A model generated the notes under the pieces. That model saw only the letters and a list, made by a program, of their open reading frames with translations, searched no databases and was not told the DNA's origin. A DNA stretch of 64,000 nucleotides, from positions 1 to 64,000 of IMG/VR virus record IMGVR_UViG_3300023242_000001; one strand, given 5' to 3'. This stretch comes from a virus. Made by a program: the position numbers and the translations under genes. Every line of letters begins with the position of its first letter. The stretch's first letter is position 1. Below are positions 1-64,000 of the stretch, in pieces.

Positions 1-81
<81 letters not shown>

Positions 82-95
82 AAGCCCCGTTCTAA

Positions 96-960
96 TACGT
101 GAGTTCTTAGCCTGCCAACCCTGCCGGGTTGGCAGCACTAAGGGTTTACCCTAATGGCACCCGATAGCGGGGCAAACTTCGATAGTGTCAAGTGGCATTC
201 GTGCCATTGGACGCTAAGCGAGACGTTCTTTTAGGCTACAGACCCTCGCGGTATGTAGCCGATGCGATAGGTTAGCACTGTGCAGCGTGTTAGCCCGCTA
301 TTGTTAAGCCTCATACGTGAGGTTATACATGGTGGGTCGATAATGTGCCGCATACGCTGCTAACCGTCGGGTTTATATTTAGCGGGGAAAGTTTCCCATT
401 GATAACCGCTACCTTATGCCGAAAACACTCATTAGCAGTTGCAAGCGTTTGACGACCAAACACTAACCGTACTTATCATCCGTGGTATTAGGTTAGGACG
501 TTGACAAATGGGAGAACGTGGAGCAAAGCTAATACACCGACAATGTAACAGACAATTAATTGGCTATTGTCGGGAAGGGTTTCATATGTACCCAACGTAT
601 GCGTGAACCAGAATTACGTAAGTATTATGGATCTAGTGGCCGGGTAGATTAGGCCACACTATTTCCTTATCAGGTGTTTGATAGGGCGCTGCACTCACCG
701 CGACGGTGTGAGTGATGACAATTGCCTCAAGAATCGCAATGACGTATCCCGCGGGCGTCGAACAACCGCATAACGGCATGACTGGTGCCGCTTACCCCTG
801 ACCTATAGCCAGTCACGGTCAGGACGTTTCACGCCTGTAAAAACAGGCTTCGCTGGCGAGCAACGCAACCTGGTGGCCTCACCGCCACCAACCCCAGCTC
901 ACTGCAAGGCAGTGGGCAAACCAAAGCCCCAAGGTTTCGGTTTGCCGTTTGGCATAGCCC
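96..960 (+). ncRNA. candidate giant structured noncoding RNA
   Basis: No open frame of 60 codons exists on either strand up to position 828, although the phage is otherwise gene-dense, and the stretch is visibly AT-richer. It is filled with consecutive stem-loops: 112-120/127-135 (9 bp); 183-189/210-216 enclosing 192-197/202-207 with a TTCG loop; 234-240/254-260; 270-278/287-295; 309-313/318-322 with a TACG loop; 447-451/457-461; 537-544/566-573; 583-589/595-601; 637-641/652-656; 665-672/679-686; 692-698/708-714; 797-803/817-823; 833-838/843-848; 871-877/884-890; 900-905/909-914; 915-922/939-946. Several stems need G-U pairs that work only on the + strand (186-213, 192-207, 272-293, 275-290, 587-597, 667-684), which points to RNA. 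Size and phage context recall the GOLLD and ROOL families, but I cannot establish homology. The ends are estimates; the 3' side runs into the first ribosome-binding-site hairpin. Confidence 0.55.
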
Positions 961-974
961 GGTGCGACTGCACC
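961..974 (+). promoter_or_regulatory. RAYT-loop hairpin before a start codon (1)
   Basis: GGTGC-GACT-GCACC hairpin followed by GGAG; 17 nt separate it from the ATG at 992. First member of a family of covarying hairpins placed just upstream of Shine-Dalgarno sites. Confidence 0.8.
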
Positions 975-991
975 ATTTTTGGAGATTGACC

Positions 992-1240
992 ATGACCATG
1001 ACCATGACCAACCTTGAGCGCGACTACGCCTACTACACCGCTGCCTTTTCGGCCCAGCAGGCCGAACAGGACGCCTTCCACGCCGATTTCGGCCTGCCCC
1101 GCGTCGACCTTGCCTGGGACAGGGCTGTTGACCGGGAGGCTGTGCGCAGCCGGCCCTCCTGGGATGCCCAGAAGGCCGACTTCAAGGCCGACCTGGAGCG
1201 GCGGCAGTACGCTGCCGCCATTGGGCTGGCGCTGGCCTGA
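992..1240 (+). CDS. hypothetical phage protein (82 aa)
   Basis: I do not recognise this protein. The ATG at 992 follows GGAG at 981 and a RAYT hairpin, so it is preferred over an in-frame GTG at 962 that would lie inside the hairpin. The N-terminus begins Met-Thr-Met-Thr-Met-Thr because the start codon region is a tandem ATGACC repeat, giving several alternative starts. The rest is charged, rich in Ala, Asp and Arg and probably helical. It is the first gene after the candidate giant RNA. Confidence 0.65.
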   Translation: MTMTMTNLERDYAYYTAAFSAQQAEQDAFHADFGLPRVDLAWDRAVDREAVRSRPSWDAQKADFKADLERRQYAAAIGLALA

Positions 1241-1245
1241 CCCCT

Positions 1246-1307
1246 TGCCCCCGACAACGCCAACGTCTGGGGGCACACCATAGGCAATCCCACGCTTATG
1301 GTGTGCC
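1246..1307 (+). promoter_or_regulatory. two mutually exclusive hairpins in an intergenic region
   Basis: A 7-bp stem (1246-1252 with 1269-1275, TGCCCCC/GGGGGCA) overlaps an 11-bp perfect stem (1272-1282 with 1297-1307). Both use bases 1272-1275, so only one can form fully. No T-run follows, so a simple terminator is not supported. The arrangement resembles an attenuator or alternative-fold switch between the first two genes. Confidence 0.5.
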
Positions 1308-1324
1308 GCTTTTGGTACTGACCC

Positions 1325-1338
1325 GGTGCGACTGCACC
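1325..1338 (+). promoter_or_regulatory. RAYT-loop hairpin before a start codon (2)
   Basis: GGTGC-GACT-GCACC, the same stem as at 961. GGAG follows at 1344 and the ATG at 1354 is 15 nt downstream of the stem. Confidence 0.8.
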
Positions 1339-1353
1339 ATTTTGGAGTCCAAA

Positions 1354-1524
1354 ATGAAATACGTTTCCGCCTTCCTTATGCTCGTGGTCGGTCTGATTTG
1401 CATGACCGGGGCGTTTGTCTCCAGCGTGTTCCCGGCACCTGGCGACCCAGCTCCGATGCACCTAATGGTCGGGGCTGTCGTGGCCTTCATCATCGGGGCT
1501 GTGAGGGTCCGGCTGGAGGACTGA
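1354..1524 (+). CDS. small membrane protein (56 aa)
   Basis: Two hydrophobic segments (about residues 5-25 and 36-50) are separated by a Pro-rich turn, PAPGDPAP, and followed by a short charged tail, so this is probably a two-pass inner-membrane protein. The ATG at 1354 is chosen because GGAG lies at 1344-1347 after the hairpin; upstream in-frame starts would overlap the hairpin. Function unknown; small early membrane proteins of phages often act on the host envelope or exclude other phages, but nothing here shows that. Confidence 0.7.
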   Translation: MKYVSAFLMLVVGLICMTGAFVSSVFPAPGDPAPMHLMVGAVVAFIIGAVRVRLED

Positions 1525-2016
1525 ACCTGAACCCCGACAAGGTCTCTGACTGCGATCTTGACGCAGACGCAGACCCCGACAACGTCACGGACAAGGGCCC
1601 CCATCAGAGACGTTGTCGGGGCTGGTGACGGGGCTGGTGACGTGCACGTGTGCCAAGAGTTTGGCGTTGTCGCCGGTGTGGTCGTTGACGGGGACCTGGA
1701 CCTGGACCCGGACCTGGACCTGGACCTGGACCCGGACCTGGACCTGGACAAGGTCGCTGACGTTGTCGGGGACGTTGTCGGGGACCTGGACCTGGACCTG
1801 GACCTGGACCTGGACCTGGACCTGGACCTGGACCTGGACCTGGACAAGGTCGCTGACGTTGTCGGGGACGTTGTCGCAGAAAGTTTGAAAAGTCAGTGAG
1901 CGCTGACGTTGACGGGGGCAGGTCCGCGCCCATTTTCGGGGGTCTATTCCCACTGTGCATCGTGTCGGTGTGCAGTGGGAATCAACTTCGATTCGACCTC
2001 AATCTGGAGATAAAAC
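1525..2016. repeat. repeat-rich intergenic region: GACCTG hexamers and CCCCGACAACGTC hairpins
   Basis: About 490 nt without a convincing gene. It holds GACCTG hexamer arrays interrupted by CCCGGA (about 1697-1748 and 1784-1842), and two copies of a 40-nt unit joining the array to CGTTGTCGGGG elements (1741-1780 and 1835-1875). A perfect 13-bp stem pairs 1574-1586 with 1609-1621, and a 10-bp stem pairs 1946-1955 with 1973-1982. A TTG-initiated frame (1558-1899) reads through as Asp-Leu repeats but lacks a ribosome binding site, so I do not call it a gene. Confidence 0.75.
1946..1982 (+). promoter_or_regulatory. 10-bp inverted repeat upstream of gene at 2017
   Basis: ATTCCCACTG (1946-1955) pairs perfectly with 1973-1982 around a 17-nt loop. 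No T-run follows. It lies 34 nt before the next start codon and could be an operator, an RNA leader hairpin or a processing site. Confidence 0.5.
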
Positions 2017-2409
2017 ATGAACACAAACAACACCACCATTACCCAAAGGTTCCACACCGTCTCAGAGGCGGTAGCCTGGCTTTACGAGGGGTCTGGCCTG
2101 TGGGTCGGTATCGGCGCTCAAGAGCAACTCGACCTGTACGACAGCTTGGAGGAAGCAGGGAGAGCCAGTTGGGGCGACCGCGTGGCAGTGGTGCGCGACA
2201 CGGTCGGGATCTGCCATGCCAGCTACGACAGGGGCCACACGCCCGAGTGGACGCTGAAGCAAACACCCACGGCGGTGTTGGCGGCAAAGTACAGCTGCAC
2301 CACCGAGGATGTGTGGTACCACTTCGATGGTAGATCCGAACAGTCTGGGGCAAAGTCACTGCGGATCTGGAGGGAAAACTGCGAGTGGGACGAAATGGCG
2401 GAAACCTAA
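2017..2409 (+). CDS. hypothetical phage protein (130 aa)
   Basis: Not recognised. The ATG at 2017 follows GGAGA by eight bases. The protein is soluble, acidic and rich in aromatic residues, with a predicted helical N-terminus (about residues 14-32), no membrane segment and no signal peptide. It is a single gene between a repeat-rich leader and the next hairpin cassette. Confidence 0.75.
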   Translation: MNTNNTTITQRFHTVSEAVAWLYEGSGLWVGIGAQEQLDLYDSLEEAGRASWGDRVAVVRDTVGICHASYDRGHTPEWTLKQTPTAVLAAKYSCTTEDVWYHFDGRSEQSGAKSLRIWRENCEWDEMAET

Positions 2410-2480
2410 CCCACCAGGGCCAAGTCTGGCCCGGTTTCAATTGCGTTCTCAACCCAGAGCGCATCTGAAACCCAAATTAC

Positions 2481-2495
2481 GCACCAATCCGGTGC
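2481..2495 (+). promoter_or_regulatory. variant hairpin with AATCC loop
   Basis: GCACC-AATCC-GGTGC, with the same stem as the hairpins at 4571 and 4605 but a five-base loop. It lies directly before a standard RAYT hairpin and has no start codon of its own; probably a degenerate cassette. Confidence 0.55.
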
Positions 2496-2501
2496 ATAAC
2501 C

Positions 2502-2515
2502 GGCGCGACTGCGCC
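2502..2515 (+). promoter_or_regulatory. RAYT-loop hairpin before a start codon (3)
   Basis: GGCGC-GACT-GCGCC, then AAGGGAG; the ATG at 2536 is 20 nt downstream. Confidence 0.8.
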
Positions 2516-2535
2516 AATTTGAAGGGAGTCCACGC

Positions 2536-2742
2536 ATGGTTCACACCTGCACGATTGGGAAGATCAAGGTTTACCGGGGTTACGCACCCCTTGAGTGGCG
2601 CCTCGTGGCGCCGGACGGGGTCGCCACCACGGTCAGACACAGCGGCCAGATCGTGGACACGGCCCACCACCTGGAGTGGGTGTACGACTGCCGGATGCAG
2701 CAGGCGTACGGGATCCGCCAGCGTGCTGTGATCCGGCGGTGA
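2536..2742 (+). CDS. hypothetical phage protein (68 aa)
   Basis: Not recognised. The ATG follows GGGAG and hairpin 3. The protein is basic, with alternating hydrophobic and polar residues that suggest a small beta-rich fold, and has no membrane segment. A 222-nt gap follows; it contains a CCCGAC-AAC-GTCGGG hairpin at 2887-2901. Confidence 0.7.
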   Translation: MVHTCTIGKIKVYRGYAPLEWRLVAPDGVATTVRHSGQIVDTAHHLEWVYDCRMQQAYGIRQRAVIRR

Positions 2743-2886
2743 CCACCTGACAACCGGGGTTAGTCCACCACGGGGCTAAGTTAGTGACCACTAACCAAGC
2801 GCCAAAACCCCCAAAAATTTGCGTGAAAAACGACCTTTTTCGTTGTTTTTCTGCGAATCCAGGCCATTCTGAGCCTGAAACCAGAC

Positions 2887-2901
2887 CCCGACAACGTCGG
2901 G
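2887..2901. other. CCCGACAACGTCGGG hairpin
   Basis: Perfect 6-bp stem with loop AAC. It carries the CCCCGACAACG core that recurs in the intergenic hairpins at 1574-1621 and 4853-4910. No T-run follows. Confidence 0.6.
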
Positions 2902-2941
2902 AACCATGCCCAAAGCCCGGCACACCCGAGCCAACCAACCC

Positions 2942-2955
2942 GCGCCAACTGGCGC
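2942..2955 (+). promoter_or_regulatory. RAYT-loop hairpin before a start codon (4)
   Basis: GCGCC-AACT-GGCGC, the stem flipped relative to hairpin 3. Only 9 nt to the ATG at 2965 and no good Shine-Dalgarno between them, so this copy departs from the usual spacing. Confidence 0.75.
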
Positions 2956-2964
2956 CGCAAGACC

Positions 2965-3222
2965 ATGCTCTATTTAGTCAAGCGTCCGGACGATCCGAAC
3001 CATCCAACCCCGCTCTTCGTGCGCAGTGGGCGCGCCACCCCCAACCTGGTGAGTGCGATCAAGCGAGCGCACCGCCTGAAGGGGCGCGTGTACAGCTATG
3101 ACGGCGAAAGCCGTCTGGTTCAGGACTTCTGGGTGGCCCCAGAACTGAGCCCGATCAACCCCGGCAGCCGCGAGTACCGCCAGCAGCGGGCCATGGCAGC
3201 GCTGTTCGGCGTGCTGGCGTAA
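2965..3222 (+). CDS. hypothetical phage protein (85 aa)
   Basis: Not recognised. Small basic soluble protein with a Pro-rich N-terminal part and a helical C-terminus. It starts nine bases after hairpin 4, with only a weak purine stretch (GCAAGA) as ribosome binding site. A 395-nt intergenic stretch follows. Confidence 0.65.
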   Translation: MLYLVKRPDDPNHPTPLFVRSGRATPNLVSAIKRAHRLKGRVYSYDGESRLVQDFWVAPELSPINPGSREYRQQRAMAALFGVLA

Positions 3223-3617
3223 ACCCAAGCCCGAGCCCGAGTCCGACTTGAGCGTCTGTATATCCTCGAAATCCAAGGGGCAGATGGGCAAGTTGGGTAA
3301 CCTTCTGGCCTAGCATGGTCTCAAGCTTTGAACTCTGCACTATGCAAAGTACAAGGAATTAGAAGAATACAAGAAAGGTATATTTATTAGACAGATTATA
3401 CAAAGGCTAGGGGATCTAGGCCGCATGAATCGCTTGCTCAAGCTTGAAGTTCTTGCGCAAGTTTGCTGCTTGTGCCCTAGACCCCCCTGCGGTTTTCCAG
3501 GTCGAGAAACAAATGAGGTACCCCGCAGGCCGCGTAAACACTCATTTCCCTGAAAATTGGCATCCTGGATGCTTTTCGAGCCAGGGGATAAACTGCACAA
3601 ATTTCGAGCCAAGCGCC
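3223..3617. other. intergenic region with an AT-rich core
   Basis: No convincing gene. A GAGCCC-type short repeat lies at 3228-3243. An AT-rich block at about 3325-3420, unlike its GC-rich surroundings, contains TATATTTATT and TTATAC and could hold a promoter, but I see no well-spaced -35/-10 pair. The downstream gene could be extended in frame to a TTG at 3444, but that start has no ribosome binding site. Confidence 0.5.
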
Positions 3618-4436
3618 ATGACCCTTCGCATCCACTGTTTACCGGGCTCAAACGAGCCCTACCCGGGCCCCAAAGCGGATCTTGTCGGGCGCGTCTACGG
3701 GCAGCTGACCGTTACCCGCCTGAAGGGCCGCAGCTCCAGCTCCGGGGCCGTGGTCTGGGAGACGACCTGCGACTGCGGTCAGCTCTCCGACGCCAGGGCC
3801 GGCGCCCTGACCTCGGGCAAGAAAACCAGCTGCGGGTGCACGCAATACCTGAAGCAGAGCCTGGCCAAGCGCAAGGCCCCTTCAGGGGGCCTCGTGGGCC
3901 ACACGTTTGGAAGGCTGACCGTGGTGGCCCGCCAAAGCTCCGTGAAAGCCGTCAACAAGGTGGTCTGGCAGTGCTTGTGCCAGTGTGGCCGAACCACGTA
4001 TGAGAGCCAAAGCACACTTGTGCCCGGCGGCGTGATCAGCTGTGGGTGCGAACCCCTGCCCGAGTCCAAAGCCCTGCCCAAACCCAAACCAGCGCCCAAG
4101 CCCACGTCCCTGACCATGCAGCAGGTCAATGCCTGGACCGAGATGTGGATGGCCTGCGCCGACCCGGCTGACCCCACCTACATGGTGGAACCCGGCTGGA
4201 CGCCATGCGCAGACCCCGACCCCGACCCAGCCAACCCGCGCCGCACATGCTGGCGCGACAGCGGCGACCAACTGCAAACCACGCGCCCCGACCTTGCCCC
4301 ACCCGCGCGGTGGCGAGACGTGCGTTTGTTTGCCGCTGACATGGGTGAGCCCGCAAGCGCGCTGCGCCGAATCGGCAGGCGCGACCAGAACCTGCCCCAC
4401 GGCCCCGGCAACTCATCCTGGGTAATCGGAAACTGA
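3618..4436 (+). CDS. two-domain Cys-cluster protein (272 aa), HNH-accessory type
   Basis: The N-terminal half has two copies of one domain (about residues 21-75 and 91-145). Each has a L-V-G-x-x-[YF]-G-x-L-T-V motif, then C-x-C (51/53; 121/123) and a closing S-C-G-C (71-74; 141-144), a likely zinc site. Such domains are common in phage proteins, often in front of HNH or AP2 endonucleases. After a Lys-Pro linker (about 153-165), the C-terminus is Pro/Asp-rich with no visible catalytic motif. Two other proteins here share the domain (34529 and 35523). A nucleic-acid-binding role is inference. The ATG at 3618 is taken as start; there is no strong Shine-Dalgarno. Confidence 0.7.
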   Translation: MTLRIHCLPGSNEPYPGPKADLVGRVYGQLTVTRLKGRSSSSGAVVWETTCDCGQLSDARAGALTSGKKTSCGCTQYLKQSLAKRKAPSGGLVGHTFGRLTVVARQSSVKAVNKVVWQCLCQCGRTTYESQSTLVPGGVISCGCEPLPESKALPKPKPAPKPTSLTMQQVNAWTEMWMACADPADPTYMVEPGWTPCADPDPDPANPRRTCWRDSGDQLQTTRPDLAPPARWRDVRLFAADMGEPASALRRIGRRDQNLPHGPGNSSWVIGN

Positions 4437-4570
4437 CCCGCGGCCCACACAGGAAAGAGGCGTTGTCCTACAGACAAGCCCGAATACCTTCCGTCGGTTG
4501 ACCTAGACAAACGTAACAAACGTAAGAGGATGACAAGGTATGTAGGTGTTCCCCCTACATAATTCGGGCC

Positions 4571-4584
4571 GCACCAACTGGTGC
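4571..4584 (+). promoter_or_regulatory. RAYT-loop hairpin, orphan (5)
   Basis: GCACC-AACT-GGTGC followed by AGAGTCCAAA, the usual downstream motif, but with no start codon. It is the first of a tandem pair. Confidence 0.75.
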
Positions 4585-4604
4585 ATTAAGCAGAGTCCAA
4601 ACCC

Positions 4605-4618
4605 GCACCAACTGGTGC
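4605..4618 (+). promoter_or_regulatory. RAYT-loop hairpin before a six-codon ORF (6)
   Basis: A second GCACC-AACT-GGTGC. GAGTCCAAC follows, then an ATG at 4642 that opens only a six-residue frame (MKSDTN, stop at 4660). Either a leader peptide or the remnant of a lost gene. Confidence 0.75.
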
Positions 4619-4852
4619 ACCCATCCCGAGTCCAACCCCACATGAAATCAGATACAAACTAATCACTGCCCCGCGTCAGCACGGGGACGTTTACCGGGAC
4701 CTGGAGGCCCTCCCCAGCGGGAGCGGCTATAGGCGCACATAGACCCCAGGACTCGGACTGTACGAAGCGTTGATACCGGCTGCGGCCGGGGCTTCGTGCT
4801 ACCTCCCAACCGGCGCCAGCCCGGCATGTACGCAAGCTGGCTTGACCGGAAC

Positions 4853-4910
4853 CCCGACAACGTCACGACCAAGGCCCAAGACCCAAGACCTGGCCTTTGG
4901 CGTTGTCGGG
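4853..4910 (+). other. long CCCGACAACG hairpin
   Basis: CCCGACAACG (4853-4862) pairs perfectly with 4901-4910, and an inner CCAAGGCC/GGCCTTTGG stem extends it with one bulge. No T-run follows. Same core as at 1574 and 2887. Confidence 0.6.
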
Positions 4911-4927
4911 TGACCTGCCCAAATTCC

Positions 4928-4941
4928 GTGCCAACTGGCAC
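4928..4941 (+). promoter_or_regulatory. RAYT-loop hairpin, upstream member of a pair (7)
   Basis: GTGCC-AACT-GGCAC, immediately before hairpin 8; it has no start codon of its own. Confidence 0.75.
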
Positions 4942-4947
4942 AAACCC

Positions 4948-4963
4948 GGCGCCAACTGGCGCC
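4948..4963 (+). promoter_or_regulatory. RAYT-loop hairpin before a start codon (8)
   Basis: A 6-bp stem, GGCGCC-AACT-GGCGCC, then GGAGTTCAAC; 17 nt to the ATG at 4981. Confidence 0.8.
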
Positions 4964-4980
4964 ACCAACTGGAGTTCAAC

Positions 4981-5352
4981 ATGAACGTCGCCGAGACCCT
5001 CGCCAAGCAAAAAGCCCTTGTACTGGATGCCCTCGTCAAGTTCCGGGATGACCCCCAAACTGTGAGAAGACCAGTGGGCATCTGCTCAAACCTCGCCTGG
5101 GAGCTGCACGGCGAGGTTGAACACGAGCAACGAACCAGGCTTGAGCGCTCGCTCTTCAAGGCTTGGCCGGAGTACTCCGGCCACCCGGATTACCCGGTGC
5201 CCTCCGAAGGCTGTGACCCGGCGAGGGCCTACAACAACACCGATGACCAGTGGGACCCCGACAGCGCCTATGGCGCTGCCCGCTGGCGCCTGCTCGCCTT
5301 CATGATTTCGGAGTTGACCCGTGACGCCCACACCGCAAAGGAACCAGCATGA
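4981..5352 (+). CDS. hypothetical phage protein (123 aa)
   Basis: Not recognised. The ATG follows GGAG and hairpin 8. The protein is acidic and probably helical, with a conserved-looking G-I-C-x-N segment near residue 38 and a C-terminal W-R-L-L-A-F helix; no membrane segment. Its stop overlaps the next start as ATGA (5349-5352), so translation of the next gene is probably coupled. Confidence 0.75.
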   Translation: MNVAETLAKQKALVLDALVKFRDDPQTVRRPVGICSNLAWELHGEVEHEQRTRLERSLFKAWPEYSGHPDYPVPSEGCDPARAYNNTDDQWDPDSAYGAARWRLLAFMISELTRDAHTAKEPA

Positions 5353-5760
5353 CCATCCTTGACAACCTGCGCCTGGCGCACACCGTGATCTCGGCAGTCC
5401 CCGATGCGGCGCTTGACCTGCGGCAGTACAAGACGGAGTGCGGCACGATTGCCTGCGTCGCCGGGCACTTGGCCGGGCACCCGCACTTTGCCCCATTCGT
5501 GAGGCTGGAACTGACCCACGACGACGGTGTCGGGAGTTACAGCCTGCGAACGCAGGACTACGTCGCCCTGAACTTCAACTTCGGGCCGGCCGCCTTTGGC
5601 TCGATGTTTGCCCAGCGCGGGTGGGGGCGCTTCGACAGGCGGCACCCCGACAGGGTCTACGACCACGAGGAGGGGGAGTACCACGTCCACCCCCCGCGTC
5701 AGCGACAAGGAACTCGCCCTGTGGCGCATCGAGCGCCAGATCGAGGAGGTGTTGAAGTGA
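5349..5760 (+). CDS. hypothetical phage protein with an apparent frameshift at a C6 run
   Basis: The N-terminal part contains E-C-G-T-I-A-C-V-A-G-H, a motif of a widespread small phage family of unknown function. The frame opened at 5349 reads well to about 5690. After the CCCCCC run at 5690-5695 it turns into low-quality residues, while the +1 frame reads VSDKELALWRIERQIEEVLK and stops at 5758-5760, where the next gene starts with a GTGA overlap. Removing one C, or a +1 shift, gives one coherent protein of about 136 aa. This could be programmed frameshifting, a natural mutation or a homopolymer sequencing error. Without a shift the frame runs on into the next gene. Confidence 0.65.
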
Positions 5761-5915
5761 CCCACCTTGACCAACTGCTGGCCCAGCACGGCCAGGCCCG
5801 CAAGGCCTTCTACCAAGCACCGACACCGTCGCTGGGAGCGACCCTGAAGCGCCTTGAGGGCCAAATCAAATACGAGCGGCGCGCCGCTCGCAAACCCGCC
5901 CCGACTGGGGCATGA
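5757..5915 (+). CDS. small hypothetical protein (52 aa)
   Basis: GTG at 5757 overlaps the stop of the frame-corrected upstream gene as GTGA. The product is short, helical and basic at its end. Its last residues (PAPTGA) are encoded by the next RAYT hairpin, so the stop codon lies just past the stem. It shares a frame with the start of the upstream gene, so without the frameshift the two would appear as one 188-residue protein. Confidence 0.55.
   Translation: MTHLDQLLAQHGQARKAFYQAPTPSLGATLKRLEGQIKYERRAARKPAPTGA
5898..5911 (+). promoter_or_regulatory. RAYT-loop hairpin before a start codon (9)
   Basis: GCCCC-GACT-GGGGC, then CTGGAGTTCAAA; 17 nt to the GTG at 5929. The surrounding 36 nt are repeated almost exactly around 6989-7024. 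Confidence 0.85.
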
Positions 5916-5928
5916 ACTGGAGTTCAAA

Positions 5929-6312
5929 GTGAGTCACCCAATACCCAACAAATCTGAGGGCATCAAATGCCCCGTGCACCTCAGCGACAAGAACTACCTG
6001 TGCGGGGCAGACGGCGGGCTGATCTGCAGGCTCGTGGAGGCCACGGACGCCGAGATGCGCGAGATCGTCGAAGCGTTGAACACGCCCCCGGTATCTGTCG
6101 AGCTCAACACCGCCGTGTTGAAGCGCACCCTCGGCTCGATGCTGCGTACAAACGACATCAAGCCCAAAAGCGCGACCGGTCGCAAGATGATCCTCGCGTT
6201 CTGGTATGGCGCGATCACCCAGTCGGGGCGAGAAGCGCCGGCCGGCGTGGCGATATGCCTGTTGATAGGGCGCCACGAAGAGCTTGTCGATATGGGGGCG
6301 GGCGATGTCTGA
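5929..6312 (+). CDS. hypothetical phage protein (127 aa)
   Basis: Not recognised. GTG start at 5929 chosen from GGAG and hairpin spacing; an upstream in-frame ATG (5854) lies inside the preceding gene. The N-terminal part has two cysteines (C-P-V-H near residue 14 and L-C-G near 25), and the C-terminal part is mixed alpha/beta with a hydrophobic stretch (about 100-110). The stop overlaps the next start by eight bases. Confidence 0.7.
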   Translation: MSHPIPNKSEGIKCPVHLSDKNYLCGADGGLICRLVEATDAEMREIVEALNTPPVSVELNTAVLKRTLGSMLRTNDIKPKSATGRKMILAFWYGAITQSGREAPAGVAICLLIGRHEELVDMGAGDV

Positions 6313-6937
6313 ACTCACACGACTTAACGGCGAGCAACTCAGGGAAATCGCCCTGGTGCTGGAGAACGACGGGGCCTTTTACAAGTCCTTTCCCTGCGCC
6401 ATCAACACGGCAAGTTCCAAGCGCGACGCTATCAACGACGCGTGCACCCGACTTCATCGTCGGGACGAATTGGGCGTGCCGCTCCCCGACAAGTACAGCC
6501 GCGAAATCCTGAGGCGCTACTTCACCGCCCGCTGGGACCTGAGCAAAGTCGAAGGCGACGACACCTTTCAGCATCGCGCCTGCAACAACTTCTGGGAGGG
6601 CGAGCCCACCCTCGCCGAGACTGAACTCAGGGACCACCTGAGTGACGTCAAAACCCTCGTCGACTCGATCGACAAACTCTGTTCCCTGCCTTTCACCACC
6701 ACCAAGGAAATCACCATGAACGCACACATCGAAATCACCACCGTCACCCTCGTCAACGGCGCCGACGTCAGCAAGATGACGGACGCAACCATCTACGGCT
6801 TGATCGCCTCCGAGGAGGGCAAGATCAAGGAACTGGACGCGATCCAGAACAAGCCCAAGCGCCTGCTTGCCGAGATTGTGAAACGCCAGGGGGGCATCGC
6901 CGCGCTGGTGAATTACCTCGACAGCAAGGAGGTCTGA
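6305..6937 (+). CDS. hypothetical protein, possible fusion of two small phage proteins (210 aa)
   Basis: Residues 1-137 form an acidic, probably helical domain I do not recognise. An ATG at 6716 with AAGGAAATC just upstream would start a 73-residue product with V-S-K-M-T-D-A and N-K-P-K-R-L, matching a common standalone small phage protein (two helices, coiled-coil-like). No stop separates the halves, so either two ancestral genes fused or both a full-length and an internal product are made. Confidence 0.65.
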   Translation: MSELTRLNGEQLREIALVLENDGAFYKSFPCAINTASSKRDAINDACTRLHRRDELGVPLPDKYSREILRRYFTARWDLSKVEGDDTFQHRACNNFWEGEPTLAETELRDHLSDVKTLVDSIDKLCSLPFTTTKEITMNAHIEITTVTLVNGADVSKMTDATIYGLIASEEGKIKELDAIQNKPKRLLAEIVKRQGGIAALVNYLDSKEV

Positions 6938-6938
6938 G

Positions 6939-7010
6939 ATGCTCACGCACCAGGCGATGTTCGACATCACTTGGTGCGCTGACCCACAACCCGCCCCGAC
7001 TGGGGCATGA
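6939..7010 (+). CDS. very small ORF (23 aa) ending in the hairpin cassette
   Basis: ATG at 6939 two bases after the preceding stop, with AAGGAGG about eight bases upstream. It encodes 23 residues ending PAPTGA, the same tail as the gene at 5757, because both stop within the repeated hairpin. It may be real and coupled, or a decayed gene. Confidence 0.35.
   Translation: MLTHQAMFDITWCADPQPAPTGA
6993..7006 (+). promoter_or_regulatory. RAYT-loop hairpin before a start codon (10)
   Basis: GCCCC-GACT-GGGGC, then GGAGTTCAAACC; 19 nt to the ATG at 7026. Flanks nearly identical to hairpin 9. Confidence 0.85.
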
Positions 7011-7025
7011 ACTGGAGTTCAAACC

Positions 7026-7259
7026 ATGACCCACTGCTACCTGCGAACGGGGGGCGACGCGCTCGAAGACGCCGTCGCCTACCTCACCATCGGCGCCGCC
7101 GTGCGCGACTTCGAGGCCACCGCGCGAGAGCTTGACGGGTACGGCCAGCGCATCGATGCCAGCGTCCACATCGCCGCCAACTTCGAGGAGCTGGGCGAGT
7201 ACCCCGACATCGTCCTGAGCCTGGGCCCGCGCGGCGGGCTGCGCAAGGAGGCGGCATGA
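7026..7259 (+). CDS. hypothetical phage protein (77 aa)
   Basis: Not recognised. Acidic protein with predicted helices at residues 11-40 and 45-60 and a Gly-rich end. Start set by hairpin 10 and GGAG. The stop overlaps the next start (ATGA at 7256). Confidence 0.7.
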   Translation: MTHCYLRTGGDALEDAVAYLTIGAAVRDFEATARELDGYGQRIDASVHIAANFEELGEYPDIVLSLGPRGGLRKEAA

Positions 7260-7327
7260 ACTGCACCGTGGCCAAACGAAACCAAGACGCCGTCGACTTG
7301 ATGCGTCGCACAAGGAGTACCAAATGA
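7256..7327 (+). CDS. translationally coupled microprotein (23 aa)
   Basis: ATG at 7256 overlaps the upstream stop as ATGA, and its own stop (7325-7327) overlaps the ATG at 7324. The basic 23-residue product may matter less than the act of translation, which would carry ribosomes to the secreted protein at 7324. Confidence 0.45.
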   Translation: MNCTVAKRNQDAVDLMRRTRSTK

Positions 7328-7554
7328 TGAAATCGAGAAGCAACCTGACCGCGTCGCTTGCAGCGCTGGTGGCACTCTCCGCGCTGGCCAGCGCGGTGTC
7401 AGACAGCGCAGGCTATGTGCCGCCCAAACGCCAAAGCAAGCGCAAGCCAACTGTGCGCGGGCAGATCCTGGAGCAGGGTCTGGAGGTGCAGGAGTGGAAC
7501 GCAGCGGTCCAGGCCAAGCGTGACGCCAAGCTGGCGCGCAAGGGGCGGGCATGA
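7324..7554 (+). CDS. small exported or membrane-anchored protein (76 aa)
   Basis: Basic N-terminus (MMKSRSN) followed by a hydrophobic segment (about residues 9-25) ending ALASAVSDS, a plausible signal peptide. The mature part is basic and helical. Preceded by GGAG at 7312 and an ATGA overlap. Function unknown. Confidence 0.65.
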   Translation: MMKSRSNLTASLAALVALSALASAVSDSAGYVPPKRQSKRKPTVRGQILEQGLEVQEWNAAVQAKRDAKLARKGRA

Positions 7555-7907
7555 CTGAGCGCGAACGCTTCGAGGCGTGGGCGCTGGCCCACGGCGAGAC
7601 CGGCGACTACAAGAACACCCGCGCAGTCCTTGTCTGGATCGGCTGGCAGGCCGCGATGGCAAGCGGGGTACACCGCCCGGACCTTGCCAACGCGCCGACA
7701 GGCCAAATCCGCCTGAACACCGACAAGACCGTGGTGGTCGACAAGGGCTACCACTACCGAAAGATCGACGCCACCACCCAGCGCGGCGGCAAGCTCCAGC
7801 TTGTGAACCGCTACGCCGGCGTGGCAGCTTACGGCAACTACAACCCGGCATACGACTTCTGGACGCATTACGCGCCGCTGCCGACGTTTGACCCCAAGGA
7901 GGCCTGA
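7551..7907 (+). CDS. hypothetical phage protein (118 aa)
   Basis: Begins E-R-E-R-F-E-A-W-A, a motif seen at the start of many phage 'F-E-x-W' proteins of unknown function; here W-I-G-W-Q-A-A follows near residue 29. The C-terminal half is Tyr-rich. ATGA overlap with the upstream gene. No enzymatic motif. Confidence 0.75.
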   Translation: MTERERFEAWALAHGETGDYKNTRAVLVWIGWQAAMASGVHRPDLANAPTGQIRLNTDKTVVVDKGYHYRKIDATTQRGGKLQLVNRYAGVAAYGNYNPAYDFWTHYAPLPTFDPKEA

Positions 7908-7908
7908 G

Positions 7909-8409
7909 ATGAAAACCATCAAAGTATCAGAAGCCATACCCACCCAGCTTGATTGGCTGGTGGCGAAATGTGAGGGTTACGTTTGGGCACCTGTAGTTCG
8001 CCCTTCCAGATGCTTTGACTGCCGCCATTACGAAGAACGCCAAGGGCGAGATGAGGCTACCCAATACTGCAACCACCCTGACATGAACTTTAGAGATGGC
8101 AGTGACGGAGACAACTGGAGTTCTGACTACGAATGCCACAAGCAGTGCCCGTACAAAACAGAAGTGCAGACCCCTGTTTACCCACCTTACTCAACCGACT
8201 GGGCCCAAGGCGGGCCAATCATTGAGCGGGAATTGTTGGCGCCAGAACCTCTATTGGACACGAACTGCTCCCTAATAAAGTGGCGTTGTCGTAACTGGAA
8301 AGGTGACGGCTCGGACTACTACGGCCCCACTTACCTGATCGCAGCCATGCGCTGCTACGTTACTAGCAAGATGGGCGAGACCGTCGAAGTACCAGAGGAA
8401 TTGACATGA
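7909..8409 (+). CDS. DUF2591-like phage protein with an inserted Cys cluster (166 aa)
   Basis: The start K-V-S-E-A..L-D-W-L-V-A-K-C-E-G and the end S-T-D-W-A-Q-G-G-P-I-I-E-R-E...G-P-T-Y-L-I-A-A-M-R-C-Y-V match the DUF2591 family. Between the two halves an extra segment (about residues 28-85) carries C-x2-C, H-x-E, C-x-H and C-x3-C, a likely zinc site absent from typical members. Codon use is more AT-rich than in neighbours, suggesting separate acquisition. ATG at 7909 follows AAGGAGG. Role unknown. Confidence 0.8.
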   Translation: MKTIKVSEAIPTQLDWLVAKCEGYVWAPVVRPSRCFDCRHYEERQGRDEATQYCNHPDMNFRDGSDGDNWSSDYECHKQCPYKTEVQTPVYPPYSTDWAQGGPIIERELLAPEPLLDTNCSLIKWRCRNWKGDGSDYYGPTYLIAAMRCYVTSKMGETVEVPEELT

Positions 8410-8627
8410 CAACACTCACAGAGCGCCAGCAACTGGCGGTCAAGAACTACATCGGGGGCGAGTACAGCTACGCCACCACCACCCAGCAGGTGGAGGCCAT
8501 CAGTGACACGCTCCTGCATTTCGTTGTCCGAGAGGCGGCCGACGCTCACGACGATGCTGAGTTTGTCGGCATGCTGAACCAGGCGATCGAGCAGCTGCGC
8601 AGCTTGGTGGAGGGCTTGGATAACTGA
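8406..8627 (+). CDS. hypothetical phage protein (73 aa)
   Basis: Small acidic, probably all-helical protein; ATGA overlap with the upstream gene. I do not recognise it. It ends a coupled run and is followed by a double hairpin cassette. Confidence 0.7.
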   Translation: MTTLTERQQLAVKNYIGGEYSYATTTQQVEAISDTLLHFVVREAADAHDDAEFVGMLNQAIEQLRSLVEGLDN

Positions 8628-8630
8628 CCC

Positions 8631-8643
8631 GCGCCACCGGCGC
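8631..8643 (+). promoter_or_regulatory. variant hairpin with ACC loop
   Basis: GCGCC-ACC-GGCGC, directly before a standard RAYT hairpin. Degenerate or alternative copy without its own start codon. Confidence 0.5.
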
Positions 8644-8650
8644 ACAACCC

Positions 8651-8664
8651 GCCCCAACTGGGGC
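8651..8664 (+). promoter_or_regulatory. RAYT-loop hairpin before a start codon (11)
   Basis: GCCCC-AACT-GGGGC, then CGGAGTCCAAC; 17 nt to the ATG at 8682. Confidence 0.8.
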
Positions 8665-8681
8665 ACCAACCGGAGTCCAAC

Positions 8682-9317
8682 ATGTACAAAGTCAAAGAGC
8701 TTGCCAGCTCGAATCCCGACATCGTCGCTGTCATTTACCAGGACGACGACGCGGAGCCGCCCGAGAGCGACATCGTCAAGATCGCCTACCGAGGCAGCGC
8801 ACGAACCACGCTGGGCAGCCAGCCCTGCACCGACGACGAGCTCGACCAGATCGGGCAAGACATCGCCGACGGCGTGCTCGTCGGCGTGCCGGTGTGGGCC
8901 TACGTCCACAGTGGATCCACCATCAGCACCGGCACCAAGCTGCGCGGCGATACCGAGGCGCGACTGCGCGAGAACCCCTACCACTGCCGCTGGGACAGCT
9001 GGCGCAGCGGCTGGGCCTACATGACAGCCAAGGACGCCCTCAAAGAGTGGGGCAACAAACGCCTGTCGGCGCAGCAGCGCGACAAGGCCCACCACTACAT
9101 CGACGGCGTGGTTGACGAGTTCGCCATGTACCTGCGCGGCGAGGTCTACGGATACACCATCGATCGCATCGAGCGTGACGAGGCCGGAGACGAGATCGGG
9201 CGCGACGAGCTGGAATCGTGCTGGGGCTTCTTCGGGGAGGAGTACGTCACCGAGGAGGCGCTGGATGCGCTTCGGATTGTGTGCAAAGAGGAAGACAAGC
9301 TGGTGGCGGGCCTGTGA
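8682..9317 (+). CDS. conserved phage protein of unknown function (211 aa)
   Basis: Contains V-W-A-Y-V-H-S-G (about residues 71-78), C-R-W-D-S-W-R-S-G near 104-112 and a late S-C-W-G-F-F-G motif. Together these mark a family common in phages and plasmids with no assigned function. Acidic and soluble; full length for the family as far as I can judge. Stop overlaps the next start as GTGA. Confidence 0.8.
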   Translation: MYKVKELASSNPDIVAVIYQDDDAEPPESDIVKIAYRGSARTTLGSQPCTDDELDQIGQDIADGVLVGVPVWAYVHSGSTISTGTKLRGDTEARLRENPYHCRWDSWRSGWAYMTAKDALKEWGNKRLSAQQRDKAHHYIDGVVDEFAMYLRGEVYGYTIDRIERDEAGDEIGRDELESCWGFFGEEYVTEEALDALRIVCKEEDKLVAGL

Positions 9318-9607
9318 CCAAAGCCACCATCACCCAACACAAAGGCGGCGGCACGTCTTTCACCGGGCGCGCCGCAGTCAACCTCTACGCCGCTGTCGTG
9401 CTGCTGAGCGGCATCAGGTTCTACCTGAAAACAGGTATGAAGGTGAGCAGCGGCTACACCCCGACCAACATGCTGGCAGCCGCCACAGGCCACACCGGAA
9501 AGACCTACAAGCGAGGCCAACTTGCCCAGGCTGCGCTGGACTTGGACGCGTTTATTCAAGAGCAGAAGACCAACGGCTCGGTGAGCTTCGAAGGAGATGA
9601 GACATGA
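9314..9607 (+). CDS. hypothetical phage protein (97 aa)
   Basis: GTG at 9314 overlaps the upstream TGA. Basic, mixed fold, with a G-Y-T-P-T-N-M-L segment in the middle. Related small proteins occur among other phage accessory genes, but I know no function. ATGA overlap with the next gene. Confidence 0.75.
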   Translation: MTKATITQHKGGGTSFTGRAAVNLYAAVVLLSGIRFYLKTGMKVSSGYTPTNMLAAATGHTGKTYKRGQLAQAALDLDAFIQEQKTNGSVSFEGDET

Positions 9608-9966
9608 CCAAGGCATCAAGCAAGGTCGAACCCACCACAGAAGAGCAGGCCAAAAAAGCCGAGTGGTTGGAGCGATTAAATGACCCCTACAACGAAAAGT
9701 TCTTCTTCAAGGTCCCGGGTACGGACCTGCGGGGCAAAGAAAAGCCGGGGCAGTCTGTTTCAGTGCGGATCGCATGTTCGATTCGATATAACGGCGGCAC
9801 TGTGATCAAGGGCAAGTGGTACAGCGGCTACGACGTGGCACCCCCAGTGGTCCCGCAGGGCTACGAACTCATATCAGACTACACGGGCATGCAGCTGAAC
9901 TCGAGCCCGCCACACGTCACCATGAACCTGGTCCAGAAGGGGACGAGACATGACCACCCACGCTGA
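9604..9966 (+). CDS. hypothetical phage protein (120 aa)
   Basis: Not recognised. Charged N-terminal helix (residues 8-28), then a beta-rich part with the K-W-Y-S-G-Y motif. Overlaps the next gene by 17 bases. Codon use slightly less GC-biased than in neighbours. Confidence 0.7.
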   Translation: MTKASSKVEPTTEEQAKKAEWLERLNDPYNEKFFFKVPGTDLRGKEKPGQSVSVRIACSIRYNGGTVIKGKWYSGYDVAPPVVPQGYELISDYTGMQLNSSPPHVTMNLVQKGTRHDHPR

Positions 9967-10159
9967 GCGCGGCGGCTACTTGCACCGGCTAGCCGCCACG
10001 ATCCCCGACAACGCCACGATCCCCGACAACGCCGAGTTCTTGGGGTATGCCAGGTTGGTGCGGCCCAGCGGCCACTACGCCGACGCCCCGACCTGCACCC
10101 TGTACCACCTGCCGGGCACCGGCTACATCGCGGCGCATGCGCGCCCTCACAAGGATTGA
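9950..10159 (+). CDS. hypothetical phage protein with ATIPDN duplication (69 aa)
   Basis: Starts inside the end of the previous gene. Contains a tandem six-residue repeat ATIPDN (about residues 16-27), created by two copies of the CCCCGACAACGCC element found elsewhere in noncoding hairpins. Function unknown. Confidence 0.65.
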   Translation: MTTHAERGGYLHRLAATIPDNATIPDNAEFLGYARLVRPSGHYADAPTCTLYHLPGTGYIAAHARPHKD

Positions 10160-10160
10160 C

Positions 10161-10385
10161 ATGACCCACTTCTACATCGACGACTACGGCCTGACGCCCG
10201 AACAGCTTGCCAGCAAGCACGCCCCGGACGGCGACGACGAGCACCCCGGCTTCCCGATCGACGTGTGGCGCCTGCGCGTCCACGACGGCGACACCCTGCA
10301 AGGCTACTGGAACTGGGTCAGGCACCAGCTCCAGCTTGAGGAAGACGAACTCGACCGCGACAACCCATACAACCAAGGAGAGTGA
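10161..10385 (+). CDS. hypothetical acidic phage protein (74 aa)
   Basis: ATG at 10161, one base after the previous stop and about eight after AAGGA. Strongly acidic, with a Trp/Tyr-rich C-terminal helix (G-Y-W-N-W-V-R-H). Unrecognised. Confidence 0.7.
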   Translation: MTHFYIDDYGLTPEQLASKHAPDGDDEHPGFPIDVWRLRVHDGDTLQGYWNWVRHQLQLEEDELDRDNPYNQGE

Positions 10386-10386
10386 C

Positions 10387-10656
10387 ATGCACCTCGAACA
10401 CCTTGCACGGACCGTGCTGGCCAAGCGCGCCACAAACTGGCTGCCCCACCACATCGACGACATGCGCCGCGAGCTGACCGAGATTGACGAGAACCGCGAG
10501 GCCTACGACGGCCACATTGCCCAGGCTCGCGAGCAAGCCCCCGACGGGCTTGAGATCGACGAGAAGCCTTACCTCGACGTGGGCGAGGGCGGCGTCTGGG
10601 TCTCGGCCTGGATCTGGGTTCCCACACCAACCAACGAAGAACTGGACGAGGCATGA
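10387..10656 (+). CDS. hypothetical phage protein (89 aa)
   Basis: ATG at 10387, one base after the previous stop and behind AAGGAG. N-terminal helices followed by a short W-V-S-A-W-I-W-V beta segment. Unrecognised. ATGA overlap with the next gene. Confidence 0.7.
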   Translation: MHLEHLARTVLAKRATNWLPHHIDDMRRELTEIDENREAYDGHIAQAREQAPDGLEIDEKPYLDVGEGGVWVSAWIWVPTPTNEELDEA

Positions 10657-10862
10657 AAACCATCTACGTCTGCGGCCACTGCGGCAGCCCGCGCGTCTAC
10701 GTCGACGCCTACAAGAACCTGAACGACCTCGACGAGGTGTTGACCTACGACCACACCGTGTGCTTCGACTGCACCTGCACCGACTGGACTGAGGAGGTTG
10801 AGGTGCCCTACGACTTCAACATGGAGTACGGGCGCTACAAAAAGCCCGCCAAGGAGACCTGA
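10653..10862 (+). CDS. small zinc-ribbon protein (69 aa)
   Basis: C-G-H-C (residues 7-10) and C-F-D-C-T-C (37-42) give a four-cysteine ribbon, so zinc binding is likely. Such phage mini-ribbons commonly touch nucleic acids or host polymerase, but no partner is indicated. ATGA overlap with the upstream gene. Confidence 0.7.
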   Translation: MKTIYVCGHCGSPRVYVDAYKNLNDLDEVLTYDHTVCFDCTCTDWTEEVEVPYDFNMEYGRYKKPAKET

Positions 10863-10863
10863 A

Positions 10864-11355
10864 TTGCCCACCAACAAAAAACCCCGCAAGGCCTACCGGC
10901 CCAAGCGCAACCTGCAAGACCCGGTCGGGCAGGTGCTGCGCAACATCACCCCGCTCTCCCAGGAGACCGAGTACCTGCTCACCATGCAGATGAAGAACAG
11001 CATGGCGATGGCGCGGCTTCTGCGCGGCGTCGCCGACCGGGCTGACATGCTGAACATCTTCGCCATGTCCAACGTGGTCGAAGCCCTGCACCAAGCCGGC
11101 ATCGGCGGCGAGTACCTGGGGGTGTCCGCCGCCGGCAAAGACGCCATCAAGCAGATCGGCGCGCGGGCCAAGATCATCGGGCGCTACGTCCCAACAGGGC
11201 CAGAGATCGCGGCGCTGCGCTTGCTGATGGAGCTGCACGACGCCCAGGCTGAAGTCATCACCGAGGGCAACATGGACCAGGTTGGCAACTACATCCGAGA
11301 GCAGATCGCTCTGGGCAAAGTCACCACTGTGCCGCTGGCACGAGAAACCACCTGA
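10864..11355 (+). CDS. conserved phage protein of unknown function (163 aa)
   Basis: TTG at 10864 behind AAGGAGACC, one base after the previous stop, gives the typical N-terminus of this family: a short basic K-P-R-K-A-Y-R-P-K stretch followed by an all-helical body with R-G-V-A-D-R-A-D-M and a later T-G-P-E-I-A-A-L-R-L-L-M-E-L-H-D-A-Q. The helical core is widespread in Proteobacteria phages and unassigned. An upstream in-frame start would overlap the previous gene heavily. Confidence 0.75.
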   Translation: MPTNKKPRKAYRPKRNLQDPVGQVLRNITPLSQETEYLLTMQMKNSMAMARLLRGVADRADMLNIFAMSNVVEALHQAGIGGEYLGVSAAGKDAIKQIGARAKIIGRYVPTGPEIAALRLLMELHDAQAEVITEGNMDQVGNYIREQIALGKVTTVPLARETT

Positions 11356-11381
11356 CCCCGCTGCAACCGCAGCAACCACCC

Positions 11382-11395
11382 GGCGCGACTGCGCC
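11382..11395 (+). promoter_or_regulatory. RAYT-loop hairpin before a start codon (12)
   Basis: GGCGC-GACT-GCGCC, then TAGGAGTTCCAC; 17 nt to the ATG at 11413. Confidence 0.8.
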
Positions 11396-11412
11396 ACATC
11401 TAGGAGTTCCAC

Positions 11413-11811
11413 ATGGACGACACCGCATTTCACAAAGCCCTGGGCGAGAGCCGAAACGGCACCGACGCCTTCCACTTCAACCCGCTGTACCGCTGGATGA
11501 AGTACAGCGACGGCGTCAAGGAGGTGGCCGAGTCAGGCTGCTACTGGCTGCTGGATACGCTTGGGCTGACCATCCGACCCGCGCTGCGAGGCCTGAAGCA
11601 GACCTACGTCATGGCCACCGTCACGGTCTCGGTCAAGGCCAGCAAGGCCAAGATCACCGCCACCACCGGCGACGAGGACCCGCCGTTCTGGACCGAGAAC
11701 GTGAGCTACACCGACATGCCGGACGGCGACTGGAGCATGCTGCTGACCTATGAGGCCACCACCCAGGGCGGGGTCGGCGATGGCCGCTTGATCCTGGTCA
11801 CGGAGTACTGA
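11413..11811 (+). CDS. DUF6876-like phage protein (132 aa)
   Basis: The stretch F-H-F-N-P-L-Y-R-W-M-K-Y-S-D-G-V-K-E-V-A, then Y-W-L-L-D-T-L (about residues 19-48), resembles the DUF6876 family found in phages and mobile elements. The C-terminal half is beta-rich, with Thr-rich strands. Function unknown. Start set by hairpin 12 and GGAG. Confidence 0.7.
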   Translation: MDDTAFHKALGESRNGTDAFHFNPLYRWMKYSDGVKEVAESGCYWLLDTLGLTIRPALRGLKQTYVMATVTVSVKASKAKITATTGDEDPPFWTENVSYTDMPDGDWSMLLTYEATTQGGVGDGRLILVTEY

Positions 11812-11814
11812 GCC

Positions 11815-12096
11815 ATGAACGTCACCGTTGTGAGGATGGCTCAGGCCAGGCCCAGGGTCAGCACCACGCCACTGATTCGCGTCCTGCGCTACCGCTACAC
11901 CGCTGGGGGCTGCATGGACTTCGATTTCCACATGCTCTGCGAAGTGGGCCAGCCCTACCAACCTGCGGCACGCGTGCAGGTTGCTGAAATCCTCGCCAAG
12001 AACCCAGGCTGGGAGGTCCAGACGATTGAGATTGACCGCAAGCCCTGGCTGGTCGACGCACTGGGCAAGGTCCAGCCATCAGGAGCACTCAAATGA
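11815..12096 (+). CDS. hypothetical phage protein (93 aa)
   Basis: ATG three bases after the previous stop; no strong Shine-Dalgarno, so it is probably coupled. Basic N-terminus, then a mixed fold. Not recognised. ATGA overlap with the next gene. Confidence 0.65.
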   Translation: MNVTVVRMAQARPRVSTTPLIRVLRYRYTAGGCMDFDFHMLCEVGQPYQPAARVQVAEILAKNPGWEVQTIEIDRKPWLVDALGKVQPSGALK

Positions 12097-12431
12097 CAAC
12101 GCCGAACACTTACACCCGCGCCCAGTACATGGAGGACAGCAGAGCGGACGGCCCCGGCGCACACCGCAGGTACTACGGCCAGTTCGTGAACGCAAGGACC
12201 ATAGCTACCGTGGTGGCTGCCCTGGGCCCGAAGGCGCTGCTGGGCTCGGTGGACCCCCACTTCAACGACATTGCGCTGTCGCGGTGGTACGACCTCGTAC
12301 CCCGTCTCCCTGGCTCCAGGGGGTTTTCGAAGGCCGGCGACTTCTACACCCCGATCGGTGGGGTTTGTCTGGCCAAAGAGGCGGCCTGCCAGTGGGTCGA
12401 GATGCAGCGACCCAGCACCCTCGTTGAGTAA
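12093..12431 (+). CDS. hypothetical phage protein (112 aa)
   Basis: N-terminal helix with H-R-R-Y-Y-G-Q-F-V, a motif shared with some small phage proteins; the C-terminal half has F-N-D-I-A-L-S-R-W-Y. No function assigned. ATGA overlap with the upstream gene. Confidence 0.7.
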   Translation: MTTPNTYTRAQYMEDSRADGPGAHRRYYGQFVNARTIATVVAALGPKALLGSVDPHFNDIALSRWYDLVPRLPGSRGFSKAGDFYTPIGGVCLAKEAACQWVEMQRPSTLVE

Positions 12432-12463
12432 ATAACCGACCCCGCGCATTCCGCGCAAACCCC

Positions 12464-12477
12464 GCCTCGATTGAGGC
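12464..12477 (+). promoter_or_regulatory. RAYT-loop hairpin before a start codon (13)
   Basis: GCCTC-GATT-GAGGC, then AAGGAGTCCCAA; 17 nt to the ATG at 12495. A small GCGC-ATTCC-GCGC hairpin precedes it at 12444-12456. Confidence 0.8.
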
Positions 12478-12494
12478 AATTTAAGGAGTCCCAA

Positions 12495-12929
12495 ATGGGA
12501 ACACGTTCCATCACGTCCGTCATCGAGAACGGCACCATCCTGTGCACCATGTACCGTCAGTTCGACGGCTACCCCAGCGTCCACGGGGCGGATCTGCACA
12601 AGTTCCTCGCTGCTCTGACGCTGGTCAACGGCATCAGCAGTGCGGACAACCGCCGCATCGCCAACGGCGCCGGCTGCCTCGCTGCGCAGATGGTGCACCA
12701 CTTCAAGCAGACCTCAACAGATGCCCGCACATCGATGGCGGGCAACGTCTACATCACCGCGCCGCGCCTGAAGCTCGACAGCGAGGACTACGGCTACACC
12801 GTGTCGGTCGACGACAAGCTTCGCACCAGGATCAAGTGCTATGTGGTGGGGCACGGCAACGTCGACGACAGCATCTTCTGCGGAACCGTGGCCGAGTTCG
12901 GCGAGTTCTGCGCGAAGGATGTCGCATGA
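12495..12929 (+). CDS. conserved phage protein of the MGTRS-MYRQFDGYP family (144 aa)
   Basis: N-terminal M-G-T-R-S-I-T and M-Y-R-Q-F-D-G-Y-P (about residues 19-27), followed by N-G-A-G-C-L-A-A-Q, are the hallmarks of a small family widespread in phages and mobile elements without known activity. Probably one mixed alpha/beta domain. Full length. Stop overlaps the next start (ATGA). Confidence 0.8.
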   Translation: MGTRSITSVIENGTILCTMYRQFDGYPSVHGADLHKFLAALTLVNGISSADNRRIANGAGCLAAQMVHHFKQTSTDARTSMAGNVYITAPRLKLDSEDYGYTVSVDDKLRTRIKCYVVGHGNVDDSIFCGTVAEFGEFCAKDVA

Positions 12930-13141
12930 GCGCCATCACCTACAAGCCCGAGGTCCGCGTCAACGGCAGCTTCCACAGCAACTCACTGGTGTTCGCCACC
13001 CGCGAGGAGGCCGAGCAGTCGGCACGCGAGTTGATGGGCCGCTGGCTGCTGGTCACCGACTACCGTGCGGTCGAGTCGACCGACCCCGTCAACTACGCCC
13101 TCGTCGACGGCGATCTGCGTGCTGTGGAGGTGGCAGCATGA
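12926..13141 (+). CDS. hypothetical phage protein (71 aa)
   Basis: ATGA overlap with the upstream gene. Compact fold with F-A-T-R-E-E-A-E-Q-S-A and a W-L-L-V-T-D-Y-R segment, as in small phage proteins that accompany the previous family. Function unknown. Stop overlaps the next start. Confidence 0.7.
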   Translation: MSAITYKPEVRVNGSFHSNSLVFATREEAEQSARELMGRWLLVTDYRAVESTDPVNYALVDGDLRAVEVAA

Positions 13142-13329
13142 GATTCGCCCAGACCTACTGCAGCCAGTGTGGCCAAGAGCAGGGCCCGGGTGACAACGGC
13201 GTAAGCCACTGCCGCGACCACCTCAATGCTCACGTCCACCCGGTGTTCCGAGACATCTTGTCGGGGTTCTTCACACCGCAGCCGACCCGCGCGCCGGACG
13301 AGCGCCCACAGCCAGGAGACATGACATGA
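13138..13329 (+). CDS. hypothetical protein with a small Cys/His site (63 aa)
   Basis: C-S-Q-C near residues 8-11 and H-C-R-D-H later could bind one metal ion. Overlaps both neighbours by ATGA. Unrecognised. Confidence 0.65.
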   Translation: MRFAQTYCSQCGQEQGPGDNGVSHCRDHLNAHVHPVFRDILSGFFTPQPTRAPDERPQPGDMT

Positions 13330-13517
13330 GCTTCTCACCCCTGCCCTTTGATTACTCCCGGTGCCAGCCGCAGCCGGGGCCAGTGGCCAACTGCCGGGCC
13401 TGCGCCAGGTGGGCTGACCACCCCAAACAAGTGTGGGGTGAGCGGACCCCGTTCGAGAGCCTGGACCCGACCGGCCCACATTGCGACTTCACCCCCGCAG
13501 ACACCAAGCACCGCTAA
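13326..13517 (+). CDS. hypothetical Cys-containing phage protein (63 aa)
   Basis: Small Pro-rich protein with C-R-A-C-A-R-W (about residues 23-29) and a later H-C-D-F. This resembles small phage proteins with a C-x2-C...C pattern and no known function. ATGA overlap upstream; it ends a coupled group. Confidence 0.65.
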   Translation: MSFSPLPFDYSRCQPQPGPVANCRACARWADHPKQVWGERTPFESLDPTGPHCDFTPADTKHR

Positions 13518-13524
13518 CCCACCC

Positions 13525-13538
13525 GCCCCGACTGGGGC
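13525..13538 (+). promoter_or_regulatory. RAYT-loop hairpin before a start codon (14)
   Basis: GCCCC-GACT-GGGGC, then CCGGAGACCAAA; 17 nt to the GTG at 13556. Confidence 0.8.
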
Positions 13539-13555
13539 ATTAACCGGAGACCAAA

Positions 13556-13879
13556 GTGATCAACCTCACCGACTTCACCGAGCGCATCGTCACGCTCAGC
13601 ACAGCCCACATCCCCAAGCACACCGCTGCCGCGCTCGGCAAGTACCGCGAAGACTGCGTGGTGGCCGAGTTGTGGGGCCACATCCACTACGAACCCTGGG
13701 GCGACTTCGGCTGGATCATCTGGGCCAGTTCAGAGTGTTGCGAGGACGCCCTGGCACCCCACCCCGAACTGGCAGCCCTGATGGCCATGTGCGCCGAGCG
13801 GCGCATCCAGTGGCTGCGACTGGACTGCGACGCCCCGCCCCACCCTGAGTTGCCGACTTTTGAATGGGAGCCGACATGA
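13556..13879 (+). CDS. DUF5983-like phage protein (107 aa)
   Basis: L-S-T-A-H-I-P-K-H-T near the N-terminus, F-G-W-I-I-W and a closing I-Q-W-L-R-L-D-C-D resemble DUF5983, a family of unknown role on phages and conjugative elements. GTG start supported by hairpin 14 and GGAG. Stop overlaps the next start. Confidence 0.7.
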   Translation: MINLTDFTERIVTLSTAHIPKHTAAALGKYREDCVVAELWGHIHYEPWGDFGWIIWASSECCEDALAPHPELAALMAMCAERRIQWLRLDCDAPPHPELPTFEWEPT

Positions 13880-14256
13880 ACTACATCAAGACCGCCGACG
13901 GCGAAATCTCCACCTTCGACATCTGCCAAGCCTACATGCAGCTGGAGTCCGACTTCAACGTCGACGGCTTGCTGCGTGAGCGCCCCAGCAACCAGCGCCG
14001 GCGCGAGTCGATCGGCTGCCAGCTGGCCCGCCTGAAGTTCAACCCCGGCATGCGCTGGGTTGACATTGTGAGCTTCGACAACGACGCCGACGACGAGGAC
14101 GAAGACCGAGATGTGCGCTGGATCTACCTCAACAAGTTGATGGAGTGGGGGCTGCCCGCCGACGAGGGCCTGCTTGCCGCCATCAATAGGCTGTTCGTCC
14201 GCGACTGGCTCCTGGCCAACTTTCCCGCCTACGCCTGCACCGAGGTGGCGGCATGA
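13876..14256 (+). CDS. hypothetical phage protein (126 aa)
   Basis: ATGA overlap upstream. Helical N-terminus, then an acidic block (D-N-D-A-D-D-E-D-E-D-R-D near residues 75-86) and a helical C-terminus with F-V-R-D-W-L-L. Unrecognised. Stop overlaps the next start. Confidence 0.7.
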   Translation: MNYIKTADGEISTFDICQAYMQLESDFNVDGLLRERPSNQRRRESIGCQLARLKFNPGMRWVDIVSFDNDADDEDEDRDVRWIYLNKLMEWGLPADEGLLAAINRLFVRDWLLANFPAYACTEVAA

Positions 14257-14489
14257 AGATGAATTTTTCCAGGGTCACGCGGCCGGGCCGAGCGGGAATA
14301 TCCATGAGCCTCGGAGAGCTTGACGAGCATTTCAAGCTGAAGCCGGGCACCTGCTTTGGCAGCATCGTCAGGCCGGCCGAGGGGCTCGCCCCACCCAAGG
14401 CATCCAACTTGAACGCTTCGTCCGGCAAGAACCTGTACCGCGTCGGCGAGTTCCGCCAATATCTTCAACTTCGAGGAAAACTGCAATGA
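14253..14489 (+). CDS. hypothetical basic phage protein (78 aa)
   Basis: ATGA overlap on both sides. Basic, possibly DNA-binding, but no helix-turn-helix is clear. Two ATGs lie at codons 1 and 3. Unrecognised. Confidence 0.65.
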   Translation: MKMNFSRVTRPGRAGISMSLGELDEHFKLKPGTCFGSIVRPAEGLAPPKASNLNASSGKNLYRVGEFRQYLQLRGKLQ

Positions 14490-14716
14490 CCATGAACCCC
14501 TTCAAGAAACCCGACATCGCCCGCGTCCTGCAAGACCAGATCTACGAGGCGCAGCGAGCACTGATCGACGCCGCGGCGAGCACCGAGATGGCCCGCGCCC
14601 ACCTTGAGCGGGCCCGTGCCAGTCAACTCTACTGCGAGACCCGCCTGACCACCCTGCGAGCCATGACCAAGCCCTGCCACGTGCTGGGCGCACTTTCATC
14701 ACTGGAGTCAACATGA
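14486..14716 (+). CDS. small coiled-coil phage protein, MNPFKKP family (76 aa)
   Basis: N-terminus (M-T-)M-N-P-F-K-K-P, followed by one long Ala/Arg/Glu-rich helix. This is a common unassigned phage protein usually near single-strand-binding or recombination genes. Second ATG at codon 3 is an equally good start. Stop overlaps the next start. Confidence 0.7.
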   Translation: MTMNPFKKPDIARVLQDQIYEAQRALIDAAASTEMARAHLERARASQLYCETRLTTLRAMTKPCHVLGALSSLEST

Positions 14717-14994
14717 ACACGATCAAATTTTCCCTGCTCGCCACTGCGCTGGCCTTCGCCTTTTCCGCGCAGGCCGCACGCCCGTCTGCAGAGCTTCGCA
14801 AGACCTGCGCAGATCTGGGCGAGATAGCCACACAGCTTGCCGGCTTCAACCGAAGAGGCGTACCCATCGGCCAGGCTGTACGCCTCGTTCAGGGCGGCCC
14901 ATCGATACTGCTCGACCTTGTCCAAGATGCCTACGCTTTGCCGATCAACCCCAACCCAACCCTCGACGCGAGAGCCGTGGGGAAGTTTGGGTAA
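14713..14994 (+). CDS. small secreted protein (93 aa)
   Basis: Clear signal peptide: short basic start, hydrophobic core at residues 6-19 and cleavage likely after A-Q-A (19-21). The mature part is about 70 residues with two cysteines at most. Preceded by GGAGTCAAC. Probably periplasmic; role unknown. Confidence 0.7.
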   Translation: MNTIKFSLLATALAFAFSAQAARPSAELRKTCADLGEIATQLAGFNRRGVPIGQAVRLVQGGPSILLDLVQDAYALPINPNPTLDARAVGKFG

Positions 14995-15073
14995 GCTGCG
15001 GAAATCCTGGGCTTGAGGGGGCGCTGATCAGCTCCAAGAAGTCCACCCGACCACCTACATCTGAAAGCTGAAC

Positions 15074-15319
15074 ATGAAGACCAAATTCACCGTCGTGCTG
15101 ATGCGCCCCGACTACCGCGCTGACCCGTACGGCCAGGACTGCTACGTCGCACGTGTCGAAGCTGTGAACGCCTACCGCGCTCGTGAGGAAGCCCAGAAAG
15201 AGGCGTGGAAGTACGACAACAAGGACCTTGGCGAGACGAGTGGCTTCTCCGACGACTACCACTCGCTCCTCGTTTTCGAGGGGCACCAGGAAGTGAAGCT
15301 GTTCGGCTTCCAGGCCTGA
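15074..15319 (+). CDS. hypothetical phage protein (81 aa)
   Basis: Beta-alpha protein with F-T-V-V-L-M-R-P-D-Y and an A-R-V-E-A-V-N-A-Y-R-A-R-E-E-A-Q helix, as in small conserved phage proteins of unknown role. There is no hairpin cassette upstream, only a weak AAGCTGAAC. Confidence 0.7.
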   Translation: MKTKFTVVLMRPDYRADPYGQDCYVARVEAVNAYRAREEAQKEAWKYDNKDLGETSGFSDDYHSLLVFEGHQEVKLFGFQA

Positions 15320-15334
15320 CCCAGACTAACCCCA

Positions 15335-15346
15335 GGCCGAAAGGCC
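15335..15346 (+). other. GNRA-type hairpin
   Basis: GGCC-GAAA-GGCC, a GNRA tetraloop hairpin just upstream of RAYT hairpin 15, supporting RNA structure in this gap. Confidence 0.55.
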
Positions 15347-15354
15347 ATCAACCC

Positions 15355-15368
15355 GCCTCGATTGAGGC
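15355..15368 (+). promoter_or_regulatory. RAYT-loop hairpin before a start codon (15)
   Basis: GCCTC-GATT-GAGGC, then CGGAGTCCAACT; 18 nt to the ATG at 15387. Confidence 0.8.
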
Positions 15369-15386
15369 AACTTTCGGAGTCCAACT

Positions 15387-16088
15387 ATGGCAAAACTCGC
15401 CAGGAATTACCACGCCCAACTGACCCTGAAGTCGGCCAACGCCAAGACCGGCCCAATACCCGTCAGCGTCACCGCCAGCGACAGCTGCCCGCCGTCCTGC
15501 TCCTTCATGGGCAACGGCTGCTACGCCGAGTCCGGCCCACTTGCCCTGCACTGGGCCAAGGTCAACACCGGTGAGCGCGGCATGCCGTGGCAGATGTTCT
15601 GCGACGCCATCGACACGCTGCCGGCCAACCAGCTGTGGCGCCACAACGCCGCTGGCGACCTGCCCGGGCACGACAACGTGATCGACGGCGTGGCGCTCGG
15701 CATGCTGGTCAAGGCCAACGCCGGCAAGCGCGGCTTCACCTACACCCACTACCCACCCACGCCGGGCAACGTCAGCGCCGTGGCCATGGCCAACGCTGCC
15801 GGCTTCACCGTCAACTTCTCCGCCGACTCGGCAAGTGAGGCTGACGCGCTGTGCGACCTGGGCGTGGGCCCGGTCGTCTGTGTGCTCCCCAGCACCCAGA
15901 CAACGAACAGCAAGACGCCCGCCGGACGCAAGGTGGTGGTGTGCCCCGCCACCGTCCGAGACGACACCAGCTGCGCCGACTGCGGCCTGTGCCAAGTGCA
16001 GCGAGACACCGTGATCGGCTTCCCCGCCCACGGCAGCAGCTACCGCCGGGTCGACATCCGCCTGCTTTCCAAAACCCGCGTCGCCTGA
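15387..16088 (+). CDS. DUF7227-like cysteine-rich phage protein (233 aa)
   Basis: Two cysteine groups stand out: C-P-P-S-C and C-Y-A near residues 34-46, and C-P-A-T...C-A-D-C-G-L-C with F-P-A-H-G near the end. This layout matches a phage/mobile-element family (DUF7227-like) without known activity; the clusters could hold zinc or an iron-sulphur centre. The central part looks like an alpha/beta barrel segment. Full length, start set by hairpin 15. Confidence 0.75.
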   Translation: MAKLARNYHAQLTLKSANAKTGPIPVSVTASDSCPPSCSFMGNGCYAESGPLALHWAKVNTGERGMPWQMFCDAIDTLPANQLWRHNAAGDLPGHDNVIDGVALGMLVKANAGKRGFTYTHYPPTPGNVSAVAMANAAGFTVNFSADSASEADALCDLGVGPVVCVLPSTQTTNSKTPAGRKVVVCPATVRDDTSCADCGLCQVQRDTVIGFPAHGSSYRRVDIRLLSKTRVA

Positions 16089-16098
16089 CGCATCGCCT

Positions 16099-16112
16099 GC
16101 CCCGATTGGGGC
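16099..16112 (+). promoter_or_regulatory. RAYT-loop hairpin before a start codon (16)
   Basis: GCCCC-GATT-GGGGC, then CAGGAGTTCAAC; 17 nt to the ATG at 16130. Confidence 0.8.
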
Positions 16113-16129
16113 ATTTTCAGGAGTTCAAC

Positions 16130-16588
16130 ATGGCCAACAAATCAATCAGTCACAAGGCAGACGTCATCGACAGCCGCAACGTCATCGCCCGCATCGACGA
16201 TTTGGGGGGTTCCTTTCAGGACGCCTACGACACCTTCGTCGAGGAGTACACCGGCCCAGGCGAGGCACTCCCTGACTTCGATGACTGGCTCACCGAGATC
16301 AGCCAAGCCGACGACCACATCGACCAGGACGACGCCATCGAGCTGATCGAGCTGCGCAAGCTGGCCACCCAGTGCGAGAGCTACGGCAGCTGGAGCAGCG
16401 GCGAGGAGTTGATCCGCCGCCGCCACTTCGTCCGGTACATCAAGGAGTGGTCCAGGAGCGTCAACGCTGTCTCTGACAACGACGACTGGCTCTACAACCA
16501 CATCGACTGGGACGCCGCCGCCGCAGAGCGTGAGGCCGACTACATGGAGGCCACCTTCAAAGGCAAGACGTTCCTGATGCGCGCTTGA
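16130..16588 (+). CDS. conserved phage protein, antirestriction-associated family (152 aa)
   Basis: D-V-I-D-S-R-N-V-I-A-R-I-D-D-L near the start, G-E-E-L-I-R-R-R-H-F near the middle and H-I-D-W-D-A-A-A...D-Y-M-E-A-T-F at the end match a very common acidic phage/plasmid protein, sometimes found beside antirestriction genes. DNA mimicry is conceivable from the acidity but not shown. Start set by hairpin 16. Confidence 0.75.
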   Translation: MANKSISHKADVIDSRNVIARIDDLGGSFQDAYDTFVEEYTGPGEALPDFDDWLTEISQADDHIDQDDAIELIELRKLATQCESYGSWSSGEELIRRRHFVRYIKEWSRSVNAVSDNDDWLYNHIDWDAAAAEREADYMEATFKGKTFLMRA

Positions 16589-16620
16589 CACCCACCCCCA
16601 AACCACATAACACCCAACCC

Positions 16621-16634
16621 GCCCCGACTGGGGC
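16621..16634 (+). promoter_or_regulatory. RAYT-loop hairpin before a start codon (17)
   Basis: GCCCC-GACT-GGGGC, then CAGGAGTCCAAC; 16 nt to the ATG at 16651. Confidence 0.8.
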
Positions 16635-16650
16635 ATTCCAGGAGTCCAAC

Positions 16651-17682
16651 ATGATTTCCATCGAAACCCGCGACTACACCGGCGTCACCAGCGAGCAAGT
16701 CATCGCCGAGATGCTCAAGGAGAACACGGGAAGCGCCCTGTGCGACAGCGGCGGGGCTTACGGCCGCAACTGGTCGCGCAACGCCGGCCGCGACTTCGCC
16801 ACCGACCCCAAGTGCACCACGCGCTGGGACGTGATCGAGACCGCCAAGGCGTCCCGCGTCAGCGTCTCCTCCACTGTAAGCCTCTACCACTGGATGGTCG
16901 CCCACCTGGAGTTCGACGCCGAGCTGCAGCAGGATCTCGACACTTTCATGGCCGAGGAAGGGCTTGGGGACCTGGAGGCCGCCGACAACTTCGCCCAGCA
17001 CCTGTTCGATGCCGAGCGGCTGGCCAGCGAGCCCTACTGCGTCAACACCTCCAACCCCGTAGACGACGTCAACCTCTCGCAAGTCTTGCAGTTCCACGTC
17101 ATCACCATCGACGGCGACTACGAGCCCACGCACCTGATCCTGACGGTGCACGGCGGCTGCGACGTGCGCGACGGCTACACCGACCCCAAGTGCTTCCGGC
17201 TGCGCACCGAGTACGACGAGGCGATGAGCAACGCCAGGGCCAGCTACCTGGTCGCCGGGGAAGATGGCTGGCACATCCCGGACGGTTGCTGGCGCGACAT
17301 CGAGCGCTCCGAGCAGAACGCCACCGCTCACAGGAACCCGCTCGACCTGCCCGCCTACACCCCGCACAGCCTGATGCAGCGCGCCGAGGAAGAGTGGGAC
17401 GTGCCCGAGGCACTGCAGGACCTGAAAGACATGCACGAGGCGATCTACCGGGGCGACCTCCAACTCAACCGCCTGAAGGCGCAGGCCACCCGCAACCAAC
17501 CCGAGGAGACGCTGCTTGAGCATCTGCAGGCTGGGCGCGACGAGATGAGGGAGAAGGTCTTCGAGGCCGTCGCCGAACTCTCCGAGGAACTTGCCGAGGA
17601 CTTCATCTACGTCGAGGCCGGGCGCGCCTGGCTGGTGGTCGACGGATCTGCTGACGAGCTCAAGGTTGAAGTGAGCTTCTGA
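16651..17682 (+). CDS. conserved phage protein of unknown function (343 aa)
   Basis: Contains K-E-N-T-G-S-A-L-C-D-S-G-G-A-Y-G-R-N-W near residues 23-41 and V-H-G-G-C-D-V-R-D-G-Y-T-D-P near the middle, both hallmarks of a long phage protein family with no assigned activity. Acidic, with a helical C-terminal third. It is the largest gene of the accessory region. Start set by hairpin 17 and GGAG. Confidence 0.8.
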   Translation: MISIETRDYTGVTSEQVIAEMLKENTGSALCDSGGAYGRNWSRNAGRDFATDPKCTTRWDVIETAKASRVSVSSTVSLYHWMVAHLEFDAELQQDLDTFMAEEGLGDLEAADNFAQHLFDAERLASEPYCVNTSNPVDDVNLSQVLQFHVITIDGDYEPTHLILTVHGGCDVRDGYTDPKCFRLRTEYDEAMSNARASYLVAGEDGWHIPDGCWRDIERSEQNATAHRNPLDLPAYTPHSLMQRAEEEWDVPEALQDLKDMHEAIYRGDLQLNRLKAQATRNQPEETLLEHLQAGRDEMREKVFEAVAELSEELAEDFIYVEAGRAWLVVDGSADELKVEVSF

Positions 17683-17737
17683 CCGGCCTGCGGCCACAAC
17701 TGAAACTGCAACTGAAACTGAAACAGGACAACAACAC

Positions 17738-18046
17738 ATGCGTCAGACAAACTTTTTTCGGGTAGAGCGCTCCGGTGGCCAGTGGGCCATCACCGACCCA
17801 GATGTGGGCGGGCCAGCAGTGCTCGTGGATGCGGCCGTCGTGGCCGCCACCGAAATTGGGCGAGATTACGTCGAGGGTTTTTTGGTGGGGGTTCACGGTG
17901 TGAACCAAGCCGATGTCGAAGGTGCCCCGCAGTGGGCCCTGCGCGCCATCGGCATCTCTGCCCATCTGGCCGGCTTTGCCGCGCCGCGCGGCACCCGCCG
18001 CGTGCAACTGACGCAGGACGGTCGCATTGACCGAGACATCAGATGA
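17738..18046 (+). CDS. hypothetical phage protein (102 aa)
   Basis: Preceded by tandem AACTGA repeats (about 17698-17723) and AGGACAAC. Alpha/beta protein, no motif recognised. ATGA overlap with the next gene at 18043. Confidence 0.65.
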   Translation: MRQTNFFRVERSGGQWAITDPDVGGPAVLVDAAVVAATEIGRDYVEGFLVGVHGVNQADVEGAPQWALRAIGISAHLAGFAAPRGTRRVQLTQDGRIDRDIR

Positions 18047-18372
18047 CCGATTGGCTGAAGGACGGACCTCTGCACGAGGCAGGGGGCTTCAGCGTTGCCC
18101 GAGGCGGTGTGCAGATCCTCCTCGGCTACACGATCTCCAAGAGCGGACCTGTCCAGCTCTATGCGATCGAGAAGATGGGAGACCTGGCTCCCCGCATCTG
18201 GCTGAGCAGGTGGACCACGCGAGAGAGCGCGGTCCGAGACGCAGAAGACATGGTCTGCGTGATCGAGGAGTACCTCGACCAGATCAACGCACCCGTCCGC
18301 CCAGACGAAAACCTGGGACTGGACGATTTCATCGAACACCTTTCACTGAGAATTTCAAATGGACTTCACTGA
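18043..18372 (+). CDS. hypothetical phage protein (109 aa)
   Basis: Beta-rich N-terminal half, helical C-terminal half. Overlaps the DNA ligase gene by 14 bases, so the two are expressed together. Unrecognised. Confidence 0.65.
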   Translation: MTDWLKDGPLHEAGGFSVARGGVQILLGYTISKSGPVQLYAIEKMGDLAPRIWLSRWTTRESAVRDAEDMVCVIEEYLDQINAPVRPDENLGLDDFIEHLSLRISNGLH

Positions 18373-19729
18373 CCGCTTTCACGACACACTGGCCCGCCTC
18401 GCTGACACGCCCGGCAAGAAGGACAAGGAGGCCATCGTCTCGGGCATGAGCCTGGGCGAGATCTCCTTCGTGGCGTATGCCTTGGACCCCACCAAGCCCT
18501 TCTACATCGCCAAGCTCCCGCTGCCGGAGTGGGTACTGGACGGGCGCGGTCTGGACATGGTGCTGGACATGGGGCTGCTGCGTGCACTGACCGAACGGAC
18601 GATCACAGGCAACGCTGCCCTGCTGCGCATCGCTGAGCACTTCAGCCAACTCAACTGGAAGGCCGCGTCGATCTTGCACCGCTGCATCCTGAAGGACCTG
18701 CGCTGCGGCGTCGGCGCCGGCACCATCAACCGCGTGCACCCCGGAGCCGTGCCAGACTTCGCCTACATGCGCTGCTCCCTGCCCAAGGACGCCAAGCTTG
18801 ACCAGTGGCCCTGGGCCCAAGGCGTGTTCAGCCAGCTCAAAGCAGACGGCATGTTCGCCCGGATCCGGGTCGAGAACGGCGCCGCCCAGATTACCTCGCG
18901 CCAGGGTCTCACCTTTCCACGCGGAGCGCTGGCCGACATCGAGCGCGCCGCGCTGGAGCTGTTCCCCGACGGCGGCGTTGAACTGCACGGCGAACTCACC
19001 ATCAGGCAAGACGGCAAGCTGATGCACCGGAAGGACAGCAACGGTATCCTGAACAGCATGCAAGACGGCGGTGGGCTTCCCGAGGCCTGTACCGTCATGT
19101 ACGACGCCTGGGACTTGGTGCCGGCACGCCTTGCAGTGCCCGGCGGCCGAGACGAGACGCCCTATGTCAAGCGCTTCGCCGCGCTGCTCGACGTGGTGCG
19201 CAGCAGGCTCCAGGCCGTCATCGACGTCATCGAATACCGGATGGTGTACTCCCGCGCCGAGGCAGCGCAACACTTCAGCGAGACCTTGGCCAAGGGCCTG
19301 GAGGGCACCGTGGTCAAGCACTCCGGCATGCCCTGGTTTGACGGCGATAGCAAATTTCAAGTGAAGTACAAGGTCGAGTTCGAGGTCGACCTGAAGATCA
19401 CAGGCTTCAACCCTGGCGAGCCGGGCAAGCGCACCGAGGCCACGTTCGGCAGCCTCATCTGCGAGAGCGCCTGCGGCACGCTGCAGGTAGGCGTGAGCGG
19501 ACTCAAGCGGGAGATGGAGACCTACCTCCACGAGAACCGAGCCCTTGTCACCGGTGGCGTCATCACGGTGCGCGCCAACGACATCGTCATGCCCTCTGAC
19601 AGCAGCACACTCTACGCCCTGTCCCACCCGCGGTTCGTCGAGCTGCGGCGCGACAAGGGCGAGGCAGACACCCTGCCCCACATCATCAACCAACTGGAAG
19701 CGGCGAGAGCCGGGAAAGCGACAACGTGA
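18359..19729 (+). CDS. ATP-dependent DNA ligase (456 aa)
   Basis: Seals nicks in DNA using ATP. The nucleotidyltransferase core is complete: motif I K-A-D-G with catalytic Lys161, an E-L-T-I...D-G-K motif III region, Y-D-A-W-D-L, motif IV E-G-T-V-V-K (about 315-320) and motif V F-Q-V-K-Y-K (about 333-338), followed by an OB-fold domain. The N-terminal 150 residues form a helical DNA-binding domain. Length fits phage ATP-dependent ligases of the T4 type. It would join Okazaki fragments in the phage's own replication. The 14-base overlap with the upstream gene implies coupling. Confidence 0.92.
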   Translation: MDFTDRFHDTLARLADTPGKKDKEAIVSGMSLGEISFVAYALDPTKPFYIAKLPLPEWVLDGRGLDMVLDMGLLRALTERTITGNAALLRIAEHFSQLNWKAASILHRCILKDLRCGVGAGTINRVHPGAVPDFAYMRCSLPKDAKLDQWPWAQGVFSQLKADGMFARIRVENGAAQITSRQGLTFPRGALADIERAALELFPDGGVELHGELTIRQDGKLMHRKDSNGILNSMQDGGGLPEACTVMYDAWDLVPARLAVPGGRDETPYVKRFAALLDVVRSRLQAVIDVIEYRMVYSRAEAAQHFSETLAKGLEGTVVKHSGMPWFDGDSKFQVKYKVEFEVDLKITGFNPGEPGKRTEATFGSLICESACGTLQVGVSGLKREMETYLHENRALVTGGVITVRANDIVMPSDSSTLYALSHPRFVELRRDKGEADTLPHIINQLEAARAGKATT

Positions 19730-20166
19730 TCATCAATTACTCACCACACACCCACGACGACTACGGCTGGACGCGCAAGAGCCACCTGCTCATGGATCCA
19801 CCGGTCTGGAACCTTGGCTGGCTGTCCTGGGACTTCACCCAGGGCCCGCACCCAGACCACAATTTCAGCGTCGTCTGCTACCACTCAGCCAACCACCAGC
19901 TTGACGGCGGCGGGCGCGTCGCCCCCGGCATGGTGCCGGATCACAAGCTGGTGCGCAGCCTGATGGCGCTTGCGCCCCAGGCCATGCTGCAGCGCCTGGT
20001 GCGCAGTCCGGCGTTCCCCAAGCTCGAGCTGTACCAGGCCTACGGGCCAGGCTGGGTGTCGAGCTTCATGGCGCGCTCGATGACGTGGCAAGACCCAAGA
20101 ATCGACCACAACAGGGACGATGTGCGGGATACTTCGCAAGCCCTGGCGCTGTTGTCCAGGTTTTGA
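19726..20166 (+). CDS. hypothetical phage protein (146 aa)
   Basis: GTG at 19726 overlaps the ligase stop as GTGA. Aromatic- and His-rich N-terminal half (W-T-R-K-S-H, P-V-W-N-L-G-W). Not recognised; its position suggests a replication accessory, which is inference only. Confidence 0.65.
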   Translation: MIINYSPHTHDDYGWTRKSHLLMDPPVWNLGWLSWDFTQGPHPDHNFSVVCYHSANHQLDGGGRVAPGMVPDHKLVRSLMALAPQAMLQRLVRSPAFPKLELYQAYGPGWVSSFMARSMTWQDPRIDHNRDDVRDTSQALALLSRF

Positions 20167-20183
20167 GTCCAAGGAGATCACCA

Positions 20184-20405
20184 ATGGCAACCCTGAATCG
20201 AGCCCAGGCCAAGCGCCTGGTTGATGCCGGTGCTGCAACGCAGTTCACCGTCAACTACAACGCCGAGAACAACACCACCTACGGCGTGCTGAACAACATT
20301 GGCTCGGGCAAAGCAGACCTGCATCGGGTCGACCACTACCCGATCGGCACAGGCGACCTGCGGGGCGAAGTGCCTGAGACGACACCAACATTTGACCGAA
20401 CCTGA
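20184..20405 (+). CDS. hypothetical phage protein (73 aa)
   Basis: ATG at 20184 behind AAGGAG. Starts with a short helix (L-N-R-A-Q-A-K-R-L-V-D-A-G), then beta-rich. Unrecognised. Confidence 0.65.
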   Translation: MATLNRAQAKRLVDAGAATQFTVNYNAENNTTYGVLNNIGSGKADLHRVDHYPIGTGDLRGEVPETTPTFDRT

Positions 20406-20414
20406 AAGAACCGC

Positions 20415-20627
20415 ATGAACAAAGAGCTTGCCCTCGCCGTCGCTGCTGAGACCGGGGACGACCCCGACAAGGTCGAGGCCGTGGTCCGTGCCCACCAGAA
20501 CAACTACCCCGGCTCCTGGCGGGACTGGGAGATGGCCGAGAAAGTGCCCAGCATGGTCAAGCTGATGCGCACTGCGCGGGACGCCAAAGAGACATCACCC
20601 GAGCGCATCGCCCGACTCGACTGGTAA
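20415..20627 (+). CDS. hypothetical phage protein (70 aa)
   Basis: Small all-helical charged protein; nine bases after the previous stop, with GAAAGAA upstream. Unrecognised. Confidence 0.6.
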   Translation: MNKELALAVAAETGDDPDKVEAVVRAHQNNYPGSWRDWEMAEKVPSMVKLMRTARDAKETSPERIARLDW

Positions 20628-20640
20628 ACCCAACCCCATC

Positions 20641-20654
20641 CCGTCAACTGGCGG
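20641..20654 (+). promoter_or_regulatory. RAYT-loop hairpin with a G-U pair (18)
   Basis: CCGTC-AACT-GGCGG: the T at 20644 pairs with G at 20651 only as RNA. 28 nt to the ATG at 20683, longer than the other copies. Last member of the family in the window. Confidence 0.65.
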
Positions 20655-20682
20655 ATCTACCCCTCTCCCGAAGTACAAAACC

Positions 20683-22098
20683 ATGACGCCATACGAGCAA
20701 GCCAGGGAGCGATTTAATTTCCCCTTTCCCCTGCGCCCCTACCAAATCGACTCCGTCAACCAGCTGTGCGAAAACCCCCTCGCCGGCTACTACTGGGAGC
20801 CCGGCGCGGGCAAAACCTCCGGCGCCACCCACCAAGCCCTGTACGAAATCATCCGAGGCAACGCCGGTTGCTGGGTCATCGTGGTGCCCCCGATCCTGAT
20901 CCCGCAGTGGGCCACCTGGATCCGTAAGGTCACCGACAAGACCACCGGCAAAGCGCTCACCGCCGTCGAGTACAAAGGCACCCCCAAGCAACGGACTGCG
21001 CTCGACCTGAACGTCGACGTCGTTGTGCTCTCGTACCAGGTCTTCAAGCTCGACTTCGAGTCGCTGTGGGAGCGCATCAAACCGCGCCGCCCGGGCTTGA
21101 TCTGCGACGAGGCCACCGCCATCAAGAACATCACCACCGACACGCACCGTGCGGTGGCCCTGTTCGCCGAGGGTGCACCGCTCCTGCTGCTCACCGGCAC
21201 ACCACTGAACAAGCCGGGCGACGCCTACGGCTACATGAAGTTGATCGCACCGGGCCTGTACCGCAACCAGCGCATGTTCGACCGCATGCACATCGAGGAG
21301 ACCGACGAGTACAACAAGGTCATCAAGTGGGCCAACCTTGACATCCTCGAGCGCAACATGAAGGTGAACTCGCACCGCATCCTGATCCGTGAGCATGTCA
21401 AAGACATGCCACCGGTGCAGTTCACCCCGATCGTCTACGACCTTGAGAAAGAGCACCTGAAGCTCTACCAGCGCATCGCCGAGGAGCGCCTGCTGCAGGC
21501 CGAGGACGGCAGCGGCTACATCGACGCCATCAGCAGCAGCAAGCTGCGCGCCGCGCTGCAGCAGGTCATCCTCAACTGGGGGCACTTCGCTGACGACCCG
21601 AGCAAGGAGCCCGCCGCGCTCGAGCTGATTTACCAGACGCTGGACGAGATCGCCGAGCGCAAGCTGGTGGTCGTGGCGAACTTTCGCCGCTCCAACGCCT
21701 ACCTGCTTGAGAAGCTCGGGCCAACCTACGGCGCCGTGGCCATCTACGGTGACGTGAGCCCAAAGGGCAAGCAACTTGCGCTGAAGAAATTCACCGAGTC
21801 CGATGCCTGCCGAGTCATCATTTTGCACCCCGAGAGCGCCGGCTTCGGTGTCGACGGACTGCAGCACGTTTGTCACGACATGCTGGTGGTCGAGGCGCCA
21901 ACAACGCCCACACCGTTCAACCAGGTGGTCGCGCGTTTGGATCGGGACGGCCAGAAAAGTTCCGTAAACTGCCGGGTCGCAATCGCTCGCAGTACCGTGC
22001 AGGCCCGGATGTTCCGGGGTCTTTTGGAGAAGGACGCTCTGGTCAACTCAGTGCAGGGTTCCTTTCAGGATCTGCGCGATGCGATCTTTGGAGACTGA
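20683..22098 (+). CDS. SNF2/DEAD-type DNA helicase (471 aa)
   Basis: Superfamily 2 ATPase. Visible motifs: L-R-P-Y-Q (17-21), Walker A G-A-G-K-T (Lys44), a D-E-A-T Walker B (from residue 142), motif III L-T-G-T-P-L-N-K, and motif VI Q-V-V-A-R-L-D-R-D-G-Q (from residue 414). Order and spacing match phage SNF2-like helicases that act in replication or recombination. Full length. Preceded by RAYT hairpin 18 and followed by an unrelated gene three bases later. Confidence 0.9.
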   Translation: MTPYEQARERFNFPFPLRPYQIDSVNQLCENPLAGYYWEPGAGKTSGATHQALYEIIRGNAGCWVIVVPPILIPQWATWIRKVTDKTTGKALTAVEYKGTPKQRTALDLNVDVVVLSYQVFKLDFESLWERIKPRRPGLICDEATAIKNITTDTHRAVALFAEGAPLLLLTGTPLNKPGDAYGYMKLIAPGLYRNQRMFDRMHIEETDEYNKVIKWANLDILERNMKVNSHRILIREHVKDMPPVQFTPIVYDLEKEHLKLYQRIAEERLLQAEDGSGYIDAISSSKLRAALQQVILNWGHFADDPSKEPAALELIYQTLDEIAERKLVVVANFRRSNAYLLEKLGPTYGAVAIYGDVSPKGKQLALKKFTESDACRVIILHPESAGFGVDGLQHVCHDMLVVEAPTTPTPFNQVVARLDRDGQKSSVNCRVAIARSTVQARMFRGLLEKDALVNSVQGSFQDLRDAIFGD

Positions 22099-22100
22099 TC

Positions 22101-22601
22101 ATGGCAAAGACCTTTTTAGACGACAAGGAAAGTTTCCAGGCCATCGTCGAGCAGTTGCCCGACGACGAGTTGGAGATCTACCGAAGCATGGGGGCGCTGA
22201 CCCTTACCAGCGTTTTCCCCAACCGCGTGTTGGTCATTTACACATTGCGAGGAAGTAAACCCACAAACATCGAACTCATCACGATCGGCGACATCGGCAT
22301 CACCAGGAGGGGTGGCCCCACACTGGAGATGTCGGCCCCAGGCAAGCACCTAGAGCTTGGCGTGCTGCCTCAGCGCTGGTTTGGTCGAGACCTGTTTTTT
22401 CAGGTGCCTCAAAACTTCACACTGAGGTGGCTTGGAAAAAGAACTGCACAAGACGGGCCGATGGGAGTACACTTTGCCGCCTCGTCTGCTGTGTTGGTTC
22501 GCTCAAGGAGCCGCCCACACATGAAGATGGAGGGTGAGACCTACTCTGAGACCCTTAACGAGTTCAGAGAAAAGTACCCGGGGGATACACCCCGGTACTG
22601 A
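22101..22601 (+). CDS. hypothetical phage protein (166 aa)
   Basis: ATG at 22101 just after the helicase stop, with GGAGA upstream. Beta-rich middle, no membrane segment. Codon use is less GC-biased than in the helicase, suggesting a different origin. Unrecognised. Confidence 0.7.
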   Translation: MAKTFLDDKESFQAIVEQLPDDELEIYRSMGALTLTSVFPNRVLVIYTLRGSKPTNIELITIGDIGITRRGGPTLEMSAPGKHLELGVLPQRWFGRDLFFQVPQNFTLRWLGKRTAQDGPMGVHFAASSAVLVRSRSRPHMKMEGETYSETLNEFREKYPGDTPRY

Positions 22602-22655
22602 GTTTCAGCGATAGAGCCCCACAGAGGGCAGCCAATAAAAATAAGAACAGGCTGT

Positions 22656-22862
22656 ATGACAATTTCCAATTTGGGCGCCCTCGGCGCCTCTTTCTCGACG
22701 CCCCGCACACCTGATGCGAGCACAAACCCAACCACGCACTTGAGCACCGGCTACGCCGGCGATCACCAGCTGCGCCTGAACATCGGGAACCCCCTCGCGG
22801 GAGACTCCCACACGGCCCCCGCGGCCTCCAAGCGACAACTCCACATCGGCTGCACCATTTAA
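22656..22862 (+). CDS. possible small ORF (68 aa), weakly supported
   Basis: Open frame in the 270-nt gap before the primase, with Ser/Thr/Ala/Gly-rich low-complexity content and no ribosome binding site. A GGCGCC-CTC-GGCGCC hairpin (22674-22688) lies inside it. It may be a primase leader rather than a gene. Confidence 0.3.
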   Translation: MTISNLGALGASFSTPRTPDASTNPTTHLSTGYAGDHQLRLNIGNPLAGDSHTAPAASKRQLHIGCTI

Positions 22863-22871
22863 GGGGCACGC

Positions 22872-25769
22872 ATGACGACACCGACATCAACCTTCTGGTT
22901 CCAGAGGGCTGGCGGCGAGGACGCGTGGCTGGAAGCCCCTGCGTCCCTTCGTTCCCAGGTTCTCAACGACACAAAGCCCGCATTCACCACCATCCTCGAC
23001 GCCTTCAGTTCCCCAGACGAAAGCTGGGGCCGCGACGACTTCGCGGCCATGCGCTACATCGGACCGATGTACTTTGACTTCGACGCTGAAGACATTGCGG
23101 ACACCATCACAGCCCTCGGCGAATTTCTCGACAAGCTCGAAGGCTTCGGCGTCAACCTTGACGCGCTGAGGCTCTACGCCACCGGCGGACGTGGGTTTCA
23201 CATCGAAATCCCCATGCCAGTGTTCGTGGCCAAGGCCCCGCGCAACGGCGTGCTGGGCATGCCTTACGTCTTCAAGGAAATCGCCTACGAGCTGGTCGTC
23301 GACACGCTGGACTTGCGGGTCTACACGGGTCGCAAGGGCCGCATGTGGCGCACCCCCGGCATTGAGCGCAGCAACGGCTTGTACAAGGTGCCGCTGACCA
23401 CGGCGCAGGCCCGGGCGATGACGCCCGAGCTGTACGCCGAGCTGTGCGCCGCGCCGATCGCCGAGCCCAAGCGGGCTGACCCGACGCTCAACCCGACCCT
23501 GGCCGCGATGTTCCTCAAGGCCGAGAGCAAGGTAGCCGAGGCTGGCAAGCGCCGAGCCAAAGCTGGCGGCGCCGACGAAGCGCTGCTCGCCAAGTTCAAA
23601 GGCCAATGGCCTGACACCGTCAAGATGATCATGGCCGGCGAGGGCCTGCTCGACAACGTGGGCTTTCACAAGATCGCCATGCAGTTGGCGATCACCGCCA
23701 ACGCTCTGGGCAAGACGGCCGACCAGCTTGTCGAAGAAAGCCGGGACCTCTGCAAGAACTACTCCGGCGACTCCGGGCGCTACGGCTCACCCCGCAAGCG
23801 CAAGGAGGAACTGCGGCGGATGTGGGATTACACCCACGACAACTTTGTCTACAGCTACTCCCGTGGCGGGCTGCGCGCGCTGCTCGGGCCCGACACACCC
23901 TCCAGCGACCTCGACGGCGTCAGCGGCGCCGCGGTCAACCTGGGCAGCGTGCCGAGTTCCGACGACCTCGACGCAGACGTCGACGCTGAGACAGAAGCCG
24001 AGATCAGCTCAGCCCAAAACTCGCTGCTCGAGGGTTTGATGATCACCCGCACCGGCGTTCACAAGCGTACCGCTGAAGGTGTTCGCACCATCAGCAACAT
24101 CGCTTTTGCTTCGCCCACACAACTGCTCGACCCCGAGGACAACACAGTGCTCGGCATCACCGCCGACGTCCTGTCCGACGGCGTGCGCCAGGGCCGCATC
24201 ACGCTGGCCGGGCGCGCGTTCACCAGCCGCGCCAACCTGAGTGCTTGGTGCGCCAACTACGGCGGAGTCTTCTCAGGCTCCGATACCCAGGCCGGCGTGG
24301 TGCAGCTGTTGCTGTCCCGCGATGCCAAAGAAAAAGGACGTGTCATGTATGCACTTCGCAAAGAGGGCCTGGACGTCGTCCAGAACCCCTTGATCCCTGA
24401 CCGCAGCGTGTTCGACGTTGTCTTCGTCCACCGCGACCGCGTCGTGTGCGACAACAGCGCCGCGCAGTATGTGTTCCAACCATTGGTTGCCGATGGCGCG
24501 CTGTTCCTCTCCGACGTGCACAACGCGCCGGAGATCACACGCACCGAGGAGACCGAGGCGTTCATCCACAACCTGCTTGACATGAACGACCCCTCGGTCG
24601 TCGCCCCCATGCTCGGGTGGTTCGTGAGCTGCTTTCACAAGCAGTTCTACCAGCGCGCGTTCAGCCAGTTTCCACTGCTGCACCCCAACGGCCCGGCCGG
24701 CAGCGGCAAGACTCTGACAGCGATGCTGATGGCGCGCTTGTTCTTCTTGAAGAACCCGGTGGCGATGAAGTCCTGTGCTTCGCACACCACCACCGACTTC
24801 TCGCTCAAGTCGTTCCTGACCGGATCGGCCTCGCCACCGGTGCTGCTCGACGAGTACAAGCCCAGCGAGCTGATCCAAAAGCGGGTCGACCTGTTGCTGC
24901 AGTCGTTCCGGTTGGCCTACAACCAGGGATCAGGTTCGTCGGGCGGCATGTCTCGCGGCGGGGCCACAAGCTCCTTTCGCGAGGTGGCCGACTACACCTA
25001 CTCGACACCGGTGTGCTTCATGGCCGAGAGCCAGGAGACGCAGACCGCGATCGTGCAGCGCTGCGTGCCGGTGTCGTTCAACCAGGTCATGTCCAACGAG
25101 CACACGGCGCAGTTCAACGCCGTGAGTGACAAGGCCCACCTCATGGCCAGCCTGGGGCGCCTGATCCTGCGCTACTCCTACAGCGAGACGGTCGAGTCGC
25201 GCCACAGGGCGCTCTCCCCGGTGATCGACGCCCTGACCAAGACGCTGGATGCCAACGTCCACCCGCGCCAGATCTACAACTTGGCCGTGGTCACCGAGGG
25301 CATCAACTACCTCGAGCGCGTCCTGAAGCCGGTGTTTGGCGAGGCGTTCACCGCCCGGTTCGAGACCCTGCGCACCGCTCTGTTCGAGCACCGCATGGAG
25401 ATCAGCTCGGGCGTCATGTCCGAGGCCGCCAAGACGATGAACGACATCGCCTTGATCTCGCGCTCCGAGGACTTCGACAGCGAGTTCGCGATCCGCGAGG
25501 GTCACGAATACATCATCACCGACGGGCACATCGACATGCTGATGCGCGAGACGTTCGTGAAGTATTTCTCCTGGTGCAAGCGCAAGGGCTTTCCACCGTT
25601 TTACCAATCCGTTGAGTCTTTTAGCGTGGCGATGAACAAGTTCCCGCCCACCAAAGACCGCACCTGTTTGACCTCTCCGCTTCGCAAGAGCGGGAAGTCA
25701 AAGATCTTCCGATTTAGCCTTGCCGGGCTGGGTTTGGAAGGAGTTGATGAGTTCAAGACGAAGGGGTGA
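22872..25769 (+). CDS. primase-helicase, AEP primase plus helicase (965 aa)
   Basis: Makes primers and unwinds the fork. The N-terminal part looks like an archaeo-eukaryotic primase-polymerase: Y-F-D-F-D (Asp69/Asp71 as metal ligands), G-G-R-G-F-H-I-E (catalytic His) and R-M-W-R-T-P-G. A PriCT-like helical region follows (about 250-330). The C-terminal helicase has Walker A G-P-A-G-S-G-K-T (Lys613) and Walker B L-L-D-E (Asp660/Glu661). The layout is known for phage and plasmid primase-helicases. GGGGCACGC precedes the ATG at 22872. Confidence 0.88.
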   Translation: MTTPTSTFWFQRAGGEDAWLEAPASLRSQVLNDTKPAFTTILDAFSSPDESWGRDDFAAMRYIGPMYFDFDAEDIADTITALGEFLDKLEGFGVNLDALRLYATGGRGFHIEIPMPVFVAKAPRNGVLGMPYVFKEIAYELVVDTLDLRVYTGRKGRMWRTPGIERSNGLYKVPLTTAQARAMTPELYAELCAAPIAEPKRADPTLNPTLAAMFLKAESKVAEAGKRRAKAGGADEALLAKFKGQWPDTVKMIMAGEGLLDNVGFHKIAMQLAITANALGKTADQLVEESRDLCKNYSGDSGRYGSPRKRKEELRRMWDYTHDNFVYSYSRGGLRALLGPDTPSSDLDGVSGAAVNLGSVPSSDDLDADVDAETEAEISSAQNSLLEGLMITRTGVHKRTAEGVRTISNIAFASPTQLLDPEDNTVLGITADVLSDGVRQGRITLAGRAFTSRANLSAWCANYGGVFSGSDTQAGVVQLLLSRDAKEKGRVMYALRKEGLDVVQNPLIPDRSVFDVVFVHRDRVVCDNSAAQYVFQPLVADGALFLSDVHNAPEITRTEETEAFIHNLLDMNDPSVVAPMLGWFVSCFHKQFYQRAFSQFPLLHPNGPAGSGKTLTAMLMARLFFLKNPVAMKSCASHTTTDFSLKSFLTGSASPPVLLDEYKPSELIQKRVDLLLQSFRLAYNQGSGSSGGMSRGGATSSFREVADYTYSTPVCFMAESQETQTAIVQRCVPVSFNQVMSNEHTAQFNAVSDKAHLMASLGRLILRYSYSETVESRHRALSPVIDALTKTLDANVHPRQIYNLAVVTEGINYLERVLKPVFGEAFTARFETLRTALFEHRMEISSGVMSEAAKTMNDIALISRSEDFDSEFAIREGHEYIITDGHIDMLMRETFVKYFSWCKRKGFPPFYQSVESFSVAMNKFPPTKDRTCLTSPLRKSGKSKIFRFSLAGLGLEGVDEFKTKG

Positions 25770-25825
25770 GACCCGTAGCTGAACTCGATTTTTGTCACTG
25801 AAACTGAAAACCTAGGAACTCTATC

Positions 25826-26686
25826 ATGGCTCTCAAGAAGTCCACCACCGCCGCAGCCAACACGTTCGCCGACAAGTTCGAGGACGACAGCGCTGCGGTC
25901 ACCGCCACCACCTCCGCACCTTGGGGTGACGAGACCGGCGCCGCAGACAGCGGAGCAGACAGCGGCGCAGACAACACCACAGCAGCCAAGGTCGAAGCCA
26001 CCACCGCTGTGGCCAAGGCGTCCGCCACCTCGGTGAGCGTCAGCGACGCCGCCTCCCGAGCCAAGGGCTTCCAGAAAGAGGTCGAGGCGATGAAAGGCGC
26101 CGCCGACTTCTCCTGGGGCACACACCGTGTGTTCAAGGCCAAGGACGGCGCGATCAAGGAGATGAAGAACGCCAAGCTCAAGCTGGGCCGCTGGGTCAAG
26201 GTGATGATGTTGGCGTGGGACACCCGCATCGAGATCTCCCCGGGCGAAGACGGCAAGGGTGCTGAAGACTTTGTCGCCTACTCCAAGGACGGCAAGACCA
26301 TCGACTACGTCCAGGGTGCCGAGCAGGCCAAGTTCCTTGGCACCTCGGTCGACGCCTACGTCCAGTACCTCAAGAACGAGGAAGACTTCGAGCGAGCCAG
26401 CAAGCGTGACTTCATCGACGTGCAGTGCGCGGTGCTGGACTGCGAAGACCAGCCCGACTTCCACGAGATCATCCAGATCACCTTGAGCTCGTCGAGCATC
26501 CCGGCGTTCAAGAGCTACCAGAGCGATCTCAACGCCAAGGCCAAGTGCGTGGCGATGGGCCTGCCTGGCTTCAGCGTGCCAGAGAACCCGTTCGAGTTCT
26601 TCTTCATCCGCGAGGACGCGGAGAACAAGAAGAGCCAGACCTGGACCAAGCTGGTCATCAAGTCCAGCCTGCCAGCCAAGATCTGA
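25826..26686 (+). CDS. possible single-stranded-DNA-binding protein (286 aa)
   Basis: Low-complexity Ala/Thr/Asp-rich N-terminus (about 1-90), then a compact domain with W-G-T-H-R-V-F-K and L-G-R-W-V-K-V-M-M-L-A-W-D, ending F-E-F-F-F-I-R-E-D-A-E-N-K-K. Position between primase and exonuclease, followed by a strong terminator, fits an abundant replication protein such as SSB. I see no firm OB-fold signature, so this is inference from context. Confidence 0.5.
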   Translation: MALKKSTTAAANTFADKFEDDSAAVTATTSAPWGDETGAADSGADSGADNTTAAKVEATTAVAKASATSVSVSDAASRAKGFQKEVEAMKGAADFSWGTHRVFKAKDGAIKEMKNAKLKLGRWVKVMMLAWDTRIEISPGEDGKGAEDFVAYSKDGKTIDYVQGAEQAKFLGTSVDAYVQYLKNEEDFERASKRDFIDVQCAVLDCEDQPDFHEIIQITLSSSSIPAFKSYQSDLNAKAKCVAMGLPGFSVPENPFEFFFIREDAENKKSQTWTKLVIKSSLPAKI

Positions 26687-26694
26687 TGCACAGG

Positions 26695-26717
26695 CCGCCC
26701 TTCGGGGCGGTCTTTTT
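26695..26717 (+). terminator. intrinsic terminator
   Basis: CCGCCC-TTCG-GGGCGG stem with a UUCG loop, followed by TCTTTTT, eight bases after the stop of the putative SSB. Classical Rho-independent terminator; probably lowers expression of downstream genes relative to the SSB-like gene. Confidence 0.9.
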
Positions 26718-26727
26718 GGACCCCACC

Positions 26728-27414
26728 ATGAACTACATGATTGCCGACACCGAAACGACAGGTGTGAGCGATGAGGCGTCGGCCTGCGAGATCGGCTGGA
26801 TCACCATCGACGAGGACTTCAACATCCTCACCGAGGTCCAGTCGATCATCGACCCCGAACAGGTCATTGGCGCGGGCGCCTCGGCCGTCCACGGCCTTGT
26901 CTGGGAAGACTGTCTAGCCTACCCCACGATCGAGGAGTTCTTCTCCGTCGACGACCCCAGCTGCTACGGCAAGAAGGTCGAGGAGCCCACCGTCCTGATC
27001 GGCCATCGCATCAGCTTTGATCGCCGGTTCCTTGGGGCCTACATCCCGAACATCGTGCAGGAGCTGTGCACCCTTCGCTGGGTGCGCAACCTCTACCCCG
27101 ACATGGACAACCACCAGTTGGGCACCACGATTTTCGCGCTGAACCTGCCGCGCTCCACCGGCGCGCACCGGGTGATGGGCGACATCATGTCGTCCTACCA
27201 CCTGCTCAAGCACGTTGCCGAGCGCACAGGGCTCACGCTCCCAGAGCTTGCCGAGGCGTCTGCCCAGCCCATGTGGATCACCCGCATGCCGTTCGGCAAG
27301 CACAAGGGTGAGCCGATGGCGGACGTGCCCCGCAGCTACCTCGGCTGGATGCAGCGCTCGATGGACCTCGACCAAGACCTCGCCCACACCATCAAAACCA
27401 TACTGAATAAATAA
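26728..27414 (+). CDS. DnaQ-like 3'-5' exonuclease (228 aa)
   Basis: DEDD-family exonuclease: D-T-E-T-T-G (Asp7, Glu9), G-H-R-I-S-F-D (second Asp) and a closing G-A-H-R-V-M-G-D. The C-terminal part carries M-P-F-G-K-H-K-G and Y-L-G-W-M, as in DUF3820-like tails of phage exonucleases. Probably proofreading or end-processing. ATG at 26728 lies directly after the terminator. Confidence 0.88.
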   Translation: MNYMIADTETTGVSDEASACEIGWITIDEDFNILTEVQSIIDPEQVIGAGASAVHGLVWEDCLAYPTIEEFFSVDDPSCYGKKVEEPTVLIGHRISFDRRFLGAYIPNIVQELCTLRWVRNLYPDMDNHQLGTTIFALNLPRSTGAHRVMGDIMSSYHLLKHVAERTGLTLPELAEASAQPMWITRMPFGKHKGEPMADVPRSYLGWMQRSMDLDQDLAHTIKTILNK

Positions 27415-27415
27415 C

Positions 27416-28060
27416 ATGACCACCGACACTCTGCCCCCCTACAAAGAATTCGTTCGCGGCCTGTTCAACCGCTCCGGCTCGCCCGCCCAAGACTTTGCCC
27501 ACGCCGTGCTGGGCCTGAGCACCGAGGTCTACGAGCTCGACAACGCCACCAGCTACACCAACAGCATCGAGGAGCTCGGTGACCTGGCCTTCTACGACCA
27601 GGCCCTGGAGATCGTTGTCGCCGACGCCTTCGGCATTGACGTCAACTCCCTGCCGGTCCGCACCCTGGGCGAGATGCTCGCAGCCAACCCCAACTGGGAC
27701 ACCGAGCGGGCCCTGGCCGGCGACGGCCTGATCGCCATGGACATCCGCACCTTCTGCATCTGCGAGATGCAGGACACCGCCAAGCGTTGGATCGGCTACG
27801 GCAAGGCGCCCTCCCCCGAGAAAGCTGCTGAGACCCTGGCCATGGCCGTGGCAGCGTTCGATCTGAGCGCCCACTTGGTGAGCGGCGCGGAGATCGGAAG
27901 CCCTGAGTGCAGGCTGGTCGCAGACCTTGCCGTGCGTGCCAACTTCGACAAGTTGCGGGCCCGCTACAAGGGCAGCAAGTTCTCGCAGGAAGCCGCGCTG
28001 AACCGCGACCTCGACGCTGAACTGAAGGTTCTCGATGAAGCTGTGGCTGCCACCAGCTGA
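27416..28060 (+). CDS. MazG-like nucleotide pyrophosphohydrolase (214 aa)
   Basis: G-L-S-T-E-V-Y-E-L and N-S-I-E-E-L-G-D-L-A-F-Y (about residues 35-65) carry the E-x2-E and E-E-x2-D metal ligands of all-alpha NTP pyrophosphohydrolases. Phage MazG-like enzymes trim nucleotide pools or (p)ppGpp. The rest has no further motif. ATG at 27416 overlaps nothing; the end overlaps the next gene by 26 bases. Confidence 0.75.
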   Translation: MTTDTLPPYKEFVRGLFNRSGSPAQDFAHAVLGLSTEVYELDNATSYTNSIEELGDLAFYDQALEIVVADAFGIDVNSLPVRTLGEMLAANPNWDTERALAGDGLIAMDIRTFCICEMQDTAKRWIGYGKAPSPEKAAETLAMAVAAFDLSAHLVSGAEIGSPECRLVADLAVRANFDKLRARYKGSKFSQEAALNRDLDAELKVLDEAVAATS

Positions 28061-28988
28061 CATCGCCAGGGTGCTGCGCATCGTTGCGCAACACCTTGAC
28101 CGAGCAGGCCTGCCTGCCGACCTGGCCCACACAGGCTGGGTGGGCGGCGCGCCTGTCACCCTGCCCGGCTTCAGCTTGCTTGAGCCGGTGGGCGGCGTCT
28201 GGCCCCTGAGCTGGTTCGTGCCCGAGAGCACCAACCTGGCCCAGGCCAAGTCGCTGTACGAGGCCTACTCAGCGATCCGCCTGACCAAGACCCGCCCCAA
28301 GTCCCAGGTGCTGGCCGAGGGCATCGAGCAGGCCGCGCTGCGCCGGCTGCTTGACCGCAAGCCCAAGCTGTTCACCGACTGGTTCGAGACCGCCGCGATT
28401 CTCATCGCGCTGATCGCGATGTTCTCCGAGCGCGAGGTGACTTTCGGCGCGCAGGGTGTGCTGCGCCTGGTGTGCGACAGCGGCACCTTCCGCGCCAGCT
28501 CGACCAAGATGTGGTCCAACGACAGGTACCTCCGCGCGCAGGTCGGCCACGCCGCCACCGACTTCGATCTGGCGGCCCTGACGATCGACCCTCTGGTCAC
28601 CGACCACCCCCTGGCTGTGACCCTGGTGCGCGTTGGCGCGCCGGTGGCGTCGTTGCTTGCTGCCCATGTGGCCATCGCCCAGCAGGGCATGGAGCGGGGC
28701 CACTGGCTGAGACCCAGGGCCGTCGCCCCGCGCGACACCACAGCGCCCAGGCCGCGCGGGCGCCCCCGCGTTGAGCGCCAAGTCACCAAGGACATGGCGC
28801 AGGAGGCCCACTGGTTTGTGAACCACAACCGCAAGGGCGTGGGCGAAGAACTTGCGCGCATCCTGGTGCCCAAGGGCGTATCCAAGAACACCCTGGCCCG
28901 CCTGCTCGGGCCTTACGCCTACAACCTCCTGCCTCTGACCCCGGTTCTCCAGGCGAAGGTCAAGTTGTGGCTTGCGGACTACCTGTGA
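28035..28988 (+). CDS. hypothetical protein with an AT-hook (317 aa)
   Basis: Overlaps the MazG-like gene by 26 bases. N-terminal helical part with W-F-E-T-A-A-I-L-I-A-L and, near residue 238, P-R-P-R-G-R-P-R, an AT-hook motif that binds DNA minor grooves, followed by a helical tail. DNA binding is likely; function unknown. TGATG overlap with the next gene. Confidence 0.65.
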   Translation: MKLWLPPADIARVLRIVAQHLDRAGLPADLAHTGWVGGAPVTLPGFSLLEPVGGVWPLSWFVPESTNLAQAKSLYEAYSAIRLTKTRPKSQVLAEGIEQAALRRLLDRKPKLFTDWFETAAILIALIAMFSEREVTFGAQGVLRLVCDSGTFRASSTKMWSNDRYLRAQVGHAATDFDLAALTIDPLVTDHPLAVTLVRVGAPVASLLAAHVAIAQQGMERGHWLRPRAVAPRDTTAPRPRGRPRVERQVTKDMAQEAHWFVNHNRKGVGEELARILVPKGVSKNTLARLLGPYAYNLLPLTPVLQAKVKLWLADYL

Positions 28989-29248
28989 TGCAGACCCGCC
29001 TGCAGTCCTTCATCGAGCAGCTGCTGAACATCGGCAGCGGCTTCCTCGTCTCCCTGCTTGTCTGGGAGTTCGTCGTCAAACCCATCTGGAACATTCAAAC
29101 CAGCCACGCAGAGAACCTTCAAATCACCCTTCTGTTCACTGTCGTGAGCATCGCACGCAGCTACGCGTGGCGCAGAGTTTTCAATCACCGGCTCAATAAA
29201 AACAACAAGAAAGCAAGCCATGAAAAGACTGATCGGAGTTGCGGGTAA
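28988..29248 (+). CDS. DUF7220-like two-pass membrane protein (86 aa)
   Basis: M-Q-T-R-L-Q-S-F-I-E-Q-L-L-N at the start and F-T-V-V-S-I-A-R-S-Y-A-W-R-R-V-F-N near the end are the pattern of the phage DUF7220 family. Two hydrophobic segments (about 12-34 and 45-60). The tail after V-F-N is lysine-rich and overlaps the next gene by 29 bases. Function unknown. Confidence 0.75.
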   Translation: MQTRLQSFIEQLLNIGSGFLVSLLVWEFVVKPIWNIQTSHAENLQITLLFTVVSIARSYAWRRVFNHRLNKNNKKASHEKTDRSCG

Positions 29249-29765
29249 AGCCCGCAGCGGCAAGGACGAGTTCACCCGCGGGCTCGTGGCCCAGGGCTAC
29301 ACCCGTGGCGCGTTTGCAGATGCGCTGAAGCAGGTCACCGCACTCATCGCCGATGAGCCGCTGGTCAACTTCACCGACGACGTGCTGAAGGAGGGCTACT
29401 GCCCCTCCCTCAAGATGACGAGGCGTGCCGCGCTGCAGAAGGTCGGCGCCGGTGGGCGCGAGATCCTGCACGACGGCATCTGGGCCGACCGCCTGCTTGC
29501 CCAGGCGGCCCAGCACGATCACTTCGCCATCAGCGACGTGCGCTTCCCCAACGAGGCCCGGGCCATCCGCGCTCTGGGCGGCATCGTGGTGTTGATCGAG
29601 CGCCCCGACAACGTCGGCCTCACCGGCGAGGCCGCGCAGCATGTCTCGGAGCGGCCCCTGCCCCCGGAGCTGATTGACCTTCTGGTCACCAACCACGGCA
29701 CTGTCGGCGACCTCCACGAGGAGGCCAGGCTGATAGCAGGCCGGCTGGAGCTGCGCACCCCATGA
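29220..29765 (+). CDS. deoxynucleoside monophosphate kinase-like protein (181 aa)
   Basis: P-loop G-V-A-G-K-A-R-S-G-K-D (Lys15) at the N-terminus and the D-V-R-F-P-N-E-A motif are typical of phage dNMP kinases (T4 gp1 family), which turn dNMPs into dNDPs for phage DNA synthesis. Length fits. Works with the MazG-like protein and thymidylate synthase in nucleotide supply. ATGA overlap with the next gene. Confidence 0.85.
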   Translation: MKRLIGVAGKARSGKDEFTRGLVAQGYTRGAFADALKQVTALIADEPLVNFTDDVLKEGYCPSLKMTRRAALQKVGAGGREILHDGIWADRLLAQAAQHDHFAISDVRFPNEARAIRALGGIVVLIERPDNVGLTGEAAQHVSERPLPPELIDLLVTNHGTVGDLHEEARLIAGRLELRTP

Positions 29766-30007
29766 GCGAAGCCGACGACCTTGACCGCGCCGCCGAGCTC
29801 ACGCAGCGCACCAACGACGCCCACGTCCACCGCGCCATGCAAAAGGCCAGGCCCGAGCAGGTACAGCGCGCCGATGGCACGTGGCCCCACCCCGAGTGTG
29901 TGGACTGCGACGCCGTGATCCCGCTGGGGCGCTTGAAGCTGGGGCGCATTCGCTGCGTGCACTGCCAGGAGGCCATCGAGCGAGGCCGGCGCGGGAGGGT
30001 GGCATGA
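29762..30007 (+). CDS. DksA/TraR-type zinc-finger protein (81 aa)
   Basis: C46-x2-C49 and C65-x2-C68 form the four-cysteine finger of the DksA/TraR family, preceded by a helical coil region and followed by a basic tail. TraR-like phage proteins bind host RNA polymerase near the secondary channel and change transcription. Overlaps both neighbours by ATGA. Confidence 0.82.
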   Translation: MSEADDLDRAAELTQRTNDAHVHRAMQKARPEQVQRADGTWPHPECVDCDAVIPLGRLKLGRIRCVHCQEAIERGRRGRVA

Positions 30008-30624
30008 GTACGATCGCAGCCCTCTACGTTGAGCCTGATGGTGCTTACTTTGGCCTGCCGGGGGTAGACCCCTGGGACGAGGCGAGGGACGCCCGGACCT
30101 ACTCAGGCCCACACCCGGTTGTCGCGCACCCGCCCTGCCAGCGGTGGGGCAAATACTGGCACGGCGCGCCACGCAAACCCCACCAGTACCGCAAGGGCGA
30201 AGACGGCGGCTGCTTCGGCGCCGCGCTGACAGCCGTTCGCAACTACGGGGGCGTTCTTGAGCACCCCGCTGACTCCCATGCCTGGGGCTGGTTTGGTCTG
30301 GCAAAGCCGCCGAGGGCCGGGGGTTGGGTCAGGGCCGACGAGCACGGCGGCTGGACCTGTCACGTCGAGCAGGGGCACTACGGACACCTTGCCCGCAAAG
30401 CCACGTGGCTGTATTCGGTCGACACCGAGCGCCCGGATCTGATCTGGGGGCCTGGGAAGCAGCGCATCCACCCGGTGGCCCTGGCCAAGTACGGCTACGA
30501 GAAAGCCCTGCGCATCGGGATGATGGCCATGGTGGGCGGCAAGGACAAGACCCGAATCCGAAACACCACCCCGGCCGGGTTCCGGGACATCCTGGTCGAA
30601 CTGGCGAGAGGGCCTACCCAATGA
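30004..30624 (+). CDS. phage protein with PPCQ motif, methyltransferase-like (206 aa)
   Basis: V-V-A-H-P-P-C-Q-R-W-G (residues 39-49) resembles the catalytic P-C loop of DNA cytosine-C5 methyltransferases, and G-V-L-E-H-P-A-D-S resembles their E-N-V region. No N-terminal SAM-binding F-x-G-x-G motif is visible, so it may be a degenerate or divergent enzyme. A family with this sequence is found in phages and mobile elements, unassigned. ATGA overlap on both sides. Confidence 0.65.
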   Translation: MSTIAALYVEPDGAYFGLPGVDPWDEARDARTYSGPHPVVAHPPCQRWGKYWHGAPRKPHQYRKGEDGGCFGAALTAVRNYGGVLEHPADSHAWGWFGLAKPPRAGGWVRADEHGGWTCHVEQGHYGHLARKATWLYSVDTERPDLIWGPGKQRIHPVALAKYGYEKALRIGMMAMVGGKDKTRIRNTTPAGFRDILVELARGPTQ

Positions 30625-30974
30625 CTCCCACCCCCAGAAAGCAGCAGGCCCTCAAGGCCGATCGCATGCTGAGCGCGCTGCTGCGCACCCCCAAGACAAG
30701 GGCGGGCCTGATCGCCGCCGTCACCGGCAAGAGCGTGAGCCGCCACTTCGTCTTCGGGTGGTTGGCGCAGAGGGTCGCATCGGGAGAGGTCGCGGTGCAC
30801 AAAAGCTCGCGCACCCCAACCTACCAACTCAGCACGTTCCTGAGCGTCGAGCCCACAGCAGAGGGCAGCTACCCGGCGTGGCTTGAGCCACGCACCCTGC
30901 CCTATGCCGGGCAGCGCCGCGTGTTCACCGCCGGCACCCAAGTCAACATGAAAGAGGAACAGAAATGCGATTGA
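30621..30974 (+). CDS. possible winged-helix DNA-binding protein (117 aa)
   Basis: N-terminal half (about 10-75) reads like a winged helix (A-G-L-I-A-A-V-T-G, then W-L-A-Q-R-V-A-S-G-E-V). The C-terminal part is Pro-rich. It overlaps the polymerase gene by ten bases. A local regulator is possible; not shown. Confidence 0.55.
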   Translation: MTPTPRKQQALKADRMLSALLRTPKTRAGLIAAVTGKSVSRHFVFGWLAQRVASGEVAVHKSSRTPTYQLSTFLSVEPTAEGSYPAWLEPRTLPYAGQRRVFTAGTQVNMKEEQKCD

Positions 30975-33900
30975 TCATAGATGCCAACAGTTTGCTCAAT
31001 GAGGCCCTGCTCAGGGGCGAGGACAAAGAGTTCGGCCGCGTCATCACCGGCGCGGACGGCAAGCAGGTCCAGGTCAACAGCGCCGGCTACGGCTTCGAAG
31101 GTTTCTTCGACAAGTACGTCGCGGCGTTGGGGGAGTTCGGCCTGCAGCCCATCAACACCATCGTCGTGTGGGACGGCGCCAACGCCAAGCAGATGCGCCG
31201 CAACTACCTGGCAGGCTACAAGCTGGGGCGCGACAAGGCGCCCGAGGTCAGCGAGCAGCTGAACCTTGCCCGTGACATGGTCACCAAAGCCCTGTACCAC
31301 CTCGGCGCCACCGTGGTGCAGCAGCCACGCATGGAGGCAGACGACGTGATCGGCTACCTTTGCCGGCACCTGCGAGGCGAGCGCAACACCGTCGTCACTT
31401 CCGACGGCGATCTGTGCGTGCTGCACGACGACAACACCGACGTCTGGCGCCTGAAGGAGCTGAACAAGAACCCGTGCGGCCCGTTCCCCCACCGCTACAT
31501 CACCCACTACAAGGCCCTGGTCGGTGACACCTCCGACAAGATCCCGGGCGCCAAGGGCTTCGGCGACGCAGCCTTCATCCAGTTCGTCGCCACCTTCGGC
31601 CTGGAGGGCCTGGACGAGATGCAGCGCATGATCGAGGCAGGCACCCTGCACGAGCTTGCCGAGAGCCTGGCGGACATGCCCAAGCTGAGGACGGTGCTGG
31701 AGAACAAAGACACCGTCACCGCATCCTGGGTCGTGGCCCGCCTGCACATCGACGAGGTCAACACGATGCGCGCGCCGCTGCAGATCACGCCCGGCATGGT
31801 GACGCAGTGGGCCGACGTGCCAGAAGAACTGCGGGTGCACGACCTGCGCATGAAGTACGGCACCAAGACCCTGGTCACCGCGTCCAACTACGAGGTCGTG
31901 GTGGCCCGCCTGCCCAAGGGCATCCACGCCGCGCCCTTTGTCGCGCTGGACATCGAGACCGCCGAGGGCGAGGAGTCCGACGAGTGGATCGACCGCATGA
32001 AGGCCGCCACCGAGTCCGATCGTGAGCGCATCGATGTGCTGGGCCACGAGCTGTGCGGCATGTCGCTCACCTTCGGCGACAACCTGCAGCACACGGTCTA
32101 CATGGCCGTGAACCACAAGGACAGCGACAACATCACGGTCGACCAGTGCCGCGCCGTGGTCGAGCTGATCCCCCAGACCAAGCACATCGTCATCCAGAAC
32201 CGCAACTTCGAGTTCTCGGTGTTGTACCGCACCTGGGGTGACAAGTGGGCCGACAACGGCTGGAGCGGCTTCATCCCCAACGCGCTGGACACCAAGATCG
32301 GTGCCAGCTACGTCGACGAGAACCACCCCAAAGGCCTGAAGCACCGCTCCAAGCTGCACCTGGGCTACGAGCAGCAGACCTTCGAGAAGGTCACCACGGT
32401 GAGCGGTCCCCTGGGCACGCTCACCGGTGGGCGCTTCGTTCGGGAATACGACCAGGTCATCGACACCATGCCCAACGGCGTGGACGCTGACGGCGTGGTG
32501 CAGTTCCTGGAGACCACCCAGCGCTGGGAGGACCGCCGCCACAAGATGGACGCACTCACCGCCGAGCACGTCTTCGACTACGGCTGCGACGACACCATCT
32601 GCACCGCCGCGCTGCACCACTACTACAAGCTGGTGATGGAGATCGAGGGCACCTGGGACACCTACCTCGAAGTCGAGACGCTCCCCGAGTACCTCACCAC
32701 GCTTGCCTTTGTTCAGGGCGTGCCGATCTCGCTGCCCAAGCTGCGCGAGATGGAACTGAAGGACGACGAGCGCTACGCCGACGGCTGGGGGGTGATGCGG
32801 GCCTACCTCATGGCCAAGGGTTGGGAAGGCACTGTGCGCCCCGAGTTCGAGGCGCCCCTTGAGCCTTCCGACGTCAAGCTGGCAGCCAGCGTGCTGCTGG
32901 ACGCAGAGTTCACCACCAAGAAGCGCAAGCTCAACGCAATGGCGTTTGACATGCGCGAGCAGTTTCCCGACAACGCCACGGCCAGCGTGCTTGCCGCCGC
33001 TGTCGAGCAGGGTGATGTGGACGCGATCAACCGGATGATCAAGGACAACTTCACTGGCGAGCCCAAGATCAACTTCGGGTCCCCGAAACAGATCCAGAAC
33101 CTGCTGTATCACGTCGTCGGCGCGGTGCCCCGCATCGTCAACAAGATGACGGACAAGCAGCGCGAAACGAACGAAGACATGAAGGAGGCGTTCAACAAGA
33201 TGCGCCGGGCGCGCGACCTCAAAGTCGACCTGTTCTCGATCACGGAACCTGTGAGCGGCAAAGACTCCCGGGGCAAGTCGGTGACTTTGAGGCCACTGCT
33301 GGACGAGGAGCGCGAGGCGCTCATCAGCAAGGCCTCCACCGACGACTCGGCCGTGGCCTACGCCCTGGCCAAGGACAGCCTCGGTGACGAGGAGCGCGCT
33401 GTGCTCACCGCATTCGGCGCCATCAAGTCGGTGATGACGCGTCGCAGCCTTTTCTACAAGACCTACAAGGTCATCGGGCACTGGCGCGACGGGCGCATCC
33501 ACTCGTCGCTGAACCAGTCCGAGGCGGTGACGCGGCGCTACTCGTCCAGCGCCCCGAACGTGCAGCAGCTGCCTTCGCGGGGCGAGGGCGCCGAGTTTCG
33601 CGAGATCATTTTGCCGCACCACAAGAATGCCGTTGTCGTGGCGTGTGACTTCAGTGGACAGGAGCTGCGCAACCTTGCCGAGCAGAGCGGCGACGCCGCG
33701 CTGACCGCTTGCTACGTGGGCGACAACCTGCTTGATGTGCACAGCCTGACCGCGGTGCAAGCTTCGCTCTACCTGTGGGACGCCCCGGTGACCTACGACG
33801 AGTTCCTGGCCATGCTGGCCTCCGAGAACAAGGACGCCAAGACCAAGGCCAAGGAGCTGCGCGGCTCCAGCAAGACGGTGAACTTCGCGTCCCAGTACGG

Positions 33901-34459
33901 GGCGCAGGCGATGAACATCGCGCAGCAGCTGATGGTCGACGAGGAGACCGCCCAGAACTTCCTGAACGCGAAGGACAAGGCGTTCCCGGGCATCGAGGTC
34001 TGGAAGAAGGTGGTCGAGGATCGGACGGCCGAGGTTGGCTACGCGGTGTCGATGATGGGTGCGCGGCGCCACCTGCAGGCTCCGCTGAACTCCGAAAACA
34101 GTTGGGAGCGCGCAGCGGCCGCCCGCCAAGCCAGCAACCACTACATCCAGGCCAGTTGCGCCGAGCAGAGCAAACTGGCCATGGCCTCGATGTGGCGCGC
34201 CGGGCTGTTCACCGGCAGGTTCGACGCTTGCTTCTACTTCCCGGTCCACGACGAATGCGTGGCCTCGGTCCACAAGGATCAGGCAGTGGAGTTCACCAAG
34301 TTGTTCCATGCCTGCATGGTCCAGCCCTACGCCGGGATGAAGATCCCGATCGTCTCGTCGATCGAGATCGGGCGCAACTTCGGCAACCTGATCGAGGTCG
34401 GCGAAGTGCCCGACGAGCAGAAAATTCAGGAGGCCATCAACAAGGTTTTCGCGGTATAG
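30965..34459 (+). CDS. DNA polymerase I-like, 5' nuclease + 3' exonuclease + polymerase (1164 aa)
   Basis: Family A replicative polymerase. The N-terminal ~290 residues are a FEN/RNase H-like 5' nuclease (L-I-I-D-A-N, E-A-D-D-V-I-G-Y, T-S-D-G-D, G-D-T-S-D-K-I-P-G). A 3'-5' exonuclease follows (D-I-E-T with Asp329, N-R-N-F-E-F). The palm has motif A D-F-S-G-Q-E-L-R (Asp895), motif B R-G-S-S-K-T-V-N-F-A-S-Q-Y-G (Arg966/Lys970) and motif C H-D-E (1095-1097). Phage family A polymerases usually lack the 5' nuclease, so three activities in one chain are notable; an insertion-rich middle explains the length. Confidence 0.95.
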   Translation: MRLIIDANSLLNEALLRGEDKEFGRVITGADGKQVQVNSAGYGFEGFFDKYVAALGEFGLQPINTIVVWDGANAKQMRRNYLAGYKLGRDKAPEVSEQLNLARDMVTKALYHLGATVVQQPRMEADDVIGYLCRHLRGERNTVVTSDGDLCVLHDDNTDVWRLKELNKNPCGPFPHRYITHYKALVGDTSDKIPGAKGFGDAAFIQFVATFGLEGLDEMQRMIEAGTLHELAESLADMPKLRTVLENKDTVTASWVVARLHIDEVNTMRAPLQITPGMVTQWADVPEELRVHDLRMKYGTKTLVTASNYEVVVARLPKGIHAAPFVALDIETAEGEESDEWIDRMKAATESDRERIDVLGHELCGMSLTFGDNLQHTVYMAVNHKDSDNITVDQCRAVVELIPQTKHIVIQNRNFEFSVLYRTWGDKWADNGWSGFIPNALDTKIGASYVDENHPKGLKHRSKLHLGYEQQTFEKVTTVSGPLGTLTGGRFVREYDQVIDTMPNGVDADGVVQFLETTQRWEDRRHKMDALTAEHVFDYGCDDTICTAALHHYYKLVMEIEGTWDTYLEVETLPEYLTTLAFVQGVPISLPKLREMELKDDERYADGWGVMRAYLMAKGWEGTVRPEFEAPLEPSDVKLAASVLLDAEFTTKKRKLNAMAFDMREQFPDNATASVLAAAVEQGDVDAINRMIKDNFTGEPKINFGSPKQIQNLLYHVVGAVPRIVNKMTDKQRETNEDMKEAFNKMRRARDLKVDLFSITEPVSGKDSRGKSVTLRPLLDEEREALISKASTDDSAVAYALAKDSLGDEERAVLTAFGAIKSVMTRRSLFYKTYKVIGHWRDGRIHSSLNQSEAVTRRYSSSAPNVQQLPSRGEGAEFREIILPHHKNAVVVACDFSGQELRNLAEQSGDAALTACYVGDNLLDVHSLTAVQASLYLWDAPVTYDEFLAMLASENKDAKTKAKELRGSSKTVNFASQYGAQAMNIAQQLMVDEETAQNFLNAKDKAFPGIEVWKKVVEDRTAEVGYAVSMMGARRHLQAPLNSENSWERAAAARQASNHYIQASCAEQSKLAMASMWRAGLFTGRFDACFYFPVHDECVASVHKDQAVEFTKLFHACMVQPYAGMKIPIVSSIEIGRNFGNLIEVGEVPDEQKIQEAINKVFAV

Positions 34460-34467
34460 TGCCAGCC

Positions 34468-34489
34468 CTCACCGACAAAGATCGGTGAG
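34468..34489 (+). promoter_or_regulatory. 7-bp hairpin after the polymerase gene
   Basis: CTCACCG (34468-34474) pairs with 34483-34489; no T-run follows, so termination is uncertain. It lies between the polymerase stop and the next start. Confidence 0.45.
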
Positions 34490-34528
34490 CGGTCCCGATA
34501 GAACAACAATAAAAACCGAGGGCATGCG

Positions 34529-34792
34529 ATGGACATCCACGCAAAAAAGCAGGGGCGCCCGCCTCTGGGTACGGGCGAACTCGCCCCCGACAAAGTCAAG
34601 GGCCTTTGGCGGCTCATCAAGCACAACGAAGCCAGCACCAGTCAAGACCGGCGCTGGCTTTGCATTTGCGAGTGCGGCAGCACCCGCTGGGTCAAAGAGC
34701 AAGCGCTCAGACACAACCAGTCCCGCTCATGCGGCTGCACCCGAGTCAAGGTGCTTGCAGCGTCGCTGAGCCAAGCCAGCGGCTGGAGGTGA
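34529..34792 (+). CDS. single-copy Cys-cluster domain protein (87 aa)
   Basis: One copy of the domain seen twice in the protein at 3618: L-W-R-L-I, C-I-C-E-C-G (45-50) and S-C-G-C (67-70). Likely zinc-binding. No enzymatic domain is attached. The upstream region contains an A-rich AACAACAATAAAAACCGAGG stretch with GAGG as the ribosome binding site. Confidence 0.7.
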   Translation: MDIHAKKQGRPPLGTGELAPDKVKGLWRLIKHNEASTSQDRRWLCICECGSTRWVKEQALRHNQSRSCGCTRVKVLAASLSQASGWR

Positions 34793-34795
34793 CCC

Positions 34796-35284
34796 ATGGT
34801 CACTTTCAAGCGCACAGGCAACAAGGCCAACCGGGGCAAGCCCACCGAGGATGCCGTCGCGAAAGCGCTGGCCACTTGGCAGGGCCAGCGCATGGACCGC
34901 GAGTTCAACCGGCTGGTCGACAGCAAGGCAGCGGGCCGGATCATCAAGGCGGCGGCGGCGGACTTCGAGTTCTTCATCAACGATTTTGACGACCAGTACT
35001 CCCTGCAGGCGCACCACGGCCTGATCGAGGCGAAAGAGACCGAGCACGAGTTTCGGATTGCCCGCCCCAAGATCACGCAGCTCCCTGCGATGCGCCGCAG
35101 GCGCCTCTCTGGCGGCAGGTGCTTCGTGGTGGTCTACCACAGCACGATCAAGAGGTACCGCGCAGTGTCAGTCCGATGGCTTGACGCCAACGGCGACAAA
35201 GGCTCCTGGAACCTGGAGCCGATCCCCACCTTCGAGACCCCGATCGAGGCCCTGAACTGGGCAAGTTCGGGGCTGTTCGCATGA
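34796..35284 (+). CDS. PD-(D/E)XK nuclease, possible Holliday junction resolvase (162 aa)
   Basis: R-G-K-P-T-E-D-A-V near residue 13, A-D-F-E-F-F (about 59-64), and G-L-I-E-A-K-E-T (about 80-87) give the helix-Glu, Asp and E-x-K arrangement of PD-(D/E)XK enzymes. A similar fold is common in phage resolvases located with recombination genes. DNA junction or strand cleavage is inferred from family and context. ATGA overlap with the next gene. Confidence 0.75.
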   Translation: MVTFKRTGNKANRGKPTEDAVAKALATWQGQRMDREFNRLVDSKAAGRIIKAAAADFEFFINDFDDQYSLQAHHGLIEAKETEHEFRIARPKITQLPAMRRRRLSGGRCFVVVYHSTIKRYRAVSVRWLDANGDKGSWNLEPIPTFETPIEALNWASSGLFA

Positions 35285-35526
35285 AGGAGCGCCACTGCGC
35301 CTACTGCCGCAACATCCGCCCCGACGAGGGTTTTCGCAGGGTCTTATCTGCTGTCGACACCTCGGTGCGCTACATGTGCCCCGGGTGCCAAGACCGCCGC
35401 AAGCTGCCCCGCGCAAAGCTTGTCGAGATGGCCCAGGTGGAAACAGAAGAACGCCGCGCTGCCGCCTCGGCGGCGGCCGCGCTGGCGGCTCGAGAAACAT
35501 TTGAAAGGAAAAGGAACCTGACATGA
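35281..35526 (+). CDS. zinc-binding protein with coiled-coil tail (81 aa)
   Basis: C-A-Y-C (6-9) and C-P-G-C (about 33-36) form a likely zinc knuckle; the C-terminal half is an Ala/Glu/Arg-rich helix. Overlaps both neighbours by ATGA. Function unknown. Confidence 0.65.
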   Translation: MKERHCAYCRNIRPDEGFRRVLSAVDTSVRYMCPGCQDRRKLPRAKLVEMAQVETEERRAAASAAAALAARETFERKRNLT

Positions 35527-36167
35527 CGAAACGAACACTGGAGAACCTAGATGGGGCTGTTTTCGGGGCGTGGACAGTGCTGGCGCGCGTGCCAGGTCTT
35601 TCGACGAGGTGCTCGGCCGTGTGTCGGTGCGGGACGCTCAGGCAGGTGCGGGTCCAGGACCTTCGTAAGGGGGCTAGCCGCTCCTGTGGGTGCCGGGGAG
35701 CTGCGGGTAAGTCGCACGACGCGGGTGCTGACCTGCGCAGGACTCACGGCAAAGACCACGGAGACAAGGTCTACCGAACTTGGAGAAACGCCAAGACCCG
35801 GGTCTCTAACCCCCGCAACCCGAAGCACGAGAGCTACGGAGCGAGGGGAATAGACATGGACCCCACGTGGTTCAACTCCTTCGAGGCATTTCTTGCCGGG
35901 GTTGGGGAGCCACCAGGGCCCGACCTTTCGTTGGACCGCATTGAAAACGATCGGGGCTACTGGCCTGGGAACGTGCGGTGGGCAACGGGGCTGGAGCAGG
36001 CGCGCAACAAGCGCACAACCAGGAGACTTGAGTACCTGGGGGAGCTAAGGCCCCTGGTTGTTTGGTGTGAAGAACTAGGGGTCGGCTACAAGCAGGCCTG
36101 CTACAGGTTCAGCCTGGGCCTCAGCCCTCACGAAATTTTATTTGGAAGGGGCTCAAAGTGCTCGTAA
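35523..36167 (+). CDS. Cys-cluster plus HNH-like endonuclease-type protein (214 aa)
   Basis: Residues 10-57 are the same Cys-domain as at 3618 and 34529 (C-R-C-G at 34-37, S-C-G-C at 54-57). The middle carries Y-R-T-W-R-N-A-K-T-R and S-L-D-R-I-E-N-D-R-G-Y-W-P-G-N-V-R-W-A-T, a motif of phage HNH/AP2-associated proteins. The C-terminus looks DNA-binding. Probably a selfish endonuclease-type gene between resolvase and SbcD. Its stop overlaps the next start by ten bases. Confidence 0.75.
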   Translation: MTKRTLENLDGAVFGAWTVLARVPGLSTRCSAVCRCGTLRQVRVQDLRKGASRSCGCRGAAGKSHDAGADLRRTHGKDHGDKVYRTWRNAKTRVSNPRNPKHESYGARGIDMDPTWFNSFEAFLAGVGEPPGPDLSLDRIENDRGYWPGNVRWATGLEQARNKRTTRRLEYLGELRPLVVWCEELGVGYKQACYRFSLGLSPHEILFGRGSKCS

Positions 36168-37225
36168 TCTCAGACACACACATCGGCGTCATCCGCAGCG
36201 GGGGCACCACCCACACGAGCGCCGAGCAGGTCAGGGAGTACCTGCTGCAGAAGTTCGCCGAGCACCTGCTGCTGGCCGACGAGGTGCTCATAAACGGCGA
36301 CCTCTTTGATACCTACAGCATCCCGCTGATTGACCTATTCAGGACCCATCAGATCATCTCTGACTGGCTGGCTGCGGGGGACCGGCGCGTCCACCTTGTT
36401 CCAGGCAACCACTGTCTGAGCAAGAACAGCGAGAACCTGTCCAGCTTCGAGCTCATGGCCCGGCTGCTACAGGCGCGCTTTGGGGAACGGGTGCGCTACC
36501 TGCAGGGCGGCTGTCAAGTCAAGGAGGGCATCTACGTGATCAGCCACGTCAGGAACCAAGACATCTTTGACCATGAGCTCACGCAGGTGCCCGAAGGCAT
36601 GAAGTACCTGCTGCTGCACTGCAATTTCGACTCACCCTTCGCCTGCGACGCCGACAACTCCCTGAATTTATCCCGTGAGCAGGCCAAGGCACTCAAGGCC
36701 CGGGGCATCACGATGGTGCTGGGCCACGAGCACCAGGGTCGTGAGCTACTGGGCGGCAGCGTGATCATCGTAGGCAATCAGGTGCCCTCAAGTGTTTCGG
36801 ATTGCATGTCTCACGGCGACGGCCAGCGAGCGGGCACCAAGCGCGCGCTGATCCTTGAGGACGGTGGGCACCGGTTCACCCAAACCTGGTCCGTCGACGA
36901 CGAGGACGGCTGGTTCGCCCGGGTCGACTGGAAGGAACTGGCCGAGGTCATCGAGGAGGGCCGCGGCTTCATCCGTGTCGAAGGTGAGGCCACCCGCGAC
37001 GAGGCCCCCGCTGTCGTGCGCGCCATTGCCGCGTTTCGTCAGCGCAGCCAGTCCTTCGTCGTCACCAACGCCGTGCACATCGAGCAGGCCGAGGGCTTGG
37101 GGGATCTGGAAGACAGCATCGAAGACGTCCGCACCGTGGACATCATGGCGCTTTTGCTGGAACAACTTGATGAGCGCGAGAGCGCCATCGTACGGGCCTT
37201 GTTGGCCGAGAAGGAAATGACTTGA
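36158..37225 (+). CDS. SbcD/gp47-like nuclease subunit (355 aa)
   Basis: Calcineurin-type phosphoesterase: S-D-T-H-I-G (5-10), N-G-D-L-F-D, P-G-N-H-C, and G-H-E-H-Q-G carry the metal ligands of SbcD/Mre11. It should pair with the SbcC-like ATPase two genes on to process DNA ends and hairpins during recombination-dependent replication. GTG at 36158; no strong Shine-Dalgarno, so translation is probably coupled to the upstream gene. Stop overlaps the next start (TTGA). Confidence 0.9.
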
Positions 37226-38022
37226 ACTACGACTACCAATACGAAATCGCCCTCAACAACATCATGGACCACGGCGACGACCGTGGTGACCGCACAGGCA
37301 CAGGCACGCGAGGCCTGTTCGGCATGCAGCTGAGATGGGACCTTGCCGAGGGCTTCCCCCTCATCACGACGAAGAAGGTATTCATGCGGGGGCTCGTCGA
37401 GGAGCTGCTGTGGATGCTGCGGGGTTGCACCAACAACCACGAGCTCGTGGCCAAGGGCGTGCACATCTGGGACGCCTGGTCCGACATGTTTGGCAATCTC
37501 GGCCCTATCTACGGCGCGCAGTGGCGCTCGTGGAAGGGCAGCGACGGCGAGGTGATCGACCAGATCTCCTGGGTGATCAACGAAATCAAAGCCAACCCGA
37601 ACAGCCGCCGCCTCGTTGTGAGCGCGTGGAATGTTGCGGACCTGCCCAAGATGGCGCTGGCGCCTTGCCACTGCCTGTTCCAGTTCTTCGTGTCCAAGGG
37701 CAAGCTCAGCTGCCAGCTCTACCAGCGAAGCGCTGACATGTTCCTGGGGGTGCCCTTCAACATCGCCAGTTACGCGTTGCTCACCCACATGGTGGCGCAG
37801 CAGTGTGGCCTGCAAGTCGGGCAATTCGTCTGGACCGGCGGCGACTGCCACATCTACAGCAACCACCACGAGCAGGTGAGGGAGCAGCTGAGCAGGCAGG
37901 GCAGCCCGTACCCAACCCTCGCCCTTCGCCCTGCGGCGTCAATCTTCGACTACTCGTTCGAGGACGTGCTGCTCGGAGGGTACAACCCACAACCCGCCAT
38001 CGCCGCGCCGGTGGCCATCTGA
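37222..38022 (+). CDS. thyA: thymidylate synthase (266 aa)
   Basis: Converts dUMP to dTMP with methylene-tetrahydrofolate. D-R-T-G-T-G-T at the start, R-G-L-V-E-E-L-L-W near residue 53, A-P-C-H with catalytic Cys149, [15 protein letters not shown] and D-C-H-I-Y are all present, so it looks intact. TTG at 37222 overlaps the upstream stop. Provides dTTP for phage replication together with the dNMP kinase. Placement between SbcD and SbcC genes is unusual. Confidence 0.95.
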
Positions 38023-38031
38023 TTGAACGAC

Positions 38032-40164
38032 ATGATCAAGACCCTGAAACTCACCAACTTCCGCCAGCACGAAAGCCGCACCGTCAACTTCGGCGCCGGC
38101 CTGTCAGTGTTGCGCGGACGCAACGAAATCGGCAAGACCAGCGTGGCCGAGTCCATCGGCTACGCCCTGTTCGGCGCCAAGGCGCTGCGCGACACGCTCG
38201 ACGGCGTGGTCACCTGGGGCGAGCCCACCGGCTCCCTCAAGGTCGAGCTCACGCTGGACATCGAGGGCGTCGAGTACCTCGTCAAGCGCGGCAAGTCCGG
38301 CGCCGAGATCGTCTACGCCGGCGGCAGCGTCACCGGCCAGACCGAGGTCACCAACTTCGCTGCCAAGCTGCTGCGCGTGGACGCCGCCGCCGCCGCCAAA
38401 CTCACCATGGCGTCCCAGGGCGAAATCCGCGGCGCGCTGGAAGCAGGCACCAAGGCCACCACCGAACTGATCGAGCGACTTGCCGAGTTCAGCCAGCTCG
38501 ACGACCTGATCGAGTTGATCCAGGAGAAGCTCCCACTGGGCAGTGCGGTCGGCGCCGAGAGCGCGATCGCCCAGCTGGAGAGCGACCTTGTCGACGCGCA
38601 GGCCGAGGCGGTGGAGCCTGACCTGGCTGGCATGCCCGAGCGGATCCTGAAGTTGGCCGCTGGCGTTGTCGGCGCCGAGAAGGCTGCGGCCCGCTTGGAG
38701 ACAGCCTACCAGGCGGCGCAGGTGGCGCTGGAAGCAGGCCAGGCTACCGTGGCAGCCCGCGAGCGCCTGGAGGGCAACCTGGCCAGCGCCAAGCGCGTCG
38801 CCGAGCGCTTCCAGGTTGACCGGGAAGACGCTCGATCCGCAGCCAACCAGCGCGCCGCGTTTGCCGAGAGCCAGGAGGCCCTGGAGAAGGAGGCTCAGCA
38901 GTTGAGCCGCGCGCCTGAAGCGCTCGCCGAATTGAAGCGCGCGCAGCCGTTGCTGGTGCGCTACGCGGGTGAACGTGTGGCCGGGTCGCTCACCGCGCTG
39001 CGCGCCGCCGCCGCCGCCGCCGCCTGTGCAGTGGTCAACCACACCCAGCATATCTCAGACATTCGAGTGGCCCTGGCCAGCCTCGCAAGCCAGCTCTCCA
39101 GTGGCACCTGCGGCTTCTGTGGCCAGGACTTCAGCGATTTGCCCGAGGTGGCCAAGAAGAACGCCCAGGTGCAGGTGGAGATTGCGGCGCAGGAGTCAGA
39201 CTTCGACCTGCACACGTCCGCGCAGACCGAGCAGAAGGCAGAGGCCGCGAGGCTCCAGGACCTCGTGAAACTCAGCGCAGCGCTGGACTTCCCGCTGCCC
39301 CAGTGCGTGGAGCGCGAGGATGACTTGTTGCCCCCACACTTTCGCTGGACGGGCTTGAGCGAGGAGTCGCTGACAAAGGCGAAGGACAGGCTCGCCGAAA
39401 TCGCCACCACGCTCGCAGCCATGGCGAAGACCAGGCGCCAGGAGCAGCTTGCCCAGGATCGGTATGCCGAGATCAACGCGCGCGCCGACGGCGTGATGGC
39501 AGCGGTCCGAACTGCTGAAGACGAGCTGCACGACGCCCCAACCGCTGACGTCGAGGGCCTGCGCACCGCGCGCGACAGCCTGCGCACCGAGAGCCGCGAC
39601 GCCGAGCGCGCGGTGAGCGAGGCCAAGTCCGAGGCGGCCCGCGTGCAGGCCGAGATGGTCAGCCTGCAGCAGCGCTACACAGCCGCGCTGGCGCGCGTCG
39701 ATCGCGTCAAGGCTCACATCGCCCAGCGCAAGCTGGAGGTCGCCGCTTTGGCGCTCAACAACGGGCTGCTGAAGAAGGTGCGCGCCGCGCGCCCGGTGAT
39801 CGCAGACAAGCTCTGGAACATCGTGCTGAGCGCCGTCGGCGGGTACTTCAGCGAGATCCGGGGCGAGAAGTCCAGGGTGGGCAAAGACAGCGACGGCTTC
39901 AAGGTGGATGGCCACCCGATCACGTCGTTGTCGGGCTCCACCAAAGACGCCCTCGGCCTTGCCATCCGCGTGGCGCTGGTCAAAACCTTCCTGCCCAACA
40001 CACCGTTCTTGCTGCTCGACGAGCCGTGCGCAGCGATGGACGAGAACCGCACCGGCAACCTGCTGGGCTTCGTGGCGTCCTGCGGCTTCACGCAGGTGAT
40101 CGCCGCCACTCACGACCAGCTGAGCGCCAGCTTCGCTGATCACGTCATTCAACTGGGAGATTGA
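38032..40164 (+). CDS. SbcC/gp46-like ATPase (710 aa)
   Basis: SMC-like ATPase: Walker A G-R-N-E-I-G-K-T (Lys35), long coiled coils (about 170-320 and 390-560), a zinc hook C-G-F-C (360-363) between them, and C-terminal signature plus Walker B L-L-L-D-E-P (Asp663). Partners the SbcD-like nuclease. ATG at 38032 is preferred because M-I-K-T-L-K-L-T-N-F is the normal start; an in-frame TTG at 38023 abuts the thyA stop and is possible. Confidence 0.9.
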   Translation: MIKTLKLTNFRQHESRTVNFGAGLSVLRGRNEIGKTSVAESIGYALFGAKALRDTLDGVVTWGEPTGSLKVELTLDIEGVEYLVKRGKSGAEIVYAGGSVTGQTEVTNFAAKLLRVDAAAAAKLTMASQGEIRGALEAGTKATTELIERLAEFSQLDDLIELIQEKLPLGSAVGAESAIAQLESDLVDAQAEAVEPDLAGMPERILKLAAGVVGAEKAAARLETAYQAAQVALEAGQATVAARERLEGNLASAKRVAERFQVDREDARSAANQRAAFAESQEALEKEAQQLSRAPEALAELKRAQPLLVRYAGERVAGSLTALRAAAAAAACAVVNHTQHISDIRVALASLASQLSSGTCGFCGQDFSDLPEVAKKNAQVQVEIAAQESDFDLHTSAQTEQKAEAARLQDLVKLSAALDFPLPQCVEREDDLLPPHFRWTGLSEESLTKAKDRLAEIATTLAAMAKTRRQEQLAQDRYAEINARADGVMAAVRTAEDELHDAPTADVEGLRTARDSLRTESRDAERAVSEAKSEAARVQAEMVSLQQRYTAALARVDRVKAHIAQRKLEVAALALNNGLLKKVRAARPVIADKLWNIVLSAVGGYFSEIRGEKSRVGKDSDGFKVDGHPITSLSGSTKDALGLAIRVALVKTFLPNTPFLLLDEPCAAMDENRTGNLLGFVASCGFTQVIAATHDQLSASFADHVIQLGD

Positions 40165-40166
40165 AG

Positions 40167-40403
40167 ATGAGCAACGAAGAGAAAACCGGAGATTTCGTAC
40201 CGAAGTCGCCAGCGTGGACCACTGGCGAGTTGGGTGCTGCCCGGCTTCAACTGGAGGCCGACATCCGCACTCTGCTGAAGGATTTCAGGCGCGAGTTTGG
40301 CCTCACCCCGACATCGGTCGATGTCGACACCTTTGTGGAAGCCCGCGCCTCGGGTGTGCGCTTCACCCACCTGGGGAACGTGAAGGTGGAGGTGTCGCTG
40401 TGA
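40167..40403 (+). CDS. hypothetical phage protein (78 aa)
   Basis: ATG at 40167 behind GGGAG; a TTG two codons earlier overlaps the sbcC-like stop and is an alternative. Helical middle and a short beta end. Unrecognised. Overlaps the next gene. Confidence 0.65.
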   Translation: MSNEEKTGDFVPKSPAWTTGELGAARLQLEADIRTLLKDFRREFGLTPTSVDVDTFVEARASGVRFTHLGNVKVEVSL

Positions 40404-40597
40404 GCAACAACACACTGGCACTTTTTGTGGCATCGGCCACCATCATTTGCGTCTGCAGCGCCGCGCTCGCTTACTGGAGCACGGGGCTGGTAAGGGATTT
40501 CGTGAAAACGGTAATTGAGAACAACGAGCGGGAGATCCTGGCGAGGGACAACTACATCAACGAGTTGAAAGATACTTTGCGGAGACTGGGCAAGTGA
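40400..40597 (+). CDS. small single-pass membrane protein (65 aa)
   Basis: GTG at 40400 overlapping the upstream stop. Hydrophobic segment at residues 5-26, then a charged helix. Unknown role; overlaps the next start as GTGA. Confidence 0.65.
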   Translation: MSNNTLALFVASATIICVCSAALAYWSTGLVRDFVKTVIENNEREILARDNYINELKDTLRRLGK

Positions 40598-40827
40598 CGG
40601 CGCCCGTCATTGACATCTACCTTGACGGCAAGCGGTTTGCCATGCGTACCACCTGGCACCACGTCCCCCGCGTGGGCGACACCCTTCTGCTGCGAGACGG
40701 TGAAGTTTGGGGTGAGGTCGTTACGGTGATCTGGGGCGACGACACGGCCCGCGACTCGGCGCACCTGGAGCGCCAGTGGGTCCAGATCCTGTGCATGTCG
40801 GTTGAACCTGTCGGAGGTAAGTCGTGA
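40594..40827 (+). CDS. hypothetical beta-rich phage protein (77 aa)
   Basis: GTG start in a GTGA overlap. Mostly beta strands, with V-P-R-V-G-D-T-L-L-L, a pattern of small barrel proteins. Unrecognised. Confidence 0.65.
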   Translation: MTAPVIDIYLDGKRFAMRTTWHHVPRVGDTLLLRDGEVWGEVVTVIWGDDTARDSAHLERQWVQILCMSVEPVGGKS

Positions 40828-41027
40828 GCAACCTCCTCGCCCTTCTCGACAAGGCCCCTGACCACACCTGGCTGATCCTCACCCTTGCCTGGATCGCCTT
40901 TGTCCTGGTGGTGGCGCTGGCCCACGACCTGCTCCACCAGCTTGTCTCGGCGGCTGCCAGCCGCCTGCGTTACGGGCCCATTTCACGCCCAGAAAAGAAC
41001 CCGGTACCTCCCCGCCCACCAGTGTAA
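40824..41027 (+). CDS. small membrane protein (67 aa)
   Basis: GTG start in a GTGA overlap; one strong hydrophobic segment (about 16-36) and a Pro-rich basic tail. Unknown function. Confidence 0.6.
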   Translation: MSNLLALLDKAPDHTWLILTLAWIAFVLVVALAHDLLHQLVSAAASRLRYGPISRPEKNPVPPRPPV

Positions 41028-41037
41028 GTGGCGGGAA

Positions 41038-41058
41038 AACAACAACAACAACAACAAC
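41038..41058 (+). repeat. AAC triplet repeat in a leader
   Basis: Seven AAC triplets just upstream of the excisionase-like gene. An unstructured A-rich leader could enhance translation or vary by slippage. Confidence 0.7.
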
Positions 41059-41076
41059 AAGAACGGAACACCCGTC

Positions 41077-41406
41077 ATGAACCAAGACATTTACACCACG
41101 CAAGAGCTTGCCGAGTTGCTCGGCTGCGCCACCACCACGATCGAGGAGCGCGCCCGCACAGGCGAACTGCCCGGCCTGAAGTTCGGGGACGGTGGCTGGG
41201 TCTTCCCCAGACTTGCCACCGTCGATGCGCTGAACGAGCGAGCCCGCATTGAGGCGGCGTTTCGCGCAGACGCGGCATCGAGCAGCCCTCGCCCGGTGCG
41301 GCTCGGTGGCCGCCCGGTGCTTGACCGCCCCGCCACAGCGCTCACCGAAGAAGTGGTCGCGCGTTTCTCTCGCTCACGGCCTCCGGTCCTCTGGAGCCAA
41401 TCATGA
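41077..41406 (+). CDS. excisionase-like helix-turn-helix protein (109 aa)
   Basis: Residues 5-45 read as a MerR/AlpA-type HTH (Y-T-T-Q-E-L-A-E-L-L-G-C...T-I-E-E-R-A-R-T-G-E-L-P), as in phage excisionases. The C-terminal part is Arg/Pro/Ser-rich. Proximity to the integrase supports a role in directing excision, but a general regulator is equally possible. The ATG at 41077 follows AAGAACGGA. Confidence 0.6.
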   Translation: MNQDIYTTQELAELLGCATTTIEERARTGELPGLKFGDGGWVFPRLATVDALNERARIEAAFRADAASSSPRPVRLGGRPVLDRPATALTEEVVARFSRSRPPVLWSQS

Positions 41407-41732
41407 GCGCGCCATTGGTTGAGGTCCGCGTGGGCGATCTGGTCGCCGCCATGCAGGCAAAGGCGGATCAGCTCGACAAGGAGTTTCGCGACGCCTGCGC
41501 GGCCGACGGGGTCGCGTGCCGCCGGCTGCGCAGGCTCGGCGCCATGTGGGCCAAGCTCACAGGCACCTGGCCCAACACCCACCGGGCGGTGGACGATCGC
41601 ATCGGCCTGCTGCTGGACGACCTGACCGAGTGGCAGCTGGTGTCCTTGTTGATGGGCCCCTGCGCCCGGGCCCAGGTTTCTCGCGCGCTGGTGGTTGAGC
41701 TGACAGAGCACTGGCCGGTGTCGCTGCCATGA
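41403..41732 (+). CDS. hypothetical phage protein (109 aa)
   Basis: All-helical, with two cysteines in D-A-C-A-A-D-G-V-A-C. ATGA overlap on both sides. Unrecognised. Confidence 0.65.
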   Translation: MSAPLVEVRVGDLVAAMQAKADQLDKEFRDACAADGVACRRLRRLGAMWAKLTGTWPNTHRAVDDRIGLLLDDLTEWQLVSLLMGPCARAQVSRALVVELTEHWPVSLP

Positions 41733-41971
41733 AGTGGAGCTGCAGACCCCCGACAGGGCCCCAGCCATGGGTCAAGTGGTTCGCCTGGCACCCTGTAGAC
41801 CAAGTGGCGCCCGGCGACAGAAATGATTGGGTCTGGCTGGAGTGGGTGGAGCGCCGAATGTACTACCCGTTCGAGAGCACGACCTCCTGGGCCTCATTTG
41901 TTTACCGCCGGCTGCCTGCAGTCACCGAGGCATCGCCGAGGCCAGCCGAGCGACAAGGTCCTCGCCCCTGA
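41729..41971 (+). CDS. hypothetical Trp-rich protein (80 aa)
   Basis: Trp-rich (K-W-F-A-W, W-V-W-L-E-W). The last 50 bases overlap the 3' end of the oppositely oriented integrase gene. Last gene of the rightward early block. Confidence 0.6.
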   Translation: MKWSCRPPTGPQPWVKWFAWHPVDQVAPGDRNDWVWLEWVERRMYYPFESTTSWASFVYRRLPAVTEASPRPAERQGPRP

Positions 41972-43058
41972 TCGAGGCGTAGCGCATAGCCATCCCCAGG
42001 TTGGCCCACCCCATGATCCTGCAGGTCTCGACGTCGCTGAACACCCAGCGCCCGTCGGGGCCTCGCAGCTCAAACCAGCGGCACGCTGCCTCGTGCCTCA
42101 GATCGTGCTCGGTGAAATCCTTCACCCCGGCATAGTCGAACAGCGTCGAGAACCTCGATGACAGATTCGACGTGGCCTTGCGCCGGCCCTCGGCGCTCCC
42201 GTCCCAGTACGGGAACAGCAGGCCCACCCTCCCATCACACCAGACAACGAGCCGCGCGCGCAGTGCCGGCTTTAGCGGCACCACTCGCGGCTTCGCGGCA
42301 CCCCGCCAACCCTTGGAACCAGAGACCCGCAGCACGCCAGCGACAAGGTCCACATCCCGCACATCCATCCGGTAGGCCTCGAACAGGCGCAGGCCGGTGT
42401 CGACGATCAGGTCGAACAGCAGCTCGAAGGCCGGGTCCACGGCCAGCGCGCGCTCGCGCCCCTGCGCCTTGCTCCCCGACAACGCCAACTTCACCGCCGA
42501 CTCCTCGGCCGCCAGCAGGCGCCGGTCCCGCGCCACATCGACCCTGGCCACCGGCGCGTCGCGCGCGCCGTAGGCGCTGTAGCCACGGGGCAGCAACCGA
42601 AACGGGTTCACCTGGTCGCGCCCGGTCGTGCGCCGGTGGTGCCAGTCCACCACGCGCGCCAGCGCGCCGACTCGTTTCCTGATGCTGCCGGGGGCAAGGT
42701 TGGCGTCGGCCTTCATGCCCTTCACCCACGCCTCGACCCATGCGTAAGTCGCATCGGCCAGGCTCATCTGGCCAAGCTCCTTGCGCACCGTGGGCAGCAG
42801 GTCGATATCGGACTGGCTGGGCGTGGCGTGGGTGATGTAGCCGTCGATGACCTTGACCAGCTTCGCGCTCATTGCCGGGCGCGCGGTGTCCTGCGCCATC
42901 TCCAGCGGCACGACGCCGCGCGCGAGCATGCCCTCCAGCTGCACACCGTAGGCATGCGCTTCGTCGTGCGTGTCGAACGTCCAGAAAAAAGGCTTGGGCA
43001 GCAGGGCGTGCTTGACGCGCAGCTGGAACCTGCCGGCTCGCGGCTGAATGCTGGCCAT
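41922..43058 (-). CDS. tyrosine integrase (378 aa)
   Basis: Integrates and excises phage DNA. N-terminal arm-binding part (1-60), SAM-like core-binding domain (about 70-145), catalytic domain with Arg224 (T-G-L-R), beta-hairpin lysines (249/257), H318-x2-R321 and nucleophile Tyr360. The usual second His is Trp351, a known substitution. On the opposite strand to its neighbours, with a tRNA-Cys fragment (attP candidate) about 860 bases upstream. Intact. Confidence 0.93.
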   Translation of the reverse strand: MASIQPRAGRFQLRVKHALLPKPFFWTFDTHDEAHAYGVQLEGMLARGVVPLEMAQDTARPAMSAKLVKVIDGYITHATPSQSDIDLLPTVRKELGQMSLADATYAWVEAWVKGMKADANLAPGSIRKRVGALARVVDWHHRRTTGRDQVNPFRLLPRGYSAYGARDAPVARVDVARDRRLLAAEESAVKLALSGSKAQGRERALAVDPAFELLFDLIVDTGLRLFEAYRMDVRDVDLVAGVLRVSGSKGWRGAAKPRVVPLKPALRARLVVWCDGRVGLLFPYWDGSAEGRRKATSNLSSRFSTLFDYAGVKDFTEHDLRHEAACRWFELRGPDGRWVFSDVETCRIMGWANLGMAMRYASIRGEDLVARLASAMPR

Positions 43059-43282
43059 GTCGGGCTCCTTGAGTGGGGTCCGATCGTACCCGAGCCGACG
43101 GACTCACAAAAAGTTACACAGAGCGGTGCCGACTCGCACCGACTTCTGGCATCTCCGCAGCGACTCCTGGCGAGCTTTGGCTCCCTGGGCTAGGTTCGCT
43201 CTGGCTCAGGGTCTTTACCAGTGGCAATTTGTCTGCAAGTCTGGTTCTCCACAAACGCCCCTCAAGAGGCATAGGAACCACA
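43059..43282. other. divergent intergenic region between integrase and homing endonuclease
   Basis: A 224-nt gap containing the upstream regions of two divergently transcribed genes. A GGTGC-CGACTC-GCACC inverted repeat (43125-43140) resembles the RAYT hairpins with a larger loop. No sigma-70 promoter is clear. Confidence 0.45.
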
Positions 43283-43897
43283 ATGAAAACAGAGCAGGCC
43301 ACGCCCGGCGAGCTAGCTGCGGCATTCCACTACAACCCCAGGACGGGCGTGATCACGAGGACTACAGGGGAGCGCAGGGGGCGCCCGGTGGGGTTTAAGA
43401 GCCCAAGAGGCTACCTAATTATCAAGTTCCAGGGCAAAGCCTACAGGCACCACCGCGTCGCCTGGGCGCTGGCACATGGCGATTGGCCAGTGCATGAGAT
43501 CGACCACATCAATGGTGTCAAGTCCGATAACCGCCTGATCAACCTGCGCGATGCCACACCGGCGGCCAACAGCCAGAACAAGCGTGAAGCCTACCGCAAC
43601 AGCCGCACCGGATCCCAGGGCGTGACCTTGATGGGTTACGGCGCCTTTCTCTCCCGCATCTTCCGAAACGGGAAGCGCATCTACATCGGCGTCTTCGACA
43701 CGCAGGAAGAAGCCGCAGCAGCCTACAGGGCCAAAAAGCTGGAACTGGATGGGCCAGACCCAACTGACCTTGACGGATCGGTGGGTCCGTCGAGCGGTAG
43801 CATGCTACCGTCTGGTACCGATTTGTGGCCTATTCCTAGCGAACTTTGGGGAATCAGCGAATCACCGCCAACTCCCCAACTCTCACTACATCCTTGA
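43283..43897 (+). CDS. HNH-AP2 homing endonuclease (204 aa)
   Basis: HNH part: H-R-V-A-W...E-I-D-H-I-N-G...D-N-R-L-I-N-L-R (about 52-95), followed by an AP2 DNA-binding domain (R-T-G-S-Q-G-V...I-Y-I-G-V-F-D-T-Q-E-E-A-A-A-A-Y). After about residue 160 the sequence becomes Ser/Pro-rich and is probably unselected read-through. Likely a mobile endonuclease gene sitting between integrase and attP. ATG at 43283 behind AGGAACC. Confidence 0.88.
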   Translation: MKTEQATPGELAAAFHYNPRTGVITRTTGERRGRPVGFKSPRGYLIIKFQGKAYRHHRVAWALAHGDWPVHEIDHINGVKSDNRLINLRDATPAANSQNKREAYRNSRTGSQGVTLMGYGAFLSRIFRNGKRIYIGVFDTQEEAAAAYRAKKLELDGPDPTDLDGSVGPSSGSMLPSGTDLWPIPSELWGISESPPTPQLSLHP

Positions 43898-43912
43898 TTT
43901 ACAAGGGAATTT

Positions 43913-43962
43913 TGGAGGCGCGACCCGGAGTCGAACCGGGCTAAAACGGATTTGCAATCCGT
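43913..43962 (-). other. 3' half of a tRNA-Cys gene, candidate attP core
   Basis: Read on the - strand this holds the anticodon stem-loop with GCA (anticodon at 43953-43955), a TTTAG variable loop, a full T-arm (43924-43940), the acceptor 3' strand and CCA (43913-43915). The acceptor 5' partner (GGCGCGA) and a proper D-arm are missing upstream, so it is not a working tRNA. Phages that integrate into tRNA genes carry just such a 3' copy to restore the gene. The position near int fits. Confidence 0.75.
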
Positions 43963-44041
43963 CGAGTCCAGTTGCAGCCCAGTAACGGCGCGGGTTCCAG
44001 CGGGTCGAGCCCCCTGCTACCGATGCGCTACTTTGGAGACG

Positions 44042-44479
44042 TCAAATCAGCGCCGGAATCAGCCCGGTGTCTTGCTTGACTTTGGGCAGCAGCGCCGCCA
44101 AGGCGGCAAGCTGAGCAGCCTGTTCCGGGGTGAGTCCACCGCCACCTCCCCCTCCCGAACCTGCAACCGTCGCAAACGCAGCAGATGTGGTCCGGTCCAC
44201 AAACACCCCGGCGGCTGGCACGATGGCTGCGCCGATGTTTCCCGTCACCGTGTAGTTGCCAGCGTTGGGGAAACTGAGCCGGTAGCCGTTGATGTAATCG
44301 ACCGCAGGGAAGAACGCACCGCCCCCCAGAGTCATGACCTTGTACGTGATGATCGGCGGGTACAAGATGCCCTCCGCGCTTTCCTCAAAATCGCGCAGGG
44401 TGGTAGCGTGGGCAACAATGTCGCCGATGCTGACCGTGGACAGCACCAGCCGGTTTTGCCAGTCGATGGAGATTGTCAT
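44042..44479 (-). CDS. phage structural protein with Gly linker (145 aa)
   Basis: Beta-rich N-terminal part (1-105), a run of seven glycines near residue 112, then a helical tail. Last gene of the leftward late operon and coupled to the previous one by ATGA overlap at 44479. Probably a small tail or receptor-binding component; not recognised. Confidence 0.65.
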   Translation of the reverse strand: MTISIDWQNRLVLSTVSIGDIVAHATTLRDFEESAEGILYPPIITYKVMTLGGGAFFPAVDYINGYRLSFPNAGNYTVTGNIGAAIVPAAGVFVDRTTSAAFATVAGSGGGGGGGLTPEQAAQLAALAALLPKVKQDTGLIPALI

Positions 44480-45912
44480 TACTCGTCGGCGGTGGCAATG
44501 GCGTTGGTGCCATTGGTTGCGCTGGACCCAGCGGTGAAGGTTGTCTCGAAAGGCTGGAGAGAGCCCCCGGTGCCGCCCTTGCGGACCTTGAGTCGCGCCG
44601 TGAAATCACTCAAGTAGGTGTAGCTCGCCGAACTCTCGGTAGCGTTGGTCACCACTTTGTCGAGGAACGGCACCCAGGCCGGAGAAGCGGCGGCATGGAC
44701 TTGCCCCCAGGTGCCGCTGATCGTGAAGGTGCGGGTCGCCACGTTCACGGCGGTGTACTCGTAGGGGATGCTGTTGACGCGGATGTAGCCGGTCGGCGGG
44801 GTGTCGGCCTTGACCGCTTGGGTGATCACGCATGTGTTGCCGCCAGCGGTTGTCGCGGCGCTCAGCGTGTATTCGTTTGTCAGAAAGCCAGTCCCCAAGT
44901 TGCGCCCGACCAGCACCCGAGCGCCGATCGTGAGGCCTCCGATGCTGATGCCAGCCACCACGGGGTTGGTGACGGTGGTGCCATCATGCGAGACCATCTG
45001 ATACCGCTGGAGGTCTGCCGCGCTGGCCCCCGCGACGTACCAGCCTTGCGCGACAAACCACTTCCCACCGGCAACGACGCCAAACGGCGCGGCCCCGTTG
45101 GGCGTGTACGCAGCTTCCAGCGCACGGTAGCGCCAGCCGGGGGTGCCGTTGATGGTGATGACGCTGGCCTCGTCGCAGATGGCTTGGCAATACTGCGCAA
45201 CCTCGGCAATCGTGCGCCCGCCGGAGAGCGTGATGGTGCCTTTGTAGAGCTTCGAGCCGCTGCCATCTCCCGTGTCCTGGTTCGTGTCGCCCGTGGCGAT
45301 CGTGACCCCCGTCAAAGCCAGGGCGTCCGCAAGACTCAGCGTGGTCCAGTCGGCGGTGGTCTGGGTCGAGATGGCCGCTGGCTGCTCGCCGCCAGCCACA
45401 AGGTTGGCGGCAAAGTCGCCATAGGTCTGGCCAAATTTGCGCGAGAACACCCGCACGTCCCCACTGTCGATCACGGCGGCCGCCTCTCTGCCCTTCACCA
45501 TGATCTGAATGTGCCCGTCTGGCCAGTAGGTCGTGAGCTTGGCGTTGTTCTGCACCACGTACATCGGAGACGCGGCCACCAGCGGAGAGCCGATGGTCTT
45601 CAGCCCGGTGTAGAGCGTGTCGGTGCCGGCCTGCTGGATCGAGCCGAAGTTGATGAACCGCGCCGCTGTGTCGTCGATGTTGTAGCCGTTCAGCAGGTTG
45701 AGCAGCATGGGCTTGATGGCCGAGCGCGGGCCGTCCAGCTTGGACGGGTTGGCCGTCAAGATGCTGAGGTTGTCGCCAGACGTGGAGACGCTGGCGTCGT
45801 CGGCCAGGTCTTGCAGCCACTCGTGGATTGCCAGGACGGAGTACACCGTCGTGCCAGAGGTGTGGCGAATGTCGCCGTTGAGCGCTACCGAGAAGTCGTC
45901 GCCGATGGCCAT
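44479..45912 (-). CDS. phage structural protein (477 aa)
   Basis: Starts M-A-I-G-D-D-F-S-V. Thr/Ser/Gly-rich beta-structured protein with repeated short strands, no enzymatic motif. Position after the fibre gene suggests a virion decoration or tail-tip role. ATGA overlap with the next gene. I cannot assign a family. Confidence 0.7.
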   Translation of the reverse strand: MAIGDDFSVALNGDIRHTSGTTVYSVLAIHEWLQDLADDASVSTSGDNLSILTANPSKLDGPRSAIKPMLLNLLNGYNIDDTAARFINFGSIQQAGTDTLYTGLKTIGSPLVAASPMYVVQNNAKLTTYWPDGHIQIMVKGREAAAVIDSGDVRVFSRKFGQTYGDFAANLVAGGEQPAAISTQTTADWTTLSLADALALTGVTIATGDTNQDTGDGSGSKLYKGTITLSGGRTIAEVAQYCQAICDEASVITINGTPGWRYRALEAAYTPNGAAPFGVVAGGKWFVAQGWYVAGASAADLQRYQMVSHDGTTVTNPVVAGISIGGLTIGARVLVGRNLGTGFLTNEYTLSAATTAGGNTCVITQAVKADTPPTGYIRVNSIPYEYTAVNVATRTFTISGTWGQVHAAASPAWVPFLDKVVTNATESSASYTYLSDFTARLKVRKGGTGGSLQPFETTFTAGSSATNGTNAIATADE

Positions 45913-45923
45913 GGTGTTCGTCC

Positions 45924-48680
45924 TTATTGATCGAGTTGTTGCAGCGCCACGGCACTGACGGTGGCGTCGGCCACGGGTGTGATCTGAGTTTGCCAGGGGA
46001 TGTAGAACGGCGCCGCGCTGGCCTTTCTGGCTTCGATGGACAGCGGGACAATTTGATCTGTGGAGAACAGCACGGTGCCTCCCACCTCGGCCTGATTGGC
46101 CACCACCAAGCCGTCAGAGATGCGCTTGGCCACGACGCGCGAGCCTGCAACCAGCCCGCTGATCGACACCGTGCCGGTGTCGAGCGGGTACAGGTTGCCC
46201 ACCTGGGCGGCCAGCGTCGATGTCGTGTCGCAGCGCACGTATGTGATCAGGTTCGCGTTGTTCGCGGTCACGCAGGTGATGCGGAATTTGAGCTTGTAGC
46301 CCACGCTTGGCAGGATGGTCTCAGCAGAGAGGTTCGCGGCGTTGAGCGTCTGCCAAGCGCCGTAACCTGAGCCGGTGTCAAGCTGGTACTCGAACAGGTG
46401 GTTGCCTGTGTTGGTGCCGGTGATGGTGGGCGCGATGTTGGCAAAACCGGTGGTCTGGAGCCTGCTCTCCTGCATCTCGCAAATGAAGAAGTCGTCAACC
46501 GTGGCGAGCGACAAGCCACCAGCAGAGGTGAAGCCCGAACCTGCGGAGAACAGGCGACTGGTGAATTGCAGGGTCTCGGCGGTGGGCTCGTTCAGCGCCA
46601 GCCACATGCGCCCCGTGGTGTCGGAATCAAAGGCCCCGCCGAAGTGGGTGCCGTAGACCGAGGCTTGCCCGGCGACGCCGTTACGCCCGCCGCCGCCACG
46701 CACAAGACAGTTCAGCGCGGCCACGTTCATCAGGTCGGTGAAGTCGCCGTAAACGTCCTCCAGCAGAATGTTCTTGGACGAGTTGGTCAACAGGTGCGCG
46801 CCAGTGCGGGTCGGCTGCATGTAGCACCGCTGCACCTTCACATCGACGTTGTTGCCGCCGTCGGAGTAGATGCAGTTCGAGAAGTTGGCAGAGCCGCCGT
46901 CGAGGATCGCGTCACGCGCTCCCAGGTTGCGGATTTTGATGTTCGATGAGGCCGCGCAAGAGACCAAGCCGTTGTAGGGGTGCGCGTTGGCGATCGCGCC
47001 CTTGAACCCAAAGCTGGTGCCGTCAATCACAACCCCCACGCAACTGTTGCTGATGGTGAAGGTGAACAGGCCAGTGGTCGCGTTGGTCGCGCCGACATAA
47101 CGGTCGCAGTGGTCGTAGCGCAGGAAGTTGATGTTGAACGACGTGTTGATGTTGTTCGTTGCGTTCAGAGCGCCGCAATCAGCCACCGTGATGTCCGAGC
47201 TTTGGCTGATGGCAATGGCATATCTGGTTGCTGAGCGGGCATAGGTCCACACGCCGAAACGGCAAGCAGAAAAGGTTTGCCCGATGCAGAAATTGACGTT
47301 GACCTGACTGAGGGCGTTTGCAAACCCGGCCCCGATCCATGAGTAGATTTCACCACCCGAGAAACAGGAGGTCAGGGTGAGGTTGGCAGAGCTGAGGCCC
47401 GCGCTGGTGCCCGTGCCACCGTCGCTCAATTCCAATGGCGACGCGCACTCGGAAATCGCAATGCTGTCGTGGGTTGCAACGTGGCGCAGATACACCCCAA
47501 ACGGCTGGCTGAACGACAGGAACCAGTCGCCAAAGGTGAACTCCATGTCGATCACGCCTGCGTTCGTGGTCGTGAAGTCGGGTCGCGTGGCCAATGTTGG
47601 GTGCGGGATGGCGTTGGTCGCCCGCGCGCCGGTGGTGCATTGGCGCAGCAGCACGTTCGGGATTCTGATCTTGCGTGCCGCAGCAGGCACAAAGCCCACC
47701 GCTGTGGTGCCGTTGTGCCCGATGGTGATGGACGCATCGGTGTTCATCAGCACGACTTTGCTTCGGACATCTGTGCCGAAGTTGGTGGTGGTCATCCCAG
47801 CGGCGTAGAGGGCCGAGTAGAAGTCGTAAGACTCGATGTTGCAGTCGCCGCCCGCGCCCGAGCCGGGCAGGAACACCGTGAAGGCGTCAGCCGTCACCGA
47901 CCGAATGCGGTAGGTGTGGTGCTCCGTGTCCTGCGCGCCGCCAGTGGTGAAGTTCAGGTCTACCTCATTGCCGACCACAAACACATGTGCCGGGAAGGCC
48001 ACGGTCACGACCCCGGCGGCCCAGGTGTAGGTGGCTGCGCCGCCTGTGCCGTCTTGAATCCAGACACCAGGGCTGTACCCCGTCGTGCTGCCCATGTTCG
48101 GGATCAGCACGTTCTGGTTTGCCGAGCCCGTGGTGTTCGCCAGATAGAACCAGTCGCCGCGTGTCTTGAATCTGCCAAGCCTGGGGATGTTGAAGTTCGC
48201 CAACTGCTGCGCCACTACTTCGACCCAGCCGGTCACATCAGGGCTTGCAGCGGTGGCCCCGATGCCGGTGAGTGCGCCAGCGGTGAACGGGCCGCCTGTG
48301 ACTTCGCGGAACTTGAGGTAGCCGGTCGCAGGCATGGCAGCGCCCACCGCAGAGGGTGCGCCGTTGACGGTCGCCCAGACGCCAAGCAGGTAAGCGCTGA
48401 CAGCCCCTCTTGTGACTGTGGTGCCGATGGCGGGCACGTTGCCGCTACCACTTGTGTAAGGCATCCAGCGAACCGCTGTTGCGTCAACAAAAAACTCACC
48501 ACCCAGAGTGGACGATATTACTGAGTTGCCGCCCAAACACCCTGTCAGGGCGGCTGGTGCGTTTGCGTGCCAGCGTGTGTCTGTGCGGATCGTGAGCGAG
48601 CCGCCGTTTAGAGTCATGGTCTCGCCCGCTGTGCGGGCTATGCCGCCGTCGAGGAATTCCGGTGTGGTGATTACTGCCAT
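45924..48680 (-). CDS. large beta-helix structural/fibre-type protein (918 aa)
   Basis: Extensive Asn/Ser/Thr/Gly repeats in the middle (about 370-680) with the periodic short strands of a right-handed parallel beta-helix, as in tail spikes and fibres. N-terminal 1-180 probably attaches to the virion; C-terminal ~170 residues look like a separate beta-sandwich. Could bind or degrade surface sugars; no catalytic residues can be picked out. Confidence 0.7.
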   Translation of the reverse strand: MAVITTPEFLDGGIARTAGETMTLNGGSLTIRTDTRWHANAPAALTGCLGGNSVISSTLGGEFFVDATAVRWMPYTSGSGNVPAIGTTVTRGAVSAYLLGVWATVNGAPSAVGAAMPATGYLKFREVTGGPFTAGALTGIGATAASPDVTGWVEVVAQQLANFNIPRLGRFKTRGDWFYLANTTGSANQNVLIPNMGSTTGYSPGVWIQDGTGGAATYTWAAGVVTVAFPAHVFVVGNEVDLNFTTGGAQDTEHHTYRIRSVTADAFTVFLPGSGAGGDCNIESYDFYSALYAAGMTTTNFGTDVRSKVVLMNTDASITIGHNGTTAVGFVPAAARKIRIPNVLLRQCTTGARATNAIPHPTLATRPDFTTTNAGVIDMEFTFGDWFLSFSQPFGVYLRHVATHDSIAISECASPLELSDGGTGTSAGLSSANLTLTSCFSGGEIYSWIGAGFANALSQVNVNFCIGQTFSACRFGVWTYARSATRYAIAISQSSDITVADCGALNATNNINTSFNINFLRYDHCDRYVGATNATTGLFTFTISNSCVGVVIDGTSFGFKGAIANAHPYNGLVSCAASSNIKIRNLGARDAILDGGSANFSNCIYSDGGNNVDVKVQRCYMQPTRTGAHLLTNSSKNILLEDVYGDFTDLMNVAALNCLVRGGGGRNGVAGQASVYGTHFGGAFDSDTTGRMWLALNEPTAETLQFTSRLFSAGSGFTSAGGLSLATVDDFFICEMQESRLQTTGFANIAPTITGTNTGNHLFEYQLDTGSGYGAWQTLNAANLSAETILPSVGYKLKFRITCVTANNANLITYVRCDTTSTLAAQVGNLYPLDTGTVSISGLVAGSRVVAKRISDGLVVANQAEVGGTVLFSTDQIVPLSIEARKASAAPFYIPWQTQITPVADATVSAVALQQLDQ

Positions 48681-48681
48681 G

Positions 48682-49113
48682 TCAGATCACCGACTCGGTT
48701 ATCCCGGCAAGGGTGCCGTCGGGGTTGTACGCAAGGTCTGCGCGCTGTGTGAGCTGGCCCGGTGTGAGGCGGTCCACGCGGGTGAGCTGCTCGCCGGTGT
48801 AGGTCATGGTCTTGCTGCTGCCATCGGCGTAGGTGACGGCGGCGAGCTTGCCTGCGGCCCAGGTGAGCGTGCGGGTGGTGGGCGGTGTGGCGGTGCCTGA
48901 GCCGGTACCGGGTGGGCCAATGAGCACAGGCAGCAGTGCGGCGTCCAAAGCTTGGGGCTGGCGCAACACAAGGTTGATCGCCGGGCGCTCGGCGAGCAGG
49001 GTCACGTCGAGCGTGCCCTGCCCCGAAAAGGCCAGGGCCAGGGGTGGTGTCGCGGCGGCCAGCGACACAGCCAGCGCGGGCACCTGCACAAGGGTCAGGC
49101 GGAGCTCTGTCAC
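48682..49113 (-). CDS. hypothetical late protein with YD-like strands (143 aa)
   Basis: C-terminal half has L-A-A-V-T-Y-A-D-G-S-S-K-T-M-T-Y and L-A-Y-N-P-D-G-T-L-A-G-I, like short YD repeats of Rhs-type proteins; N-terminal half is Ala/Leu-rich. Four-base overlap with the upstream gene. Probably a tail accessory protein. Confidence 0.6.
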   Translation of the reverse strand: MTELRLTLVQVPALAVSLAAATPPLALAFSGQGTLDVTLLAERPAINLVLRQPQALDAALLPVLIGPPGTGSGTATPPTTRTLTWAAGKLAAVTYADGSSKTMTYTGEQLTRVDRLTPGQLTQRADLAYNPDGTLAGITESVI

Positions 49114-49430
49114 TGCGTCACGTCCTGAACAACGGGCACGCGCGCGGTTGTGGTGCTCATCACTTCGCCGTCTGACGTGCGGGTGAACCGCACATCGATC
49201 TCAAGCTCCCCGGGCGCCCACCCCGAGGTGTTGGCCACCCGCACCTTCAGGTTGCGGGTCGTGAGCGGGTTGAGCCACTCGCAGGTGGCCTCGGAAACGA
49301 GGGCGCCAGCCAAATTGCGCAGCTGCGACCTGACCACCCAGCCAACAAAGAAGCCATCCCCGTACTCAGGGGGGATGGCGAGGAGTCGGGAAAACGTGTC
49401 ACCGACTTTGTGGCCCGGTTTGAGGCTCAT
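49110..49430 (-). CDS. hypothetical late protein (106 aa)
   Basis: Beta-rich; G-W-A-P-G-E-L-E-I-D-V-R-F-T and a Thr-rich end. Overlaps the end of the Rz-like gene by 32 bases. Unrecognised. Confidence 0.6.
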   Translation of the reverse strand: MSLKPGHKVGDTFSRLLAIPPEYGDGFFVGWVVRSQLRNLAGALVSEATCEWLNPLTTRNLKVRVANTSGWAPGELEIDVRFTRTSDGEVMSTTTARVPVVQDVTQ

Positions 49431-50028
49431 GTCGTTCCTCTTCAGGGTTCAGTTGAGACGCCCCATACTGCCCAGGGCCCGCCTTGTTTGGGAATCCCCC
49501 GTTGATCAGCGCGCGGGCGTTGTCGAAGTCGCGCTCGCAGGAGAGCCCATGGGTACGGGCGTAGTCAGCAACTGCTGCCAGTTTTTCTGCTCGGTCAGAA
49601 GCGAGTCCAAGCACGTCGGCCAACAGACCGATGGCGTCAGGCCCTGGCGTGACTGCATACTGAGTGCCGGCATCTGGACAGGCTTCACGGGCGCGGGTGG
49701 CAGCGGCGCGCGCGGCGTCGCGCAGCCGGCCAGACTCCACACCAGCACGAGCAGCAGCAGCTGCATTCGCGTCAAGAAGGGCCTGGGTGGTGGTGGCATT
49801 TTCTGATTTGGCATTTTCAAGGTCCTTCTCGGTTTGGCGGTTGGATTGTTCTTGTGCAAGGGTTGCGGCGGCGGCGGCGGTGAGGCTCTGTTCGTAGGCC
49901 GCGGCGGCCCGGGCGTACGCGGCGCGCTCGTTGGCCAGGCTGATCTGGGTCCAGGCGGAGAAGACGGACAGCGCCACGATCGCAGCGGCGTAAACCCAGC
50001 TGGGCACGAGGTCGAAGATCCTGGTCAT
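49399..50028 (-). CDS. Rz-like inner-membrane spanin (209 aa)
   Basis: One N-terminal membrane anchor (about 8-28), then a long Ala-rich coiled coil (30-120), the layout of i-spanins that link inner and outer membranes at lysis. Starts in an ATGA overlap with the endolysin gene. The Rz1 partner is encoded within it in another frame (49506-49766). Confidence 0.8.
   Translation of the reverse strand: MTRIFDLVPSWVYAAAIVALSVFSAWTQISLANERAAYARAAAAYEQSLTAAAAATLAQEQSNRQTEKDLENAKSENATTTQALLDANAAAAARAGVESGRLRDAARAAATRAREACPDAGTQYAVTPGPDAIGLLADVLGLASDRAEKLAAVADYARTHGLSCERDFDNARALINGGFPNKAGPGQYGASQLNPEEERHEPQTGPQSR
49506..49766 (-). CDS. Rz1-like outer-membrane spanin lipoprotein (86 aa), nested in Rz
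   Basis: Signal peptide with lipobox L-A-G-C near residue 14, then a Pro-rich stretch (P-R-A-P-L-P-P-A-P-V-K-P), typical of o-spanins. Entirely inside the Rz-like gene in a different frame, as in lambda. ATG at 49766. Confidence 0.8.
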   Translation of the reverse strand: MQLLLLVLVWSLAGCATPRAPLPPAPVKPVQMPALSMQSRQGLTPSVCWPTCLDSLLTEQKNWQQLLTTPVPMGSPASATSTTPAR

Positions 50029-50669
50029 GCAAACACCTGCAGGTTCTGGTTCCACAGCGCGACGCGCTCAGGCAGGCCGTTCGTGCCGCCGTTGACCACA
50101 AGGCTCATGCGCTCGATGTCGCCGGCGTCGGCGATGGCGTTCAGGTCTTTGTCCGCCCAGAACCAGCCGGCGCTGAGCATGGCGTTCACGGGCAGCAGCA
50201 AGCGCTCGGGGTGGTTCACGAAGTCCTCGCCAATGGCTGCGCCGCACCGGCGGTGATTCGCCAGGCCCGTCAGCTGCTTGGCGCCCATGCCGCGGTGCCG
50301 CCACCCGTCGCCGGGCTTCACGTTGCCCAGGTTCTTCAGGCCCCATGGCCCACCGTAGATGGTATTGGCGATCGCCTGCTGGTCCGCGCGCTGGCCGGGC
50401 CGGCGACCGAACCGCTGCGCGTCTTCGACAGAGATGCGGTGGCGACCGAACCGCTTGATCAAAGCCTCGGTGCTGTAGCTGAGGTTCTCCTCAAGCTTGG
50501 AGAGGCCCTGCGACTCCACGCCGATCTGGGCGAGGAACCCGGCGATGCGGCGCGGCGACGTGATCGAGTAGGCCTTGCAGGTCCCCTGGATGAGGGGCAG
50601 AAAAAGCTCGGTATTCGCGCGGGTGGCGCCGGTTGCGCGCTGCACCTGGTCGGCGCTAAGTGGGATCAT
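50025..50669 (-). CDS. endolysin, glycoside hydrolase 19 family (214 aa)
   Basis: Lysozyme/chitinase-like: R-I-A-G-F-L-A-Q-I-G-V-E-S-Q (catalytic Glu), E-E-N-L-S-Y-S, Y-G-G...N, and G-M-G-A-K-Q-L-T-G, as in GH19-type phage endolysins. No signal peptide, so it needs a holin. Overlaps both neighbours by ATGA. Confidence 0.88.
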   Translation of the reverse strand: MIPLSADQVQRATGATRANTELFLPLIQGTCKAYSITSPRRIAGFLAQIGVESQGLSKLEENLSYSTEALIKRFGRHRISVEDAQRFGRRPGQRADQQAIANTIYGGPWGLKNLGNVKPGDGWRHRGMGAKQLTGLANHRRCGAAIGEDFVNHPERLLLPVNAMLSAGWFWADKDLNAIADAGDIERMSLVVNGGTNGLPERVALWNQNLQVFA

Positions 50670-50890
50670 TGTGGCTCCTTTGCTTGGACATCTTTGAAAT
50701 TTTTGTCATCCCAAGAAGCAAACCCGATGTACGCAGCCACGACAGCACCCGAAAAAGCGTAAAACGCGCCTGCCACCGCGCCCAACTGCTCGGACTCGGT
50801 GTAGAGCAGCAACACCGGGAAGGCCAGCCCTGCCAGCAGCGCCAGCCACGCCATGCGGCGGCGGTTTTTCCAGCGGTCCTTTTCGTTCAT
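50666..50890 (-). CDS. holin candidate, two membrane segments (74 aa)
   Basis: Basic start, two hydrophobic segments (about 12-30 and 38-58) and a charged tail, directly before the endolysin gene. Size and place fit a class II holin. Confidence 0.65.
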   Translation of the reverse strand: MNEKDRWKNRRRMAWLALLAGLAFPVLLLYTESEQLGAVAGAFYAFSGAVVAAYIGFASWDDKNFKDVQAKEPQ

Positions 50891-51357
50891 GGCAGCACCT
50901 CGAAAATGTTGGAATCTGCCGACACCCGCTTGGCGGGCAGGATCGCCAGCGTCGGCTGAATCGTCCATGTGGTCGTGATGACGTACCGGCCCGCGTCGAG
51001 CGATGGGCATTTGCCGTCTGTCCACCACTTGAGCGTCAGGCCACGCGGTAACTTTGAATCTGGTGTGTACTTTGCGGACCCGGTGGCCGTGCAGTAGACA
51101 ACCCAGCCCGAACCCACGGCCCCTGTTTCTTCCCAGGTTTTCACAGTCGCCACCCACGATCCATCGAAACTGCGATGGGTCGCCCGATCAACAAGCATCG
51201 GCACAGACTCACCCACGCGGGCCGGGCCAGCGTTGACCGAATGCACCTCGAACCAGAATGAGGCGGGCCACAGTTGCGCGGTGCCGTAAGCCAGCAGCCA
51301 CAGGGCCATCAGCACAAACAGTTTGGTGTTTTGCAGGGTTTTGGCTAGGGCTTTCAC
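50887..51357 (-). CDS. membrane-anchored late protein (156 aa)
   Basis: GTG at 51357 overlaps the upstream stop as GTGA. One hydrophobic segment (about 10-30), then a soluble beta-rich domain with two cysteines. Lies among lysis genes, possibly an antiholin or envelope-acting factor; unrecognised. Confidence 0.6.
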   Translation of the reverse strand: MKALAKTLQNTKLFVLMALWLLAYGTAQLWPASFWFEVHSVNAGPARVGESVPMLVDRATHRSFDGSWVATVKTWEETGAVGSGWVVYCTATGSAKYTPDSKLPRGLTLKWWTDGKCPSLDAGRYVITTTWTIQPTLAILPAKRVSADSNIFEVLP

Positions 51358-51596
51358 AGGCGCAACCAATTTCTGAGAGCGCCGGTCAACACACCCCAAC
51401 TCGCCACCGATGCAGCGATCAGGCCCAGCCCGGTGATGATCCATTTCGAGGCCCGGCCCAATGCGACCCAGCCGCGCCACGCTTGCGCCATCGCGTGCAA
51501 TGCGGCCTTGTCCTCGGCTGAAAAGTCAGGAGCTGCTTGCAAGTGTTGCTCCAGCCGGTTGAGCAACTGGTCGGCTTGAGGTTTGGTGTAGCTCAT
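51354..51596 (-). CDS. second holin-like membrane protein (80 aa)
   Basis: Helical N-terminal half with coiled-coil character, then one strong membrane segment (about 52-70). Typical of small phage lysis-region proteins; could be a holin or antiholin. Confidence 0.55.
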   Translation of the reverse strand: MSYTKPQADQLLNRLEQHLQAAPDFSAEDKAALHAMAQAWRGWVALGRASKWIITGLGLIAASVASWGVLTGALRNWLRL

Positions 51597-52079
51597 TCAC
51601 TTCGCTCCTTTCGTCAGCAGGTCATCCAAGTCCTGCGGGCTCAGGCTTGCGGGATCTTTCATCTCCAGCGCGGCGGCGATTGACTCGCTGCAAAACCAGC
51701 GGTCTAGGCGCCCGCGCACGAACGCGGAAAGCGTCTTGATGAATGCGGCCACCCCGAGGTAGTCATAGGGCTCGCCTTCATGCTCAATGAACCACCAGCG
51801 CGCTCGCAGCTCGGCGGCGTAGTCGTACTGGGGCAGGGGCTTCACGTCCCAGCGGCCGCTGAAAATGTCGATCGACTTGAACCGCACACCGCCGTCTCGG
51901 GCGCTGCTGCTGGCGCATTCGGCCATGCCGTCTTTGATCTCAAACACCAGCTCGTTGTGGCTGTAGAGCGCGGGCAGATACGGCCACCAGCGGCGCGGTT
52001 TCAGGTGGCAGATCAGCCAGTGCGTAGTGCGGTGCAGCAGGCCGGTGGCGGGGCCTTTGTAGCTGGCGAGGTGCATCAT
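51597..52079 (-). CDS. permuted NlpC/P60-type papain-like peptidase/amidase (160 aa)
   Basis: Order of S-H-N-E-L-V (His) and later W-F-C-S-E-S-I-A-A (Cys) is that of permuted papain-like enzymes (YaeF/YiiX group) common in phage tail/lysis regions. Probably cleaves cell wall peptides or acyl bonds. ATG in overlap with the lipoprotein gene. Confidence 0.65.
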   Translation of the reverse strand: MMHLASYKGPATGLLHRTTHWLICHLKPRRWWPYLPALYSHNELVFEIKDGMAECASSSARDGGVRFKSIDIFSGRWDVKPLPQYDYAAELRARWWFIEHEGEPYDYLGVAAFIKTLSAFVRGRLDRWFCSESIAAALEMKDPASLSPQDLDDLLTKGAK

Positions 52080-52669
52080 GGAGCGGCCACCTCCGTCAGC
52101 ACAACCTCGGGCCGCACGATGACGGGCGGCGGCTGGGTCAGCACGATAGGCGCTGGCTGCGTGACGATGACAGGATCAGGCGCAGTCACAACAGTCGGCG
52201 CGGCAGTGGCGTCCCCGCTGTTCGCGCCGGAGTTGCCGCTGATGGTGGTGATAGCCCCCGGCGCCTGAATCTGCCCCGCAAGGCTCACAAAACCGGCAGT
52301 CGTTGCAATGCCGGTGCGCGCTGCGTTGTCGCTGCTGCGCATGGACACATCGGCATTTGCCCGGATGCCGTAAATCTGCGTCAGGCCGGGAACAAGCACG
52401 CTGGCCCATTGCAGCGCGGCGTTCGGTGCGGGTGCTGCGATCTGCTGCGTCGGGCTTGCGGCGCCCTGCCCCAATGCCAGCGCCATGACGGCCGCGACCC
52501 GTGCCGCGCTGTCACCGGCGGCTGCAATGTCGGCCATCGCTTTGTAGCGGGCGGCGTCGGCCTGCCCCTTTGCCACGGCAACAGCTTGCTGTGTCTGCGC
52601 GTATTGCGCGTAGTCGGCAGATGCGCATCCGGTCAGTGCGAGCGCGATTATGGCGAGCAAGGTTTTCAT
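52076..52669 (-). CDS. lipoprotein (197 aa)
   Basis: Signal peptide with lipobox L-T-G-C at about residues 12-15. Ala-rich body and a C-terminal Pro/Val-rich repeat region. Outer-membrane or virion lipoprotein, possibly excluding superinfection; no evidence beyond the signal. ATGA overlap with both neighbours. Confidence 0.75.
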   Translation of the reverse strand: MKTLLAIIALALTGCASADYAQYAQTQQAVAVAKGQADAARYKAMADIAAAGDSAARVAAVMALALGQGAASPTQQIAAPAPNAALQWASVLVPGLTQIYGIRANADVSMRSSDNAARTGIATTAGFVSLAGQIQAPGAITTISGNSGANSGDATAAPTVVTAPDPVIVTQPAPIVLTQPPPVIVRPEVVLTEVAAP

Positions 52670-53106
52670 GCGAGGGGCCTTTCTTCGGTTGTGACAGGTG
52701 AGTCCAGAATCACAAGCGCCCGCCCAACAGCCAGCAAGCCAGCGGCTTCAAGCATCTGCACGCCTGCGCGGGTGTCAGGCCGGTCCAAGTCCACAAACGC
52801 CGCTGCGGCCAAGTCGGCCTGATTCGCCCGCAGTGCAGCCGCTTGGGCGCGCTCTGCCATCGGCGCTGCCGGGTTGTCCAGGCCCGCGATTTCAAGCGCC
52901 ACTTTTTCGGCGGTGGTGAATCGGTTTCGGAAAGCCAACCGGGTGATGCGTCGGCTGGGCAGCAGTGTCAGCGCACCATCGGCAAAGCTGTACTCACCCA
53001 AGCGCAGCACATCAAAGTCAGCAGGCGCGTCAATGAAAGTGTCCGGCCCGGTGTAGGCGTCGGTGGCGGTGCCTGCGATTCGGTTGTTTTGGATTAGGAG
53101 TTTCAT
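52666..53106 (-). CDS. phage tail-fibre-associated protein (146 aa)
   Basis: I-T-R-L-A-F-R-N-R-F-T-T-A-E-K-V-A-L-E (middle) followed by a helical Ala-rich domain matches a family found beside tail fibre genes in Burkholderiales phages. Probable fibre assembly or tail-tip component. Nine bases after the fibre gene. Confidence 0.7.
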   Translation of the reverse strand: MKLLIQNNRIAGTATDAYTGPDTFIDAPADFDVLRLGEYSFADGALTLLPSRRITRLAFRNRFTTAEKVALEIAGLDNPAAPMAERAQAAALRANQADLAAAAFVDLDRPDTRAGVQMLEAAGLLAVGRALVILDSPVTTEERPLA

Positions 53107-53115
53107 GGTTTGCCT

Positions 53116-54012
53116 TTAGATGTCGCAGCGCAGGGTGCCGACAAACCACGTCCAGCCGGGGCCGGTATTCGCAACCGAGAACGGCGTAACCATGGGCATT
53201 GCCACCGGGTAGGTAAGGCCGTTGGATGCCAACACGCCTGATGCAGCCGACTGAAACATCGACACAGCCGACCCCGCCCGACGGGTCGCAATGTTGACGC
53301 CAGCAGAGGTGCCGTTTACAGTGCTCAGGCCGACCACGATGTATGAGCCAGCTGCGTTTAGTCCGGCGATTGCGCCCAAGGTGCCAGCAGATAGCGCGTA
53401 CTGAGGCGCGGCGCGCATGGTGGTCAACGCGGTGGAAGATGCGGCAATAGCGGCGAGTGCTGTGTCGCTGTTAAATATCGACATCTTCGCTGTACTGGAT
53501 GCAGCCACCGCTGTCATGGCTGTGCTGGATGCAGCCACCGCAGTCATCGCCACGCTCGATGCAGCCACCGCTGCCATGGCTGTACTGGATGCAGCCACCG
53601 CTGTCATGGCTGTGCTGGATGCAGCCACCGCAGTCATCGCCACGCTCGATGCAGCCACCGCTGCCATGGCTGTGCTGGATGCAATCACCGCTGTCATCGC
53701 TGTGCTGGATGCAATCACTGCATTCATCGCCACGCTCGATGCAGCCACCGCTGTCATGGCTGTGCTGGATGCAATCACCGCTGTCATCGCTGTGCTGGAT
53801 GCAATCACTGCATTCATGGCCGTGCTGCTGGCGGCCACCGCTGTCATCGTCACATTGTTCGCCGTGATTCTTCGGACCTGCCCCGGAATCTCCAGCAGAA
53901 CCTGCAATTCTCCCCGGCGCGAATTGTTCACCAGCAGCGTTTGCAGTTGCGCACCTGTGATGGTGCCGTTTTCGAGCGCATTCAACATGCGCATTGCTGA
54001 AATCATTGCCAT
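53116..54012 (-). CDS. tail fibre protein with decapeptide repeats (298 aa)
   Basis: After an N-terminal ~55-residue attachment part, about 13 near-identical 10-residue repeats of the form ASS(T/V)AM(T/N/A)AV(A/I) run from about residue 60 to 190, then a globular C-terminal domain with G-W-T-W-F. Repeats suggest a trimeric beta-helical shaft whose length can change by slippage. Confidence 0.75.
   Translation of the reverse strand: MAMISAMRMLNALENGTITGAQLQTLLVNNSRRGELQVLLEIPGQVRRITANNVTMTAVAASSTAMNAVIASSTAMTAVIASSTAMTAVAASSVAMNAVIASSTAMTAVIASSTAMAAVAASSVAMTAVAASSTAMTAVAASSTAMAAVAASSVAMTAVAASSTAMTAVAASSTAKMSIFNSDTALAAIAASSTALTTMRAAPQYALSAGTLGAIAGLNAAGSYIVVGLSTVNGTSAGVNIATRRAGSAVSMFQSAASGVLASNGLTYPVAMPMVTPFSVANTGPGWTWFVGTLRCDI
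53490..53850. repeat. 30-bp tandem repeats inside the fibre gene
   Basis: Consecutive 30-bp units of the form GCTGTCATGGCTGTGCTGGA plus a variable end, encoding the decapeptide repeats on the - strand. A matching open frame on the + strand is a consequence of the repeats. Confidence 0.85.
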
Positions 54013-54021
54013 TGGGTGTCC

Positions 54022-54930
54022 TTATATTTTGATGACGGTGACGGGCCAAGCGGCCCGAACGGCGGCGTTGGTAGTGGCTGCTGCCGCGCTGGCATTGGTG
54101 AGCATGATGGTCACCGTGTCGGCTGCGCTGACCCAAGCGTGATATGACAGACGCGCCGTGTCTGTTGCGGTGCTGCCCAATTGATCGGGCGGTGTAGCGA
54201 TCACCCGATCGCCAATGAACGCACCTGCGACGGCGCCGGTGAATGAGGCGCTGGAGAGTGCGCCAAGTGTGGCGATGGCGCATGTTGCGCTGCCGGTCAA
54301 TACTTTGGCGGCAAAGCTGCTGGCAAACCGCGCATCAAACTCCAGCTCATCGAACCGGGTCACCGTGTCATATGAATCAACAAGCTCCCAATTTGCGGCT
54401 TCCAGCAGCCAGCAGCCCGAAGCAGTTGCGAAACAGGTTTCGTCGTCGTCAATCTCGGTACTGCCTGCGGTCCAGACGAACAGGCCCAAGCCTTCGACAG
54501 TGATTTGATCGCCAGTGGCTGGGGTGAGGCTGCGTAGGCTGGCTCGGTTGTCGTAGGTGACGTATGCGGCGCCCGTTTTGATGACAGTCCAGCTTGCACT
54601 CACGCCGGGCGTGGCCGTGGTCACGTTTGCCAGCGTGGCGTTGAGCGCCCAAAACTGGCCCGCGTGCGCCACGCTGGCCGGCATGGCAAGGGCGCCTGTC
54701 AGAGCACTCCAGTTACCTTTGAAGTTTGCAGCTGGCAGAGCAACCGCAGCGGCGGCATTGGCAGAGGCAGCAGCAGCAACAGCGCTCACTTCCCGCGCAT
54801 CGACGTTTACCTCCAGCGCGTTGGCTTGCGTGGCAAAGAGGGGCAGCGCGCCCAGCAACGCATCGCCCTGCTCGGCAAATGTGGCCGGGTTGTTGCGCTG
54901 CGGCGGTTGGGGTAATGCGGTAATTGGCAT
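54022..54930 (-). CDS. tail fibre or tail-tip protein (302 aa)
   Basis: N-terminal helical Ala-rich region with A-A-S-A-N-A-A-A-A-V (about 50-65), as in fibre N-termini, then a beta-rich domain with G-N-W-S-A-L-T-G and G-D-Q-I-T-V-E-G-L-G-L-F-V-W. Likely virion-attached. One base after the previous gene. Confidence 0.7.
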   Translation of the reverse strand: MPITALPQPPQRNNPATFAEQGDALLGALPLFATQANALEVNVDAREVSAVAAAASANAAAAVALPAANFKGNWSALTGALAMPASVAHAGQFWALNATLANVTTATPGVSASWTVIKTGAAYVTYDNRASLRSLTPATGDQITVEGLGLFVWTAGSTEIDDDETCFATASGCWLLEAANWELVDSYDTVTRFDELEFDARFASSFAAKVLTGSATCAIATLGALSSASFTGAVAGAFIGDRVIATPPDQLGSTATDTARLSYHAWVSAADTVTIMLTNASAAAATTNAAVRAAWPVTVIKI

Positions 54931-54931
54931 G

Positions 54932-55843
54932 TCAGGTCATTCCTTCAATTTCTGCGCGGAAATTGCTTGAGCTAAAGTTGTCGATGGTCAGACTCCAGTC
55001 GGCCAAAAACCCGTAAACGATCAGCGAGCCGAACGCGGTGGAGCCAATCCACACGACGTTGGTGGCTCGGAACCGGCTGACGTTTTTGACCACCGCATCG
55101 ACGTTCTCGCGCAGCACCATGACGTTCAGGCTCATCTTTTGGCTGTAAGCGCGCTCGATCAATTGGATGTTCCCGAACGCATCGGGCTCTTTGCGCGAAA
55201 AGTCCCGAATCGAAACGCTGGCGCCGTATTGCGTGTCGCCCACTTCGGTCACAAGCCCGACAACCAGCATCCCGAGGGACACAGTGCCACCCGTGCGGGT
55301 GATGACGATGGTCAGCACGCCGTCGCCGTAAGCGGGCAAATTGAGCAGCGCGGCGTCGATCAGGTTGGTGATGACAAGCTCGGACTGCTCGTACACCGGC
55401 TCATAAAAATACTGATACCAATCGCCCACGTTGACGCCTGACGTGAGGTTGGTGCTGGCGCTGTAGACGGTTTCGCCACCGGCCACAAGCGTCACGCTGA
55501 CGGTTGCAGCACTCAGGCCCAACAGCGCCAAGCTGTTGATGCGGCCCGGCGCGAGCACGATGGTCATGCTGTCGGCCACGGTGGTGACAGTGCCGATTTT
55601 TTGGTCGAACATCGCCCAGCGGTTTGTCGGGGCAACAGCGAGCCATCGGGTCGGGGCCAGTTCGGGCAGCGTGGCGTTCACGCCGGCGATCACGTTCTCG
55701 TAAATCTGGTGCGTGGTGGTGCGGATCACGCGCTGGCCGACCGTGTAGCTGGTGGCAGCCACCCACGCCGGGTGGTCGGCCTCGGGCACGCTGCTGCTTA
55801 CCAGCCGGGCGTCGTTGATCGCGGTGGGTCGGATGAATTTCAT
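54932..55843 (-). CDS. minor tail protein (303 aa)
   Basis: N-terminal carbohydrate-module-like segment (W-V-A-A-T-S-Y-T-V-G-Q-R-V-I-R), then N-R-W-A-M-F-D, and D-W-Y-Q-Y-F-Y-E-P and Y-G-A-S-V-S-I-R-D-F-S-R-K-E, hallmarks of a minor tail protein found right after the tape measure in Proteobacteria siphophages. Overlaps the tape-measure gene end by four bases. Confidence 0.8.
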   Translation of the reverse strand: MKFIRPTAINDARLVSSSVPEADHPAWVAATSYTVGQRVIRTTTHQIYENVIAGVNATLPELAPTRWLAVAPTNRWAMFDQKIGTVTTVADSMTIVLAPGRINSLALLGLSAATVSVTLVAGGETVYSASTNLTSGVNVGDWYQYFYEPVYEQSELVITNLIDAALLNLPAYGDGVLTIVITRTGGTVSLGMLVVGLVTEVGDTQYGASVSIRDFSRKEPDAFGNIQLIERAYSQKMSLNVMVLRENVDAVVKNVSRFRATNVVWIGSTAFGSLIVYGFLADWSLTIDNFSSSNFRAEIEGMT

Positions 55844-58800
55844 GTAGCGGTAATCAGGGGTTGTTTGCCGCGTGCGGAGTCGTCAAGCACGGTGGCGGTG
55901 CGCTCGGCGTGGCGGTTGCCGGTGGCGCCGATGATTTGCAGGCGCTGCACTTCGGCGGTCAGCACTTCGACAAGCCTCTCAAGGCGTTCGGTGTTGCCGC
56001 CACCGACGCCCGATGTCGCCGGGTTGTAGGCCGCTGGCACAATCATTTCGCCTTTGTGGACTCGGGCGTCCATGTCGTAAGGCACGAAGTTGGTCCCAAC
56101 GGCAAACTGCCGCTTCTCTTTTTTGCCGTAGAGCGCGAAGTGAACGGACGCGAACTCTGCGGCGTCCATGCCGTAGGTGTTGCCGCTGGCGAAGCTGGCC
56201 GCCACATCGGGGTAGCGCAGCAGGTAGGCGGCAGCTCGGGCCGCGTCGGTTTGACCCACAAAGTCAGATACGCCCACCACAGCGCCCGATGCTGTTTTTA
56301 CGGTGCCGTCGGTGTTGAAAGCGCCCGACTGAAGCCGCGTGCTATCCACTGCGGCCTGCTGGATTTTCACTGCGGTCTGCGAGGTTTGCGCAGTTGTGAG
56401 TGCGGACTGTGCGCCCGTGAACGCAGCCAGGGCAGCGGACACACTCAGCACGCTGGCGTTGATCGCGCCCAGCGCGTCGAGCTGCTTGCTGTTGACGCCC
56501 ATCAGGTCGTCCAGCGCCTCAAGCTGCCGCTCGGCCTCGGTGAGCTGGTAGCCCGAGACTTCGCTCAGCTTGCTCAGTTTGCCCGCCAAGACCAGTTGAT
56601 CGCGCTCTTGCTCAAACCGCGTGGCGTAGGCGGCCTTGCCGATGTCGCCGGTCACGGCGCCGATGGCGTCGCGCAGTTGCGAGGCGTCGGGCAGGTAGCC
56701 GGTGGATAGCGCCGTGGAAAGTGCCGCATCAATGAACGCCCGACCCTGCGCGCCTGCCTGCGACGATGTGCTGGCGACCTCGCTGTACAAGCTGCGCACC
56801 GCGTCGCGCACGGTCTCGAACACGGCGCGGGTGGCGCTCACGGTTTCGCGCAGCACGTCGCTTTGCAGCTTGAGCGCGTTTTGCACCGCTTCGATGGCGC
56901 CGCGTGCGGACCCTTGTTGTGCCTGCTGCTCGGCTGCACGGGCGGCGTCGAGGTCGGACTGTGCGGCGTCGAGCGCCTTTTGCGCGTTGTCCACCGTGAG
57001 CTGGGCGGCGTTTTGCGCGAACTGGTTGAGTTCCTGCACAGCGCTGAGTTGGCGGGCGGCGAGCTGGTTGGCGCTGGCTTGGGCCAGCTGGTTGGCTGCG
57101 TCCGCCAAATTGCGCACCGACTGGTCTGCGGCGGCTGCTGCTGCTGCCAGTGACTGCGTGCTGCCGACAAGCTGCGCGAACCCTCCGCCCAAGGTCACCA
57201 GCGCTGCGTAGGTGGCTCGCCCGGCTTCGGTGTTGATGTCTTGCGCGTCGACCAGTGCGCGGTACTGCGCGAGAGCGTCGGTGGCGCCGGTGTTGGGCAG
57301 CGCAATGCCCAGCCTGCCCAACGTCTCGGTGAGCTGGCGAACGCCGGTGGCGGTGCGCTCTTGCTCGCTGTAGAACGCTTCGTAATAGGTGCTGGTGGCG
57401 GTGGCGAAGTTTTCTAGCCCGCCGAATGCGTCGGCCAGCTTGCTTGCCAAGTCGCCGCCGGCCAAGCTCGTTTCCAGCAGCTTGTAGCCCAGCGTGTCAA
57501 ACGTGCCGTTCACCACCAGCAGGCTGCTGCTGAGCCGCTTGATGGCCAGCAGCGAGGTTTCACCCGCCCGCACAAACTCCGTACCGCCCAAGATAGCTGC
57601 TGCGACCATTTCTTCCAGTTGGGCCTTGAACTCGGCCCCGCCCTTGGTCGGATCGCCGTCAAGTCGGTTGTTGTTGAACGAGCCAATCAGGTTTCCGCTG
57701 TCAAATATCTGCGCTTGTCCGAAGCTGTTTTTCTGCGCGCCTTGGCCGTTGAGGTTGGCCGTGAAGCCTGCGTCCATGCTGAGCGCCATGCTCATACCCA
57801 GGGTTTTTGCAAGCCCCTTGGCAGCGGTCAGCGTGCCGTCCACCGTGGTCTTCACGAAGTCCATCAGCCCCGCGTTCTGGCGATCAAGCATGTCGTGGTA
57901 TCCAGCGTCACCTGTGAGGCTCGTTGCAACGCTGCGCGCATCGGTTCCGCTGCTGCTGTAGATGCCGCCTTCATGCTGCCGCCCTGGGGTCTTCTTCATG
58001 AGGGCAGCTACAACAAGCGCCGCGACCGCAATGTAAGGTGCAGCCGCCATCAGGCCCGAAGCAGCGCCACCTATCGCTCCCATTGCTCCACCGCCCGCTT
58101 GCGCTGTGAGCGCCAAGCCGGATGCACCAAACCCGCCCGTCTGCGCGGCGAGCATGGCCGCCTGACTTCCGACGCCGATGCTGGTGGTCCCGATGGCTGC
58201 GCCGTAGGCGGCTGAGCTGCCCAGGATGCCAGCGCCGCCGAACAGGTTTTTCAGTCCTGACGCGCCGCTGAGAAGCCCGCTGATCCCACCACCGCCGCCG
58301 CCTTGCCCCGCCTGCGCCGCGCCGCCCGTCAGCGCACCGGTGAGGGTCTGAGCCAGAGGCTTCACAAATGCCTCGATCGTCGGGCGCAACACCATCTTCT
58401 TGAAGGCGTTGACCAGGTAGTTCTTCAACGTGTCGACGAAGCCCTTGCCACTGGAGAGTCCGGCCTCGATCGCATCCGAAAGGGTCTTGGTGATCTCGTC
58501 CTGCGTGCCTTTGTCGAACAGCTTGGCAGCCTCGCCACGCGCGTTGTCGACAGCCTGCACCATGGCGCCTTGCAGGCCTTTCAGCTCAGCCTCGGCCGCT
58601 GCCAGCAGGCCCGCGTCGCCGCCGCTTGCCTTGTAGTCGTCGATGGCCTTGCGGATCTTCAACTCTTGCGCCAAGAACTCCAGGCGCTTCTTGGCGCCGG
58701 CCATCTCGATGGAGGCGTTGCGCTCGGACATGCCAGCGGTGGACTCCTCGAGCGCAAGCTTCTCGCGCGCCAGCGTCTGCGAGTCAAGCTCTGCGGTGCG

Positions 58801-61800
58801 GAACTTCTCGAGGTCGTCGAGGGCTTTGTTGATGCCTTCGGCGCGCTTGATCAGGCGTTGGCGGGCTTGGTTGTCCGCCTCGGTATTCAGGGTCTTGAGC
58901 GCCTGCTCCTTCTGGTCGATACGGACCTCTAGGGCATCCACGTCCGCTGCGAGCTTCTCGGCCGAGCCCCTGACGGGCTTGTCTTTTGCAGCTTCGTCGA
59001 TCAGCTTTTGCTTGAAGACCTTGGCCTGCGCAATGTCGGCCTCGAGGTTGGCCTTGCGGGACGCCATCGTGCTGTCTTGCAGGCGGTCGATCGCGACGCC
59101 GTACTCCGACTCCGTGGTCAAGCGCAGAGCAAGTGACACCTTCTGCATCGACTCCTCTGCGCTCAGGCGCTCAGCGAAGCCCCTCTCCAGGGTGTCGCTG
59201 GCTTTGAAGAAGTTGGCGATTTCCTTTTGCAGGAACTCTTTTTTGGCGTTGGCTGCGTTCTCGAGCCCGGCGCGCAGCTCGGAGACGTCACCGTCAGGTC
59301 CCGTAGGCATCCTGCGGGTTTTGGCGGCCATCGCATCTGCGATGAGCTTGTTGTCGTTGGCGCTCTGCTTGAGAAGATCCGACAGATTGATAAAGTTGCG
59401 CTTGCGCGCGTCGGCCCCCTGCTGCACGAAGCGAACCGTCTCGTCGATGTCCCGGTCGCTCTGTAGGGCGGCCACTGCCTTGGCCCCTTGCGCCGTTTGC
59501 GCGTAAGGGGTGTCCCTCATCTGCTGGTTGATGCGCTTCTTCTCAACGGCCATGACCCGGGCGGTTGCAACCTCCTGCGCGGCAAGGTCGTCCAGCCGCC
59601 TAACTGCGATACGCGCTTCGACGTTGTAGCTGGCCACTTTGCCGGTCAGCACATCGATCATGGCCTGCTTCTCAACGGCCAGCCGCTCAATCTCGGCCTC
59701 CATTGCCTCCTTGGTGGCCGCGTAATGCCCGTCCACCGCGAAGGTGGCCTTCTCCATGGCCGTTTCGGTGTCCTTGGAGAACGCCAGGTAGGCGAGGCCT
59801 CCGGCAACCAAGATGAGGCCTATGGCGCCCGCCGCCGCGTTGAGAACAGTAAAGGTCCCCGCAACTCCCGTAGCGGTCACGCCGAGCGCAAGCAGTCCTG
59901 CGGTGAGCGCTGGCGTCGATACCAAGAGCAGCGCCTGCGCGCCTAACGTGAGCAGCATGGCGGCCTTGGCTGCAAGGTAGCCGGTGGCCATGGCAGCCAA
60001 CACCTTGGCGCTGTCTGCGATCAGGCGGATGAAGTCGGCGATGCCCACCACCAAGCTCTGCAGACCAGAGCGGAACTCCTCAGAGTTGAAGAGCGCTCGC
60101 ATGTCTTGGGCGAGAACCTGGATGGTTGGGCTGACGACGCCGAAGGTCTCGACCAGGGCGGCCTCAAGCGATGCAAAAACACCCTTGATCTGATTCGATG
60201 TCGTCTGGGCCAGGCCAATACCAGCCAGTGCGGCGAACCCCGGAGCCTCCTGCAGGGTCTTGACGATCTCATCGAGCCTGTTCTCGAACCCCTTGCCCAG
60301 CTCCTTTGCCTCTTGGTTGAAGGCCATGAGAACGGCCGACAAAGATTTCAGGCCCCGCTCGTTGCCCAGAGCCTGCAGCGCTTTCTGCTGCTTCTCAAAG
60401 CTCATCCCTGAGAGCTCCTTGGCAAGGTCTCGCACGATCTCTGTGAGCGGGCGGACGGCCTTCGTCGCCTCGTCAAAGATGCTGGTCTTGAAAACCTTGC
60501 TCAGCACCATCTCAGCGCGCTTGGACGAGCCCATCAGCTCGTTGTACATGTTGCGCATGGCCGTGCCAGCCGCGGTGCCGCGAATGCCGGATTGGCTTAG
60601 CAGGGCCAGCGAGGTGGCTGCGTCCTGCACAGTCACACCGTACTGCTGAGCCACGGTCGAGGCCTGCTTGAACGACTCGGTCATCGACTCGACCGAGCTC
60701 ATCGAGATCGCGGCTGCCTTGGAGATTACGTCAGCTACCGTGCCAAAGCCTGTGGCCGAGTAGCCAAACGCGGTGGAAATCGCCACCAGGCTCTCGGCGG
60801 CTTTGCCCGCTTCAAGCTCGCCAGCAACCGAGAAGTTGAGCACAGGTTTGAGCGCTGCCAGCTGCTCTTTGGCATTCAGGCCCGCCAGCGACAACGCCTT
60901 CAGCGCGGTCGCGATCTCCAGCGGACCCTTGACGCCCACGCGGGCAAGGTCCAGTGTTGACTGGGCAAGCTGGTCGACAGCCTGCGCCGACTCGCCGCCG
61001 AGGTAGCGGATGGCTGCCAGGCGCTGCTCAAACTCAGCGCCCTTTTTGATGGTCTGCACGAATGCGTTGGAGACGGCGGCGCCGACGAGCAGCGGCGCGA
61101 TCGAGCCCCAGGTCAGCCACATGGCGTTGAACCCGGAGGCAAGTCCCCGCGTGAGTGAGTGGCCCTCGCGCAGCAGCCCGTTCAGGTTGCCCATGGTGCC
61201 AGCAGCGCCGGCCCCCGCGCGCTGGAATTCACCGAGGTTTTTGGCTGCGGCCAGCGCCGCAGCCCCGTACCTTGCTGCGGCATCCGCCTCCGACATACCC
61301 CCCGCCAGCGCCCCGGACACGCGCGTGGCGCGGCTCAGCTGCCCTGCGCGACTCATGGCCCCGAATCCCGCGTTCCTGTCGATGCCTGCGTTGGCGTTGC
61401 GGGCTGCCCGAAGCTGTGCCGCCGCCTCCTCTGCGGCCAGCTTGGCCCTCAGGGCCGCCAGACCCGCGCCAGCTCTGGCCACCAGCGCCTGGCGCTCTTG
61501 GGCCAGCCTCTGCTCGTCGAGCATGTCCTGGCGGCGCAGGGCCAGGACTTTCCCCGAGTTTCTCGCCTCCGCCTCGAACGCGGCCAGCCGAAGCTTGTCA
61601 CCCGCAAACAGGCTGGCCCCTCCCTGGCGGGCCTGCTGAAGTTCGGGGATTGTTCGTGCCCGGAGGGCGGCAAGCGCCTCATACTCCGCCTGCACCTGTG
61701 CCCGTCGTGCGCGCACCGTAGCGATGGTGCTGTCCGCCAGCGCATCCCCAACCTCTTTGCCGACCTTCTTGGCTGCTGCCTTGCCCTTGCCCGACGCGTC

Positions 61801-62028
61801 CTTGACCGCCTTGTCAAGCTCTGCCGGCAGCTCCTTGAAGGCCTTCTGCATCGAGATGGCCGTGCCCTCCAGCGTACTGCGCAGGTTGAGCATCTGCGCG
61901 CGCAGGTTGCGGGGCGACATGTTGTCGATCTGCGCCAGGGCCGCGCGAAGATCCGCCAACGCCTCCAGTATCGGCCGCATGGCCTGGACAAACGGGGCGC
62001 CGTCAACTCCGATGTTTGGCCCGCTCAT
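55840..62028 (-). CDS. tape measure protein (2062 aa)
   Basis: Sets tail length and enters the host envelope. Long coiled-coil and Ala-rich segments throughout, hydrophobic stretches near residues 700-760 and 1290-1440, and a TMP core with E-S-M-T-E-S-F-K-Q-A-S-T-V near 460. If about 1.5 Angstrom per residue applies, the tail would be near 0.3 micrometre. The ATG at 62028 overlaps the stop of a short upstream duplicate. Confidence 0.9.
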   Translation of the reverse strand: MSGPNIGVDGAPFVQAMRPILEALADLRAALAQIDNMSPRNLRAQMLNLRSTLEGTAISMQKAFKELPAELDKAVKDASGKGKAAAKKVGKEVGDALADSTIATVRARRAQVQAEYEALAALRARTIPELQQARQGGASLFAGDKLRLAAFEAEARNSGKVLALRRQDMLDEQRLAQERQALVARAGAGLAALRAKLAAEEAAAQLRAARNANAGIDRNAGFGAMSRAGQLSRATRVSGALAGGMSEADAAARYGAAALAAAKNLGEFQRAGAGAAGTMGNLNGLLREGHSLTRGLASGFNAMWLTWGSIAPLLVGAAVSNAFVQTIKKGAEFEQRLAAIRYLGGESAQAVDQLAQSTLDLARVGVKGPLEIATALKALSLAGLNAKEQLAALKPVLNFSVAGELEAGKAAESLVAISTAFGYSATGFGTVADVISKAAAISMSSVESMTESFKQASTVAQQYGVTVQDAATSLALLSQSGIRGTAAGTAMRNMYNELMGSSKRAEMVLSKVFKTSIFDEATKAVRPLTEIVRDLAKELSGMSFEKQQKALQALGNERGLKSLSAVLMAFNQEAKELGKGFENRLDEIVKTLQEAPGFAALAGIGLAQTTSNQIKGVFASLEAALVETFGVVSPTIQVLAQDMRALFNSEEFRSGLQSLVVGIADFIRLIADSAKVLAAMATGYLAAKAAMLLTLGAQALLLVSTPALTAGLLALGVTATGVAGTFTVLNAAAGAIGLILVAGGLAYLAFSKDTETAMEKATFAVDGHYAATKEAMEAEIERLAVEKQAMIDVLTGKVASYNVEARIAVRRLDDLAAQEVATARVMAVEKKRINQQMRDTPYAQTAQGAKAVAALQSDRDIDETVRFVQQGADARKRNFINLSDLLKQSANDNKLIADAMAAKTRRMPTGPDGDVSELRAGLENAANAKKEFLQKEIANFFKASDTLERGFAERLSAEESMQKVSLALRLTTESEYGVAIDRLQDSTMASRKANLEADIAQAKVFKQKLIDEAAKDKPVRGSAEKLAADVDALEVRIDQKEQALKTLNTEADNQARQRLIKRAEGINKALDDLEKFRTAELDSQTLAREKLALEESTAGMSERNASIEMAGAKKRLEFLAQELKIRKAIDDYKASGGDAGLLAAAEAELKGLQGAMVQAVDNARGEAAKLFDKGTQDEITKTLSDAIEAGLSSGKGFVDTLKNYLVNAFKKMVLRPTIEAFVKPLAQTLTGALTGGAAQAGQGGGGGGISGLLSGASGLKNLFGGAGILGSSAAYGAAIGTTSIGVGSQAAMLAAQTGGFGASGLALTAQAGGGAMGAIGGAASGLMAAAPYIAVAALVVAALMKKTPGRQHEGGIYSSSGTDARSVATSLTGDAGYHDMLDRQNAGLMDFVKTTVDGTLTAAKGLAKTLGMSMALSMDAGFTANLNGQGAQKNSFGQAQIFDSGNLIGSFNNNRLDGDPTKGGAEFKAQLEEMVAAAILGGTEFVRAGETSLLAIKRLSSSLLVVNGTFDTLGYKLLETSLAGGDLASKLADAFGGLENFATATSTYYEAFYSEQERTATGVRQLTETLGRLGIALPNTGATDALAQYRALVDAQDINTEAGRATYAALVTLGGGFAQLVGSTQSLAAAAAAADQSVRNLADAANQLAQASANQLAARQLSAVQELNQFAQNAAQLTVDNAQKALDAAQSDLDAARAAEQQAQQGSARGAIEAVQNALKLQSDVLRETVSATRAVFETVRDAVRSLYSEVASTSSQAGAQGRAFIDAALSTALSTGYLPDASQLRDAIGAVTGDIGKAAYATRFEQERDQLVLAGKLSKLSEVSGYQLTEAERQLEALDDLMGVNSKQLDALGAINASVLSVSAALAAFTGAQSALTTAQTSQTAVKIQQAAVDSTRLQSGAFNTDGTVKTASGAVVGVSDFVGQTDAARAAAYLLRYPDVAASFASGNTYGMDAAEFASVHFALYGKKEKRQFAVGTNFVPYDMDARVHKGEMIVPAAYNPATSGVGGGNTERLERLVEVLTAEVQRLQIIGATGNRHAERTATVLDDSARGKQPLITAT

Positions 62029-62144
62029 TTGCCGACCCCCGAACGCGCAACCAAAGCAGCCCGCAGATCCGTGAGGCTCTGCAGGATGGGTTGCATGGCC
62101 TTCTGGAAGGAAGAGCCATCAAGGTTGACGTTGGGTCCGCTCAA
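62025..62144 (-). CDS. 39-residue duplicate of the tape-measure N-terminus
   Basis: TTG at 62144, three bases after the GT stop, opens LSGPNVNLDGSSFQKAMQPI and so on, closely matching MSGPNIGVDGAPFVQAMRPI of the tape measure over about 30 residues. Its stop overlaps the tape-measure ATG as ATGA. A partial tandem duplication kept as a coupled mini-gene, possibly binding the chaperone. Confidence 0.6.
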   Translation of the reverse strand: MSGPNVNLDGSSFQKAMQPILQSLTDLRAALVARSGVGK

Positions 62145-62146
62145 AA

Positions 62147-62874
62147 TCAGGTCTTCGGTTGGTTGTCGGACCAGTGCTTCATGAACACCCGGTCAAGCAT
62201 TTGCAGAATGCGCAGATACTTGCTGCGCAGGTCCGCTTGCGCAATCCCCACCAGCTGCAAATAAGCCAGAACCTCAGAGATTTGCAGCGGTGTGGGCGAG
62301 CTGTGCCCCATGGGGCGCGCCTGATCCAGCGCCCGAAAAGCCTTCAGCAGCTCTTGGTCGCGCGAGTGAAGTTTGGGGATGGCGCGCAGCGGCGCCGGGG
62401 TCACCCCCGTCTGCTTGGCGCGCTCCTGAAACGCCTTGATGTGAGGCCCCCACCGGAGCTCCCACACCAAGTACGCGTTCAGCCGTTTCCCTGGGCCTCT
62501 TCGGCCTTCGCCTTGAAGGACTCAAAGTTGTCGCTGAAGCCCGAGACCTTCTTGCGGAAGTCCTTGATGCGCAGCATGGTGCGCGCCATCTCGCGCGAGT
62601 AAGCGACGTCCTTGCCCTTGAACTGCAGGCCCTTCCAGTCAAGCAGAATGGTGTCGGCCATCAGGTCGACCATCAGGCCTTCAGCCACCTGGTCGGCCTC
62701 GGGCGTGTTGCCCTCGAGCTCGACCGAGTGCTTCTCCATGGCCTTGCGCAAGCCGGCGGCGAAGTTGCTGTTGCCCGAGCGCGCCACGCGCACCGAGGCC
62801 GTCTTGGAGAGGTTGAACCAGGTGCCCTCGACTTCAGAGGTTTCGTCGGTGGCGTAGGAGGAGAAAATGTCCAT
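62147..62874 (-). CDS. tail assembly chaperone GT, -1 frameshift product
   Basis: Translation starts at 62874 as for G and shifts -1 at G-GGA-AAC (62485-62491), entering the frame that runs to 62147 (RLNAYLVWELRWGPHIKAFQ and on). This adds about 112 residues. In lambda and relatives G and GT escort the tape measure during tail assembly; position just before the tape measure fits. Confidence 0.75.
62479..62874 (-). CDS. tail assembly chaperone G-like protein (131 aa)
   Basis: Shorter, unshifted product ending in Q-G-N-G just after the slippery site. Acidic, helical, with L-S-K-T-A-S-V-R-V-A-R-S-G-N. Follows the tail tube gene, as in other siphophages. Confidence 0.75.
   Translation of the reverse strand: MDIFSSYATDETSEVEGTWFNLSKTASVRVARSGNSNFAAGLRKAMEKHSVELEGNTPEADQVAEGLMVDLMADTILLDWKGLQFKGKDVAYSREMARTMLRIKDFRKKVSGFSDNFESFKAKAEEAQGNG
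62485..62491 (-). other. -1 slippery heptamer GGGAAAC
   Basis: On the - strand G GGA AAC in the G frame, two codons before the G stop: the X-XXY-YYZ form used for -1 frameshifting (lambda uses GGGAAAG). Confidence 0.8.
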
Positions 62875-62902
62875 GAGGTGCTTCTTTTTATTTTCAGGGC
62901 GT

Positions 62903-62924
62903 AAAAACCGGCCCGGATGGGCCG
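62903..62924 (-). terminator. intrinsic terminator after tail tube gene
   Basis: On the - strand CGGCCC (62924-62919), loop, GGGCCG (62914-62909), then GTTTTT. Located between tail tube and chaperone genes, it should lower expression of downstream genes relative to tail tube. A second GGGG/CCCC hairpin precedes it at 62934-62946. Confidence 0.85.
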
Positions 62925-62952
62925 ATCTATTCGGGGTGTCTCCCCAAATTCT

Positions 62953-64000
62953 TTAAGCTACAACCGCGCGGGTGATGCGGATGCCGCGGTTCGTGGCTGC
63001 GTTGAAGAAGGCAGAGAACGGCAGCGACAGCATGGTGTCGTCGGCCCGCCCGCCTGGGTTCATGCCACCGTCGGTGTAGTTGATCTTGTCAAACTCGATC
63101 AGGTAGCCGTTGCCGGCGCTGTCGGCCACACCCAGCACAAGGCTTGAGGTCGTTCCCTGGAGCCACTTGTTGTAGTAGGTCGCGTTCTCGACGTACATCT
63201 CGATGTTGCCGCTCAGTTCCAACTCGCCCAGGCCCACATCAGCGTTGCCGAACACACCGATGGCCTTCTGGCCCCGCGCGTTGTTGTTGATGCTCAGGCT
63301 CACCGACTTGATGAAGCTGGAGCTGCCCGTCAAGATGCTCTGGCCACCTTCGTAGATGGCACCCACGTCGGTCACCGAGTTCATCACCTCGAACGGCTGC
63401 GACGCAGCGGGCGTGCCCGGCAGGCGGGTGGTGGGCTGAATCGTGTGGCCCATGCCCGTGAAGCCGAACGAGCCGGTGATGATGGAGCCCACTTCCATGG
63501 ACATCTCCATCGTGTTGGGGCGCATGCCGGTGTAGGTGAGCACCTGGCTGATGTCGGTCATCAGGTATTCCATGGCAAACGAGCGCGCAACCGAGCCGTT
63601 GGACATGGTCGACTGGCTGATCGCGTAGCCCGCAGCGGCGGTGATGCCCAGGCCGGGTGCGACGATGGGCGTGCTGGGGTCCAGCGTGATGGTGGTTGCC
63701 GTGGTCGAGAGCACCTTGAACCAGCGGTTCGCGAAGTAGGCCCGCACGGCCGCAGTGGCCGCCACTGGGGGCACCACCTTGAACCAGGAGCCCACAGCCA
63801 GGGTGGTGAATGCGGACGCGCCCGTCAGCGCCACAGCCGCTGTGATGGTGCTGGCTGCGGTGGTGGCGCCAAAAACGGCACCCAGGCCGCCAACGCCGTG
63901 GTGAGCGTACGCCGAAGAGAGCACGCCCTCGAGGAACGGGTCGTATTCGCGGGCAGACAGCTCGAAATTGAAGCCGCCGTCGACATCCAGGTCGGTGCGG
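62953..64000 (-). CDS. major tail tube protein, 5' end outside the window
   Basis: The frame stays open to the window edge (about 349 residues visible). G-G-F-N-F-E-L-S-A-R-E-Y-D-P-F-L-E-G-V-L near the start and T-G-M-R-P-N-T-M-E-M-S-M-E-V-G and G-N-A-D-V-G-L-G-E-L-E-L-S-G-N-I are typical of phage tail tube proteins of the TTP type. A GTG at 63924 is internal, not the start. Polymerises into the tail tube around the tape measure. Confidence 0.85.
   Translation of the reverse strand, partial: RTDLDVDGGFNFELSAREYDPFLEGVLSSAYAHHGVGGLGAVFGATTAASTITAAVALTGASAFTTLAVGSWFKVVPPVAATAAVRAYFANRWFKVLSTTATTITLDPSTPIVAPGLGITAAAGYAISQSTMSNGSVARSFAMEYLMTDISQVLTYTGMRPNTMEMSMEVGSIITGSFGFTGMGHTIQPTTRLPGTPAASQPFEVMNSVTDVGAIYEGGQSILTGSSSFIKSVSLSINNNARGQKAIGVFGNADVGLGELELSGNIEMYVENATYYNKWLQGTTSSLVLGVADSAGNGYLIEFDKINYTDGGMNPGGRADDTMLSLPFSAFFNAATNRGIRITRAVVA

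Follow-up and report, generated by a model that had tools for sequence, protein, structure and literature searches.

The 39-codon open reading frame (ORF) that lies between the tail assembly chaperone GT and the tape-measure protein (TMP) of this phage (62144–62025, minus strand) is best explained as a stub that remains from an older tape-measure allele and has, at the most, a role as a coupling mini-cistron, an explanation to which a probability of about 0.5 is given from comparison of the sequences. The small ORF is real and old and, as far as the relatives compared can show, confined to this phage. It lies in a window of 64 kb, the whole stretch of DNA that was analysed, which is part of a virus record of 76,295 bases.

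All of the features described here are on the minus strand, where the genes run in the order tail tube, G chaperone, T frame, small ORF and tape measure. The window holds the 3′ part of the tail tube protein (62953–63999), the gene running past it, and this part matches PF18906 (Phage_tube_2) at 1.4e-30 and phrog_290. Next is the tail assembly chaperone G (62479–62874), which matches phrog_313 at 1e-16. The sequence contains a GGGAAAC slippery heptamer (62485–62491) for the −1 frameshift from G to T, and the same heptamer is also present at the T-frame junction in six relatives (L003, L030, L034, L036, L041, and L029). From the slip site, the T frame of the GT chaperone runs for 114 codons to a TGA (62147–62491; PF23812, Phage_TAC_18, 4.5e-9). 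This stop (62149–62147) is followed by 2 nt and then by the predicted TTG start of the small ORF, giving TGA-TT-TTG. The product of the small ORF is MSGPNVNLDGSSFQKAMQPILQSLTDLRAALVARSGVGK, and its TGA stop overlaps the ATG of the TMP (62028–62026) as ATGA (62025–62028), the coupling overlap that had been described in the sequence-only reading. Opening near an upstream stop and closing on a downstream start, the small ORF has the arrangement of a mini-cistron. The TMP itself (55840–62028) is 2,062 aa in length and matches PF10145 at 2.7e-30, as well as phrog_25966 and others. A GGGGGT Shine-Dalgarno-like (SD) site is located 6 nt before its ATG (62035–62040). The predicted SD strength is strong at the TMP ATG (duplex of −9.3 kcal/mol), compared with none at the TTG of the small ORF (−1.0) and −1.5 at the L003 start. 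Both a promoter and a terminator were looked for at the junction of GT, small ORF and TMP, and none was found.

That a partial tandem copy of the TMP N-terminus sits between GT and the TMP, as first read from the sequence, was confirmed. When the 76,295-base record was searched, the small-ORF product and the start of the TMP, MSGPNIGVDGAPFVQAMRPILEALADLRAAL, showed 61% identity over 31–33 residues with an E value of 2.4e-10, and the record contains no match besides these two. Comparison of the TMP N-terminus with its own 600 nt upstream gave a score of 105 here and of 20–37 in 21 related loci, so the similarity is far above chance. The homologous part of the small ORF covers codons 1–32 (62049–62144), as supported by alignment, and its partner is the conserved N-terminal module of the TMP, codons 1–36 (61921–62028), which was recognized by alignment. 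Homology stops at codon 32, and the tail made up of codons 33–39 and the stop (62025–62048), inside which the TMP SD sits, matches nothing. In the alignment, residues P12, R18, and E22 are common to the window TMP, L003, and L010, but are gone from the copy, as is a D near position 35. No Pfam or PHROG match was obtained for the small ORF, which has 39 codons only and is without the tape, hydrophobic and C-terminal regions of a functional TMP. Inspection by eye for a leftover GT tail between the two copies revealed no convincing similarity.

Related loci were gathered by scans for the TMP core and the tail tube, and all of these are distant relatives, the nearest being L003 with 73% identity in both G and the TMP core. 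Conservation in related phages had been set as a check on the small ORF, and it was found in none of the 21 related loci tested, all of them distant, the junction being covered in each and several of the records being fragmentary. Absence from all relatives was one half of what the sequence-only reading had named as counting against its proposal, and it holds for these loci. With a profile of the N-terminal module, exactly one copy per record was detected in the six relatives that have the module. In L003 and L010 the TMP opens at a GTG, 2 nt and 0 nt past the GT stop, respectively, and there is no second copy. The spacing from the slip site to the TMP start is 463 nt here vs 347 nt in L003, a difference of ∼116 nt, so the window phage is longer here by the gain of about one small ORF, and the copy occupies the ancestral TMP start position, where the nearest relatives begin their TMP.

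Some further features of the closer relatives were observed. GTG starts of the TMP shortly past the GT stop are found at 4731 in L003, 5128 in L010, and 6871 in L034. The TMP starts of L003 and L010 have a weak SD or none, so TMP synthesis in these phages may depend on ribosomes that have frameshifted into T. Between the window phage and L003, 29 of 39 four-fold sites are identical in G (62479–62874) vs 13 of 36 in the T frame (62147–62491), a contrast suggesting that one or other of these two phages has recombined close to where G meets T.

No named donor phage was found for either copy. A tblastn search with the TMP N-terminus returned no match at E values up to 1 in 50,697 phage records, the 39-mer gave one unconvincing match only (E 8), and the N-terminal profile gave one weak match of 27 residues in 399 bacterial genomes of one order. 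TMP residues ∼1569–1816 (window ∼56580–57322, minus strand) match the DNA of Acidovorax phage Aval at 69.8%, and this is the only part of the TMP region that matches a named phage at the DNA level; the N-terminus does not. This match hints at a Comamonadaceae host and at mosaicism in the TMP genes of the group.

The age of the copy can be judged from its divergence. Over 31 codons, the first, second and third positions are identical between the copies at 61, 84, and 42%, respectively, and four-fold sites are identical at 3 of 10, where chance would give ∼0.33; between the window TMP and L003 the figure is 4 of 8. The DNA identity is only ∼62%, and the divergence between the two copies is as large as that between different phages. 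As synonymous sites are saturated and amino acids have been kept, the duplication is not fresh, contradicting one of the proposals made from the sequence. A fresh in-place duplication that has had no time to decay would fit with the copies being adjacent, in the same orientation and seen only in the window phage, but given the identities above it can practically be discounted. In a crude simulation, which covered 31 codons only, set the branch lengths equal, used GC-rich mutation and retained those runs whose third-position identity came near that observed, neutral drift in place reached the observed amino-acid identity in 0–3 of ∼1,100 runs, whereas constraint at an omega of ∼0.4 or lower gave it more readily. 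On this simulation, a relic that has drifted neutrally since an old in-place duplication was rejected. With neutral drift in place rejected, the copy would have been under selection unless it was recently imported. The result suggests protein-level constraint on the segment over most of the period since the copies parted, be it as a gene in its own right or at the beginning of a complete TMP in another lineage. In the N-terminal tree the branch of the copy is the longer, at 0.62 vs 0.20, with weak support, and by identity the two window copies are closest to each other, at 61% vs 58% and 52% to L003, again with weak support.

According to the stub explanation, an older TMP allele at the ancestral start would have been cut after its helical N-terminal module, of which the first 32 codons remain, and the complete current TMP would then follow the stub with its own SD and ATG. 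The route may have been a 5′-end exchange between diverged TMP alleles, with the new gene attached where the helical N-terminal module of the old allele ends, or alternatively an ancient in-place duplication. Ribosomes finishing GT could restart at the TTG and read the 39 codons, and in doing so they would traverse the region that is predicted to pair with the TMP SD and end on the ATGA over the TMP start. What the sequences show directly is the anatomy and homology of the copy, how old its divergence is, that the relatives tested lack it, where it lies and how strong each predicted SD is; the recombination route, the translation of the small ORF and its coupling to the TMP are what we infer from these arrangements. 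Counting for the stub are the position of the copy at the ancestral start, as marked by the GTG sites of L003 and L010, its absence from the 21 loci together with the single copy in the six relatives, and the mosaic nature of the TMPs in this group, as evidenced by the Aval match. The inter-phage scale of the divergence, the longer branch of the copy and the loss of P12, R18, E22, and the D count in the same direction, as does a TTG with no SD beside a TMP ATG with a strong one. The window copies being mutually closest by identity, however, fits an in-place duplication as well, and this counts against the stub, as do the failure to find a donor phage and the rejection of neutral drift, unless the import was recent.

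The main rival to the stub is a selected mini-protein that would join the TMP oligomer or a neck contact, that is, a free TMP N-terminal helix working in trans, for example in the coiled coil of the oligomer or in contact with the terminator or connector, and this is regarded as possible but somewhat unlikely. From an AlphaFold model (pLDDT 83) and the hydrophobic moment, the peptide is predicted to form a single amphipathic helix at residues 10–35, with the heptad F13-M17-I20-L24-L27-L31 at the same positions as in the TMP, which agrees with such a role, and the TMP of lambda is trimeric and has a three-helix coiled coil at its C-terminus (PMC10721106). For TMP residues 1–160, AlphaFold gave a model of low confidence (pLDDT 57). 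The ORF being intact and overlapping as ATGA also speaks for a mini-protein, as does protein-level conservation at saturated third positions, which neutral drift so rarely produced. That conservation, however, may date from time within a full tape measure, and the absence from 21 of 21 relatives, the weak TTG start and the loss of residues conserved elsewhere all argue against a mini-protein. In its more specific form, where a long-selected free-helix mini-protein is expressed in step with GT and caps or tunes the TMP oligomer in trans, the proposal is considered unlikely.

An RNA-level device, in which the small ORF serves as a leader that must be translated for the TMP SD to open and the peptide is irrelevant, is improbable. 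The TMP SD is predicted to pair with codons 3–4 of the small ORF with a probability of ∼0.8, which would fit with coupling, and the predicted energy needed to open it falls from 10.2 to 5–6 kcal/mol once the 5′ part is cleared, but this occlusion is not beyond chance, as 0.40 of synonymous randomizations are at least as closed, which also counts against the coupling account of the stub. The fold of the whole region has a z-score of −1.1, and on these two grounds a selected SD-sequestering hairpin was rejected. Furthermore, the conservation tracks codon positions, pointing to past protein-level selection rather than to an RNA device. The suggestion that the small ORF acts on the tail assembly chaperone as a decoy or regulator, also made in the sequence-only reading, found no support and is decidedly improbable, despite the ORF sitting between GT and the TMP and sharing the N-terminal sequence. 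It is absent from relatives that have the same G and T genes, and a 39-mer so poorly initiated, from a TTG without an SD, would hardly compete. In other phages, from which this case against a decoy is argued, gpG binds multiple TMP regions and there are many gpG per gpGT (PMC5009743), the proposed chaperone sites are the hydrophobic segments and repeats of the TMP, and the N-terminal end of the TMP is believed to lie towards the tail terminator or connector (PMC5099701; cited alongside PMC4493119 on the chaperone–TMP question). There is a slim chance of an assembly or base-call error, whereby a one-base error splits a single TMP whose N-terminal helix is repeated in tandem, or sequence from two strains is joined in the contig. 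The sequence comes from one virus record of a public collection of contigs and the frames are one base apart at the ATGA, but an ATGA together with a strong, suitably spaced SD is what an ordinary gene junction looks like, and a tandem N-terminal module is present in no relative examined.

Set beside known systems, the small ORF is homologous to the N-terminal 31–33 residues of siphophage TMPs (PF10145, PhageMin_Tail, and related PHROGs), namely the adjacent TMP and those of six relatives, but is without their tape, hydrophobic and C-terminal initiator-binding regions. Chaperones of the G/GT type with a −1 frameshift (lambda gpG/gpGT; PHROG 313, PF23812) are encoded adjacent and upstream here, in the same order as in lambda and TP901-1, whereas the small ORF has no chaperone similarity and is a TMP fragment. 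As in coupled ATGA mini-cistrons, there is a stop/start overlap and the downstream SD lies inside the upstream ORF, yet the small ORF differs from these in that its sequence copies the N-terminus of the very gene downstream. To our knowledge, leader ORFs are normally not such copies. TMP genes are known to carry internal repeats and duplications (PMC3271669), and a TMP N-terminal duplication has been engineered in TP901-1 (described in PMC5099701). TMPs tolerate and undergo the duplication of segments, as here, but those duplications are in frame within one protein, whereas in this phage the copy is a separate ORF. A literature search for tape measures that are duplicated, split or truncated yielded in-gene repeats only. 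Among the related loci, L012 (1–800) and L014 (1–900) contain TMPs with long, near-identical internal repeats, with units such as AWQAKLQVGSLKIAEAIEAAEARESRAKLAWKAKMMVGSAAIAE, near the contig end.

A peptide that is both produced and functional would represent a free-standing TMP fragment acting in trans, and would offer a handle on the role of the poorly resolved TMP N-terminus. If the small ORF is instead a stub, it would illustrate one way in which tail genes may exchange their 5′ ends and a new gene acquires its own start site.
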